Made by a program: the position numbers and the translations under genes. A DNA stretch of 42,594 bases. Origin: a virus. Below, in pieces: positions 1 through 42,594 of this stretch. Under the pieces are notes generated by a model. It made no database searches, was not told the origin of the DNA, and was given only the letters and a program-made list of their open reading frames with translations. The stretch lies in IMG/VR virus record IMGVR_UViG_3300043449_000529, positions 1-42,594 of that record. The stretch is one strand, 5' to 3'. Positions within the stretch are counted from its first letter, which is position 1. Each line of letters opens with the position of its first letter.

Positions 1-94
1 TGTCCTTGACTTGCGCCCACTCCAACCCCCCCATATCGGCAGGGTTGTCAGGCATAGGCATCCGCAGGACGCCGAGTAGCATCACGTCACTCAT
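1..94 (-). CDS. Small conserved-looking phage protein, cut by left edge
   Basis: The ATG at 94 overlaps the TGA of the preceding gene (ATGAGTGA), the same coupling seen along this whole operon. The 31 visible residues begin MSDVMLLGVLRMPMPDNPAD and contain a run of Met/Pro residues; I recognise no domain. The frame is open to base 1. If the window is a circular map and the ends are joined, the frame would run 11 more codons into the right end and stop, giving a 42-residue protein. Function unknown. The start is well supported by coupling; completeness cannot be judged. Confidence 0.5.
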   Translation of the reverse strand, partial: MSDVMLLGVLRMPMPDNPADMGGLEWAQVKD

Positions 95-335
95 CCCCCA
101 TCGTCTCCCCCATCAAGGAAAGCTTCATGCTCTCCAAAAGCCCAATAGTCTCCATGATGCTCGCACCATCGACGTAGTGACTGAGAGACCCATCAGCATT
201 CACCGTCAGCACCACACAGGTGACCATCGGTTTATCCTCAAGCATCGATTGGACCACAGCGACATTGGGGAAAGAGGCCTGATAGACCTCCTCCGTTTCC
301 TCAGGCTCTGGACGTAACTTGGTGACCTTAGCCAT
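87..335 (-). CDS. Hypothetical 82-aa protein
   Basis: The start at 335 (MAKVTKLRPEPEE) was chosen over an upstream in-frame codon because GGAGGAG lies 6-7 bases before it and its ATGGCTAA overlaps the stop of the DUF3310 gene. The protein has an acidic N-terminal stretch, a central region that could form beta strands (VTCVVLTVNADGSLSHYVDG) and a Met/Leu-rich helix at the end. No domain recognised. It is translationally coupled to its neighbours on both sides in the exonuclease end of the replication operon. Expression is likely; function unknown. Confidence 0.6.
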   Translation of the reverse strand: MAKVTKLRPEPEETEEVYQASFPNVAVVQSMLEDKPMVTCVVLTVNADGSLSHYVDGASIMETIGLLESMKLSLMGETMGDE

Positions 336-582
336 CGGACTCCTCCTGACGTTTAGTAGCCGTAGGCTGCGCCTTCTCAGCGAACTCAATCAGCAACTGG
401 AGGGTGTGTGCGGCCTTCCTCAGGTCCTCAACGCCACCCTTGGATTTCCATCTGGAAACATATTTGATGACGGTGTGTTCAGCAGCACCAAGATTGTTGA
501 GCATCGAGTATTCCATCGGCTGAATAGCCATCTTGGTGTAATGGTTGCCCCCGACCTGGGTGTACTTAGCTTCGATAGTCAT
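328..582 (-). CDS. DUF3310 family protein
   Basis: This 84-aa protein has the family signature: GGNHYTKMAIQPMEY near the N-terminus, then TVIKYVSRWKSKGG and DLRKAAHTLQLL. DUF3310 proteins are widespread in phages beside nucleotide-metabolism or replication genes; they are sometimes labelled nucleotide kinases, but I know of no solid biochemical basis. The start at 582 has AAGGGA upstream and lies inside the 3' end of the small membrane-protein gene 566-703. A longer in-frame upstream extension is not protein-like and was dropped. Family assignment is confident, activity is not. Confidence 0.85.
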   Translation of the reverse strand: MTIEAKYTQVGGNHYTKMAIQPMEYSMLNNLGAAEHTVIKYVSRWKSKGGVEDLRKAAHTLQLLIEFAEKAQPTATKRQEESDG

Positions 583-703
583 TGTGTCCCTTGATGATTG
601 AGAGAAGCACACCAACGAGTATCGCCCAGAAGACGATGAAGACGTAGGTCTGTATCTCCTGAGGCGACACATTGTTCCAAAGGGTATCCTTTAGGGCGTC
701 CAT
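566..703 (-). CDS. 45-aa single-span membrane microprotein
   Basis: A short ORF with a near-perfect ribosome site (AGGAGGT, 6 bases before the ATG). The ATG is formed inside the last codons of the exonuclease gene (..ATC TTA TGG..), and the 3' end overlaps the DUF3310 start by 17 bases. The product has a polar N-terminus of about 19 residues, one hydrophobic span (YVFIVFWAILVGVLLSII) and a short charged tail. No family recognised. Overlap plus strong Shine-Dalgarno argue for a real gene. It could be an inner-membrane accessory, for example in exclusion or lysis timing, but nothing shown identifies a role. Confidence 0.65.
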   Translation of the reverse strand: MDALKDTLWNNVSPQEIQTYVFIVFWAILVGVLLSIIKGHNDYRS

Positions 704-1443
704 AAGATGACCTCCTGTTTTCCAGAGTCCCAATCAGTTGCTCTAAGGATGCGAGCTAGTCGTGCTTGAATGAGTGCATCATCGAACGACAGACCCTTGG
801 CCTCATACGTCCTGACAACAGCTTCCCATGCAGCCTTGGTCTCAAAGCCACCCTTGTCCGATTGGAACTGATTGAGCAGTTTCTCGGCTCCAACGGGGCC
901 AACACCGGGACAACCGGGGTAACCGTCAGAGGTATCTCCAGTGAGCGTCTGTTTCATCCAATGGTAATCAGCGTCACCTTCGGACACATAGATCAACTCG
1001 TCCTTGCGCCACAAAGGGGCAGGGACACACAGCATGTCTTTGTCTTGGGATACGATGACGGGATGCTCATAGTCACCATCGGTCGCTAGGATACCAAGGA
1101 CATCATCACCTTCGAGGGTAGGCATGGTGTGCGTGGTGTATTCCTGCGTCACCATCTGGCGAACATCGGACATACACAGGGGTGGACGCTTGCCACTACG
1201 GTTGGCCTTATAGCCAGCGTAAAGGGACTTTCGGAAGGAACCATTGCCAAAGGCGAACACAACGTCACCTACGTCACCAATGGCTTCCTTGACCTTCTTT
1301 ATGGATAACTGAAGGACATCCCACGCCTCAACCTTGTTGCTGGCTAGGATGACATTCTGTTCATCCCACGCTGCCTCATACTCAACGGCGGCACAGGATA
1401 CATACACATACTCGTCACCGTCGATTAGCAGCGTTCTTTGCAC
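691..1443 (-). CDS. 5'-3' exonuclease, T7 gp6-like (FEN superfamily)
   Basis: This 250-aa flap/5' exonuclease would remove RNA primers and degrade host DNA during replication. The metal-binding acidic residues of the family are visible: D8 and D10 (LLIDGDE), E111/D113/D114 (EGDD), D134/D136 (SQDKD) and D170/D173 (TGDTSD), followed by the helix-hairpin-helix PGCPGVGPVGAEKLL. A basic arch region (SFRKSLYAGYKANRSGKR) sits between. Length fits the T7 gp6 class. The start is GTG at 1443 with AAAGGA about 8 bases upstream, which puts the family motif LLIDGD at residues 5-10; it overlaps the zinc-binding gene by 29 bases. Confidence 0.92.
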   Translation of the reverse strand: MQRTLLIDGDEYVYVSCAAVEYEAAWDEQNVILASNKVEAWDVLQLSIKKVKEAIGDVGDVVFAFGNGSFRKSLYAGYKANRSGKRPPLCMSDVRQMVTQEYTTHTMPTLEGDDVLGILATDGDYEHPVIVSQDKDMLCVPAPLWRKDELIYVSEGDADYHWMKQTLTGDTSDGYPGCPGVGPVGAEKLLNQFQSDKGGFETKAAWEAVVRTYEAKGLSFDDALIQARLARILRATDWDSGKQEVILWTP

Positions 1444-1666
1444 GAGGGTTTCCTTTGGTTACGACAGGAGCAGGAGGAGTATCAGCGTCATCAGCACGAC
1501 TATCGCCTGTGCCTCCAGAAACACTAGAAAGAGCGTCATAGGCTTCAGCCTTCTGTTTCATCTTTTCAAAGTCGAGGCACACATCAGGTAACGAACGACC
1601 ACACTTGGTGCATTCGCTCTTGCGACCATCGAAGTGTTCACAGTTATCAACGAGGATGGGTTTCAT
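1415..1666 (-). CDS. Small putative zinc-binding protein (83 aa)
   Basis: The N-terminal part carries a possible metal site, C9-x-H11 ... C19-x2-C22 (CEHFDGRKSECTKC). A short helix (DFEKMKQKAEAYDAL) follows, then a disordered Ser/Asp/Pro/Ala-rich tail ending in basic residues. Small Cys/His proteins like this are common in phage replication operons, but I cannot assign this one. The ATG at 1666 overlaps the TGA of the upstream glutaredoxin-like gene. The metal site is inference from cysteine spacing only. Confidence 0.65.
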   Translation of the reverse strand: MKPILVDNCEHFDGRKSECTKCGRSLPDVCLDFEKMKQKAEAYDALSSVSGGTGDSRADDADTPPAPVVTKGNPRAKNAANRR

Positions 1667-1917
1667 CGGCCTACCTGTAGATACTTGAGGACAGCTTCCT
1701 TGGTTCCAACAATTCGTCCAGCATGGAAAGCCACTGGATGACTATCGCTGATACCTTGGCTGGCGAGGAAAGATCGAACGGTTGAGTAGATGACGAACTC
1801 AGCGGGCTTGATGCCATACTCAATAAGTATCGTGTAGAGGTCTTCGTGTTCAGCAACGCCTTCACCACGAGACAGAATGGCCCAGTGTTGCTTCATGAAC
1901 TCAGTTGGACTGGTCAC
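1663..1917 (-). CDS. Glutaredoxin-fold paralogue lacking the CxxC active site
   Basis: This 84-aa protein aligns along its whole length with the glutaredoxin encoded immediately upstream. Both share the opening W-A-(I/V)-(L/V)-S-R, the middle F-L-(A/S)-S-x-G, the segment P-V-A-F-H-A-G-R-I-V-G versus P-Q-V-F-H-N-G-K-V-V-G, and a closing Y-L. The RDCKFC redox site of the neighbour is replaced by GEGVAEHED, so thiol-disulfide exchange cannot occur there; the cis-proline position is kept. It is best explained as a tandem duplication. The start is GTG at 1917 with AGGAG 6 bases upstream; it overlaps the glutaredoxin 3' end by 17 bases. Role unknown; a structural or regulatory partner is possible. 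Confidence 0.75.
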   Translation of the reverse strand: MTSPTEFMKQHWAILSRGEGVAEHEDLYTILIEYGIKPAEFVIYSTVRSFLASQGISDSHPVAFHAGRIVGTKEAVLKYLQVGR

Positions 1918-2155
1918 GGTCTACTCCTATAAGTCTGAGGTATCGCTGGGTGTCCGTGAATCCACCAACGACCTTGCCGTTGTGGAAGACCTGAGGGACG
2001 GTGGTAAAACCAGCGGAGGACAGGAAGTCACCAAGGTCTGGTGAGTGTCTGATGTCGAAGGGTTCATAGTCGATGTTGTAGTCATGTAATAGGAGCATCA
2101 CATCAGCGCAGAACTTACAGTCGCGTCTGCTAACGACAGCCCACTTATCGGCCAT
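1901..2155 (-). CDS. Glutaredoxin
   Basis: An 84-aa dithiol glutaredoxin with active site C-K-F-C (residues 16-19), the cis-Pro motif TVPQVF and the glutathione-binding G-G-F near the C-terminus (KVVGGFTDTQRYL). Length is normal for small phage and bacterial glutaredoxins. Glutaredoxins can reduce ribonucleotide reductase; this genome encodes a class II RNR whose two C-terminal cysteines need such a reductant, so a role in dNTP supply is likely. The ATG at 2155 overlaps the stop of the 24-aa membrane peptide (TATGGCCGATAA). It is followed by a CxxC-less paralogue. Confidence 0.92.
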   Translation of the reverse strand: MADKWAVVSRRDCKFCADVMLLLHDYNIDYEPFDIRHSPDLGDFLSSAGFTTVPQVFHNGKVVGGFTDTQRYLRLIGVDRDQSN

Positions 2156-2219
2156 AGAGCCACCATATGAATGCGATTGAGAAGTAGAGGAGAAGGACGA
2201 GAACAGCCCAGTCCATCAT
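2145..2219 (-). CDS. 24-aa transmembrane micropeptide
   Basis: The peptide is almost entirely one hydrophobic segment (WAVLVLLLYFSIAFIWWLYG) after MMD, ending in Arg. Its ATGATG start overlaps the TGA of the tiny lipoprotein gene and its stop overlaps the ATG of glutaredoxin, so it fills the space between two genes without any gap. That tight fit, rather than homology, is the evidence. Such short hydrophobic peptides can be exclusion or lysis factors, or non-functional coupling spacers. Function unknown. Confidence 0.5.
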   Translation of the reverse strand: MMDWAVLVLLLYFSIAFIWWLYGR

Positions 2220-2314
2220 CGGCACAGCCCGTCCATACAGGAGTGATACAAGGTGGTGGCTGCGGAACAGGCTGAGAGGCTGAGGAGGGCTAGTGAGAGG
2301 ATGATGTGTCGCAT
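2216..2314 (-). CDS. 32-aa lipoprotein micropeptide
   Basis: It begins MRHIILSLALLSLSAC, a textbook signal peptide ending in a lipobox (L-S-A-C), so the mature product would be a lipid-anchored peptide of only 17 residues with two further cysteines. The start lies inside the 3' end of thyX in another frame, with GGAG 6 bases before the ATG; the stop overlaps the next start. A second in-frame ATG four codons upstream is possible. It looks like a minimal outer-membrane lipopeptide and could work with the adjacent 24-aa membrane peptide, but that is inference. Confidence 0.55.
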   Translation of the reverse strand: MRHIILSLALLSLSACSAATTLYHSCMDGLCR

Positions 2315-3009
2315 AATGCGCTCCATGAGACAGGGAATAGGGGTTGCAACAGTTCGCCAATCTGGAGGGCGATCTGTTTCGTTTCGTGCTGGGCGTGGTC
2401 TGAGGTTCGCTGTTGGTAGACTCTGGCGAATGCCGCTATCGAGCCTGACCAAATCCACTCGGTATATATAGACTGAGGGAGAACCATGCGGGCCTGTTCG
2501 GGACAGACACCAACTTTGAGAAGAGAGTTATAGAGGATTAGAGTGCGTTCACGGTGCTCTGTTTCTAGCTCTGAGAGACTGTAGTCATCCCAAGAGCCGT
2601 AGTTGTTCACCGAGTCGCAGTAGAACGCATGTAGTTTTGATAGATTGACGGGTTCCTCTGTCGATCCCTGCTTCTTGTCCTCAGCCCGCTTACGCCACAC
2701 TTCAGGAACATAGAACTCAGGTTCACTATCGACATACCGCCGACTAACCTCATTCTCAGTCAGTCCAACCTTGTGTTTGAACAACTGGCTCCTGACGAAC
2801 AACGGAGCCTTAATGCGGAACTTGGCGTAACAGTGAGAGAACGGGGTCCAGTGGTGATGCTTGGCGAGGTATGAGATGAGCTTGGTGTCACGTTCAGACA
2901 ACACACCGGGAAATGTAGACTCCCAATCACTCTCCTTATCGAATGACACCCGTGCTGCATTGACCACATCGAGGTCTGAACCCATGTGATCTAGGAGTTC
3001 AACCTTCAT
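2290..3009 (-). CDS. thyX: FAD-dependent thymidylate synthase ThyX
   Basis: ThyX makes dTMP from dUMP using methylene-tetrahydrofolate, FAD and NADPH. The 239-aa product carries a ThyX motif in variant form, KHKVGLTENEVSRRY, instead of the classic RHR-x7-S; it is followed by SEPEFYVPEVWR and a conserved C-terminal block (EQARMVLPQSIYTEWIW). The ATG at 3009 has GGAGGAAG in front and overlaps the stop of the 62-aa gene. With class II RNR, glutaredoxin and the MazG-like protein it forms a nucleotide-synthesis set. The KHK variant is, as I recall, common in phage ThyX proteins. Confidence 0.93.
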   Translation of the reverse strand: MKVELLDHMGSDLDVVNAARVSFDKESDWESTFPGVLSERDTKLISYLAKHHHWTPFSHCYAKFRIKAPLFVRSQLFKHKVGLTENEVSRRYVDSEPEFYVPEVWRKRAEDKKQGSTEEPVNLSKLHAFYCDSVNNYGSWDDYSLSELETEHRERTLILYNSLLKVGVCPEQARMVLPQSIYTEWIWSGSIAAFARVYQQRTSDHAQHETKQIALQIGELLQPLFPVSWSALCDTSSSH

Positions 3010-3194
3010 TCTTCCTCCAGTGTTATAACAACTGTCATGATGTCATCTGCCTTCTTATGGAAAGCCACACGCCTCGCAGCAGCCCTGTAGCGAAACAGTT
3101 CTGCCTTATCGAAATCGACAAGCATTCGGTGCATGTGGCGAGGCCCAATGAACTTGTCACCAACACGAACAACGAACGCCTTACGACTCTTCAT
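3006..3194 (-). CDS. Hypothetical basic 62-aa protein
   Basis: A small, strongly basic protein (MKSRKAFVVRVGDKF..., then AELFRYRAAARRVAFHKK) ending in an acidic tail. The first half looks like a short beta hairpin, followed by a helix. No family recognised. It starts inside the end of the upstream gene, with GAGG a few bases before, and its ATGA overlaps the thyX start. Its place between polymerase and thyX and its charge make nucleic-acid binding conceivable, but unsupported. Confidence 0.55.
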   Translation of the reverse strand: MKSRKAFVVRVGDKFIGPRHMHRMLVDFDKAELFRYRAAARRVAFHKKADDIMTVVITLEEE

Positions 3195-3453
3195 CAGCCG
3201 CCTCGTGTTCTACCGGCGCATCGGCCCACTCATCGTCAGTGAGTTCAACACCACGCTTCTCAAGCCACGTAAGACCCTTGACCGTAGGTCTCCATTCGCC
3301 ACTGAAGATGTCCTGATGAACCTTGGTGCTGATGAGACCCATCGAAGCAGCCATTGCGACGTAGGTGGCATACTGCCTTGCGAAATCCGATTGGACTGCG
3401 AAGGAGCGTTTGTATGCTTCAAGGATGATGTCGTAGAGCTTGTTGTGTATCAA
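3181..3453 (-). CDS. Hypothetical 90-aa protein
   Basis: I place the start at a TTG (3453) because GGAGGAC lies 7 bases upstream and the TTG overlaps the TGA of the HNH gene (CATTGA). A longer reading from GTG at 3480 has no ribosome site. The protein is mostly helical (LYDIILEAYKRSFAVQSDFARQYATYVAMAASMG) with a compact middle (WRPTVKGLTWLEKRG) resembling the end of a winged-helix or 'restart' domain in many small phage proteins, and an acidic tail. Function unknown. Confidence 0.55.
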   Translation of the reverse strand: MIHNKLYDIILEAYKRSFAVQSDFARQYATYVAMAASMGLISTKVHQDIFSGEWRPTVKGLTWLEKRGVELTDDEWADAPVEHEAADEES

Positions 3454-3860
3454 TGTGTGTCCTCCGTGAGATGGCTCCACACAACCCCTCTCTTAATTCG
3501 AGAGATAAGAGAGCGGTCAACGCCAAAGTCGTCAGCAATCTCCTGCTGAGTTGCTTTTGGAATACGCTGAACGATTTCGCGAACCTGTTCACACGAAAGC
3601 TTCTGGCCTGTGACGCGACCCTTTCGAGCCATGTCAACAGCATTGTCCTTCTTCGTTCCAAGAAACAGGTGTTCTGGGTTTACACAGGCCCTGTTGTCAC
3701 ACTTGTGCAAGACACACAGGCCTTCTGGAATAGGACCAAATGCTTCTGCGTATGCTTGACGATGTGCAAGCACAGTTTTTTTATCCACGTAGTCCCACAC
3801 CTCACCATAACCAACGGTGTTCACTCGTGCTGTTGTGTTTATACAGTCGTCCTTAGACAT
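3450..3860 (-). CDS. Free-standing HNH homing endonuclease
   Basis: A 136-aa HNH nuclease. The core is HRQAYAEAFGPIP then CVLHKCDNRACVNPEHLFLGT, with the first His of the HNH fold in VLHKCD, two zinc-type cysteines and the N-P-E-H motif. The C-terminal half has a helix-turn-helix for target recognition (TQQEIADDFGVDRSLISRIKRG). This architecture is typical of HNH_3-type intron or free-standing homing enzymes. It sits directly behind the DNA polymerase gene and overlaps it by 8 bases, a classic position for an intronless homing gene. It probably propagates itself into related phages at the polymerase locus rather than serving replication. Confidence 0.88.
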   Translation of the reverse strand: MSKDDCINTTARVNTVGYGEVWDYVDKKTVLAHRQAYAEAFGPIPEGLCVLHKCDNRACVNPEHLFLGTKKDNAVDMARKGRVTGQKLSCEQVREIVQRIPKATQQEIADDFGVDRSLISRIKRGVVWSHLTEDTH

Positions 3861-5622
3861 CGGCCCACGTATCTCCTATGTGATGTTCGGCAGAGAGAGG
3901 AACCATGAAGCCAAAAGGTTCACCTGAGGCTTCCGCCGATTTCTCCAATACAGTGCCCACAGTTCCTTCAAGTCCTTCACGACAAGCGACGTAGATTGCA
4001 TCGTGTATCCATCCATAGATTACGAAATCACAGTCGTGACCATGTGTGTACCCAATGGCACACATCTGGTCATAAAAAGAGACGATCCATTGTTTACACA
4101 GGATGGCTCCACATGCCTGTAGCAGCATGTTTAGTGCGGAGTGCTCTGATCGAATGTAGAGCCTTCGACCATCTAGACCCTTTAGCCAGCCCTTGCCTAA
4201 ACTTTGTTTGATTAGGTCCATGAGCTTCTTGTAAGCAGGAAGAGATGTGATGAAGCGTTGTTTCATCTTCACGCCATCCTTCTCACCACGACCAGTGATA
4301 GTTCCTAGCTTTCGAGCAGAGGCACCATACAAAGTTGCATAGATGAACCGCTTTGCTTCATCTCGTGTATCAAGACCCGCGAGCTTCTGATTGTGTGTAT
4401 GAACATCACCCTCAGTCACGACTTTCGCGTATTCTCCTTTGTCGAACCTGTGGAGGTAATGGGCGAACGCTCGAAGCTCCAATGCCGCCATGTCAGCACC
4501 CACGAGCTTCCATCCTTCTGGAACACGGAAACAAGCACGACAGTCTTTACCGTATGGCGCACGGTTGGATGGTACTTGGCTAACATTTGGAGTTCGATGC
4601 GTTGCCCGTCCGGTGACTGTCCCACATGGATTGATGGTTCCGTGGATACGCCCGTCTGCTTCAACCAAACGGAGCCATCCGCTATCTCCATCCCCAACTT
4701 GACCAAGCCGCTTCTGGACAAGGAGATACTGGACCAAGAGGGATGCTTCGGGGAGTTCAACTCGTGCCAAGACACTTTCGTCCAGCTTTGCTCGTCCAGA
4801 CTCGGTGAACTCTTGGGGTTCCCACCCCGCTTCCCTGAGCTTCTTTTCGATGTGGACTCGGGAGCCGGGGTTGAAGACAACGGTCTTGTACTTTTCAACT
4901 GGAACCCCCTTGGTGTAACCCAGTCTCTTGTTGTCCCTCTTGGGGATCAACACCTTGTCCAACTCCTGCCACTGGCCGTATTTCTCGACCAAGGCCTTCT
5001 CCAGTTCGTCCCTCCGTTTCACCAAGGCTGTGTAGAGGGTCGTCGCCTTGTCCTTGTCGAAGGTCCATCCCTCGGCCCACATCAGGTGACATACTTCCGC
5101 CACCCGATGCTCTAGGTCTAAAGGGACAGGGGGATACTCCCAAGGCTTGAGGTGATTCAGCAGTCGAAATGTGACGCGGACATCCTGTTCACAGTAGTCC
5201 TGCATCTCTTGGGTCCATGTGTCCCAAGGCCCCTCAAAGTCACCTTTGTATTCCCCAAGTCTCATGCCCCACGCCCTCAGGCTGTGGGAACCTATGAGCT
5301 TCGGAGGAAACTCTACTCGTCGTCTGTCTTCTTCAGCAACATTCGGACGGAGTAGGCGAGCAACAACAAGGGTATCAACAAGACGAGAGCCGGGGCGACG
5401 GTGCCAGCCAAAGAGCTTTTTGAGTAGTGGGATGTCGTAGGTTGTGCCGTTGTGTGCAACAATGGTGTCTGCTTGGTAAAGTTCATCAAGTCCTTTCTCA
5501 ATGTCGTCAGGACCGTAGGACCATGTGTCTCCGGTGTCAGCATCTAGTATCGCTATGCAGTGGACCTTGGTTGCTTCCTTAAGCAAACCATCGGCCTCAA
5601 GGTCAAAGATCAAGGAACTCAT
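3853..5622 (-). CDS. Family A DNA polymerase, T7-like, with 3'-5' exonuclease
   Basis: Replicative polymerase of 589 aa (T7 gp5 is 704). The proofreading domain is intact: D7 and E9 (DLEADG), D63 (YDIPLL), Y143/D147 (YCEQD). Polymerase motifs: A with D377 (DMAALELRAFAHYL), B with R420, K424 and Y428 (RDEAKRFIYATLYGA), C with H540/D541 (IHDAIYV). Tyrosine occupies the position equivalent to E. coli Pol I Phe762. The protein is about 115 residues shorter than T7 gp5, so an altered processivity-factor (thioredoxin-binding) insertion is likely. ATG at 5622 with GGGAGA upstream; overlaps the primase-helicase gene by 20 bases. Confidence 0.96.
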   Translation of the reverse strand: MSSLIFDLEADGLLKEATKVHCIAILDADTGDTWSYGPDDIEKGLDELYQADTIVAHNGTTYDIPLLKKLFGWHRRPGSRLVDTLVVARLLRPNVAEEDRRRVEFPPKLIGSHSLRAWGMRLGEYKGDFEGPWDTWTQEMQDYCEQDVRVTFRLLNHLKPWEYPPVPLDLEHRVAEVCHLMWAEGWTFDKDKATTLYTALVKRRDELEKALVEKYGQWQELDKVLIPKRDNKRLGYTKGVPVEKYKTVVFNPGSRVHIEKKLREAGWEPQEFTESGRAKLDESVLARVELPEASLLVQYLLVQKRLGQVGDGDSGWLRLVEADGRIHGTINPCGTVTGRATHRTPNVSQVPSNRAPYGKDCRACFRVPEGWKLVGADMAALELRAFAHYLHRFDKGEYAKVVTEGDVHTHNQKLAGLDTRDEAKRFIYATLYGASARKLGTITGRGEKDGVKMKQRFITSLPAYKKLMDLIKQSLGKGWLKGLDGRRLYIRSEHSALNMLLQACGAILCKQWIVSFYDQMCAIGYTHGHDCDFVIYGWIHDAIYVACREGLEGTVGTVLEKSAEASGEPFGFMVPLSAEHHIGDTWADV

Positions 5623-7171
5623 TCAGTCTCCCGGTTGTGTCATCAAAGAGTAAATCCCCAGCCTCACCAGTGTCTCCAGTAAATCTGTTCTTCAGAACCC
5701 GCATAGACATTCTGTCCTTGTTCTCCTTGTCCTGCTGATTGCGCTCAAGACCGACAACGATATCGGAAAGTTGAGCAATGGCATGTGATCCACGAAGTTG
5801 ACCTAGGGAAACCTGTGCTCCTTCTTCGTGTCCTTTGCCCTCAGGACGACGAAGGTGAGAGACGATTATCAAGCCAATGCCGGTCTCCTGAACCAGCGTC
5901 CGAAGCAGCGTCATTGTTCGATCAATAAGTTTCCGTTCATCGTTCCCCTCTAAGCCAGATACAACAATGCTGAGATGGTCCACGACGACATAGGTGCAAC
6001 CTAAAGCCTTCGCCATGTAACGAACACGGTTGAGGAGGTTATCGATCTCAGTCGATCCAAAGTGGTCGTAGAGATACAGGCGTCCACATCCGACAGTCTG
6101 TGTGAAAGCCTTTCGCAGATCGTCCTCTGAGACATCCCCCCGCTTCACATCTATGCGACGGTTCATGGCGAGGCCCATGAGAGTAAAGGCGGTCTTCTGT
6201 GTGCTTTCCTCAAGCATCAGCATACCTACCGTCTCCCCCATGTTAAGGAGGCTGTAGGCAATCTCTCGGACAAAGGTTGTCTTACCGATACCTGACCCCG
6301 CTGTTACAGTCACCAACTCACCACGGCGTATACCGAGAGTTTTCTCATTGAGTGTCTGCCAAGGATAAGGAACGCTCTCCGCTTCCTTGGTGTTCAGCAG
6401 TTCCGACCAGAGTTCCTCACCGGACACAATGCCATCCGGTCTCCATGCAACAGCATTCCAAAAGGCAGAGACGATAGGAGCAGCGCCATCATTAACCAGA
6501 ACATCATTGGCGTCCTTTCGATCAAGCCGCATGATAAACACACGGCCAATAGGGAGCATCTCGGCAACCTTCTGTGCTGCCTGTTGACCGGGGTCATCCA
6601 TGTCGAAACACAGGACAATCCGTTCAAACTGACACAGCCAGTCGTAAGCCTTCTTGATTGCTTTAGGTGCCGATTGAGCACCATCGGGTAGGGAGACCAC
6701 GGGCCATTTGCAATCGAAGCACTGGGCTACCGATAGTGCGTCGATCTCACCTTCGGTCAGGACGACTGACTTGGTGCCACCCCAGATGTGTTGTCCAAAG
6801 AGTGCTTCAGCTTGCTCTCGGTCTCCACGCCATGAGAACTTCTTTCCGGCGCTTCTGATCTTTTGAGCAACTGGTCGTCCCTTGTCGTCTGTGAAGGAGG
6901 CGATGTGGATGGGCTTACCGTTGTCGTCTTCTCCGACTTGATATCCGAATTTGCGACAGGTTTCTTCTCGGATACCCCTTTTAGGCAATCCCATGTATCT
7001 GCCGGTAAGCAAGCCAGATACTTTAGGTGTGTCATCCACGGCATGTGTCTCCCCATCGGGGCCTTCATACGTCAGGCACACAAAGCACCACGACGAACCA
7101 TCCTCATAGACACCGCGTCCATCAGAGGAGCCGCAGTTGCTACATGCGACATGACGTATGAATGCGCCCAT
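5603..7171 (-). CDS. Primase-helicase, T7 gp4-like
   Basis: A bifunctional replication protein of 522 aa (T7 gp4A is 566). The N-terminal zinc-binding domain has C10, C13, C29 and C32. The TOPRIM primase domain has the acidic motif VVLTEGEIDAL (E140) and FDMDDPG (189-195). The hexameric helicase domain has Walker A GSGIGKTT (292-299), H1a MLMLEES (318-323), Walker B VVVDHL (D398), H3 IVSHLRR and the LRGSHAIAQLSD segment of the DnaB/gp4 family. It starts 3 bases after the 204-aa gene, with AAGGTG upstream. No internal short form was sought beyond the first Met. Confidence 0.96.
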   Translation of the reverse strand: MGAFIRHVACSNCGSSDGRGVYEDGSSWCFVCLTYEGPDGETHAVDDTPKVSGLLTGRYMGLPKRGIREETCRKFGYQVGEDDNGKPIHIASFTDDKGRPVAQKIRSAGKKFSWRGDREQAEALFGQHIWGGTKSVVLTEGEIDALSVAQCFDCKWPVVSLPDGAQSAPKAIKKAYDWLCQFERIVLCFDMDDPGQQAAQKVAEMLPIGRVFIMRLDRKDANDVLVNDGAAPIVSAFWNAVAWRPDGIVSGEELWSELLNTKEAESVPYPWQTLNEKTLGIRRGELVTVTAGSGIGKTTFVREIAYSLLNMGETVGMLMLEESTQKTAFTLMGLAMNRRIDVKRGDVSEDDLRKAFTQTVGCGRLYLYDHFGSTEIDNLLNRVRYMAKALGCTYVVVDHLSIVVSGLEGNDERKLIDRTMTLLRTLVQETGIGLIIVSHLRRPEGKGHEEGAQVSLGQLRGSHAIAQLSDIVVGLERNQQDKENKDRMSMRVLKNRFTGDTGEAGDLLFDDTTGRLNEFLDL

Positions 7172-7174
7172 GTG

Positions 7175-7789
7175 TTAGTTCACCTTTGATACGTTATCGA
7201 GGTTCGACCACCAGTAGTTGGTGGAACCCATCTTGGCGTCAGGGTCATCACCCATCCCGTTGTGGCCGTCGTTCCAATTGTTCCAACGAACGAGAACACG
7301 AGGACCCGTGACACTATCGGTGTTTTTCACGACAGTGCCTTCCATATTGACAAGGGAGACGCCGTGGTAACCACCATGTCCCTGCGCTTCGTCATTGCGG
7401 TTCAGGCCGACCTCAGCCGTTCCCTTGCCGTGGTAAAACACGGTGTCACCGGGGGACAGGTTGTCACTGAGAGCCTTGTTGATGGCTTCATCCCAGTAGT
7501 CCTCAGCAGCCTTGTTGATTGCCGCCTGAGCGAACTCCTCAAGGATATCTTCAAGGTCAAACTCAGTCTCTTCTTCGAGGCTTGCGTCTTTCCAGTTGTA
7601 TTCGTGGTGAAAGACGTAGGTCTTGTCTTCCTTACGAACGCCGACATACTCAAAGCCAACGGCACGAAGGAACGTAGCGACATTATCGAGAACCTTCGGC
7701 AGGAAGTCTGCATCGTCGTCTTCAATGGTCATAGAGACATTACGTCCCCACCCATTGTAACTGAAGGTCATGTTGGAATCGTATTTCAT
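7175..7789 (-). CDS. Hypothetical acidic 204-aa protein
   Basis: Strongly acidic protein. The N-terminal half contains a beta-rich opening (MTFSYNGWGRNVSMTIEDDD) and an acidic helix (EEETEFDLEDILEEFAQAAINKAAEDYWDEAINKAL). The C-terminal third reads SPGDTVFYHGKGTAEVGL, then tryptophan- and Asn-rich segments (VRWNNWNDGHNGMG, TNYWWSNLDNV), perhaps an SH3-like barrel. No family recognised. Its ATGA overlaps the stop of the HTH gene and it lies just before primase-helicase, so a replication or host-takeover role is plausible only by position. Confidence 0.6.
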   Translation of the reverse strand: MKYDSNMTFSYNGWGRNVSMTIEDDDADFLPKVLDNVATFLRAVGFEYVGVRKEDKTYVFHHEYNWKDASLEEETEFDLEDILEEFAQAAINKAAEDYWDEAINKALSDNLSPGDTVFYHGKGTAEVGLNRNDEAQGHGGYHGVSLVNMEGTVVKNTDSVTGPRVLVRWNNWNDGHNGMGDDPDAKMGSTNYWWSNLDNVSKVN

Positions 7790-8040
7790 CAGGCGGCAAC
7801 CTCATAGCGAGCGTAGTTGTGACCAGCGGCGTCTTTACGCATGTTGGTCTTGATCTTGATGCCGACCTTGCGGAGGTCATAGATGCAAGCGGAGAGACGG
7901 TAGATACCGTAGACCGTCAGTGCTTCCATCGGGCTAATGCTTCGACGCTTGGTCAGGTGGTTAAGAACCTTCCGCGTCTGCGGCTTGAGGTTCAGGAGTT
8001 TTGCGAGCGGGATTTCTTTGGAGACGTTTCGTGTAACCAT
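7789..8040 (-). CDS. Helix-turn-helix protein (HTH_39-like)
   Basis: An 83-aa basic protein whose centre fits a winged helix-turn-helix: QTRKVLNHLTKRRSISPMEALTVYGIYRLSACIYDLRKVGIKI, followed by a wing (NYARYEVAA). The pattern of a residue block on early termination of a Gly/Tyr turn and L-x-x-x-I-x-D-L-R-x-x-G is typical of small phage HTH_39 proteins that sit beside endonuclease or recombination genes. The ATG at 8040 lies within the 3' end of the endonuclease I gene in another frame (overlap 49 bases) without a strong ribosome site, so translation by coupling is likely. DNA-binding is inferred. Confidence 0.75.
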   Translation of the reverse strand: MVTRNVSKEIPLAKLLNLKPQTRKVLNHLTKRRSISPMEALTVYGIYRLSACIYDLRKVGIKIKTNMRKDAAGHNYARYEVAA

Positions 8041-8426
8041 GATTCTGGAATGACTCCTTTGTCAGCCCAACGAAAACCATTATCATTCGCCCACTGGGCG
8101 TAGGTTGTCTTTGAGCCTTTGTAGAGGGGCTTACTCGCGTTCTGAAACACGAGCCTTATGTCGAGATGGGGGTATTGCTCCTTAACCAGCAGGAGCTTTT
8201 GTCTTTCGGCAGCGTTGCGAAAGTATCCTTTGACTTCGCAGACTATGGTGCCGAATTGGAAGTCAGGCGTGTATCGAGCTTGTCGTGCGGGGACCTCATA
8301 TTTGATCTTGAGTTCCTCGTATGAAAACTCCACGCCTGACTGTTGCAGTTGTTTTGCGATGCGTTCTTCCAGCTTGGAGCGATACTTGACCCTCTCTAGG
8401 ATTGGGTCAGAGGTCGTCCGCTTCAA
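7992..8426 (-). CDS. Endonuclease I, T7 gp3-like Holliday junction resolvase
   Basis: A 144-aa protein, close to the 149 aa of T7 endonuclease I, which resolves branched DNA and degrades host DNA. All four catalytic residues are present at almost the same numbering: E20, D55 (TPDFQF), E64 and K66 (VCEVKGYF); T7 has E20, D55, E65, K67. The start is a TTG at 8426 because no ATG or GTG precedes the catalytic Glu; GGGGAA lies 5 bases upstream. It overlaps the SSB 3' end by 20 bases. Confidence 0.93.
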   Translation of the reverse strand: MKRTTSDPILERVKYRSKLEERIAKQLQQSGVEFSYEELKIKYEVPARQARYTPDFQFGTIVCEVKGYFRNAAERQKLLLVKEQYPHLDIRLVFQNASKPLYKGSKTTYAQWANDNGFRWADKGVIPESWLHETSPKKSRSQNS

Positions 8427-9093
8427 TCAGTTCCCCACTGGTCTCTTCCTCTCCACCCTCGTAGGTGTAGCCGTCCTCGATCTCCTCGAAGGCACAGTTG
8501 CCACCAGCACGTTCACGAAGCTGCACCACCTGAACCTGAAGAAGGCGCAGGGAGACACCCTCGTCATACTGATAGACCTCGCAGATAGCTCTGATCTTGG
8601 AACCACCAGCGATATCGATTGACTCGGGGATACGGTTCTTGTGTGCATCAAAGATACCGGGGGCATACTTCGACTTCGCGGTGACATTCATGACACTATC
8701 GTCACGACCGTCCTTCACCGGGGTCTTGGGTTTCTTCGGGAGCTTGCTCAAATCAGCCATCTCAAGGACCTTCGCCTTGAAGGCTTCTGCTTCAGCCTTG
8801 GGGAGTTCAACGGACACTTTGAAGTGTTCCTGACCCTTGAAGGTGTCGGGCTTACGCAGATGAGGGAAGACGGCGGTGCCAATAGGCGTAGTGATAATCT
8901 TTTTGGCCATGTGTTCTCTTCTAGTTTCTCTGTTGTCGATGTAGATGCCTGCCTTATGCAGTCGAGCGATAAAATCGACCGGCACAGGCATCTCGTGGTC
9001 AATCAGGTTGCAAACGATCAACGCCAAGTCCTTAGGATTGAGGTTGTCGAGAGCATCCGTATCGATGTCATAGATTTCGTCTTCGTGTTCCAT
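8407..9093 (-). CDS. T7 gp2.5-like single-stranded DNA-binding protein with in-frame N-terminal extension
   Basis: Residues 62-228 form the SSB: it begins MAKKIITTPIGTAVFPHLRKPD, has the OB-fold region found in gp2.5 relatives, and ends in the acidic tail (EEETSGELIEADD) that contacts the polymerase and helicase. Codons 1-61, from the ATG at 9093, encode a distinct acidic/helical segment (DTDALDNLNPKDLALIVCNLIDHEMPVPVDFIARL) that in relatives I would expect as a separate small gene; here no stop divides them. An internal ATG at 8910, preceded by AGAAGAGAAC, could give SSB alone. So either a fusion or two nested products. The upstream TTG reading adds only six residues and was dropped. Confidence 0.85.
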   Translation of the reverse strand: MEHEDEIYDIDTDALDNLNPKDLALIVCNLIDHEMPVPVDFIARLHKAGIYIDNRETRREHMAKKIITTPIGTAVFPHLRKPDTFKGQEHFKVSVELPKAEAEAFKAKVLEMADLSKLPKKPKTPVKDGRDDSVMNVTAKSKYAPGIFDAHKNRIPESIDIAGGSKIRAICEVYQYDEGVSLRLLQVQVVQLRERAGGNCAFEEIEDGYTYEGGEEETSGELIEADDL

Positions 9094-9126
9094 CCTGTCA
9101 CCCTGTGCCAAATGGCAGACAAAAGG

Positions 9127-11517
9127 TCATGCAAAGGCATACTCAGCTTGCATGACCAGTGATAAATCCAATGACCCCTTGTGAGGCACTGGAGTAAGCT
9201 TGTGTGTGTTTTCCAATGTGTCGTAGGCACGATCTAAAATGTCCTGCAACACATCGTTATTCGTGTAGAGGTCCACGAATGTCCTCTTGATTATCTCACG
9301 GAACTTCGGTGCATCATTGGGAAGACAGCCAAAGCTATCATGCACCAATGCAATACTGTTGATGCCTTCAGCTTTTGCTGCCAGCACCACCATCTGCAAA
9401 TGAGTTGCGTCCATCGAATGAGTGAACGACGCGGCTATTCCGTTCGATGATTTCGCTTTGTCTATCTCAGGTGTTTCCACAAGAGACACAGGAGCTATGC
9501 GACGTTTGACTGACCTGTCGATCAGCGTCAGGTTCACTCGCTTCTCCTCCATCTTCGGATAGCGCATCATCACAGGAAAACCCAAAGGCGTCTCCCAAGT
9601 GACAGGCTTCCCCTCGTGTGATGTTGCCTTCGCTATAGACTGAAGGAACCTCATTACCTCAGCCGGTTTCGAGATAGCTTCCTCGATAGCGTCGAAGATG
9701 TGGTGACTAAGGTATCGAGCCGCAGCGTATCCATTATCTTCACCGAAGGGATGCACAGGAAGTTCACCAGACATCACTCGGAGTTCCAAAGGCCGCATCG
9801 TGTCTTCCATTAACTGCTGCTGCATACCGAAGCGTTTCGATGAGTAGCTGTAGGTCATCACGTTACGCTTCACCAAGGAACGTGTAACGCCATACGCAAG
9901 ACACATCTTTGCTAACGTATCACTGTCACCACCAAGGTCGCTGGTGACCTTACGCTCCACAATGGTTGCCACAGCCTGATAGATGTCTTGTGGTTTCTCA
10001 CAGGGTATCAGGTTGACCAGTCGCGCCTCTTCAGACTGCGACATGGCGCACAGGTGTTGGAGACCTGAGCAGGAACCATCGAAAGACACAGGGATGTGGA
10101 CAGGGCGTCCAGCTAGGCCTTCTTCAAGAGCCTTACATGCAGCAACGAACATGAAGGGACTGTCGGCTTTCGTCCACCAACGCCGCATCATGTCCGGGTC
10201 TTTTGCGACGGCCAGTAATTCGAGGTCATGCTTGTCCACCCAAGCCACACGTTCGTCAAAGGGTGCCTTGTCGATCTTGTTGAAGGCACCACAGTTAGCC
10301 ACATGAACCTTGAGCCAATACAGACCTTCCTCGTTCAACACCTGTCCTTCGTCAAAACGAAAGAGAGCACGGATGTGATCCGCACGTTGAAAGTTGAAAT
10401 GAGGAAGGCCGTAGATGCGCCCCCTGTAGTCGTAGTTCATCGGTGTCCAGAAGGAAGCACCAACGAGCCTGTCTGCCATAGCGAGGTCGCTGGACAGGAT
10501 GATACGCTCACCAGCAAGACCACGATTAGCCGTGGCAATCTCGTTGGTCTTTCGTCTCCACAGTTTCCGTTCCACATCACTCATGTCCTCCCAAGGTTTA
10601 TCCTTAGGCGGCTCAAAAATGTCGTCCTTCGACGGCAGACCGGGAACCTGAGCGCCGTTCTCGAAGCAGTATCGAACGAGGGACAGAATGTCCTCATCCA
10701 CACGCCAGTGGACGGCCTGTGCGTGGTTCAAAGCTTCGAGTGGTAGCTTCATACGTCTTGTTGCTGTTTGACGCTCCACGAGCCGTCTCACTGGCTTCTG
10801 GCGCGTCCTCACGAGGTCATAATGGACACCATCGAGGTGCAGGGTGTAGCCGCTCCATTCCACCACCTCGCCGTTCTGAGGCAGGGCGATGATCTGGCGC
10901 AGTACAATGGACGCCAAGATGTCATCGAGGCGCTCGACAGCTTCCTTTGTGATGGTCAGGCAGTCGCTCTGATCCACGACAAAGAGAGAGCCGTTGAGAA
11001 GGACAGAAAGGCCCTCCTTGCCAGCCACAAGATGCTCCTTGTCGGCCCAAGTCTCCCATTGGAAGTCATGAAGCTTCTGAGCGTAGGCGCGAAAGGCGCG
11101 CTTTCTGTAGGCCACAGAGGAATGCTTGTTCCTGACCAAGGTCTCCAGACGGTCAGCGTCAGCGGAGCTATACTTACGGAAGGCATCCGCGTAACACTCA
11201 AACTCGAATGCTCGACCAATCGTTCGCATGGCGTTGGACAGGGTGGGTCTCTTATGGCCCACCACATTCATACCATAATAGAGCACAAGCAGAGCAATCT
11301 TCTCATGGTCTAGACCAAGGATGGCCCTAGGGCTACCTTTGAACGCGAAGGAGGACTTCAGAGTGCTAAGGTGGTCGTTCACGTTGGTGACGGTCTCATC
11401 CATGTATCTTTGGATCAGCCCCTGAGCACCATCGGTTCCACCTAGGCCCTGACGTTTCTCGGTCTTGTGTTCACGCTTGAGGTTTCGCTTGATGGTCAGG
11501 TCGATTGCTTCGGACAT
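9127..11517 (-). CDS. Single-subunit T7-type RNA polymerase
   Basis: A 796-aa phage RNA polymerase (T7 is 883). Catalytic residues are all visible: D480 in FDGSCSGLQH (T7 D537), R546/K550 and Y558 in VTRSLVKRNVMTYSYSSKRFG (T7 R627, K631, Y639), H726/D727 in ALVHDSFG (T7 H811/D812), plus DYRGRIYGLPHFNFQRAD of the palm. The N-terminal domain is shortened compared with T7. ATG at 11517 has AGGAGGCC directly before it, and a T7-like promoter initiates 15 bases upstream, implying self-amplification. It is the first gene of the leftward replication operon. Its natural targets are the two promoters at 11532 and 16821. Confidence 0.97.
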   Translation of the reverse strand: MSEAIDLTIKRNLKREHKTEKRQGLGGTDGAQGLIQRYMDETVTNVNDHLSTLKSSFAFKGSPRAILGLDHEKIALLVLYYGMNVVGHKRPTLSNAMRTIGRAFEFECYADAFRKYSSADADRLETLVRNKHSSVAYRKRAFRAYAQKLHDFQWETWADKEHLVAGKEGLSVLLNGSLFVVDQSDCLTITKEAVERLDDILASIVLRQIIALPQNGEVVEWSGYTLHLDGVHYDLVRTRQKPVRRLVERQTATRRMKLPLEALNHAQAVHWRVDEDILSLVRYCFENGAQVPGLPSKDDIFEPPKDKPWEDMSDVERKLWRRKTNEIATANRGLAGERIILSSDLAMADRLVGASFWTPMNYDYRGRIYGLPHFNFQRADHIRALFRFDEGQVLNEEGLYWLKVHVANCGAFNKIDKAPFDERVAWVDKHDLELLAVAKDPDMMRRWWTKADSPFMFVAACKALEEGLAGRPVHIPVSFDGSCSGLQHLCAMSQSEEARLVNLIPCEKPQDIYQAVATIVERKVTSDLGGDSDTLAKMCLAYGVTRSLVKRNVMTYSYSSKRFGMQQQLMEDTMRPLELRVMSGELPVHPFGEDNGYAAARYLSHHIFDAIEEAISKPAEVMRFLQSIAKATSHEGKPVTWETPLGFPVMMRYPKMEEKRVNLTLIDRSVKRRIAPVSLVETPEIDKAKSSNGIAASFTHSMDATHLQMVVLAAKAEGINSIALVHDSFGCLPNDAPKFREIIKRTFVDLYTNNDVLQDILDRAYDTLENTHKLTPVPHKGSLDLSLVMQAEYAFA

Positions 11518-11531
11518 CCGGCCTCCTGTTG

Positions 11532-11556
11532 TCTATAGCGTGTCGCAGCTAGGGGG
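11532..11556 (-). promoter_or_regulatory. Phage RNA polymerase promoter, leftward (copy 1)
   Basis: On the minus strand this reads CCCCC followed by TAGCTGCGACACGCTATAGA. The 25 bases are identical to the rightward copy at 16822-16846. It resembles the T7 promoter (core CGACTCACTATAG), with CGAC, then CTATAG at the initiation end. The expected first base is G at 11533, giving a 15-base leader that holds only the ribosome site of the RNA polymerase gene. Position and identity to the second copy make the call strong; promoter activity is inferred. Confidence 0.85.
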
Positions 11557-11635
11557 TGCTGCTCGTAAGTCACTGGGTGTAAAGCCACTTGGCGGTCTGT
11601 GTCAAATGGCGCGATACGCGAGGGTAGGACGCGGG

Positions 11636-12772
11636 TTAATCATCCTGTTTATCGCGGGATTTCAATCGTTTACTCGTTGCCGAGTGAGGCGCAGGACTAA
11701 CTGCAAATCCTTGTACGGGGGTTCGATTCCCTCCGAGGCCTCCAGTTGCACGTTTTGTACGCATTTCGTGACCCATTTTACCCCAGATGTATGCCCGTTG
11801 GGTCAGGTCGAGGTTATCCTTCGGGTAGGTTTTGGGCAGATCAATTGGCACATTCTGAGTTTTGTAAGATAGTTGTTCCACCTCAGTCTCAGGTCCAGCG
11901 AAGGAACTCAGCGGGTTTTGCGCGGGGACCCAATGGTCGTATCGCTGCGTCGTCTTGATATTCGCGTGACCCAATAGCTTGGCCACAGTCGCAGTCGGCA
12001 CCCCCTTGCGGGTCATCAGGGTCGCGGCGGTGTGCCGAAGGACATGCGGGGTCACGCCATCGGGCAACCCAAGGTAGCGCGAGGCGGTCTTACAGGCCCG
12101 CCAAAGCTGACGGTAGGTAGGAACACCCTCGCCATCGGTCAGCATCTCCATCAGGGGCCGCGCGAGAGCATCAGGGATCGGCACCGAGCGGGGTTTCTTG
12201 GCCTTCGTCTGTCTGGCCTTGAGCCGCAGGAACCACAACCCGTTATACTCCTGCTCAAGCTGCTCCGCGCGAAGGGACAATAGCTCCCCCACGCGAAGGC
12301 CGGTGACCAGCAGGGTCATGAGGGAAGCCGCGTGACGCCATCCCACATGGTCGAGCACGAACTGGGCGAACCGGGGGACATCCTGCTCCCTGATCCACGC
12401 ATTCTTCTCGTTGTCCTCATCGAGGAGGGGGAACTTGGGTTTGCCGCCGAGATACTCATTGTCCACGGCCCACGACAGGGCCTTGGAGCCAGCCACCATG
12501 ATTCGGTTGACCGTGGCGGGGCTGTAGGTCCCACCCCGGTTATTCGAGAGCGCGAGGAGGGCTTGCTGCGCGTCTTCGAGGTGATGCTTCCTGATGCGCG
12601 TAATGAGCATCTCAGGACCCACCACATGCACGAAGGTGTTCAGTCGGCGGCGCGAATCAATCTCACCACGTTTACCGTTCCACAGGCGATGGGAACACTT
12701 CTGCTCCAGTTCACCCAAGGTCATGTCATAGGCGTCGTCAGGGACACGCGAGGGAAGCGGTCGTCTACCCAT
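11636..12772 (-). CDS. int: Tyrosine-family integrase
   Basis: A 378-aa site-specific recombinase. The N-terminal half is the core-binding/SAM-like domain (about 20-110). The catalytic domain shows R160 (VTGLRVGELLSL), H243-x-x-R246 (PHVLRHTAATLM), H269 (LLGHANIKTT) and the nucleophile Y278 (TTQRYDHW). One hundred residues follow Y278, longer than usual; residues 343-358 are encoded by a sequence equal to the 3' half of a tRNA-Cys read backwards, so attP is inside the gene. Start at 12772 with AAGGAGC upstream. A small winged-helix gene precedes it by 11 bases. Confidence 0.95.
   Translation of the reverse strand: MGRRPLPSRVPDDAYDMTLGELEQKCSHRLWNGKRGEIDSRRRLNTFVHVVGPEMLITRIRKHHLEDAQQALLALSNNRGGTYSPATVNRIMVAGSKALSWAVDNEYLGGKPKFPLLDEDNEKNAWIREQDVPRFAQFVLDHVGWRHAASLMTLLVTGLRVGELLSLRAEQLEQEYNGLWFLRLKARQTKAKKPRSVPIPDALARPLMEMLTDGEGVPTYRQLWRACKTASRYLGLPDGVTPHVLRHTAATLMTRKGVPTATVAKLLGHANIKTTQRYDHWVPAQNPLSSFAGPETEVEQLSYKTQNVPIDLPKTYPKDNLDLTQRAYIWGKMGHEMRTKRATGGLGGNRTPVQGFAVSPAPHSATSKRLKSRDKQDD
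11675..11744 (+). other. attP: attP core: tRNA-Cys-derived sequence inside int
   Basis: Bases 11701-11744 on the plus strand are the 3' half of a tRNA-Cys: anticodon loop CTGCAAA (GCA), variable stretch, T arm GGGGG TTCGATT CCCTC, acceptor CGAGGCC, U73 (Cys-specific discriminator) and CCA. Upstream, GCCGAGTGAGGCGCAGGACT resembles a D arm and anticodon stem, but three bases appear missing in the D loop and three extra (TAA/AAC) interrupt the anticodon stem, so this is not a working tRNA. The 5' acceptor strand pairs only partly. Both apparent indels are multiples of three, which keeps the overlapping integrase frame open. Integration into the host tRNA-Cys gene is the natural reading. Confidence 0.85.
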
Positions 12773-12783
12773 AGCTTCGCTCC

Positions 12784-13176
12784 TTACCCATGTGCTCCTA
12801 CTCCTAATCGGTCTGTGAACTTCTTTAGAAAAGTGCGACCCTTGGGGGACAGGGTGTAGTGGACCTCGCGTAAATCCACTGAGCCACCACGACGATCAAC
12901 GAGGCCAAATCCTTCGCCACCGTCGCGCGAGCGTTCCCCTAATTCCAACATCCAACGCGAGACGATACCGGAGGTGGTCTCTAGGTCCTTGGCGTAATCC
13001 GTGGGACCACCTCCGGGTTTCAATGCGACCAGCAACAGGGACGCGATGTGGTTGCCTGTGATGGCCGGGTTCAACTCTCTGAACATCTCCAAGGCGTGGA
13101 GAAATTTTTCCGCTTTAACGTGCTGCTCCCTTTCAAGGAGGTGCGGTTTCGTTTCTGCGGGGTTCAGATACGGCAT
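12784..13176 (-). CDS. Winged-helix (MarR-like) DNA-binding protein, candidate lysogeny regulator
   Basis: A 130-aa protein. After a helical N-terminus, residues about 40-75 form a helix-turn-helix-like unit (HIASLLLVALKPGGGPTDYAKDLETTSGIVSRWMLELGE), followed by a wing (GLVDRRGGSVDLREVHYTLSPKG) and a final helix (RTFLKKFTDRL). The T-L-S-P-K-G-x-x-F ending is typical of MarR/PadR-like winged helices (T-L-T-x-K-G). Start at 13176 with GGGAG 8 bases upstream. It lies 11 bases before int in the same transcript, so a repressor, recombination directionality factor or int regulator are all possible. No CI-type repressor was seen elsewhere. Confidence 0.75.
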   Translation of the reverse strand: MPYLNPAETKPHLLEREQHVKAEKFLHALEMFRELNPAITGNHIASLLLVALKPGGGPTDYAKDLETTSGIVSRWMLELGERSRDGGEGFGLVDRRGGSVDLREVHYTLSPKGRTFLKKFTDRLGVGAHG

Positions 13177-13198
13177 AGGGTTACTCCCAGTTTTTTAG

Positions 13199-13435
13199 TT
13201 ACAAGAGCAGGATACGCTCTCCATCCGCCTCCATTGCGGTCAGGACATCATCAACATACTGATTGGACACAAATGTCCAACTGGTATCTTCACGCAGAAC
13301 CGTGAAAAGACACCCATTTTGGGACTTGTGGCGAACACATGCGCGAACGACGACCGTAGGTTCTCCATCTTGACAATTATCAACTTTAACACCGTGTAAC
13401 CGCAGCAGCGTGAGGCTGTTCGGAATGGTATGCAT
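13199..13435 (-). CDS. Hypothetical 78-aa protein
   Basis: A small protein with a likely beta-rich core (VVVRACVRHKSQNGCLFTVLREDTSWTFVSNQYVDDVL) and three cysteines. I prefer ATG 13435 (GGAAG 5 bases upstream) to the in-frame ATG four codons earlier at 13447, which lacks a ribosome site. First gene after the candidate promoter at 13551-13580, in the same orientation as the winged-helix gene and int. No family recognised. Confidence 0.5.
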   Translation of the reverse strand: MHTIPNSLTLLRLHGVKVDNCQDGEPTVVVRACVRHKSQNGCLFTVLREDTSWTFVSNQYVDDVLTAMEADGERILLL

Positions 13436-13550
13436 CTGAACTTCCATTGTTTTATTGGCCGGGGTTTCCCTGAAAGACAGAGGGCCTAAAGACCCCCCAT
13501 CGGCTCTTATGTTACTTAGCGTTACTCCTTTCCCTTAAGAACAAGAGGAG

Positions 13551-13580
13551 AACATACCAAAACTCCATGTCAGGGGGCAA
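13551..13580 (-). promoter_or_regulatory. Candidate host-type promoter for regulator/int operon
   Basis: On the minus strand TTGCCC (13580-13575) and TATGTT (13556-13551) are 18 bases apart, with a TGG just before the -10 (extended -10 form). It lies in the 265-base space between two minus-strand gene groups and would start a transcript running into 13435, the winged-helix gene and int. Sequence match is moderate; no footprint evidence. Confidence 0.4.
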
Positions 13581-13583
13581 GAT

Positions 13584-13605
13584 GAAAGAAGCGGAGCTTC
13601 GCTCC
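13584..13605 (-). terminator. Possible terminator ending the early gene group
   Basis: On the minus strand a short hairpin GGAGC-GAA-GCTCC (13605-13593) is followed by GCTTCTTTC. It comes after the gene ending at 13701 and directly before the candidate promoter at 13580, so it could insulate the two transcripts. The 5-bp stem and broken T run make it weak. The rest of 13448-13700 shows another small imperfect hairpin (GGGTC-TTTA-GGCCC, about 13485-13498) in the presumed leader and nothing else clear. Confidence 0.35.
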
Positions 13606-13700
13606 TATCCTCGCCCTTCCTGACGCACTGTCTCACGGTTTCTGCGCGAGGGGTGTCCGAAAGAGCGTCCGCACACCCCATCTATCCACAGGATATTTCG

Positions 13701-13919
13701 TCAGGCTGCTTCCCTTGGCCTGACGAAGGTGCATTGCGCCAACGGAGGGTCCTTACGGGTGCCACCGGGGAAACGCGAGAAGGACACAAGGTCACCCAGT
13801 AGGTAGGACTCAGCGTCCGCGCGTAGGCGCTCATCATCGGTCAGCTTGATGGCGTCCCCATAGGCCAGATACTCAGCCCACGCGAGGGGGATCAGGGCGT
13901 GTTCGGTGACATAGGTCAT
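13701..13919 (-). CDS. Hypothetical 72-aa protein
   Basis: An acidic-to-neutral small protein (MTYVTEHALIPLAWAEYLAYGD...) with one long helix and a C-terminal part (GDLVSFSRFPGGTRKDPPLAQCTFVRP) that could be a small beta unit. GGAGA lies 7-9 bases before the ATG. It is the last of the small early genes before the terminator-like hairpin. No homologue recognised. Confidence 0.55.
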   Translation of the reverse strand: MTYVTEHALIPLAWAEYLAYGDAIKLTDDERLRADAESYLLGDLVSFSRFPGGTRKDPPLAQCTFVRPREAA

Positions 13920-13963
13920 GATTAAGTCTCCAATCGTAGTAGAAGGCTCACAGGCGAGCAGAA

Positions 13964-14299
13964 CTAGGCGAAGCTAGGGGTATCCATGGGTATGCAATTA
14001 GACGCGCCTATGGGACTGCTACTGGCCTCTAAATCAATCCTACGAAACATAGGTCCATAGACGGGGTTCTCTGTAACGGTCAGACCCGCAGCCTTTCCTA
14101 CCTGTGATGTAAGGGACCAATAGGCGTGACCCTCGTGCCACATCTCGATTATGTCGCGCGGCCCTGCATATCCACGCGAGAGGAGGACACGCGAGGCGTC
14201 ACACAAGGGATTGCGTGAGACACACAGCAAATCGGACCCGTGGTAGACCTCGAACTGTGAGCGACCGATGGGGCGAATGGTAACGGTGAACGTGAGCAT
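13964..14299 (-). CDS. Hypothetical 111-aa protein
   Basis: Begins with beta-strand patterns (MLTFTVTIRPIGRSQFEVYHGSDLLCVSRNPL), followed by a helix containing SRVLLSRGYAG and a charged aromatic middle (IIEMWHEGHAYWSLTSQVGKAAGL). AGGAAG sits before the ATG. The N-terminal block F-E-V-x-x-G-x-x-L-x-x-x-S-x-x-P-L-x-D-A-x-R-x-L-L-x-x-G recurs, as far as I recall, in many hypothetical proteins of alphaproteobacterial phages. Function unknown. Confidence 0.6.
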   Translation of the reverse strand: MLTFTVTIRPIGRSQFEVYHGSDLLCVSRNPLCDASRVLLSRGYAGPRDIIEMWHEGHAYWSLTSQVGKAAGLTVTENPVYGPMFRRIDLEASSSPIGASNCIPMDTPSFA

Positions 14300-14300
14300 T

Positions 14301-14510
14301 TCAGACTTCCTTTCGATCTAACCAATTGACAGGCGCGAGGGACACGAGGGATTTACGCTTGGGGCTGCGGTATGGCCCTAGTTTTACCTGTAGACTTATG
14401 CGGCGTTCATCTTCAGGCGTAAGGGAGGCCCGGTGCTGCTGATAGCTACGCGCGGGGACGTATCCTGATGCGCGATAGGGGGGGACGAAGGAGAGGCGAT
14501 GCTGTGTCAT
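14301..14510 (-). CDS. Hypothetical basic 69-aa protein
   Basis: Small, Arg/Ser/Pro-rich, basic (RASGYVPARSYQQHRASLTPEDERRISLQVKLGPYRSPKRKS), probably without a stable core. Its ATGA overlaps the TGA of the upstream gene. No family recognised; an early host-takeover role is conceivable from position only. Confidence 0.45.
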   Translation of the reverse strand: MTQHRLSFVPPYRASGYVPARSYQQHRASLTPEDERRISLQVKLGPYRSPKRKSLVSLAPVNWLDRKEV

Positions 14511-14716
14511 GACGCGGGGGCCTCACGTGCGAGAATGACTTGGGGTTGCACAACTACCTCTTCGACGCCCCAGTTGAGGGCCTGTAGCTGGCCGCTGGTC
14601 AGCATTTGCTCAACCATGGTTTTCGCGTGGGTGCGATGGTCAGCATGGACGAAGACGAATGTTAGCTGCCATGTTGTGCGGGCTAGGGTGACTTCGTATT
14701 TCGTGGGCATGGTCAT
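14507..14716 (-). CDS. Hypothetical 69-aa protein
   Basis: Predicted beta-alpha-beta pattern: YEVTLARTTWQLTFVFVHADHR, then a helix HAKTMVEQMLTSGQLQALNWG, then VEEVVVQPQVILAREA. The compact alternation suggests a small globular domain. Its ATGA overlaps the stop of the upstream 59-aa gene and its own stop overlaps the next start, so it belongs to a coupled chain. No family recognised. Confidence 0.55.
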   Translation of the reverse strand: MTMPTKYEVTLARTTWQLTFVFVHADHRTHAKTMVEQMLTSGQLQALNWGVEEVVVQPQVILAREAPAS

Positions 14717-14892
14717 GCGCTCTCGATTTCAGCTAACAGCCCCTGAAGGGCCTTCGCGCGTGTTACTAGGTCGTTCCAATCTTTCTCGCCGGGAGAAAAC
14801 AGCCAGCAATCTTCGCGGCAACGTTGCATCTCAACGTCGATCACATCAGCCAGCAAAATCTTTTGTTCTGGGGTTAGTAGAAGCTCGATCAT
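14713..14892 (-). CDS. Hypothetical 59-aa protein
   Basis: An acidic, helical protein (starts MIELLLTPEQKILLADVIDV, contains CREDCWLF) with two helices flanking a Pro/Gly turn. The ATG at 14892 lies 4 bases after the preceding TGA with AAGGG upstream; the TGA overlaps the next ATG. The T-P-E-Q-x-x-L-L-x-D opening is common in small phage proteins. Function unknown. Confidence 0.55.
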   Translation of the reverse strand: MIELLLTPEQKILLADVIDVEMQRCREDCWLFSPGEKDWNDLVTRAKALQGLLAEIESA

Positions 14893-14895
14893 CGG

Positions 14896-14994
14896 TCAGG
14901 CCCTTTCAAACACAAGAGACACGAGAGCGCCGATGGACGCTGTGAGAGTTGCCACGCAGAAGAACGTGAATAGGGCGTCATAGATGGTAGGCAT
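14896..14994 (-). CDS. 32-aa single-span membrane micropeptide
   Basis: One hydrophobic span (ALFTFFCVATLTASIGALVSLVF) follows MPTIYD and ends in ERA. AAAGGA lies 8 bases before the ATG at 14994, and the stop sits 3 bases before the next ATG. An in-frame ATG eight codons upstream (MDNKRKPP...) is possible but has no ribosome site. A third tiny membrane peptide in this genome. Function unknown. Confidence 0.5.
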   Translation of the reverse strand: MPTIYDALFTFFCVATLTASIGALVSLVFERA

Positions 14995-15027
14995 TGGAGG
15001 TTTCCTTTTGTTATCCATGGGTAGGCA

Positions 15028-15777
15028 TTAGGCCGCAATGCGGACCACAAAACCGCTAGTGTCACGCTTTGCGGACCCCTTAGGGACAAGGCCTACAATG
15101 ACACCACGGGGGTCAAGGTGACGTAGGTCATGCTTATCGCCATCGATAACCGTGAGGCCTTCATAAGTGGCGGGGAGCTTGTTGAAGACGATTGCAACAT
15201 TGTGACCGGCGCGCACAGCGTCTAACGCAAGGTCATGGTTTCCCTCATGACGCGACAAGGTAAGGTGATAGTTAGCAGGGAGCTTGCGAGACAAGCGGGC
15301 ATGGTTCTTGGTGTAGTCAATGAACTGGACACTTGGAAACGCTTCCATGATGTTGCGGTAGGAAATGCCGTTGCGTTCAACGGCTATCCCTTCCCACGCA
15401 ATATCGGTGCTTCCATTCATTCGGACTGTGAGGCCTTGGAACCCCTCGCCACATGCTCGCAACACGTTCTTTTCGATCTCACGGACAACCCATGACATAT
15501 AGAGCTTGCGCTGTGTCATGAACAATTGGGCTTTGTGAATGCGAGAGGCGCGCGTTGCGTTGCCTTGGATATCGGTTGAGGCCTTGTCTTTGACCATGCC
15601 AGCTTGTCCTGAGGTCCACCCTAGGCAAGCGGCAAGGCAAGCGGGGGTTGCATGGGGACACAGGTTGACGCCTGAGAGAGAACCGGGGGCCATGTAATGA
15701 ATGGCATTGAGCCAACCATAGCCTTGCGCCTTTGCGCTCTTAGTGTCATCGACGGAAAAGATGCGGGGAGCTTTCAT
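15028..15777 (-). CDS. GP88-family protein
   Basis: A 249-aa protein that I place in the phage GP88 family (named for a mycobacteriophage gene product). The marker region is SLSGVNLCPHATPACLAACLG, with three cysteines, followed by a conserved middle (QLFMTQRKLYMSWVVREIEK) and LTVRMNGSTDIAWEGIAV, QFIDYTKNHARLS and YHLTLSRHEGNHD. The function of the family is not established to my knowledge. I start at ATG 15777, with AGGACA 9 bases upstream; an in-frame ATG 12 codons earlier has no ribosome site and lies next to a strong hairpin. Expressed with the early genes. Confidence 0.82.
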   Translation of the reverse strand: MKAPRIFSVDDTKSAKAQGYGWLNAIHYMAPGSLSGVNLCPHATPACLAACLGWTSGQAGMVKDKASTDIQGNATRASRIHKAQLFMTQRKLYMSWVVREIEKNVLRACGEGFQGLTVRMNGSTDIAWEGIAVERNGISYRNIMEAFPSVQFIDYTKNHARLSRKLPANYHLTLSRHEGNHDLALDAVRAGHNVAIVFNKLPATYEGLTVIDGDKHDLRHLDPRGVIVGLVPKGSAKRDTSGFVVRIAA

Positions 15778-15813
15778 GGTCGTTTGTCCTGATGTGTGGC
15801 AATTGGTAGGCAT

Positions 15814-15843
15814 GGGGACACACCTATGGCGTGATGTGTCCCC
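15814..15843 (-). terminator. Strong intergenic hairpin before GP88 gene
   Basis: A perfect 9-bp inverted repeat, GGGGACACA (15814-15822) and TGTGTCCCC (15835-15843), with a 12-base loop, between the 80-aa gene and the GP88 gene on the minus strand. It has no T tract, so it may be an attenuator, RNase site or mRNA stabiliser rather than a true terminator. Confidence 0.5.
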
Positions 15844-15850
15844 GTGGGTG

Positions 15851-16093
15851 TTAGGCGGCGACTGTCTTAGCTACACGCGCCCATTTGATCTCACGCATGG
15901 CGCTATTAAGGTGGATGTAAAAGTAGGTCGTTACGCCGCGCTTGAGGGACTTGCGAGCAAGGTTGAGCCAACGCACCGCCCACTTGAGGTTATACAGGAC
16001 AGCGGGAGAGCATCCCTTGTGCAACTGGACTTGACGCAGGGTGATACCGATAAGGCGATTAAGGGACTGAAGGAGAAGCGGGGAGGTGTTCAT
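15851..16093 (-). CDS. Hypothetical basic 80-aa protein, first early gene
   Basis: A basic helical protein (MNTSPLLLQSLNRLIGITLRQVQLHKG..., LKWAVRWLNLARKSLKRGVTTYFYIHL). I choose ATG 16093 (GGAAC about 9 bases upstream) over an in-frame ATG 23 codons earlier, which would begin within the predicted promoter. It is the first gene downstream of the promoter at 16132-16159. Position suggests an immediate-early role, but no domain is recognised. Confidence 0.5.
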   Translation of the reverse strand: MNTSPLLLQSLNRLIGITLRQVQLHKGCSPAVLYNLKWAVRWLNLARKSLKRGVTTYFYIHLNSAMREIKWARVAKTVAA

Positions 16094-16131
16094 TTGGTTG
16101 TTCCGTTGTGTTCGTGTGTTCCGATGACTTG

Positions 16132-16159
16132 AGAATATACCAATTGGTACAGTGTGCAA
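16132..16159 (-). promoter_or_regulatory. Candidate early host promoter with internal operator
   Basis: On the minus strand TTGCAC (16159-16154) and TATTCT (16137-16132) are separated by 16 bases. A perfect 12-base palindrome, TACCAATTGGTA (16138-16149), fills the spacer, the usual place for a repressor operator. The transcript would start near 16125 and enter the 80-aa gene. This is the best host-sigma70-type candidate for the leftward early genes. Confidence 0.5.
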
Positions 16160-16164
16160 CATGT

Positions 16165-16400
16165 TATTTTATCATGAGGAAAACCAATGACTTATGAACA
16201 AGGTGATTTGCTCTTATGATGAAGTCTTATATTAACAAAAGGTAATATAACAAATGGAGTATTTCTTACACTTTATATAGTCTATCATTATAATAGAATT
16301 AATCATTATGATATGCATTATGATTTGCATTATGTCATTATAACCATATTCAATTAGCGTTAGTATAATCGTTAGTATAACTCATGACACATATGTCAAA
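16165..16400. other. AT-rich non-coding block, possible replication origin
   Basis: A sharply AT-rich stretch without ORFs in a genome that is otherwise about half GC. It holds short direct repeats, such as three CATTATG-type units between about 16305 and 16340, GTTAGTATAA twice (about 16360-16380), and several TATAAT-like words on both strands. It lies between the divergent early and late transcription units. It could be the origin or a set of host promoters; the sequence alone does not decide. Confidence 0.4.
16385..16398. promoter_or_regulatory. Inverted-repeat operator-like site
   Basis: TGACA (16385-16389) and TGTCA (16394-16398) form a perfect dyad with a 4-base spacer. On the minus strand the right half overlaps TTGACA, a consensus -35 box, with TATACT 14 bases on (too close for a good promoter). 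Possible binding site for a dimeric regulator. Confidence 0.35.
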
Positions 16401-16401
16401 T

Positions 16402-16441
16402 GTCGATCGATCGAATGTCGATCTGTGATCGATCGATCTGC
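16402..16441. repeat. GATC-rich palindromic cluster
   Basis: Within 40 bases there are six GATC tetramers in two blocks of overlapping CGATCGATCG-type palindromes, with the word TGTCGATC twice. A further pair of GATC lies near 16575-16590. Such density is far above expectation and could be a protein-binding or methylation-sensitive site beside the AT-rich block. Confidence 0.5.
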
Positions 16442-16498
16442 CATCGGTGCCACCCCCGTACAAGGATGCAACATCCTGTGACAGTGAGAGAGATCAGA

Positions 16499-16789
16499 GT
16501 GATACGTGAGAACACACACGAACACACAGGACACCGGCTGGCCTTCGTGCTGCGTGGGGTCCCTCCTGCGTCCATACCCCTGCTGATCGATCTGCAAACC
16601 CATTTCAAAAATCCCGGTAAAGACCGGCGGCGGTTGTTCATCGACGGGTCCCTCTTTGGTTTTTCATTCCGACCCACCCCCTGCACCCCCGCCCTCCCCA
16701 AGTATCCCACGCCATCTTTTGGCCACAAATGGTCATCCAAAAGTAACCCCAAAGTAGGTCCTCCAGTAAAAACTACGCATTTTCGCTAG
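16499..16789 (+). CDS. Doubtful ORF in control region (96 aa)
   Basis: A plus-strand frame open from GTG 16499 (GAGAGA upstream) to 16789. The middle (RLAFVLRGVPPASIPLLIDL, RRRLFIDGSLFGFSF) looks somewhat protein-like, but the end is Pro/Lys/Ser-rich and unstructured, the frame also runs upstream through the GATC cluster, and the opposite strand is open too. Listed because the stretch 16442-16820 holds no other gene; I lean towards non-coding. Confidence 0.2.
   Translation: MIRENTHEHTGHRLAFVLRGVPPASIPLLIDLQTHFKNPGKDRRRLFIDGSLFGFSFRPTPCTPALPKYPTPSFGHKWSSKSNPKVGPPVKTTHFR
16607..16627 (-). terminator. Possible intrinsic terminator, minus strand
   Basis: On the minus strand CCGGT-CTTT-ACCGG (16627-16614) is followed by GATTTTTG. 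Short stem but a real T run. It would stop leftward transcription entering from the structural side, insulating the early promoter. Confidence 0.4.
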
Positions 16790-16820
16790 TACTATTTGAA
16801 ATCAACAGTTTACAAAGAGA

Positions 16821-16846
16821 CCCCCCTAGCTGCGACACGCTATAGA
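16821..16846 (+). promoter_or_regulatory. Phage RNA polymerase promoter, rightward (copy 2)
   Basis: Six C residues followed by TAGCTGCGACACGCTATAGA, identical over 25 bases to the minus-strand copy before the RNA polymerase gene. Initiation is expected at G16845. It faces the structural operon, whose first start codon is 326 bases downstream, so the late transcript carries a long leader with several hairpins. Confidence 0.85.
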
Positions 16847-16853
16847 AGAAGGG

Positions 16854-16912
16854 GTCGAAAGAAACTCGACAGAACACCCTCCCGTGGCGACAGAGCCGAG
16901 ATGCTCTACCAC
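16854..16912 (+). promoter_or_regulatory. Two hairpins at the 5' end of the late transcript
   Basis: Nine bases after the predicted start, GTCGA (16854-16858) pairs with TCGAC (16866-16870) around a 7-base loop. A second element pairs GTGG/CCAC (16884-16887 with 16909-16912) and AGAGC/GCTCT (16892-16896 with 16903-16907). Such 5' hairpins protect T7 mRNAs or serve as RNase III sites; that role here is inferred. Confidence 0.5.
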
Positions 16913-17022
16913 AGAATTGCCACAATCTACACACCGGACACCCATAGGTATACCTAGGGATAACCACCGGCCTTAAGATGAACCATCTTATGATGACTAT
17001 GAATGTCTAATCTTGTGTAACT

Positions 17023-17089
17023 CCCTTGGTAATCATGGGTAAAACATTACGACAATAAGTCCTATAGTCTTACCCATGTATACCAAGGG
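17023..17089 (+). repeat. Large near-perfect inverted repeat in late leader
   Basis: Arms 17023-17042 (CCCTTGGTAATCATGGGTAA) and 17070-17089 pair at 18 of 20 positions with a 27-base loop, giving a long RNA stem 80 bases before the first late gene. Related CCTTAGG/ATGGGTA words recur on both sides (palindrome TAGGTATACCTA near 16945-16956; another small dyad about 17143-17162). Could be an RNase III site, a translational control element or a protein-binding site. Confidence 0.6.
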
Positions 17090-17170
17090 TAATCCTTAGA
17101 CATACTCCATATCATCATATCCTTGTGTAATTATAAGGTTATACCTTTAGTAAACCTAAGGATACTCATA

Positions 17171-17929
17171 TTGGCTATTGAATCCGCTACTTACATCAGT
17201 GACCTCAACATATCGAACCCTCCCGGTTCAGACCCCGTAGGTCAGGCTGATGACCACATTCGTCTTCTCAAGTCTGCCCTGAAGACCACCTTCCCGAACA
17301 TCAACGCTGCTGTCTCAGCTACTCCCCTGCAACTCAATCAGTACTTTGTGCCTCAGGGTGCAATCTTGATGTGGTCAGGGAGCATTGCCTCGATCCCCAC
17401 TGGATGGGCTTTGTGTAACGGTGGCACCTACGCCAAGTCTGATGGCAGTGGTAACGTTACGGTGCCTGACCTTCGTGACAAGTTCCTTGTGGGCGCAGGG
17501 TCTACCTATGCGGTAGCGGCGACAGGTGGAGCTACCAGCAACACCCCGACTATCACGGTGACCAATGAGGCTATTGCCCTCACCACGAACCAGTTGCCTG
17601 CTCATAGTCACACCGCGACTGTAACCGATACTGGTCATAGTCACACGGCCACTGTGTCAGCACATACTCACTCTGGTGTTCTCACAGGTGTCGCCAGTAC
17701 AGTGGGTGTCGCCGCAGGCACTAACTATTCGCTCCCTGCGACTTTCAGTAGTGGCAATACGGGCAGCACGACGCCTACCGCTACGGTCGCCAGTAACACC
17801 ACCGGCATCACGGTCTCCAACGCCAACACCGGCACCGGGGCTACCCACGTTCACAACAACACGGCTACCTGTGCCTCTGTTCCCACTCTGCCCCCGTATT
17901 ATGCACTTGCCTTCATCTACAAGCTCTAA
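17171..17929 (+). CDS. Tail fibre protein with phage collar domain
   Basis: A 252-aa tail fibre/collar protein. The N-terminus (YISDLNISNPPGSDPVGQADDHIRLLKSALKTTFPNI) is the attachment segment shared by many phage fibres. The collar domain starts with QGAILMWSGSIASIPTGWALCNG and continues through VPDLRDKFLVGAGS, followed by a His-rich region with repeated HSHT/GHSHT/HTH, likely metal-binding as in T4 short fibres, and ends LPPYYALAFIYKL. I choose TTG 17171 because AAGGA lies 8 bases upstream and the protein start then matches the family; the longer reading has a non-protein-like N-terminus. First gene of the late operon. Confidence 0.85.
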   Translation: MAIESATYISDLNISNPPGSDPVGQADDHIRLLKSALKTTFPNINAAVSATPLQLNQYFVPQGAILMWSGSIASIPTGWALCNGGTYAKSDGSGNVTVPDLRDKFLVGAGSTYAVAATGGATSNTPTITVTNEAIALTTNQLPAHSHTATVTDTGHSHTATVSAHTHSGVLTGVASTVGVAAGTNYSLPATFSSGNTGSTTPTATVASNTTGITVSNANTGTGATHVHNNTATCASVPTLPPYYALAFIYKL

Positions 17930-17938
17930 GGGGGACCT

Positions 17939-19591
17939 ATGACCATCGTTCCCATCAGAGACGTAGGTAAGCTAGGGGTCAACACAGACTGGCAAGCCCT
18001 CGATCTTCCCATTACCGCGTGGACGATGGGTGTCAATGTTCGCTATGTGAATGACACCATCAAGCGTGGTCCCGTGTGTAGCACCTTGGGTAACCTGACA
18101 GCCAACACCTCACCAAGGTTCAGCCTGTCCTATAAGATGCTGAATGCTTCCTCTGAGTTTCTTGTGCTCAATGAGAATGGCACCATCTACAAATGGCAGG
18201 CGTCAGTTCCGGGGTCTACCCCGACAGAGACCAATGTCTCCATTGCTGGCTATGTGCCATCGACGGCTACCTCGCCTTACACCGCGACCCTCGTCAATGG
18301 TGTTGTGTATGTCAATCGTAATGACCGTGTTCCTTGGTACAAGCTGACCGATGGTTCCACCTTTGCCGAGCTTCCTGTGTGGACCTCGACATGGCGTTGT
18401 GAAGCCTTGCGTTCCATCGCGGGTGTGCTTGTCGCCATCAATGTGACCAAGGGTTCCACCAAATATCCCACGATGGTGAAGACATCTGACTTCACGACCT
18501 TTGGCTCCACTCCCGGCGCATGGACCGCATCTACGACCAATAGCGCAACAGAGAATGTCATTGCTGACCTTCAGGACCCCTTGGTCGATGGTTGGCCTTT
18601 GCGTGACCGCCTGATCCTCTATGCCGCCAATGAGACATGGGCGATGGAGTATCGGGGTGACAACCTGATGTTCAACTATCGACGCCTGTTCAACAACAAG
18701 GGCGTCCTAAGTCAGAACTGTGTCGCTGAGGTTAACAACACGCACTATGTGTTTGGCTCGGATGACATCTGGACACACGATGGTTACCAGCAGAAGTCTA
18801 TTTCTTTGGGGCGTACGAGAGACTTCATTTACAATCATCTCATCAAGGCTGAGGCCAGCCAGTGCTTCGTCATTAATAACCCGAAGCTGGCCGAGGTGAT
18901 GTTCTGTTATGTCTCCTCGGATGCCTACTGTCACTTTCCGGCAATGGTCAACAACGTCTACCCCGGTTGCAACAGGGCTGCTGTTTACAACTGGATTTAC
19001 GACACATGGTATTTCTATGATCTGCCTTATGTCGTTGGTGGTTCCTTAGGTCTCGCCTTCTCTGGTCTGACCTATGCTGATTCTGGTAGCTTTACCTACG
19101 ATAGCATCAGTGGCTCCTATGATAGTCTGTTCGACTCCAGTCGTCTGTATCTCAACACCGTGTGTCGAGGCGCTACGCATCCCTCAGGAACACTGAGTGC
19201 CTCTGTCCGCATGTTTGAGCCTCGGAGTAACGCAGGCGGCATCGCCATCCTTGACACTGTGGCGACAGCCCCTGTGTTCATTGAGAACCAGCAGATGGAC
19301 ATGGATGACATTGCCAAGGATATCCGTGGTTACAAGGTGGTCACCACCATGTATCCCACAGTCACCTTTGAGTCTGGTGCTCCTGCCATGACGTTTTCGT
19401 GGGGTTCTGCGGACTATTCCAATGTCCTCCCTGTATATGGCGACAGTCAGACCTTTGATGGCTCGACGCTCTACAAGTTGGACTTCAAGTCTCCCGGTCG
19501 CTTCCTGAGTATGAAGATGACCTATGATGGAACACAGGACTTCAACTTCTCTGGCTTTGACATCGATTATCAAATCTTTGCACATAGGTGA
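17939..19591 (+). CDS. Tail structural protein, probably beta-propeller
   Basis: A 550-aa virion protein. Its opening (MTIVPIRDVGKLGVNTDWQALDLPITAWTMGVNVRY) fits a family found in podoviruses: I-x-D-x-G-x-x-G-x-x-x-D-x-x-x-x-x-L-P, placed by my memory of relatives. The body is repetitive beta-strand, with turns such as ENGTIYKW, NGVVYVNRNDRVPWYKL and NNTHYVFGSDDIWTHDGY, suggesting blades of a propeller, and TWYFYDLPY-type aromatic strands. GGGGG lies before the ATG. Exact role (tail hub, nozzle or fibre base) cannot be assigned. Confidence 0.7.
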   Translation: MTIVPIRDVGKLGVNTDWQALDLPITAWTMGVNVRYVNDTIKRGPVCSTLGNLTANTSPRFSLSYKMLNASSEFLVLNENGTIYKWQASVPGSTPTETNVSIAGYVPSTATSPYTATLVNGVVYVNRNDRVPWYKLTDGSTFAELPVWTSTWRCEALRSIAGVLVAINVTKGSTKYPTMVKTSDFTTFGSTPGAWTASTTNSATENVIADLQDPLVDGWPLRDRLILYAANETWAMEYRGDNLMFNYRRLFNNKGVLSQNCVAEVNNTHYVFGSDDIWTHDGYQQKSISLGRTRDFIYNHLIKAEASQCFVINNPKLAEVMFCYVSSDAYCHFPAMVNNVYPGCNRAAVYNWIYDTWYFYDLPYVVGGSLGLAFSGLTYADSGSFTYDSISGSYDSLFDSSRLYLNTVCRGATHPSGTLSASVRMFEPRSNAGGIAILDTVATAPVFIENQQMDMDDIAKDIRGYKVVTTMYPTVTFESGAPAMTFSWGSADYSNVLPVYGDSQTFDGSTLYKLDFKSPGRFLSMKMTYDGTQDFNFSGFDIDYQIFAHR

Positions 19592-19596
19592 TATCG

Positions 19597-20067
19597 ATGG
19601 CGACTGTTACAGCTTCTGAATATCGGAAGACGCAGCCACCAGAGCAGGGGCCGTCTCACTATGAATACCTAGAGCAGAACCTACGCGCCATAGAGACATC
19701 CATACGTCTTGCCGTGGCTGACCTGAAGAACATTGGTCCCTTTGTGGCGACATATCCTCAGGTCTCTCAGTCTGCCAATTACACGCTTGTCCTGAGTGAC
19801 GCAGGGAAACACATTCTACATCCCTCGTCTGACAATAACCCAAGAACCTTCACGATACCGGCTAATAGCTCTGTGGCATTCCCAACGGGAACCATCATCA
19901 AGTTCGTGAACGCTGTGAATACCCTCAGCATCGCCATCACCACAGACACATTGCGTCTGGCGGGTGGCTCATCAACAGGCACGAGAACACTCGGAGCCTA
20001 TGGTGTTGCTGAGGCCATTAAGATCGACAGCACCACTTGGGTTATCTCTGGAACCAATTTGACATAA
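19597..20067 (+). CDS. Small tail-associated protein (156 aa)
   Basis: N-terminal helix (SHYEYLEQNLRAIETSIRLAVADLKN) then a beta-rich domain beginning SANYTLVLSDAGKHILHPSSDNNPRTFTIPANSSVAFPTGTIIKFVN, a jelly-roll-like unit found in many phage fibre and adhesin proteins. ATG 19597 is preferred to the start three codons upstream because AGGTGA lies 6 bases before it. The gene overlaps nothing and follows directly on the preceding tail gene. Likely a fibre component or connector. Confidence 0.7.
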   Translation: MATVTASEYRKTQPPEQGPSHYEYLEQNLRAIETSIRLAVADLKNIGPFVATYPQVSQSANYTLVLSDAGKHILHPSSDNNPRTFTIPANSSVAFPTGTIIKFVNAVNTLSIAITTDTLRLAGGSSTGTRTLGAYGVAEAIKIDSTTWVISGTNLT

Positions 20068-20071
20068 TAGA

Positions 20072-20093
20072 GGGGCAGTAGCCCCAAAAGGGG
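20072..20093 (+). promoter_or_regulatory. Hairpin overlapping the ribosome site of the next gene
   Basis: GGGGC (20072-20076) pairs with GCCCC (20081-20085) around AGTA. The same CCCC can instead pair with the GGGG of the AAAAGGGG ribosome site (20086-20093). The two structures are mutually exclusive, a simple arrangement that could tune translation of the internal virion protein. Inference from pairing only. Confidence 0.35.
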
Positions 20094-20100
20094 AATACTA

Positions 20101-21168
20101 ATGGGCGGCTTTTCGCTTGCACCCTCGTTTCAACAAACGAATACAACGACGACCAACGCTCCCGGTGGTCCTCAGGCTGGAGCACTCAACACCATTTATG
20201 GTGGAGCCACAGACGCCTACAACCAGACCAAGGGTCTAGGGTACAACGGCGACTTCTACGCAACCCCTAATGCTACCCAGTATGGCGCATACAATCAGGC
20301 GGGCAACTTTGCCGCTGGTCAGGGTGCGGGTGTCCCCGGCGCTCAGATCAACGCCGGTCTTCCCCTGATGGCTCAGGGTTTCGGTGGGGCAGGGGGCGCA
20401 CTTAGTGGTCTCCTGAACTACGCCAACACCGACCAGACCCAGAATAACATCGGGACCGCCAACGCCTACGCCAACAATCCCTACATCCAGCAGGCTGTTG
20501 ACGCAGCGACCTATGGCGCAAACCGTAGTGCTGCTGAAAATGACATCCCGAACCTTTACAGGTCAGCGTCTGCTTCCGGTAACATCAATAGCGACCGTGC
20601 TGCACTTGCTCAGGGTGTTGTCCAGCGTGGACTTGCTGAGAATGCTCAGAACATCGGCGCTTCCATGCGTAACAATGCGTGGAACACGGGTCTTCAGACT
20701 GCCCTCACACAGGGACAGATGGGTCTTGGTGCAATGAGTTCTGCGGGTAGTCTTGGAGCCAACCTTGGTTCTCAGGGTTCCGGCATGGCGTCTCAGGGCC
20801 TCACGGATCAGCAGAACCTGTCGAAGCTTTATGAAGCTGCTGGCACGGGCCTACAGGGTCTTCAACAGACAGGTCTCGATAACGCTTTGGCCAAGACCCA
20901 GTATGCCCAGCAGAACCCGTGGACCGCTCTGAACAATTACTATGGCCTTGCTGGTCAGAACAATTGGTGGGGAACCAGTAACGCTAATTCGACGCAGATC
21001 GGCATGTCTCCGATTCAGAACCAGCAGTCTCCCAACGCCTTGTCTTATCTTGGCGCAGGGCTTGGGGTTCTTGGTTCCGTGGCGGGCATGGGAATGCCGA
21101 CGACTGCGCTTGGTGTCGGTGGAGGGACGCTGGGCGGAAAGCTCCTTGGCGGTCTCTTTGGAAAGTAA
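20101..21168 (+). CDS. Gly/Ala/Gln-rich internal virion protein
   Basis: A 355-aa protein very rich in Gly, Ala, Asn and Gln, with an extended N-terminus (TNTTTTNAPGGPQ), long amphipathic helical stretches (TYGANRSAAENDIPNLYRSASASGNINSDRAALAQGVVQRGLAENAQ) and a glycine-rich hydrophobic end (LGAGLGVLGSVAGMGMP...GGKLLGGLFGK). This composition and place, just before a lysozyme-domain protein and a second large ejection-type protein, fit the podovirus internal core/DNA ejection proteins. GGGG ribosome site upstream. Family-level assignment is from context and composition. Confidence 0.75.
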   Translation: MGGFSLAPSFQQTNTTTTNAPGGPQAGALNTIYGGATDAYNQTKGLGYNGDFYATPNATQYGAYNQAGNFAAGQGAGVPGAQINAGLPLMAQGFGGAGGALSGLLNYANTDQTQNNIGTANAYANNPYIQQAVDAATYGANRSAAENDIPNLYRSASASGNINSDRAALAQGVVQRGLAENAQNIGASMRNNAWNTGLQTALTQGQMGLGAMSSAGSLGANLGSQGSGMASQGLTDQQNLSKLYEAAGTGLQGLQQTGLDNALAKTQYAQQNPWTALNNYYGLAGQNNWWGTSNANSTQIGMSPIQNQQSPNALSYLGAGLGVLGSVAGMGMPTTALGVGGGTLGGKLLGGLFGK

Positions 21169-21177
21169 GGAGACACC

Positions 21178-22962
21178 ATGAAAGCCAGATTCGACTTAAA
21201 CAATCCATACGCACAGGCGTTCATCGATGTCGGTAAGCAGATGGGCGCGTCCCCCGCGTTCATCTCGGCGTCCCTCGGTAACTCTTGGAATGAATCCAAG
21301 TGGAATCCCAGTGAACGCACCGGAGACGGTGGTGCCGCCTATGGTGGTATGCAGTGGAACTCCAAGTATAGCCCCGACCGCGTTCAGGCCTTGATGGCGA
21401 CTGCAAAGCAGATGGGTCTCCCTTGGGATAACCCTCGTGTTCAGGCGACACATTGGTACAACGAGAACAAGGATAACCTTGGCGTCGCTGATCCCAATGC
21501 AGCGGTCAATGCTGCTGTGTCCAGCCTTAGGCCAGCGGGTTATCAGCCGGGACATCCTGAGGGTGCCAAGGCTTATGATCTACGAAAGAACGACAGCCTA
21601 GAGATATTCAACCAGTTAAACGGTGGAAATGGCGCTCTTGCCTATTCGCCTCAGGAGCAGACTGCTGCTGCCGCTGGTGGAAGTATGCCCTTGCAGGAAC
21701 AAACGCTCATCCCCGGCACACAGCAGGAGGATAGATACAGTGGTGTAGGGCCAGCCTTGGCTAACATCGGCTCCATTGTGGCTGGTCTCGACCGTGGTGC
21801 TCCTCGTGGCCTTTCCGTTGGCTTGGCGAATGCTGCGGACAATCTGGTCGCTCAGCAGAGGTTGAACCAGCAGAACAAGGGTCTTCGTGTTCTATCCGCG
21901 AACGACAAAGGCATGATTACGCAGGACCCAAATACGGGCGAGGTAAAGGTTCAGCCGTTACCTACTGGATACGCGGAAAACAAGCTTCAGTATAAGGGTC
22001 TAGACACCGACAAGAGTGGACAGACCTTTGATACCTTTGTGAACCCCACCACGGGTGAACTGGTCCGCAAGCCTACCAACATGCAAGACCCCGCGATGAA
22101 AGCGCAGGAGAAACTTGATGAGGGAGATGCAAACTTCTGGGGCGAGTATGTGATGACGAACCCTGCGGCTTTGACTCAGGTCCCTCGTAACGTACGTTCT
22201 CAGGTGATGTCGTCAGTTCGTAAGCAAGCTGAAGAAGCTGGCTTTGGTGGCAAGGACCTCTTTTCAACGCTTCAGAAGAACGCCACTGACATTGTGGATT
22301 ACAAGAAGCGCGCTGGTATCATTGCAAACCTCGACACCTTCAAGGGTGAGTTCCTCGGAGCCGCAAAGCAAGCCGCCGATTACTCCAAAGACTTGGAGCG
22401 TCAGTTTGGCTCTCAGCCTCTCAACCAGCTTTACCAGTGGGCTGAGAAGAACGCGGGTTCACCTGAAGCTGTCAAGATTAACAATCTCAAGACGGCTCTT
22501 GAGGCTGTGTCTCGTTCAGCAAACCGTGCGTTCTCCACGGCATCTGGTGGTAACGTAACTGGCGAGCAGCGTCTGACCGAACTCATGAACCCCGCCATGC
22601 CTCACAGCATGATTACGGGTTCTCTTGGTGTTCTAACCAAAGATGTCGTTCGACTTAATCAGAACGCTCGATATGCGCTTGATAACCAGAGAGCAAGGAA
22701 CGGTGGCAAGCCTATCCCGCATCCTGAGATTGATAACGAAGAGGCTGCTCTTAAGGACATCCTTGGTGGTTACGACACGAAGGATAGCGGAAAACAGCCG
22801 ATGATCCGTGGTGATGCTCCTGCCAATCCAGAAGATAAAAACGCCATCCCAATGCCTAGTCGCATTACGTCACCGGCTGACTTTGATGCTTACGTGCGTG
22901 AAAACAAAATCCCACCGGGGACACCCTTCCGCATGGGAGACAGAGTGATCTACTCAAAATGA
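21178..22962 (+). CDS. Internal virion protein with N-terminal lysozyme-like domain
   Basis: A 594-aa protein. Residues about 8-150 form a phage tail lysozyme domain: FISASLGNSWNESKWNPS with candidate catalytic E39, then AAYGGMQWN and THWYNENKDN, as in virion-associated peptidoglycan hydrolases. The rest is mostly helical and ends in a small domain (ITSPADFDAYVRENKIPPGTPFRMGDRVI). This is the expected part of the ejection machine that opens the cell wall locally. TAAGGAGACACC ribosome site before ATG 21178. It lies between two other ejection-type proteins. Confidence 0.85.
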   Translation: MKARFDLNNPYAQAFIDVGKQMGASPAFISASLGNSWNESKWNPSERTGDGGAAYGGMQWNSKYSPDRVQALMATAKQMGLPWDNPRVQATHWYNENKDNLGVADPNAAVNAAVSSLRPAGYQPGHPEGAKAYDLRKNDSLEIFNQLNGGNGALAYSPQEQTAAAAGGSMPLQEQTLIPGTQQEDRYSGVGPALANIGSIVAGLDRGAPRGLSVGLANAADNLVAQQRLNQQNKGLRVLSANDKGMITQDPNTGEVKVQPLPTGYAENKLQYKGLDTDKSGQTFDTFVNPTTGELVRKPTNMQDPAMKAQEKLDEGDANFWGEYVMTNPAALTQVPRNVRSQVMSSVRKQAEEAGFGGKDLFSTLQKNATDIVDYKKRAGIIANLDTFKGEFLGAAKQAADYSKDLERQFGSQPLNQLYQWAEKNAGSPEAVKINNLKTALEAVSRSANRAFSTASGGNVTGEQRLTELMNPAMPHSMITGSLGVLTKDVVRLNQNARYALDNQRARNGGKPIPHPEIDNEEAALKDILGGYDTKDSGKQPMIRGDAPANPEDKNAIPMPSRITSPADFDAYVRENKIPPGTPFRMGDRVIYSK

Positions 22963-22966
22963 GGTT

Positions 22967-25747
22967 ATGATGGTTGATGACCCATGGGCCGCTTACGAGA
23001 AGAAGCCGACCCAGACTGACTCTACAGATGACCCGTGGGCATCATACACAAGCAAGCCTACGGTAGACAAAAAGAAACAAGAACCTTCGCTTGCTAAAGA
23101 CCTTGCCTACGGTGTTGAAAGCGGCATCCTTGGTGGCTCTGCGAATACCCTTCGACAAGAAGGTTTTCCAAATGCAGCCGCTGTAGCAGCCAAGGCGGCA
23201 AAGTATGTCCATGATGCTGCTGGTCTCGAAGGATACGATCCGACTAACGGAGCGTCTTCCTTTGGTGACAGGGTGCTGAACATTCCGCACTCCTTGGCTC
23301 AGGGTGCTCCCGGCATGGCTCAGGATGTTGCCGCTGGTGCTGCTGGTGGCGCAGTTGCTGGACCGATTGGCGCGCTCCTTGGTTTCGGTGGCTCCTACTA
23401 TTTGAGGAACGCTGGTGAAGCTAAAGACCGCGTTCGTGCTTCGGATGGTAAGGCTCCTGATGAGCCGTTGTCTCCCACAGAACAGGCCCGTGCTGCTACG
23501 GGTCTCATCGGAGACACGCTGCTTGGCAAATATGCGGTTGGAAAAACGCTTGCTCCCGGCGCTGTTAAGGAAGTGGGTGCCAAGGCTGTTCCTGAGATTA
23601 TCAAGAAGGCAGGAAAGACTGTCGCTATTGATGCGGGAGTAGGCGCTGCACAAACGGCTGCGGATAACGCCGTGTTGGACAAGCGGTTTTCCGCCGAAGA
23701 TACGGCGCTTGGCGGACTTACCGGGGCTGCTGCTGGCAGTATCGTGGGTGGTGCAAGGGCTATCCCAGAGGTAGGCTCTGCAATGGCGCTCCGCTCTCTC
23801 GCGGGCATTGATCCAAAGTATCTCGCTGCTGCGGCTAATGAAACAAAGCAGCAGTCCTCCCGCATTGGCTCTATTAAAGAAGGCAATGCTGGAGCTATCC
23901 TCGATGAGTCACGTAAGGCTACCTCTGCGCGTCGTGCTGTGGATGCCTCTGGCGGGATGACCAAGGGTCCTGACATTGTGCAGGAAGCCATCAACTCATC
24001 CGGTGACCCTGCGCTTCCCTACAAGTATGCCGAGATGATGGACGACCTTAAGAGGGGTCAGCCAGTCAATCAGGAGCATCTTTCTGACCTAGAGGGTGCT
24101 CTGGGTGGTCAACACCCCAACATCGACCAGTGGCTCGAAGGTATCCGTAAGGAAAGCGTCCTGAATCAGGTCGCCCAGCTTGGACACCGGGAAGGCTCCT
24201 CGATCTCTGGGGGTCTCCATTCGACAACTCCAGGTCGCACCATAGACAACCTCGCTCGCCGGTATGGCCTTGGCACCATTGCGGGCAGTTTGGCCCTCGA
24301 TCTTGCTGGTCACGGCATGATGGGCGGATGGGGCGCGAAGATTGGTGCGGGTGCCGTTGGTCTCAGCGGTGCCATGCGTGGACTGGACAAGCTAACAGGC
24401 TTTTCAAACCCAGTGGGACGCTTCGTGGATCGCTTTGCCGATCAATCAGGTCCCAACCTACCTCCCTCGTCTACACCCGTCCCTGTGGACCCCTCACTAG
24501 CCAAAGCAGAGGCTCGTCAGGCCGAGATGGCTGCTCGTGCTCAGGCAAGAGCTGACGCCGCTGCATCAAGGGTCAAGGCAAAGGAAGACAAGGCGAGAAA
24601 CAAGGATTTCCTTGAGAAGGTCAACGCCATTCCTGACAAGTTCATTCCCCAGTCCCAACGCTTCGGCAGGGATATGGTTGAACCGGCGTCTCTTCCTGAG
24701 AACCCGCAGTATGGCGGATCGTCCCCGGTTGATCCTAAGGACCTCGCCTTCAACGCCTTGCTGGCTAAGAAGTTTGGTGTCAAGGACCTCAACCTGATTA
24801 ACCAGTTCGACAATCAGGGCGCGTTGATTGATCCTTCGCAAATACCGGCGAATGATCCTATGCGCGCAAAGATTGCTCGGTGGCTGGAGGTTGCTCACGA
24901 TGCACAACGTGAGAACGCTTACACACGACAGGAGTTTGATAACGAGAAGGCTATGGAGGGCCTTGGCATCTACACCAACAGTATGCCTACGCCAGATGCT
25001 CCTAGGAACCCCTACGCACCACGCGACGAGGTAGTCGGCTCCGTTTCACCAATGGAGCCGTTCGATTCTCCAAGCCTGTCGCAAATCGATAACTTCAAGC
25101 GTAAGGCTGCGCCTCCAGATGCTCCTGCTGCTCCTGAGCCTACAGGAAGCATGGCACAACTCATGTCGAAAGGATCGGCCAAAGGATCGGCCAAGAAGGT
25201 TCCGATGGAAGAGGCGATGTCTCCTCCAAGGATCGAAGCTTCTGTGTCACCGATGGAATCGGCTCTCCGTGTGGTTGATCCTGCAAAGTATCAGACTCCG
25301 ACAGAACACGGTGCTGTTGTTCACGCTGAGTCTGACACATGGAAGACTGAGGATGCTCGTGCGACTGCAACGCAGAAGTATGTTGAGACCAGAGACCTAT
25401 CAATGAAGGCTCTTATTTCAAAGAACATACTCAGCCCCGGTGGAAGACAGACCATGAAGGACAACATGGTAAAGTGGGGTTCCGAGCTTATCAATGAGAA
25501 CAACGCAACTGACGCTTTGCGTTACATAGACGAGGAAATTCTTCCCAATTTTCCCCGCCATGACGCAGAACGAATACGCGACCATTTCGAGAACTACATA
25601 CCTTACAAGACGGTAAATGGTAAGAAAACTGCACTCACTACGTTCCTTGGTACGTGGAAACACAAGACCAAAGACGCCGCTGTAAAGGCTAGGGAAGACA
25701 ACCAGCGTCTGAACAAAGAGCAAGCAGAACGGAAGAAATCGAAATGA
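22967..25747 (+). CDS. Large internal virion / DNA ejection protein
   Basis: A 926-aa protein with two N-terminal D-P-W-A repeats (DDPWAAYEKKP, DDPWASYTSKP), then Ala/Gly-rich hydrophobic stretches (DVAAGAAGGAVAGPIGALLGFGGSYYL, ALGGLTGAAAGSIVGG) that could insert into membranes, and long charged helices (AKAEARQAEMAARAQARADAAASRVKAKEDKA). That plan resembles T7 gp16-type and other podovirus ejection proteins, though no enzyme domain is visible here. Two adjacent ATGs (22967, 22970) share the GAGG site. Overlaps the next gene by 4 bases (ATGA). Confidence 0.75.
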   Translation: MMVDDPWAAYEKKPTQTDSTDDPWASYTSKPTVDKKKQEPSLAKDLAYGVESGILGGSANTLRQEGFPNAAAVAAKAAKYVHDAAGLEGYDPTNGASSFGDRVLNIPHSLAQGAPGMAQDVAAGAAGGAVAGPIGALLGFGGSYYLRNAGEAKDRVRASDGKAPDEPLSPTEQARAATGLIGDTLLGKYAVGKTLAPGAVKEVGAKAVPEIIKKAGKTVAIDAGVGAAQTAADNAVLDKRFSAEDTALGGLTGAAAGSIVGGARAIPEVGSAMALRSLAGIDPKYLAAAANETKQQSSRIGSIKEGNAGAILDESRKATSARRAVDASGGMTKGPDIVQEAINSSGDPALPYKYAEMMDDLKRGQPVNQEHLSDLEGALGGQHPNIDQWLEGIRKESVLNQVAQLGHREGSSISGGLHSTTPGRTIDNLARRYGLGTIAGSLALDLAGHGMMGGWGAKIGAGAVGLSGAMRGLDKLTGFSNPVGRFVDRFADQSGPNLPPSSTPVPVDPSLAKAEARQAEMAARAQARADAAASRVKAKEDKARNKDFLEKVNAIPDKFIPQSQRFGRDMVEPASLPENPQYGGSSPVDPKDLAFNALLAKKFGVKDLNLINQFDNQGALIDPSQIPANDPMRAKIARWLEVAHDAQRENAYTRQEFDNEKAMEGLGIYTNSMPTPDAPRNPYAPRDEVVGSVSPMEPFDSPSLSQIDNFKRKAAPPDAPAAPEPTGSMAQLMSKGSAKGSAKKVPMEEAMSPPRIEASVSPMESALRVVDPAKYQTPTEHGAVVHAESDTWKTEDARATATQKYVETRDLSMKALISKNILSPGGRQTMKDNMVKWGSELINENNATDALRYIDEEILPNFPRHDAERIRDHFENYIPYKTVNGKKTALTTFLGTWKHKTKDAAVKAREDNQRLNKEQAERKKSK

Positions 25748-26295
25748 CAATCGCTCACATCGGTGACGGTCGTTATGTCCACCTTGAGGAAGGGGCGCTC
25801 ACACCGCCCCCTCCCAAGCCTCGCGGCAAGGGTAACACCGGCAAGCGTGTTGAAAAGCCGAGTGTCGAATTTATCAGGGCCTATAAGAAGCCCAATAAGA
25901 AAAACGAATTTGCTTTGTATTCCGAAAAGCTCCCCGGCTACAAGGAATACAGGTCCTTCTATTCGACACTCAGATACATCACGCTTGGTAGACCTCCCGG
26001 CGCAATGGATGGCTACAACGCACAAACCCGTGCAATTGCCTTGGAAAAAGCCAAGGAGCAAGTGAAGAAAGACATGGCTAACATCAAGAAAACCGTGGAG
26101 CTATCTGAGATGGCGGAAGAGGCGCTCGAAGGCGCTCTTACTGTCCTCCGTGCTCCCGCAAGTCAACAAACGAAACTCACGGCTGCAAAGCTGATCCTTG
26201 AGTTCACCAAAAGTAAGCCTGTCGCCAAGTCGGAAGTCTCGGTGAACAAGGCTGAGGAATGGCTGGCGTCCCTTTCGCATGACATCGAAGAGTGA
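25744..26295 (+). CDS. terS: Terminase small subunit-like protein
   Basis: A 183-aa protein with a Pro-rich N-terminal arm (PPPPKPRGKGNTGKR), a Lys-rich centre and a C-terminal helical part (EEALEGALTVLRAPASQQTKLTAAKLILEFTKSKP) that matches the DNA-binding/oligomerisation region of P22-type small terminases. It lies immediately before and overlaps (17 bases) the large subunit gene. It recognises packaging DNA and loads the motor. Assignment rests on position plus the A-A-K-x-I-L-E-x-T-K pattern. Confidence 0.8.
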   Translation: MTIAHIGDGRYVHLEEGALTPPPPKPRGKGNTGKRVEKPSVEFIRAYKKPNKKNEFALYSEKLPGYKEYRSFYSTLRYITLGRPPGAMDGYNAQTRAIALEKAKEQVKKDMANIKKTVELSEMAEEALEGALTVLRAPASQQTKLTAAKLILEFTKSKPVAKSEVSVNKAEEWLASLSHDIEE

Positions 26296-27856
26296 TCCGC
26301 TTGCTATCCGTAGACGCCTTTATGATGACTTTGACTTCTACGCCCGTAACGCCATTGAGATTAGAACGAAGAACGCAGACGTTCGTAAGCTGGTTCTAAA
26401 TGAGCCACAGAGGAAACTCCATCAGGCCATCGAGGCGCAGCGTAGAGAGACCGGCAAGGTCCGCATTATCATTCTCAAAGCACGACAGCAGGGTTTTAGT
26501 ACGTATGTCCATGGACGTATGTATTGGACCCTGAGTCAACGTAAGGCGCGCAAAGGTCTTGTGGTGGCCCATCAGGCCGATAGTTCCCGCACCCTGTTCG
26601 ATATGTACAGAAGGTGTCATGGTGCTATGCCTGAGTTGCTAAAGCCCAAGACCGCATACTCTAGCCGTAAGGAGCTAGTCTTTGACAACCTTGACTCTGG
26701 TCTTATGGTCGCTACCGCTGGCGGTGACGCTATTGCTCGCGGTGAAACCTTCTCCGACGCCCATCTATCTGAAGTTGCGTTCTGGCCGAAAGCATCCGCC
26801 AACGATAACCTGAACGCCCTCTTACAAGCCATCCCGAACTCGCCAGACACCTCGATCTACATTGAGAGTACCGCCAACGGTATGTCTGGCGTGTTCTACG
26901 AACTGTGGTGTGGCGCTGTGGAGGGGACCAACGGTTTCATACCGTTCTTCAGTGCTTGGTTTGATACGCCTGAGTATACCGAAGATGTCCCCTTGAACTT
27001 TGAGAAAACCTACGAAGAGGAAGACCTTGTGAAAGAGTATGGGTTGACTGATGGTCAGCTTATGTTCCGCAGACACAAGATTGCTCAGAACGGTCTTGAC
27101 AAGTTCAAACAGGAATACCCGTCGAATGCTGACGAGGCGTTCATTGCCTCTGGTAGACCTGTGTTCAACCCAGACCAGCTCCATCGAATGTTGGGTGAGG
27201 TCGAACCTCCGCTTTACCAGATGGCTCTGGAAGGCGAGGCGTTCCACAAGCATCCCAGAGGTGAACTCAAGGTATGGGTGGAACACGAGGGTGGCGAGCA
27301 GTATTACATTGGTGCTGATGTTGCTATGGGTATTCAAAATGGGGACTACAGTGTCGCGCAGATACTGGACAGCCAGAAACGACTTGTCGCCTCTTGGCGT
27401 GGTCATGTGAACCCAGACCACTTCGCTGACGTTTTGTTTGCCCTCGGTCATTATTACAACGAAGCACTGATTTGCGTTGAGAATAACAATCACGGCTTAT
27501 TGACTGCCATTAGGCTCGGTCGTGACTTGGCGTATTCCCATACGTACACAGAAGTTGCCGAAGGCGCACTGAACGACCGCGATAGTTATACCATCGGCTT
27601 CCGAACGACATCTAAGACAAAGCCCCTGATTATCGACAGGCTTCGTGCCGCGTTACGTGATGATGAGCTTTGGATCAAGGACCGCACCACGCTTCAAGAG
27701 ATGCTCACGTTCATTGTGAATGAGAGTGGCAATATGGAAGCTGAGAGTGGGTGTCATGATGATACACTGATGGCGTTGGCCCTAGCAAACCATATTCATT
27801 GCGGAAAGTTTACACCAATTGAAGTCACCAGCGACTTTTACTTGAAGGCTATTTAG
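26279..27856 (+). CDS. terL: Terminase large subunit
   Basis: A 525-aa DNA packaging motor. ATPase: Walker A KARQQGFST (67-75), Walker B ending in catalytic E165 (DAHLSEVAFW), coupling segment IESTANG (195-201). Nuclease: D347 (YYIGADVAMG), E401 (LICVENNNHG) and D494/D495 (CHDDTLMALALA) of the RNase H-like fold. Length is normal. The ATG lies in the last codons of the small subunit gene. It is unusual for the T7 group that terminase sits in front of the portal rather than at the end of the virion genes. Confidence 0.95.
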   Translation: MTSKSDPLAIRRRLYDDFDFYARNAIEIRTKNADVRKLVLNEPQRKLHQAIEAQRRETGKVRIIILKARQQGFSTYVHGRMYWTLSQRKARKGLVVAHQADSSRTLFDMYRRCHGAMPELLKPKTAYSSRKELVFDNLDSGLMVATAGGDAIARGETFSDAHLSEVAFWPKASANDNLNALLQAIPNSPDTSIYIESTANGMSGVFYELWCGAVEGTNGFIPFFSAWFDTPEYTEDVPLNFEKTYEEEDLVKEYGLTDGQLMFRRHKIAQNGLDKFKQEYPSNADEAFIASGRPVFNPDQLHRMLGEVEPPLYQMALEGEAFHKHPRGELKVWVEHEGGEQYYIGADVAMGIQNGDYSVAQILDSQKRLVASWRGHVNPDHFADVLFALGHYYNEALICVENNNHGLLTAIRLGRDLAYSHTYTEVAEGALNDRDSYTIGFRTTSKTKPLIIDRLRAALRDDELWIKDRTTLQEMLTFIVNESGNMEAESGCHDDTLMALALANHIHCGKFTPIEVTSDFYLKAI

Positions 27857-27859
27857 TTA

Positions 27860-29902
27860 ATGAAAGACAAAGAGCTTACGGATGAAGCCGTTGGTGTTCT
27901 GATTGACAGGAAGATCAACGAAAGTCTCATCTGGTATAACGCAAAGCTTTCTCGTGAACGCGAGAAGGTCATGCAGTACTACAACGGGGACCTCCCGTTG
28001 CGACAGTCCCCCGGCTCCTCAAGCTACATCAGCACGGAAGTGTATGACGCGGTAGAGAGCATGAAGGCCCAGTTACTGGAGACCTTCTCGGCGGGCCATG
28101 AGATTGCCAAGTTCGATCCCAACTCCCCGGCTGACATCGAGGAAGCTCGCATTGCGACAGCTTATTGCGACTACGTGGTATTTCGACAGAACGATGGTTA
28201 CAACATCTTCAGTCAGGTCATTCATGACGGTCTGATTGCTCGCGTTGGCGTCGCCAAAGTTTATTGGGAAGAAAACGAACAGCACATCGATGAAGAATTT
28301 GACGACCTCTCGGAAGAGGAAGTTATGGCCTTGGCTGCGGAGGAGGACGTTGAGGACCTTACTGCGACAATCGATGAGGACTCTCCCGGTCTCTACAGTG
28401 GCAAACTGACCCGTAAGCGTGACACAAGCCAAGTGAAGATCGAGGTGATTAATCCTGAGGAGTTCTGCATTGAACCTCAGGCGAAATACCTCGGACCCGA
28501 ATACTTCTGTGACCATCGGTCTCTTAAGACCAAGGACGACCTCATCAAGATGGGGTTCGACCAGAAGAAGGTCGAGAGTATCTCCCGCGTTGAAGACAAG
28601 CTGACCCTACAGGCGCTTCCTGAGACATGGGCGCGCTTTCAGCAGTTGGACGCTGGCTTCAAAGTGGATTCCTCTGAACAGCAGGATGAACTCAAGACCA
28701 TCCTTGTTCATGAGTGTTACTGGAAGTTCAAACGCAAGGGCGACAAGCACGCCAAGCTCTACAAGATTGTGAGAGCGGGCAATATCACCTTGGATATCCA
28801 AGAGGTCGAAGATTTACCCTTTGTTGTCTTTGCGCCTCTTCCGATTCCTCACTCGTTCTACGGCAACAACTTTGCATCCCGTGTCATTCCCTCGCAGAAT
28901 GTTCGCACGGTGCTCACCAGAGCCATTGTTGACCATGCGACCATCACGGTTAACCCTCGTTACACAGTGCTCAAGGGTGGTCTCACGAACCCAAGAGAGC
29001 TTTTGGACAATCGTCTTGGTGGTCTCGTTAATGTCACTCGTCCTGACGCTATTAGTGCGCTTGAACAAGCCCCGCTGAACCCCTTTGTCTATCAGACCTT
29101 GGAACTCATCAAGTCTCAGACTGAGGAGACCACGGGTATCTCAAGTCTCTCTCAGGGTCTCAACAAGGACGCCATCAGTTCTCAGAACTCTGACGCCATG
29201 GTTGAGCGATTGGTTAGTCTGTCTCAGACACGACAGAAAATCATTGCGCGTAACTTTGCGAACACATTCCTGATCCCTCTGTATCTCAAGGTCTACCAGT
29301 TGGTCACGGCCAAGGAAGACAGAGAGAAGGTTGTGGAGCTTGCTGGCAACTGGGTCAAGGTGAAACCTTCGGGCTGGAAAGACCGTAAGTCTGTCTCTGT
29401 GTCCCTGCATCTTGGTTACCGTGAGCACGATAGCGAGGCTGAGAAGCGTCTCCAGCTTGCGGCGTTCTTCAATCAGGACCCCAAGCTCAACCCGATGTTC
29501 CAGATGCCCAATGCCTATAAGCTTGCCACGGATGTCATGAAGCTCCGTGGGATGTCCAACGTCAATGAGTATCTGACGCCGCCTGAGATGGTCCCGCCGC
29601 CTCAGCCTGATCCTATGGCTGTGCAGCAGATGCAGAATGAGACCATGAAGGCTCAGGCTGCTCTCATCACAGCACAGGCTACCGCTGGTAAGGTCCAAGG
29701 TAACATCCAGATCGACCAGACCAAGGTTCAGCTTGATGCTGAGAAGGCGCATATCGACGCCTCTATTAAGCAGCGTGACGCCCAGCGCAAGGACATGGAT
29801 ATCGCCAACAAGGTCGATGTCGCACAGCGTGAGATGTCGCTTGCTGAACACACAGCAGTCACTGAAGTCAAACAAAATAACATTGTTTCACCGAATGGAT
29901 AA
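27860..29902 (+). CDS. Portal protein
   Basis: A 680-aa head-tail connector, larger than T7 gp8 (536) and nearer to P22-type portals. Recognisable features: MQYYNGDLPLRQSPGSSSYISTEVYDAVESMKAQLLETFS, the region VIHDGLIARVGVAKVYWEE, the acidic insertion EEEVMALAAEEDVEDL (clip region), and DLPFVVFAPLPIPHSFYGNNFASRVIPSQ, with a helical C-terminus rich in Gln/Ala/Met (barrel). It directly follows terminase and precedes scaffold and capsid, the normal packaging-capsid order. The start 3 bases after terL has no strong ribosome site, so coupling is likely. Confidence 0.9.
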   Translation: MKDKELTDEAVGVLIDRKINESLIWYNAKLSREREKVMQYYNGDLPLRQSPGSSSYISTEVYDAVESMKAQLLETFSAGHEIAKFDPNSPADIEEARIATAYCDYVVFRQNDGYNIFSQVIHDGLIARVGVAKVYWEENEQHIDEEFDDLSEEEVMALAAEEDVEDLTATIDEDSPGLYSGKLTRKRDTSQVKIEVINPEEFCIEPQAKYLGPEYFCDHRSLKTKDDLIKMGFDQKKVESISRVEDKLTLQALPETWARFQQLDAGFKVDSSEQQDELKTILVHECYWKFKRKGDKHAKLYKIVRAGNITLDIQEVEDLPFVVFAPLPIPHSFYGNNFASRVIPSQNVRTVLTRAIVDHATITVNPRYTVLKGGLTNPRELLDNRLGGLVNVTRPDAISALEQAPLNPFVYQTLELIKSQTEETTGISSLSQGLNKDAISSQNSDAMVERLVSLSQTRQKIIARNFANTFLIPLYLKVYQLVTAKEDREKVVELAGNWVKVKPSGWKDRKSVSVSLHLGYREHDSEAEKRLQLAAFFNQDPKLNPMFQMPNAYKLATDVMKLRGMSNVNEYLTPPEMVPPPQPDPMAVQQMQNETMKAQAALITAQATAGKVQGNIQIDQTKVQLDAEKAHIDASIKQRDAQRKDMDIANKVDVAQREMSLAEHTAVTEVKQNNIVSPNG

Positions 29903-29907
29903 TCGAA

Positions 29908-30036
29908 TTGAAAATCATTGTTAAACCTGATGCTCCGAAGCCCGAAGTGGTTGCTGAGGAAGTCTATGTGTATTCCGGCGAGAAGAACTACGAACCGCCG
30001 AAGACTGACCCGTGGGTGGTCGAGGAGAAGAAGTAA
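29908..30036 (+). CDS. 42-aa acidic small protein after portal
   Basis: TTG start 5 bases after the portal stop. The product begins MKIIVKPDAPKPEV and is Pro/Glu/Lys-rich (YEPPKTDPWVVEEKK), probably disordered. Its stop overlaps the next start (TAATG), and its last codons (GAGGAGAAGAAG) serve as the ribosome site of that gene. No family recognised. The coupling argues for a real gene. Confidence 0.5.
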   Translation: MKIIVKPDAPKPEVVAEEVYVYSGEKNYEPPKTDPWVVEEKK

Positions 30037-30224
30037 TGGCTGGTAAGATGGGTTCAAAGGACAAGATGCCGACCGCTGGTATCGCTCGCGGCAAGCCGGG
30101 TAAGTCGGCTCCCGTTGGCTCAAAGCAGGGCGTAGGCGCTCGTGGTAAGGCCGCTGGTGCTCCCCACGCTGGTCCCGGCGCTCGACCCGGCACTGGTCCC
30201 GGTAGCGTCTTTGGTAAGTGCTGA
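30036..30224 (+). CDS. 62-aa basic Gly/Pro/Ala-rich protein
   Basis: A strongly basic, low-complexity protein (KMGSKDKMPTAGIARGKPGKSAPVG..., GAPHAGPGARPGTGPGSVFGKC), with few hydrophobic residues. It follows the acidic 42-aa protein with a TAATG overlap and a GAGGAG ribosome site. A nucleic-acid-binding or head-packaging role would fit the charge, but that is speculation. It could be a phage protein of the kind often annotated as hypothetical between portal and scaffold. Confidence 0.6.
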   Translation: MAGKMGSKDKMPTAGIARGKPGKSAPVGSKQGVGARGKAAGAPHAGPGARPGTGPGSVFGKC

Positions 30225-30230
30225 GGTCTT

Positions 30231-30503
30231 GTGACCGATAGCAACACCATTTCTGAAGAAGACATTGTGCGGCGGGGAGTCATTGCTGGCTCCCTGCTCG
30301 CCAGCGAAGACTTGAAGTGGTTCTTTAGTCACCTCAAGCAACTCACACTGGAAACCATCGGCCAAACGAAGCCGGGGGAATTAGACAGGCGTGAGCAGTT
30401 ATTCAACCAATTTAGAGCCGTGGATGACCTCCTCGGCATAATGCAATCTTACGTGGACGCTTCTAAAGCCATCCATACAAAGAACGAGACAGATTTCGAC
30501 TGA
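30231..30503 (+). CDS. Hypothetical helical 90-aa protein
   Basis: GTG start at 30231 with TGAGG upstream. All-helical, with EDIVRRGVIAGSLLASEDLKWFFSHLKQLTLETIG and REQLFNQFRAVDDLLGIMQSYVDASKAIH. The last codon overlaps the scaffold start (TGATGA). Proteins of this kind sit between portal and scaffold in many podoviruses; function unknown to me. Confidence 0.6.
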   Translation: MTDSNTISEEDIVRRGVIAGSLLASEDLKWFFSHLKQLTLETIGQTKPGELDRREQLFNQFRAVDDLLGIMQSYVDASKAIHTKNETDFD

Positions 30504-31549
30504 TGAATACAGCCATCCCCAAGGACGCTGAAAGTGAACTCGATGGTGCCGATAGTGGCACCGACGCTTTCTTTCGCCGCATAGTGACAGAGGACGCCAC
30601 CGAGCTATCCGAAGAAGATAACGACGAAGAGGAAGAGGAAACTCAAGACGAGCCTGACACCGAAGACGAACCTGACGAAGAAACCTCCGAGACCGATGAG
30701 TCTCCAGAGGATGAGGAGGACGAGTCTGAGGAAGACGAAGAAGACGCCGACGAAGAACCAGAAGAGAAGACCAAAGGAAAGAAAACGGTCATCGACTCTG
30801 AGGATGCTGTCGTAAAGATCAAGGTTGATGGCGAGGTTGTTGAAGCCTCGATCAAAGACCTCAAGCGTCTATATGGTCAAGAGGCAAGTCTCACTCGCAA
30901 GTCCCAAGAGACTGCGGCACTCAAGCAGCAAGCCGAACAGACCGGAGCCAAGTATGTGGCTGGTCTTGAGGCGATGCTCAATCGAGCCAAGGAGCAAGCA
31001 TCTCCCTACGCCAATCTGAATTTCCTTGCGTTGACCAAGGACCCCAATGTTTCACCTGAGGAACTCGCAGCCCTCTCAGACGCGGCCAACAAGGCATTCG
31101 CCAACGTCCGCTATCTGGAGACCGAGCTTGATGGTGTCATTAAGGGTGCTCAGGAAGAACGTCAGAAACAGATGATGGTGCAGGCTAGAGAGACCATCAA
31201 GATTCTCAGTGATCCAAAGACGGGTATCCCCGGTTGGTCAGAGAAGATGTACAACGACATCCGTGGTTTCGCCGTGAATGTCGGTATGCCTGAACAGGTG
31301 GTCAACGAGCTTGTGGACCCAACGGCCTTCAAGATACTTCACATGGCTATGCAATACGAAAAAGGTAAGACCGCCATTAACAAGACCAAGAAGATCGACA
31401 AGACCCCCAAGCGTATCATTAAGGGTACGCCTGAGGAAGTCGTGAAGCAGGCAAGGGTGGCACCTAAGAAGTCAGTGATGAAACGTCTTGAAACCAGTGG
31501 TTCGATTGATGACGCTGCTGATGCCTTTATGTCTCGCTGGGGCGATTAA
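30503..31549 (+). CDS. Scaffolding protein
   Basis: A 348-aa protein with an extremely acidic low-complexity part at residues about 30-92 (runs of E, D, S, T), then VVKIKVDGEVVEASIKDLKRLYGQ and a long helical, Gln/Ala/Glu-rich region (SQETAALKQQAEQTGAKYVAGLEAML). It ends in a basic helical tail (PKKSVMKRLETSGSIDDAADAFMSRWG). The composition and place directly before the capsid gene are typical of podovirus scaffold proteins, which assemble the procapsid and leave. The acidic part could mimic DNA inside the shell. Confidence 0.85.
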   Translation: MNTAIPKDAESELDGADSGTDAFFRRIVTEDATELSEEDNDEEEEETQDEPDTEDEPDEETSETDESPEDEEDESEEDEEDADEEPEEKTKGKKTVIDSEDAVVKIKVDGEVVEASIKDLKRLYGQEASLTRKSQETAALKQQAEQTGAKYVAGLEAMLNRAKEQASPYANLNFLALTKDPNVSPEELAALSDAANKAFANVRYLETELDGVIKGAQEERQKQMMVQARETIKILSDPKTGIPGWSEKMYNDIRGFAVNVGMPEQVVNELVDPTAFKILHMAMQYEKGKTAINKTKKIDKTPKRIIKGTPEEVVKQARVAPKKSVMKRLETSGSIDDAADAFMSRWGD

Positions 31550-31581
31550 ACAAAATCTCTTTTAAGGATATCTGATTTACT

Positions 31582-32544
31582 ATGGCTAACACCTATACCG
31601 TTTATGAAGTCATCGGTAAGAAGGAAGATGTCTCGGACATCATCACCAACATCTCTCCGACGACCACGCCCTTCCAGTCCATGATTGGCAAGGAAAGCGT
31701 CTCCAACGTCCTTTATCAGTGGCAGGAAGACACCCTCGCGTCTGCTGCGGCCAATGCTCAGTATGACGGCTTCGACGCCTCTGAGGTTGCTGCGGTTCCC
31801 ACCACGATCCGCACGAACTACACCCAGATTCTGGCGAAGGCGATTAAGGTCGCCGCGACCACCGACTCCACGGCTCGCTATGGTCGAGCGAAGGAGACGG
31901 CCTATCAGCTCTCGAAGCGCGCTGCTGAACTGAAGCGTGACCTCGAATACGTCCTGCTCAACAAGCAGGCTGGTGGTGCTGGTAACCTCAATAACGTCAC
32001 GCTGACCTCCATCGGCAACTCGGCCAGTGTCGCCTCGGACGCTGCGCGCACCATGAAGTCCTTTCAGGCTCAGGTTGACAGCAGCACCTACGCTGCGCTT
32101 CTGACGAAGACCGGCGGCACCTCGACGGCTATGTCGGAGACGAACCTCAACACGGTTCTCCAGACGCTGTTCAACAACGGTGCTGACCCGAAGTATCTCA
32201 TGATTCCTCCGGGTGAAGCTCTGAACATCGCCGGTTTCGCCACCGCCACGGGTCGTTATCGTTTCGCTGACAATGCGGACGCTGACGCTGCTCGTCGTGT
32301 TGTGAACGTCGTTGATCTCTATGTCTCTCCGTATGGTGAGATCAAGGTCATCCTGAACCGCTTTCAGGACGCTGCGGATCACCTCGTGTTCGACCCGGAC
32401 ATGTGGAAGCTGGCGGTTCTCCGTCCGTGGACCCGTGAGCCGCTTGCGAAGATCGGTGACGCCGAGCGCCACATGCTTGTCGGTGAGTACTCGCTGAAGC
32501 ATAGACACTACGGCGCTTCGGGCATCATCCGCAAGGCCGCGTAA
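31582..32544 (+). CDS. Major capsid protein, SU10/DUF5309 type
   Basis: A 320-aa HK97-fold capsid protein. The N-terminus (YTVYEVIGKKEDVSDIITNISPTTTPFQSMIGKESV) is the conserved SU10/DUF5309 pattern, followed by WQEDTL, then a spine helix rich in Lys/Ala (ETAYQLSKRAAELKRDLEYVLL) and a C-terminal strand region (DLYVSPYGEIKVILNRFQDAADHLVFDPDMWKLAVLRPWTREPLAKIGDAE). AAGG lies upstream but spaced widely (14). A strong terminator follows. The class differs from T7 gp10, so the head module comes from another lineage than the replication module. Confidence 0.92.
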   Translation: MANTYTVYEVIGKKEDVSDIITNISPTTTPFQSMIGKESVSNVLYQWQEDTLASAAANAQYDGFDASEVAAVPTTIRTNYTQILAKAIKVAATTDSTARYGRAKETAYQLSKRAAELKRDLEYVLLNKQAGGAGNLNNVTLTSIGNSASVASDAARTMKSFQAQVDSSTYAALLTKTGGTSTAMSETNLNTVLQTLFNNGADPKYLMIPPGEALNIAGFATATGRYRFADNADADAARRVVNVVDLYVSPYGEIKVILNRFQDAADHLVFDPDMWKLAVLRPWTREPLAKIGDAERHMLVGEYSLKHRHYGASGIIRKAA

Positions 32545-32578
32545 GCCACTAGGCTTCGCCCAGCGTAACGTAATCTTT

Positions 32579-32611
32579 GAGGCTCAGAGAGAAATCTCTG
32601 GGCCTCTCTTT
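32579..32611 (+). terminator. Intrinsic terminator after the capsid gene
   Basis: GAGGC-T-CAGAGA (32579-32590), loop GAAA, then TCTCTG-G-GCCTC (32595-32606), followed by TCTTT. An 11-bp stem with a single T-G mismatch position. It lies 35 bases after the capsid stop, as T7 Tphi follows gene 10; partial read-through would give more capsid than downstream tail proteins. Confidence 0.8.
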
Positions 32612-32621
32612 ATGAATTGAC

Positions 32622-32924
32622 ATGACGAAACTCATTGATCCGACGATTACCTTCGAGGATGACACTGACGCTGCTCTGGTTGTCAAGAAGGAACAGCCGA
32701 TACCTCAGTCCTTTCTGGATCGGCTAAAGCAAGACCGCGACGAAAGCTCCAATAGCCGCATGAAAGACTATGTGCGTGTCGCATCCATCCCGACTGTAGT
32801 TGTCGAGAAGTGGATGAGAGAGGGCTTCGATATTTACGACAAGAACGTCAAGGCGTCTGAGATTGTCGCTCGCCTGAAGGCTGAGAGCCTCGACGCATTC
32901 CTGACGACAAACAAAAGGATTTAG
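32622..32924 (+). CDS. Hypothetical 100-aa protein after capsid
   Basis: A charged, helical protein (FLDRLKQDRDESSNSRMKDYVRVASIPTVVVEKWMREGFDIYD, AREIVARLKAESLDAFLTTNKRI-like end). The ATG at 32622 has no strong ribosome site. Proteins of this plan (V-A-S-I-P-x-x-V-V-E-x-W-x-x-E-G-F-D) are common in podoviruses beside the capsid gene and are likely virion-assembly factors; function not known to me. Confidence 0.65.
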   Translation: MTKLIDPTITFEDDTDAALVVKKEQPIPQSFLDRLKQDRDESSNSRMKDYVRVASIPTVVVEKWMREGFDIYDKNVKASEIVARLKAESLDAFLTTNKRI

Positions 32925-32927
32925 AAC

Positions 32928-33173
32928 ATGCCGGGAGCTACTGTATCTCCTCAGGTTGCAAACGAAGCCTACGCTGTCACTCCGCACAATACGAACCCCA
33001 ACGTCTACTCCTACCTTTACGTAGGTGGCGCTGGTGACATTGTGGTTGTCCCTGAACAGGGATCGACGGCTGTTACTCTTACTGCTGTTCCTGTTGGTTC
33101 TTGGATTTGGCTTAGGACCTCCTTGATTAAGGCAACTGGAACGACTGCCACAGGAATCGTGGGGTTTAAATAA
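32928..33173 (+). CDS. Small beta-rich head/tail protein (81 aa)
   Basis: Beta-sheet protein: AYAVTPHNTNPNVYSYLYVGGAGDIVVVPEQGSTAVTLTAVPVGSWIWLRTSLIKATGTTATGIVGF. The pattern V-T-P-x-x-T-N-x-x-x-x-x-L-Y-V-G-G-x-G-D-(I/V)-x-V is widespread in phages, where I recall it annotated as hypothetical or as a spike-base/decoration protein. AAAAGG lies upstream. One base separates its stop from the tail spike start. Confidence 0.7.
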   Translation: MPGATVSPQVANEAYAVTPHNTNPNVYSYLYVGGAGDIVVVPEQGSTAVTLTAVPVGSWIWLRTSLIKATGTTATGIVGFK

Positions 33174-33174
33174 G

Positions 33175-36100
33175 ATGATCCTCGGAATGCGTACGTCAGT
33201 TTCCACGCTGGCGATTACTGCTGTTATTTCGCAGAGCTTCCTCTTGGGAGCCAGCGATTATTCGGCTGTTACGCCGACATCGACCAACGTGTCTGTGTCG
33301 CGCGCTGGTAACGCGATGATCTACGACAGCACTGGCAAGCTGACGTATGCGCCGAATAATCTGCTGACGTATAGTAATACGTTCAACGCTGGAACGTGGG
33401 CGGCGGTTAATAGCGTCAGGGGTGCGAACAGTTTAACCGATAATGCGACAAATGGCGGGCATTCTGTGCAATTTCCCACTGTTGGATTTACGCAGGGCGT
33501 TCGTTCCTTTCTGTATGTAGAAGCGCAAGCCTCTAGCTTGTCCCAGATTATGGTCTTTAGTCTCAATTCTGAGGGCAAAGGCGTAGGTTTTGATCTTTCA
33601 AATGGAACGACATTTACGCCTAGTGGGATTACGCTTCCAGCAAGTTACGGCATTATTAATATTGGGAGCGGTTGGTATGGATGCTGGATTTCAGTAACGC
33701 CAACTTCTACAGCCACTTCAACTACACCGGGAGCCATATATTGCTGTAGTGGCGGGGCGTATAGTTACGCCGGAACGGGTCAAACAGTAAATCTTCGCAG
33801 TGCGTCGTATTCCGCCGTCACCTACGAAACCACGCCGCGCACCTCCGATCAGGTCATCACGACCACTTCCGCCTACTACGGCCCCCGTCTGGACTACGAC
33901 CCCGCGACACTGGCGTTCAAGGGCTTGCTGGTGGAGGGGAGTAGGACGAACTCTTGGTATCCAAGCGGCAGTTCATCCGCAATGAGCGTATCAAATACAA
34001 CTCTGACGGATAACGCAATATCTCCTGATGGAACGACAAACGCCGCAACATTTGCCGAGAACGCATCAACGGCAACGCATTGGGCCTATAACAATAACCT
34101 CGCTGGAACCTTGGCGACGGGAACAACCTTCGCATATTCATTGCATGTAAAGGCAAATACCTGTTCGACAATTTACCTCAACATACAAGCAAGCGCCAAC
34201 AACTACATCACCGCTGTATTTGATGTTGGCTCAGCCAATTCGTCAGCTACACAGACATCGGTAGGGTCAAGCAGCGGGACAATTGTTTCAACGACGCAAA
34301 CCGCCAGCGGGAATGGCTGGTATCGTATTACAATCGTTGGGTCTGTGACTGGTTCAACCACTCCCGCGCTTGGTATGACCAATGCGTCAACCGGAAACAC
34401 GTTTACAACTGTCGGGCTTATCAGCTACGCGGGAACGTCCCGAAATATGTATGTCCACGGGGCGCAAGTAGAAGCAGGCTCCTTCGCCACCAGCTACATC
34501 CCGACCACCACCGCCTCAGTAACCCGCGCCGCCGAGACGATGACCCTGCCGAGCTACGCCTCGCAGCTTGTCGTCACGACGCGCATCGATGAACAGACCG
34601 GCGCGACCTACTACGACAACATCGCCCCCGGCGCGACCTTCACGCCGAACAACGGGTGGATTTCGTCGCTGCGGGTTTACACGGGGGCCAGCGCGGGAAC
34701 GCAGGCTGTCCCGTCGTGGCTGGATAACAGCGGCACGACCGGCAACCGTATGCTGTATGACAGCACGGGGAAGCTGACGTATGCGCCGAATAACATGCTG
34801 ACCTATTCTCAGGATGCGACTAATGGCGCTTGGTCTAAATCAAATGTGACCGTTACTGGAGCCGCTGGCTCCGCTCCTGATGGAACTACTACGGCAGTTT
34901 TGGTTACGCCTGCTGCAACGAATACTACTCATCGAATTGCTCAAAGCGCCACTACCGGGTTTTCGGTTCTATATTCGCTCTATGTAAAAGCGAATGGTTA
35001 CACCAAGGTTGGAATTTGGGATAGCGCAACTACTGGTGCATATGCGTCATTTGATTGCTCTGGTTCTGGCTCTGTGCTGGACAGCGGTCTTGGTGGTAGC
35101 AGCGCAAGTATTTTGTCTGTCGGAAACGGATGGTATCGAGTTTCGTTCAAAGCTACCGTAAACGGGACAAATAGTTTTGCGGTTCAGGTTCTACCAGCTT
35201 CTTATACAACTGGAACAATTAATGTTGTGTGGACTGCTGACGGCACCTCTGGCGTCTACCTCTGGGGCGCACAGCTAGAACCCGTCACTTACCAGACCGC
35301 ACCCGGCGCATACATCCCGACGACGACCGCCGCCGTGTATCAGCCGCGCTTTGATTACGACCCGTCCACCCTCGCGGCGAAGGGGTTGCTGATCGAGGAG
35401 AGTAGGGTGAACTTGCTGACCTACAGCGGAGACATCACGGCGGCAAACTGGATTGGCTCGTCCGGCATCAGCTTCGGAACGCCGACAACAGCGCCAGACG
35501 GTAGTGCGAGGCTCGCAAGGATTATCGAGAGCAACACCAACGTTCAACACGCTCTTATATCCAACTCTGTTGCATTTTCCGCTGGCACATACACTGTCAG
35601 CATCTACGCCAAGGCTGGCGAGCGGTCGATCTTGCAGCTTCTTGTGGGCGGCCTCGTCAACGCGACCGACTTTGCCAACTTCAATCTGGCTACTGGCGCT
35701 ATCGGAAGCTATTCCGGCAATGTTCCGACGATTACCTCTGTCGGGAACGGCGTATATCGCTGCGTCTGGTCGTTTACCGCTGCCGCTGCGTCTGCGACCG
35801 TCTTTGCTCTAACGCAAATATCTACATCTGCCGCGCGTTACACCGCCTATCTGGGCGATGGAACGTCAGGACTGTATGTCTGGGGCGCGCAACTCGAAGC
35901 AGGCTCCTTCGCCACCTCCTACATCCCCACGGTAGCGGCGAGTGTCACGCGTGTTGCTGATGTTGTGAAGTTTGGTGGGGCTGCATTCACCTCAATGCAA
36001 ACAGCGACGCAAGGCACAATTGTGTCTCAGTATAAGTTGCTGGCGCTTTCTACTGCGGCCACACAGGAAATCTACAACATTGACAGCGGTTCGGCTGCAA

Positions 36101-36447
36101 ACGCCATATATATCCGTGCGAATAACGCTGCGGGCAGTATGGAGACGGTCGCATATGTTGGTGGTGCATCTCAGGGCTTCCTTGTTTGGAGTGGCTCTGT
36201 CACGACGAACGTATCGCGTTGCGCTTATGGTTACGCGCTGAATAACACTGGCCTGTCGGTGAATGGCGACAATGCAGCCCTTGACACGACATACACTGTG
36301 CCGAGTGGGTTCACTCGCGCCACCTTGGGTTGTCGTGCGAACTCCGCCGCCTTCCTCAACGGTCACATCCAGTCCTTCGCCTATTACAACCAGCGTCTCT
36401 CTGACGCCACTCTCAAAACCAAGTCAACCGTGGGAGCGCCCCTGTAA
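33175..36447 (+). CDS. Large modular tail spike / head spike fibre protein
   Basis: A 1090-aa receptor-binding candidate built from four repeats of one carbohydrate-binding-like module. Each has the plan N-x-L-T-Y-S ... W ... A-P-D-G-T ... Y-S-L-x-V-K-A ... (I/S)-x-S-x-G-N-G-W-Y-R ... V-(W/H)-G-A-Q-(L/V)-E-x-G/V (about residues 60-240, 250-455, 535-715, 740-930). Linkers repeat SYIPTTTASVTRAAE and ProDYDPxTLAxKGLLxExSR. The C-terminal 160 residues form a LamG/concanavalin-like domain (NGHIQSFAYYNQRLSDATL). The N-terminus is hydrophobic (MRTSVSTLAITAVISQSFLLG), perhaps the virion anchor. Linker DNA is GC-rich, modules AT-richer. ATG 33175. Confidence 0.85.
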   Translation: MILGMRTSVSTLAITAVISQSFLLGASDYSAVTPTSTNVSVSRAGNAMIYDSTGKLTYAPNNLLTYSNTFNAGTWAAVNSVRGANSLTDNATNGGHSVQFPTVGFTQGVRSFLYVEAQASSLSQIMVFSLNSEGKGVGFDLSNGTTFTPSGITLPASYGIINIGSGWYGCWISVTPTSTATSTTPGAIYCCSGGAYSYAGTGQTVNLRSASYSAVTYETTPRTSDQVITTTSAYYGPRLDYDPATLAFKGLLVEGSRTNSWYPSGSSSAMSVSNTTLTDNAISPDGTTNAATFAENASTATHWAYNNNLAGTLATGTTFAYSLHVKANTCSTIYLNIQASANNYITAVFDVGSANSSATQTSVGSSSGTIVSTTQTASGNGWYRITIVGSVTGSTTPALGMTNASTGNTFTTVGLISYAGTSRNMYVHGAQVEAGSFATSYIPTTTASVTRAAETMTLPSYASQLVVTTRIDEQTGATYYDNIAPGATFTPNNGWISSLRVYTGASAGTQAVPSWLDNSGTTGNRMLYDSTGKLTYAPNNMLTYSQDATNGAWSKSNVTVTGAAGSAPDGTTTAVLVTPAATNTTHRIAQSATTGFSVLYSLYVKANGYTKVGIWDSATTGAYASFDCSGSGSVLDSGLGGSSASILSVGNGWYRVSFKATVNGTNSFAVQVLPASYTTGTINVVWTADGTSGVYLWGAQLEPVTYQTAPGAYIPTTTAAVYQPRFDYDPSTLAAKGLLIEESRVNLLTYSGDITAANWIGSSGISFGTPTTAPDGSARLARIIESNTNVQHALISNSVAFSAGTYTVSIYAKAGERSILQLLVGGLVNATDFANFNLATGAIGSYSGNVPTITSVGNGVYRCVWSFTAAAASATVFALTQISTSAARYTAYLGDGTSGLYVWGAQLEAGSFATSYIPTVAASVTRVADVVKFGGAAFTSMQTATQGTIVSQYKLLALSTAATQEIYNIDSGSAANAIYIRANNAAGSMETVAYVGGASQGFLVWSGSVTTNVSRCAYGYALNNTGLSVNGDNAALDTTYTVPSGFTRATLGCRANSAAFLNGHIQSFAYYNQRLSDATLKTKSTVGAPL

Positions 36448-36821
36448 TGCGCGAGATTATCTTTGCTGCGCCTGACGCGGCTCACCTGACCTCTGAGGCT
36501 ACCCGCCTCGGCTTCGTGGATGCTGACGGCAACATCATCGTCAACGGCACATTCGAGAGCGGCGGCGGTTGGTTCCTAAATCTCACGGGAACCGTCTACG
36601 AGCCGGTGACGCCGCCTGCTAATCCAGATGATCCTTGGCCTGATCCTGTCGCCCGCCCCGGCTATTGGGGTCGCTTGAGGATCAACGGAGAGCCTGCGGA
36701 TTTCCCCACGTTCTCCCCCGACATCGTTCAATACGGCTGGTCGGAAGACCTCGGCGGCTGGACGAGCGATGGCGTGACGCTTGGCCCTGAGTGGGTCGGC
36801 AACATCGGAGTGATTGCATAA
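36447..36821 (+). CDS. Hypothetical tail-associated 124-aa protein
   Basis: TAATG overlap with the spike gene. Contains MREIIFAAPDAAHLTSEATRLGFVDADGNIIVNGTFESGGGWFLNLTG, a segment PVTPPANPDDPWPDPVARPGYWGRLRING and a tryptophan-rich end. It looks like a small beta-sheet protein that could be a spike cap or fibre chaperone; it is coupled to the spike on one side and to the Dps-like protein on the other (TAATG again). No family recognised. Confidence 0.6.
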   Translation: MREIIFAAPDAAHLTSEATRLGFVDADGNIIVNGTFESGGGWFLNLTGTVYEPVTPPANPDDPWPDPVARPGYWGRLRINGEPADFPTFSPDIVQYGWSEDLGGWTSDGVTLGPEWVGNIGVIA

Positions 36822-37174
36822 TGATTACTGAGTTCGTGTCCCGCATGTTCGCTCTGCGGGATGCGTCTCACCTTGCTCACTGGAACACCAAGTCCTACTC
36901 GGAACATATGGCCCTTGGTTCTTTCTATGAAGACCTGATTGAGAAGGTAGACGCCATCATCGAAAGTTATCAGGGGTGCTTTGGTCTCATTGGCGAGGTG
37001 CAAACCCGCCGCTACGACAAGGCAGACATCCGTAAACAGATAGCTGACACGGCGAATTGGCTTGCGTCAAACAAAGAGAAAATCTGCGAGGACAACGATG
37101 TCCTCAGTAATCTCATTGATGACCTAGGTGAACTCTTCGCCACCACCCATTACAAGCTGAGGTTCTTGAAGTGA
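36821..37174 (+). CDS. Dps/ferritin-like four-helix protein
   Basis: A 117-aa, all-helical protein. The segment DASHLAHWNTKSYSEHMALGSFYEDLIEKVDAIIES matches the Dps pattern (A-H-W-N ... H ... L-x-E-x-V-D-x-x-x-E). Candidate ferroxidase ligands H20, H29, D44 and E48 are spaced 15 and 4 residues from H29 to D44 to E48, exactly as in E. coli Dps (H63, D78, E82). It is much shorter than Dps (167) and lacks the DNA-binding tail; I associate it with the DUF5856 family. ATG 36821 overlaps TAATG. Its job in a virion operon is open: a structural helper or iron-binding protein. Confidence 0.7.
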   Translation: MITEFVSRMFALRDASHLAHWNTKSYSEHMALGSFYEDLIEKVDAIIESYQGCFGLIGEVQTRRYDKADIRKQIADTANWLASNKEKICEDNDVLSNLIDDLGELFATTHYKLRFLK

Positions 37175-37806
37175 CATACCTTGCTGTCAAAAACCAGTTC
37201 CTCGGCATCTTGAACCGTAGGGACATTACGCCCTCCCTGACCGACACCTTCATGCTGTATGGCATTCAGCGTATCCAGCGTGAAGTCCGGTGTCGTGAGA
37301 TGGAGAAGCTTACGTCTGTGTTGACCGATGGTTCCTCGACCATCGATATACCGACTGATCTCCTTGAGGTCATCTCTCTGAACACCAACGATCAGGTGAA
37401 TGTCCATAAGCTCGTAAGGACTGACCTACAGACCATCCTGAACTACTCGAAGATACCGGGGCAACCTCGGTTCTACTACAGGCAGGACGGTAAGTTTTCC
37501 ATCGGTCCCTATCCGCCTGAAGATACCACCATCTGGATCAACTACTATTGTGATGTCTCAAGTCTGACGGCTGATACGGATAGCAACTGGCTCACCGAGC
37601 AAGCCCCGGCTCTCCTTGTGTATGCTGCTCTGGCCTATGCTGCCGACTACTTCCTCGATGACCGAAAGCAACTCTTTGAGTCGTCCTATGCACAGGTGGG
37701 TGAACAGTTGATGCTTCAGTCCACACAGGAAGATTTGGAGAACGCTTCCATATCGCCAGCATATGACACAGCACCGAATTACGTTGGTCCTTACTATGGT
37801 CTTTAA
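37171..37806 (+). CDS. Head-tail adaptor protein
   Basis: A 211-aa protein starting with GTG 37171, overlapping the Dps-like stop. Features: MTYLAVKNQFLGILNRRDITPSLTDTFMLYGIQRIQREVRCREMEKL, then DIPTDLLEVISLN, YYRQDGKFSIGPYPPEDTTIWINYYCDV and a C-terminal helical stretch (QAPALLVYAALAYAADYFLDDRKQLFESSYAQVGEQL). This is the fold pattern of podovirus adaptor proteins (equivalent to T7 gp11 or SU10-type adaptors), which form the ring below the portal. Position between spike cluster and lysis genes is unusual but consistent with a mosaic genome. Confidence 0.85.
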   Translation: MTYLAVKNQFLGILNRRDITPSLTDTFMLYGIQRIQREVRCREMEKLTSVLTDGSSTIDIPTDLLEVISLNTNDQVNVHKLVRTDLQTILNYSKIPGQPRFYYRQDGKFSIGPYPPEDTTIWINYYCDVSSLTADTDSNWLTEQAPALLVYAALAYAADYFLDDRKQLFESSYAQVGEQLMLQSTQEDLENASISPAYDTAPNYVGPYYGL

Positions 37807-37809
37807 AAC

Positions 37810-38187
37810 ATGCCTAAACTAAACGCCAACAGCTTGGCGAACCTGAAGGGTGTAGACCCTCGGCTCATCGAGTTGGCACAGAAGGCGAGAGATATTTCAC
37901 CGATTCCCTTTGAGATTACTGAAGGTCTACGATCCAAGGAGCGACAGGCTTACCTCGTCAAGACCGGCAAGAGTAAGACCATGAGGTCCTACCACTTACG
38001 TGGCAAGGCTTTTGATTTCGTAGCCAAGCCCAACGGCAAGGTCTCGTGGGACTTGAAGGACTACAAGACTATCGTTGAGAAGGCCCTCAAGCCTGCCGCT
38101 AAAGCCCTAGGACTCACTGACATCATTACCTATGGCGTCTATTGGAAAACCATCGTCGATGGTCCTCACGTACAAATCGAGAAATGA
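37810..38187 (+). CDS. Endolysin: L-alanyl-D-glutamate/D-Ala peptidase, M15 type
   Basis: A 125-aa zinc peptidase that cuts peptidoglycan crosslinks at lysis. The VanY/M15C motifs are present: EITEGLRSKERQAYL, then zinc ligands H62 and D69 in SYHLRGKAFDF, and H120 in VDGPHVQIE. No signal peptide, so it needs a holin to reach the wall. First gene of the lysis cassette; the next gene starts one base after its stop. Confidence 0.92.
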   Translation: MPKLNANSLANLKGVDPRLIELAQKARDISPIPFEITEGLRSKERQAYLVKTGKSKTMRSYHLRGKAFDFVAKPNGKVSWDLKDYKTIVEKALKPAAKALGLTDIITYGVYWKTIVDGPHVQIEK

Positions 38188-38188
38188 A

Positions 38189-38377
38189 ATGATTGATTAT
38201 CTCAAGACCAATTGGAAGACCACCGTTGCTGGTGTTTCCATGCTGCTCACCCTCGCTGGCAAGTGGTATTTCGAGCGTACCTTCAGCATCGATGATATTG
38301 TGGCTGTGCTGGGTGCCTTCGGTCTCATGAGCGCCAAGGACCTCAACGTCACTGGTGGCTCTGTCGAAAACCCGTGA
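38189..38377 (+). CDS. Small holin-like membrane protein (62 aa)
   Basis: Starts MIDYLKTNWKTTVAGVSMLLTLAGKWYF, one hydrophobic span, then DDIVAVLGAFGLMSAKDLNVTGG, a second amphiphilic span. The arrangement W-K-T-T-x-x-G ... G-x-x-x-A-K-D-x-N-V-T-G-G is common in proteins annotated as holin-like beside M15 endolysins. ATG 38189 lies in the last codon of the endolysin. Function as the pore that releases endolysin is inferred from place and length. Confidence 0.75.
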   Translation: MIDYLKTNWKTTVAGVSMLLTLAGKWYFERTFSIDDIVAVLGAFGLMSAKDLNVTGGSVENP

Positions 38378-38616
38378 TACCGACGCTCGTAAGTATGCTC
38401 ACGGCTCTCTTTTGGGCCGTGGGTAAACTGTTTGAGTGGCTATACGCCAAACGAATGGTTGACGCCGGTAAGACACAGCAGCAACTGGAAACGCTCGCCA
38501 ATGAAGTCAGACAAGCCCAGATTGCAGTCGCTGCCCGTGAAGCTGTTCGTGCTGCTGCTGCCCGTAGCCCTGATGGGTTGCCAATCGACGAATCCGACCC
38601 TTTCCTTAGGGACTGA
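38374..38616 (+). CDS. i-spanin candidate (Rz-like)
   Basis: GTG start at 38374 overlapping the holin stop. One N-terminal membrane span (LVSMLTALFWAVGKLFEWLY) followed by a charged helix (DAGKTQQQLETLANEVRQAQIAVAAREAVRAAAA), the layout of inner-membrane spanins. A lipoprotein gene is embedded in another frame over its second half, as in Rz/Rz1 pairs. That overlap is the strongest support. Confidence 0.7.
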   Translation: MIPTLVSMLTALFWAVGKLFEWLYAKRMVDAGKTQQQLETLANEVRQAQIAVAAREAVRAAAARSPDGLPIDESDPFLRD

Positions 38617-38749
38617 GGGTAGTCCCTCGTTCTGTGCTACCGCCAAGGCAATCTATTACAGCCGTCACGACACCAAGCCCACGATCCAGCAGATCAGGGA
38701 GCATAATGCTGTCGGTATGGCTCTCAAGTGTGGGTGGCTGAAGAAATGA
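38501..38749 (+). CDS. o-spanin candidate lipoprotein (Rz1-like)
   Basis: An 82-aa lipoprotein with signal PVKLFVLLLPVALMGC and lipobox (A-L-M-G-C), then a short periplasmic part with conserved plan DTKPTIQQIREHNAVGMALKCGW. It overlaps the i-spanin frame by 116 bases, out of frame, the typical nested arrangement. The length is longer than lambda Rz1 but common in alphaproteobacterial phages as I recall. ATG 38501 has GGAAA about 10 bases upstream; a GTG just before KLFVL is an alternative. Confidence 0.75.
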   Translation: MKSDKPRLQSLPVKLFVLLLPVALMGCQSTNPTLSLGTEGSPSFCATAKAIYYSRHDTKPTIQQIREHNAVGMALKCGWLKK

Positions 38750-38985
38750 ACCAGCCTGAGCACGAAACAAGGATCAGCGTCTTGGAGACCAAGATTGACA
38801 CCCTCACGGAAGCCATCGAGAGAATCGAGCAGAAGCTCGACAGTATTTCCCTGAAACAGATGGATTTCGAGGTGGACTACCGAGTAGCTCGTGGTGTCGG
38901 AAGGCTCCTCGTGGCCGCTGTGGTCACCCTAGGCGGATGGTTGTCGTGGGATACCATCGTGGCCTTCCTGCACCCTAAACATTGA
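38746..38985 (+). CDS. XhlA-like lysis-associated membrane protein (79 aa)
   Basis: ATG overlapping the previous TGA. N-terminal coiled coil with heptad pattern (ISVLETKIDTLTEAIERIEQKLDSISL) followed by a C-terminal transmembrane span (LLVAAVVTLGGWLSWDTIVAFL). This matches XhlA-type proteins, which cooperate with holins. Last gene of the late operon; the terminator begins 9 bases after its stop. Confidence 0.65.
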   Translation: MNQPEHETRISVLETKIDTLTEAIERIEQKLDSISLKQMDFEVDYRVARGVGRLLVAAVVTLGGWLSWDTIVAFLHPKH

Positions 38986-38993
38986 CTCCGAAA

Positions 38994-39033
38994 AAAACCG
39001 ATAGCCTGACCCTAAGGTTGGACTATCGGTTTT
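38994..39033. terminator. Bidirectional intrinsic terminator at convergence
   Basis: An 11-bp perfect stem, AAAACCGATAG (38994-39004) with CTATCGGTTTT (39023-39033), with A tracts before and T tracts after, so it works in both directions. The 18-base loop can pair further. It lies between the end of the late operon (38985) and the end of the minus-strand operon (39146), the point where the two phage transcripts meet. Confidence 0.9.
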
Positions 39034-39047
39034 AATCGTTGTTCTTA

Positions 39048-39145
39048 GTAGCAGCCCCGTGGATGCGTCAGAACCTGGAGAGGTACCCTAGGTGCTCCCC
39101 GGTCTCTTTCGTTTACCCACGGGCCTCCCACTAGCATTCTAGGGG
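39048..39145. repeat. Spacer with imperfect inverted and direct repeats
   Basis: Between terminator and phoH no ORF is seen. AGTAGCAGCCCC (about 39047-39058) and GGGGCTACT (about 39142-39150, entering the phoH stop) are inverted repeats, and CACGGGCC occurs twice (about 39117, 39151). A perfect 12-base dyad CTAGCATTCTAG lies near 39131. Could fold as an RNA 3' end; weak otherwise. Confidence 0.3.
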
Positions 39146-39865
39146 CTACTCACGGGCCAATATCCACTCCTTGACCAATCCTGACCTCACAATGTCATCG
39201 TGTGTCATCTCAATGGTGCTGAAGGAGTCCATGCGTCTGATGGTGGACATAAGGGACTGGATGCAACTCTCCTCCCTCTTGTTGGCTAGGTCGTTCTGCC
39301 GGAAGTCACCACAGATGATGACTCGGGTGTTCTGGCCGACTCTGGTCATCACCGTGTTGATCTCCCCGTCCACCATGTTCTGGACCTCATCGATAATGAT
39401 GATGGCGTCGTCTATGGTTAGACCACGGAGGAAGCTGGTGGTGGTGAACTCAATGACCTTTTGGTCCTTCAGCCGGTTATACGTTCCAGCCCTGCTGAAA
39501 AGGTCATCCACGATAGCCGAGTAGGCAACCTCGTAGACCGCAGCCTTCTCTTGTTCTGTGCCGGGGAGGAAACCCTGTGTTCGACTGGGGACAGCCGACC
39601 TTACGATGATGACACGCTTGGCTGACTTGAGTTCCACGGCCTCATGCAGGGCGAGGTATAGGCTGAGGAAGCTCTTGCCTGTTCCTGCGTATCCGTGGAG
39701 GAGCAAGTGTTGCCCCCGGTAAAACTCCTTGAACACCCTCGATTGGTTCCAAGTCATAGGTTTGATATGGGTCAGGCTGGGTGGCTTAGGGGCAGGAGGA
39801 GAAAACCCCTCCCGCGCCCTTTGTTCACGCAGAGCCTGTCGTCGCTCTTTGCGTGGTCTCTTCAT
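39146..39865 (-). CDS. phoH: PhoH-like ATPase
   Basis: A 239-aa P-loop protein. Walker A is HGYAGTGKS near residue 57, Walker B is IIIIDEVQNM, with VRSAVPSRTQGFLPGTEQEK and VIICGDFRQNDL as PhoH family motifs. PhoH-like genes are frequent in marine phages; the biochemical role is unsettled, with links to phosphate stress and RNA metabolism. The N-terminus is basic (MKRPRKERRQALREQR). ATG 39865 overlaps the RNR stop (CGATGA); a longer reading adds nine residues with no ribosome site. Last gene of the minus-strand operon. Confidence 0.92.
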   Translation of the reverse strand: MKRPRKERRQALREQRAREGFSPPAPKPPSLTHIKPMTWNQSRVFKEFYRGQHLLLHGYAGTGKSFLSLYLALHEAVELKSAKRVIIVRSAVPSRTQGFLPGTEQEKAAVYEVAYSAIVDDLFSRAGTYNRLKDQKVIEFTTTSFLRGLTIDDAIIIIDEVQNMVDGEINTVMTRVGQNTRVIICGDFRQNDLANKREESCIQSLMSTIRRMDSFSTIEMTHDDIVRSGLVKEWILARE

Positions 39866-41868
39866 CGAATCGGACAAGCTCCGGTGGCACACTCGTCATC
39901 CAAAAGCTCCTCACTGGAATCCACCAGCTTCAGAGGCTTGAGGGTCTTGGCGTAGGCCTCGAAGGTCTCCTTGGTCACCACCTCCTGAGGGAGATAAGCG
40001 TATCCAAGGTCCTCAGCAGTCTTCGTGGGGTCATTCCGAAACAGGAAAGAGACCCCCACGTATTCATCCCAGTTGCCTTGGAGCCAGTCGATGATACCGG
40101 GGACTTCCTCGGGGGAGTAGCTGACCGTGATGGAGCAGTTGTGTTCCACGTAGCGGTCCATGAGGTACTTATAGCGTTCCAACTGACTGATGGCAGACTC
40201 GACGTTGACCTCTTTACCATCGACGACATCGAACTCAACGTCCCCATACTCGACCGGGAAGGTAACGAGGACAGCATCCTTGTTGTAAGGATCAGGGAAC
40301 ACACGGTAGCCTGACTTCTTACATTGTTTGACGATTGGATCGTGGATGCTGAACTTGATGTTGTTGAAGATGTAACGACCGAGAGGCTTATGGACACCTT
40401 CGGTTGTATCCATGATTTTACTCAGGGTCCCCGAAGGTTTCACAGTGGTTGACAGCTTGGGCAGGGGAAGCCTCAGTTCCCTCGCCATCGTGGTTGTCCC
40501 TCGACCAGCAGCATTACGAACGAGCCTGAAGGCCTTGGGGTCATTGTAATGCTCCCATGCAACGATGCCGGTCAGACCTACGCCACACAGACGCAAGAAC
40601 TCGTTGTTCTCGTGCCATGCTCGCTGCAAAATCCCATCTGTAAGCACGACGCATGTTTGACGGTAATTTGCGCGCCCAACGAGATATGTGGCCCTGTGGA
40701 GAGCCTCGGTATCACCGTTGAACGCTGCGAGGTTAATCTCAGTCAGGTTACAAAAACTGCGATTTGAGAGCAAAATCTCCGCGCATGGATTAACACCCTT
40801 GAACCAAGGTGCTCTCTTCAAAGCAGCCTGAGCATTAATCAACCCCGGCTCAGAGCCACCATTAGACATCATGGCCGTGAAGATATCCCCAAGGTCACGA
40901 CGAGAGGGCTTGTGGTAAAACAGGAGCGAGTTGTTGCTCTGTGTTCTCCACGGTGTCTCAGCAAGGTTCTTCTTGGCCTCTACGAAGGCTGGCCACTCAG
41001 GGTCACCATAAGGCACCAGACAGATTTCCGCTGATCGACGGCTGCTCAAGGTAGAACCAAGGAGGTTCATGATGTCCATGATGTCGATGCGAGTGAGGAG
41101 ATGATTGTTTCTCAGGTTGAGGATACGAACGATCTGCGTCATGGCATCCGCAATCAGTTCGTCGCCGCTGCTGATCCAACCATAGGAGGACAGTCGTGTT
41201 CCTGCCGGTCTGATCTCCGAGAAATCCAAGGTCAGCTTCTCGCAGGGTATCTTGTTGGCAAGGAGTTTACCGGGGAGCTTCGCCCATGCTTCTGCACTAT
41301 CACCAACACGGATGTGCCACTGTGCTCCCTTGATGTGGTTGTCTGAACCAACGCCAGCAGGAACACCTTCAGTGAACCATTCGACGTTATCGGGATTACC
41401 CTTGTCGTTGGCCTCACTCTTGGTGCTGCGGATTACCTCAAGTTCGATAGGTCTCGTGAAGCCATTGAGAGTGCCTGTGACAGGCTCGAAGCCCACGCCG
41501 CACCCTTGGAGCAGCAGCCAATAAGCATCCACAACGTCATGGACCGACTCCACTCGAAGAAACGAGCAGTTAAACATGGAGGCTTCACGCCTCTTTGCCA
41601 CTTCGGTCCCACCAAGCCAGAGTGTCCGACCGGAGGGTAACGCCTTCCTGCTTTTGAAGAGAACCCGAAGTTCCTCAAGTTCCTCCTCCTGTTCCTTTGT
41701 GAGCTTTTGAATCTCATTGTGCCAGCGTTTGGTCTTGGCGCGTTCCCACAGCCAACGCTGATGGTCAATCACTCGGTTGACTGTATCTTCCCAAGTCTCA
41801 AACGATCCATCAGCCTTGGGGCGGTTATAGGTTCTGCGTGTTACAATCTCTGCACGAGTGCTAACCAT
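39862..41868 (-). CDS. nrdJ: Class II (adenosylcobalamin-dependent) ribonucleotide reductase
   Basis: A 668-aa monomeric-type class II RNR, making dNTPs from ribonucleotides with B12 as radical source. Catalytic residues are in place: C101 (MFNCSFL), N360, C362 and E364 in NPCAE, and C373 (SFCNL), corresponding to C119, N406, C408, E410 and C419 of Lactobacillus RTPR (739 aa). Two C-terminal cysteines, C660 and C665, are the shuttle pair that a glutaredoxin or thioredoxin reduces. No partner small subunit is present, as expected. B12 must come from the host. ATG 41868 follows the MazG-like stop. Confidence 0.94.
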   Translation of the reverse strand: MVSTRAEIVTRRTYNRPKADGSFETWEDTVNRVIDHQRWLWERAKTKRWHNEIQKLTKEQEEELEELRVLFKSRKALPSGRTLWLGGTEVAKRREASMFNCSFLRVESVHDVVDAYWLLLQGCGVGFEPVTGTLNGFTRPIELEVIRSTKSEANDKGNPDNVEWFTEGVPAGVGSDNHIKGAQWHIRVGDSAEAWAKLPGKLLANKIPCEKLTLDFSEIRPAGTRLSSYGWISSGDELIADAMTQIVRILNLRNNHLLTRIDIMDIMNLLGSTLSSRRSAEICLVPYGDPEWPAFVEAKKNLAETPWRTQSNNSLLFYHKPSRRDLGDIFTAMMSNGGSEPGLINAQAALKRAPWFKGVNPCAEILLSNRSFCNLTEINLAAFNGDTEALHRATYLVGRANYRQTCVVLTDGILQRAWHENNEFLRLCGVGLTGIVAWEHYNDPKAFRLVRNAAGRGTTTMARELRLPLPKLSTTVKPSGTLSKIMDTTEGVHKPLGRYIFNNIKFSIHDPIVKQCKKSGYRVFPDPYNKDAVLVTFPVEYGDVEFDVVDGKEVNVESAISQLERYKYLMDRYVEHNCSITVSYSPEEVPGIIDWLQGNWDEYVGVSFLFRNDPTKTAEDLGYAYLPQEVVTKETFEAYAKTLKPLKLVDSSEELLDDECATGACPIR

Positions 41869-41871
41869 ACG

Positions 41872-42294
41872 TTACACCAAGTCCTTCAGGTCTGGGGGTT
41901 GATAGTTGGGTCCCTTGAGGACCTTGCCGTCAGGCCGCTTCTCAAGCTTGCCGTTGGTCAACTTCGACATGTTGCTCTTATGAACACGTTTGAACGCTTC
42001 ATTGAGGATCGGCGTTGGGATAGCCTGATACAGATGCTCGAAGGCATAGAGGTTGTTCACGATGTCTTCGGGATACTCATGGACACCCTTCGCTGTCGCT
42101 CCTACAAGGACATACTCAAGGTCAGTGAGTTCCTTCAGAAGTTCCATGTAGGCCTTCGCTACCTCGTCAATCTCTTCACGGATGAGCGTGTAGTGAAACT
42201 CTTTTTCCTTGGGATACATAGGGTCTCCTCGTTGGAACTGTTTGACGAGGGTGAGACGGTCGATTTCATCTGGTAGGTGCATTTGGACTGTCAT
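41872..42294 (-). CDS. MazG-like nucleotide pyrophosphohydrolase
   Basis: A 140-aa all-alpha NTP pyrophosphatase-type protein. The metal motif is EEIDEVAKAYMELLKELTDLEYVLVG (E-E-x-x-E ... E-x-x-D), followed by NNLYAFEHLYQAIPTPILNEAFKRVHKSNMSKL, a helical segment typical of phage MazG/PRA-PH-like proteins. It would clear aberrant or regulatory nucleotides during dNTP synthesis. Start overlaps the upstream stop (CAATGA) with AAGGAAAA before the ATG. It is part of the RNR group. Confidence 0.85.
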   Translation of the reverse strand: MTVQMHLPDEIDRLTLVKQFQRGDPMYPKEKEFHYTLIREEIDEVAKAYMELLKELTDLEYVLVGATAKGVHEYPEDIVNNLYAFEHLYQAIPTPILNEAFKRVHKSNMSKLTNGKLEKRPDGKVLKGPNYQPPDLKDLV

Positions 42295-42594
42295 TGGTTT
42301 TCCTTCGTCTGTTCCAGCACGGCGCGGGCGTGGCGTAGGTGCGCTACGACAACATAGGTGGCGTCTGTGTCCGCAAGGTCGTCGCTATCCGCCCGATCTG
42401 CGCTTGCTACAAACCGCCCCAGCGACTCGCGCAGCTTGTCTCGGTGCTGAATTGATTTAAGCCATCGCGCGTTTTCTTCACGCTCGCATTTATCAGCCCG
42501 CTCACGCTCGGCGGCGAGTTCGGCGCGGAGACGTGCAACTTCGTCTTCCAGAACTTCAATCAGCCTAATGTGGCCATCAACCGCAGCGCGCTCT
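42291..42594 (-). CDS. Coiled-coil protein, cut by right edge
   Basis: The last 100 codons of a minus-strand gene ending TGA at 42291. Heptad-rich helix (HIRLIEVLEDEVARLRAELAAERERADKCEREENARWLKS), then HRDKLRESLGRFVASADRADSDDL and a short C-terminal part (TYVVVAHLRHARAVLEQTKENQ). The stop overlaps the ATG of the MazG-like gene. If the window ends are joined, the frame stays open into the left end to a GTG at base 20 with a G-rich ribosome site. Small coiled-coil proteins of this type are common and unassigned. Confidence 0.6.
   Translation of the reverse strand, partial: ERAAVDGHIRLIEVLEDEVARLRAELAAERERADKCEREENARWLKSIQHRDKLRESLGRFVASADRADSDDLADTDATYVVVAHLRHARAVLEQTKENQ

Follow-up and report, generated by a model that had tools for sequence, protein, structure and literature searches.

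What becomes of a phage integrase whose own gene contains the site at which the phage recombines with its host? We met this question in a virus record of 42,594 bp, which was analysed as one whole stretch (hereafter the window). The window carries the gene set of a T7-like podovirus, including a scaffold, terminase and tail proteins (PHROGs), and combines a single-subunit RNA polymerase (RNAP) with a T7-type DNA polymerase and a primase-helicase, as autographivirus-type phages do. Its marR, int and RNAP genes follow one another as in the module known from temperate T7-like phages (PMC10134795), and the same order recurs in pelagiphages, cyanophages P-SSP7 and S-TIP37, LUZ100 and Rhizobium vTRX32-1. 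Judged by gene content, the window phage is a temperate T7-like podovirus. Two large proteins of the virion region, of 594 and 926 aa (21178-22962 and 22967-25747), remained without a PHROGs match (E 0.001).

The positions of the relevant features are collected in Table 1. The integrase contains a Phage_integrase domain (PF00589) spanning residues 126-280 (E 2.6e-25), and its R-K-H-R-H-Y catalytic residues, namely R160, K190, H243, R246, H269 and Y278, are invariant with respect to three relatives (four integrases aligned), which identifies it as a tyrosine integrase. The start MGR is common to the window and the related loci L147 and L149. An AlphaFold model built from two aligned rows had a mean pLDDT of 46.5, with the tail below 30, and was set aside as poor.

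Table 1 Features of the window around the integrase gene
Feature	Position	Strand	Basis or remark
T7-like RNA polymerase	9127..11517	-	phrog_414, E 4e-182; adjoins int downstream
int, encoding a tyrosine integrase of 378 aa, with the attP core in its reading frame	11636..12772	-	ORF and Pfam
RNAP-side attP arm; holds int codons 359-378 with the stop, which integration should remove from int	11636..11700	-	
attP core, equal to the tRNA-Cys(GCA) 3' half from the anticodon loop through CCA	11701..11744	+	exact host matches; antisense to int codons 343-358
Putative crossover (overlap), 7 bp CTGCAAA, anticodon loop	11701..11707	+	only stretch common to the window core and the 5'-half core of G776
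int-side attP arm, coding for the int tail before the core (residues 286-342)	11745..11917	-	sequence analyses
Candidate arm sites TGACCCA/TGGGTCA	11769, 11799, 11967		arm-site role putative
MarR-like transcriptional regulator	12784..13176	-	phrog_9665, E 5e-16; just upstream of int

The initial annotation read the core as the 3' half of a tRNA-Cys whose opposite strand specifies int residues 343-358, and proposed a search for it at bacterial tRNA-Cys genes. Both the reading and the search held up. The 44-mer was matched exactly in 94 bacterial contig stretches, almost all from Hyphomicrobiales/Rhizobiales, including Methylobacterium, Methylocystis, Methylosinus, Rhodoblastus, Aurantimonas and others, and the probability of such a match by chance is negligible. 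Wherever the upstream half is present in these stretches, a complete tRNA-Cys(GCA) is found, the exception being one displaced copy in contig L044. The window itself contains no complete tRNA, and the 5' half of the tRNA-Cys is likewise missing from it. The host, for which the tRNA match is the one indicator, is probably a member of the Rhizobiales. In the int frame the core is translated as GGLGGNRTPVQGFAV, ending with V358, after which 20 more residues follow. One might suppose that the tRNA fragment is a relic that no longer serves as attP, and the absence of a prophage of the window phage from the genomes searched would fit this; however, the 44/44 identity to the host tRNA, the intact catalytic residues and the use of the same site and crossover by related elements make a relic highly improbable.

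The crossover was located by comparison with G776, a related phage of 44,560 bp (RNAP 41-43% identical) that is integrated in the same tRNA-Cys. G776 carries the 5' half of the tRNA, present as a 37-bp repeat (TTTGCAGTCC...GAGGCC) at positions 62 and 44464. The window core ends with ...GGATTTGCAG and that of G776 starts with TTTGCAGTCC, so that the two have nothing in common but the 7-bp anticodon loop. Seven bases are a usual overlap length in tyrosine recombinases. Since this loop alone is common to both cores, we infer that strand exchange takes place at 11701-11707, so that codons 359-378 would be exchanged. In addition, G776 (L144:62-98; L146:4464) thus uses the opposite half of the window's tRNA-Cys with the same crossover loop, which means that the tRNA half restored by the phage has changed within one phage group. 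The G776 core is flanked by 15-nt inverted repeats, CCGCTAAGTCATTGA, that look like arm sites. In the window, three of the seven TGACCCA/TGGGTCA sites, a motif chosen post hoc, fall within a 205-bp span (11769-11973) in the int tail by the core; a search for arm sites across the core returned just one unconvincing 11-mer.

Specifically, Int would recombine the anticodon loop of its 3'-half core with the host tRNA-Cys gene, and integration should swap codons 359-378 for LCV[T/A]TPPRG followed by a host-specific run, whereas the V358 codon should change only from GTT to GTC. The nine new residues are the antisense of the tRNA's own 5' half, and host DNA encodes the rest; across 90 host tRNA copies the predicted new end has 10-193 residues (median 29.5). 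When the 5' side of Methylobacterium contig L018 is joined to the phage core, ARAGORN finds an intact tRNA-Cys, and the integrase ends ...GFAVLCVTTPPRGLCRTAPRGSSGDPRPGGRLGESGL. The earlier expectation that the last 20-35 codons are replaced by host sequence is right about the exchange of the tail, but the number should be 20 and the first nine new residues should come from the tRNA. Lysogens of the window phage or of its read-through relatives were found in none of the 392-397 family, 397 order and 381 class genomes, and the rewritten enzyme is accordingly a prediction; these genomes are a sample with G187 (described below) as the sole positive control, so this absence is weak evidence. Large viral contigs L311-L314, L316, L320 and L324 were considered as read-through lysogens and rejected, since their tRNA-Tyr core matches are complete host-type tRNAs; G093 was likewise rejected as a relevant case, its integrase lying upstream of tRNA-Tyr in another orientation.

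The placement of attP can be compared with several known systems. In Myxococcus phages Mx8 and Mx9, attP lies inside int and the integrase C-terminus is exchanged (PMC6070905); in Mx8, 13 residues take the place of 112, which leaves an enzyme that is less active or changed in specificity (PMC4701971), so the precedent cited in the initial annotation was correct. As in Mx8 intP, attP of the window lies within the sequence that codes for a tyrosine integrase, in frame and downstream of the catalytic domain, which would be kept while the 3' end is renewed. Unlike Mx8, for which altered activity has been shown, the window would exchange 20 residues and belongs to a T7-like phage known here from its sequence. 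The SSV-type suicidal integrases of archaea also have att within the integrase gene, but their integration detaches the catalytic part and leaves the gene inactive (PMC8371274). A suicidal integrase was rejected for the window, where the change would be confined to the final 20 codons, outside the domain: as anticipated earlier, Y278 is far upstream, 80 codons before the crossover, and the joined attL still codes for the whole catalytic domain. In Streptococcus ICEs in rumA, att is inside the integrase gene and the excised and integrated C-termini differ (PMC4701971), but these are conjugative elements with a serine integrase. The program Islander allows integrases that extend across attP, citing Mx8 and SSV (PMC4383910). 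T7-like cyanophages have a tRNA-derived attP beside int, described as downstream of it (PMC8776855), and in the named temperate T7-like phages examined the core is outside int, in contrast to the window. Among phages, we found attP inside int described for Mx8 and Mx9, and no description of a T7-like phage with int spanning attP was found in the open-access literature. Where the host tRNA locus supplies the end of the integrase, as predicted for the window, the phage and prophage enzymes would form a well-matched pair for comparison.

Next, we asked how common this arrangement is. A search of viral contigs with the int protein alone gave no relatives, and relatives were therefore reached via the core sequence, int alignments and RNAP, the last yielding a survey of 80 viral-contig loci. 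L099 (47,349 bp) has a 110-bp terminal repeat and is thus a free genome; its integrase, 34% identical to that of the window, reads through an identical core in the same frame and then adds six residues. Additionally, int reads through a tRNA-derived core in L147, L149 (with L308) and L165-L167 (tRNA-Cys 3' half), in L203 (probably tRNA-Thr 3' half), and in L151, L154 and L155-L159 (tRNA-Tyr 5' half). The core lies beyond the int stop in G776, L168, L172, L198, L163 and L153, as well as in Desulfovibrio phage ProddE, Synechococcus phage Ssp-JY37 and Limnohabitans phage YIMV22061, and unrelated integrases at the same tRNA-Cys stop short by 5, 9 and 28 bp (L098, L049 and L097, respectively). The survey adds several phages with attP inside int, involving three tRNAs within one phage group.

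Could this read-through be an accident, in which the int stop codon has disappeared and the frame happens to continue across attP, with nothing else depending on it? The core is open in all three antisense frames, many relatives stop before it, and dinucleotide shuffles put the probability of an open frame up to the core at 0.05 in the window taken singly and at 0.15 in L099, all of which suit an accident. Against it, 11 of 20 phages have an open frame between Tyr+15 and the core versus 3.7 expected from the shuffles, with a naive p of ~1e-4 whose true value is weaker since the phages are non-independent. This recurrence in several lineages makes pure accident quite unlikely, and the excess of open frames is suggestive rather than firm, given that non-independence and a domain end set by rule.

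We then examined whether the tail is maintained as protein. In L155-L159, pN/pS is 0.20 for the catalytic part, 0.83 for the pre-core part and 0.62 for the post-core part; for the window, L147 and L149 the values are 0.46, 0.88 and 0.86, with synonymous sites near saturation. The post-core tails vary between lineages from 5 to 34 residues and from -5 to +5 in net charge, with no conserved sequence. These data point to little constraint, if any, on the tail at the protein level and give no clear sign of its importance as protein. In L155-L159, the 26 codons after the tRNA-Tyr core at the int 3' ends are conserved at synonymous sites as well (0.20 vs 0.58 differences per site). Such conservation suggests constraint at the DNA level on an arm of attP, that is, a functional DNA element. 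In the L099 int tail by the core (L111:386-420), close direct repeats are seen, ATTGCCCCGCA occurring twice with GATTGCCCC between. The idea that the tail is non-coding, raised by a drop in GC3, was dropped, because codon use of residues 286-342 is gene-like and their codon likelihood lies within the range of the window's phage genes.

The initial annotation had gone further and proposed that the exchange could act as a built-in switch against premature excision. In such a switch the phage-form tail would be needed for efficient integration, and its loss would lower the activity or stability of Int. The above-chance read-through of tRNA-Cys, tRNA-Tyr and probably tRNA-Thr cores, the frame that stays open through the diverged tails of L155-L159, the LKSR that directly follows the core in the window, L147 and L149, and the less active enzyme of Mx8 after its shortening (PMC4701971) would all agree with such a switch. 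However, the tail is variable in length and charge, its pN/pS is 0.62-0.86 versus 0.20-0.46 in the catalytic part, the unusual conservation of post-core synonymous sites in L155-L159 speaks for DNA-level constraint, and G776 and G187 integrate with short integrases lacking the tail. The switch therefore finds no support and seems unlikely. The tail is most likely a tolerated read-through of attP, i.e. translated arm and core DNA, for which a regulatory role is possible but unsupported; if so, C-terminal rewriting would change the enzyme little. The open-frame excess, the gene-like codon use of residues 286-342 and the shared LKSR count against tolerance and hint that the tail may be more than passive.

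A larger effect of integration may lie on the other side of attP. As attP is located between int and RNAP, integration places the two genes at opposite prophage ends. In G776 the RNAP gene (847-3273) is at one end of the prophage and marR-int (42632-44379) at the other, and in G187, a Rhizobiales genome with a 45-kb prophage, marR-int and RNAP are ~42 kb apart at opposite prophage ends; homologues of the window's marR sit beside int in both. Both relatives were seen in the integrated state, and their integrases stop 35-43 residues after the catalytic Tyr, before their own att sites. The separation of marR-int from the RNAP gene on integration is thus observed directly in the prophages of two relatives. 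For the window phage, the core, its place in int, the restored tRNA and the crossover shared with an integrated relative can be read from the DNA itself, bearing out the earlier claim that attP lies inside int and that the 3' end of int must change while the catalytic domain stays whole.

Taken together, we consider it probable, though by no means certain, that attP occupies the int 3' end, that the tail is tolerated, with residues 359-378 lost and the host-dependent end gained in the prophage enzyme, and that integration acts more strongly by cutting the link between the RNAP gene and the early unit marR-int. This disconnection would help to silence the late genes until excision, and may thereby help to hold lysogeny. 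Stable lysogens were not obtained for LUZ100 (PMC10134795) or for T7-like cyanophages (PMC8776855). In the published model for such phages, a MarR-like protein represses RNAP (PMC10134795), and decoupling of RNAP by integration is compatible with it; an attP between int and RNAP would physically link the integration state to late gene expression. A broader version, in which integration itself is the lysogeny switch across the clade, through both a new Int C-terminus and the cutting of RNAP from the early promoter, with the open frame under selection, is doubtful.

Finally, a 739-bp element lies between a complete tRNA-Cys and a second core copy in L044 (4785-5597). It holds a MarR-like gene only (34% identical to the MarR-like regulator of the window, E 7e-19) and no integrase, and is either a prophage remnant or a tiny satellite. 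Beside the tRNA in the same contig we also observed GCAATTTGCCCTGCG, which is similar to the tail repeat of L099.
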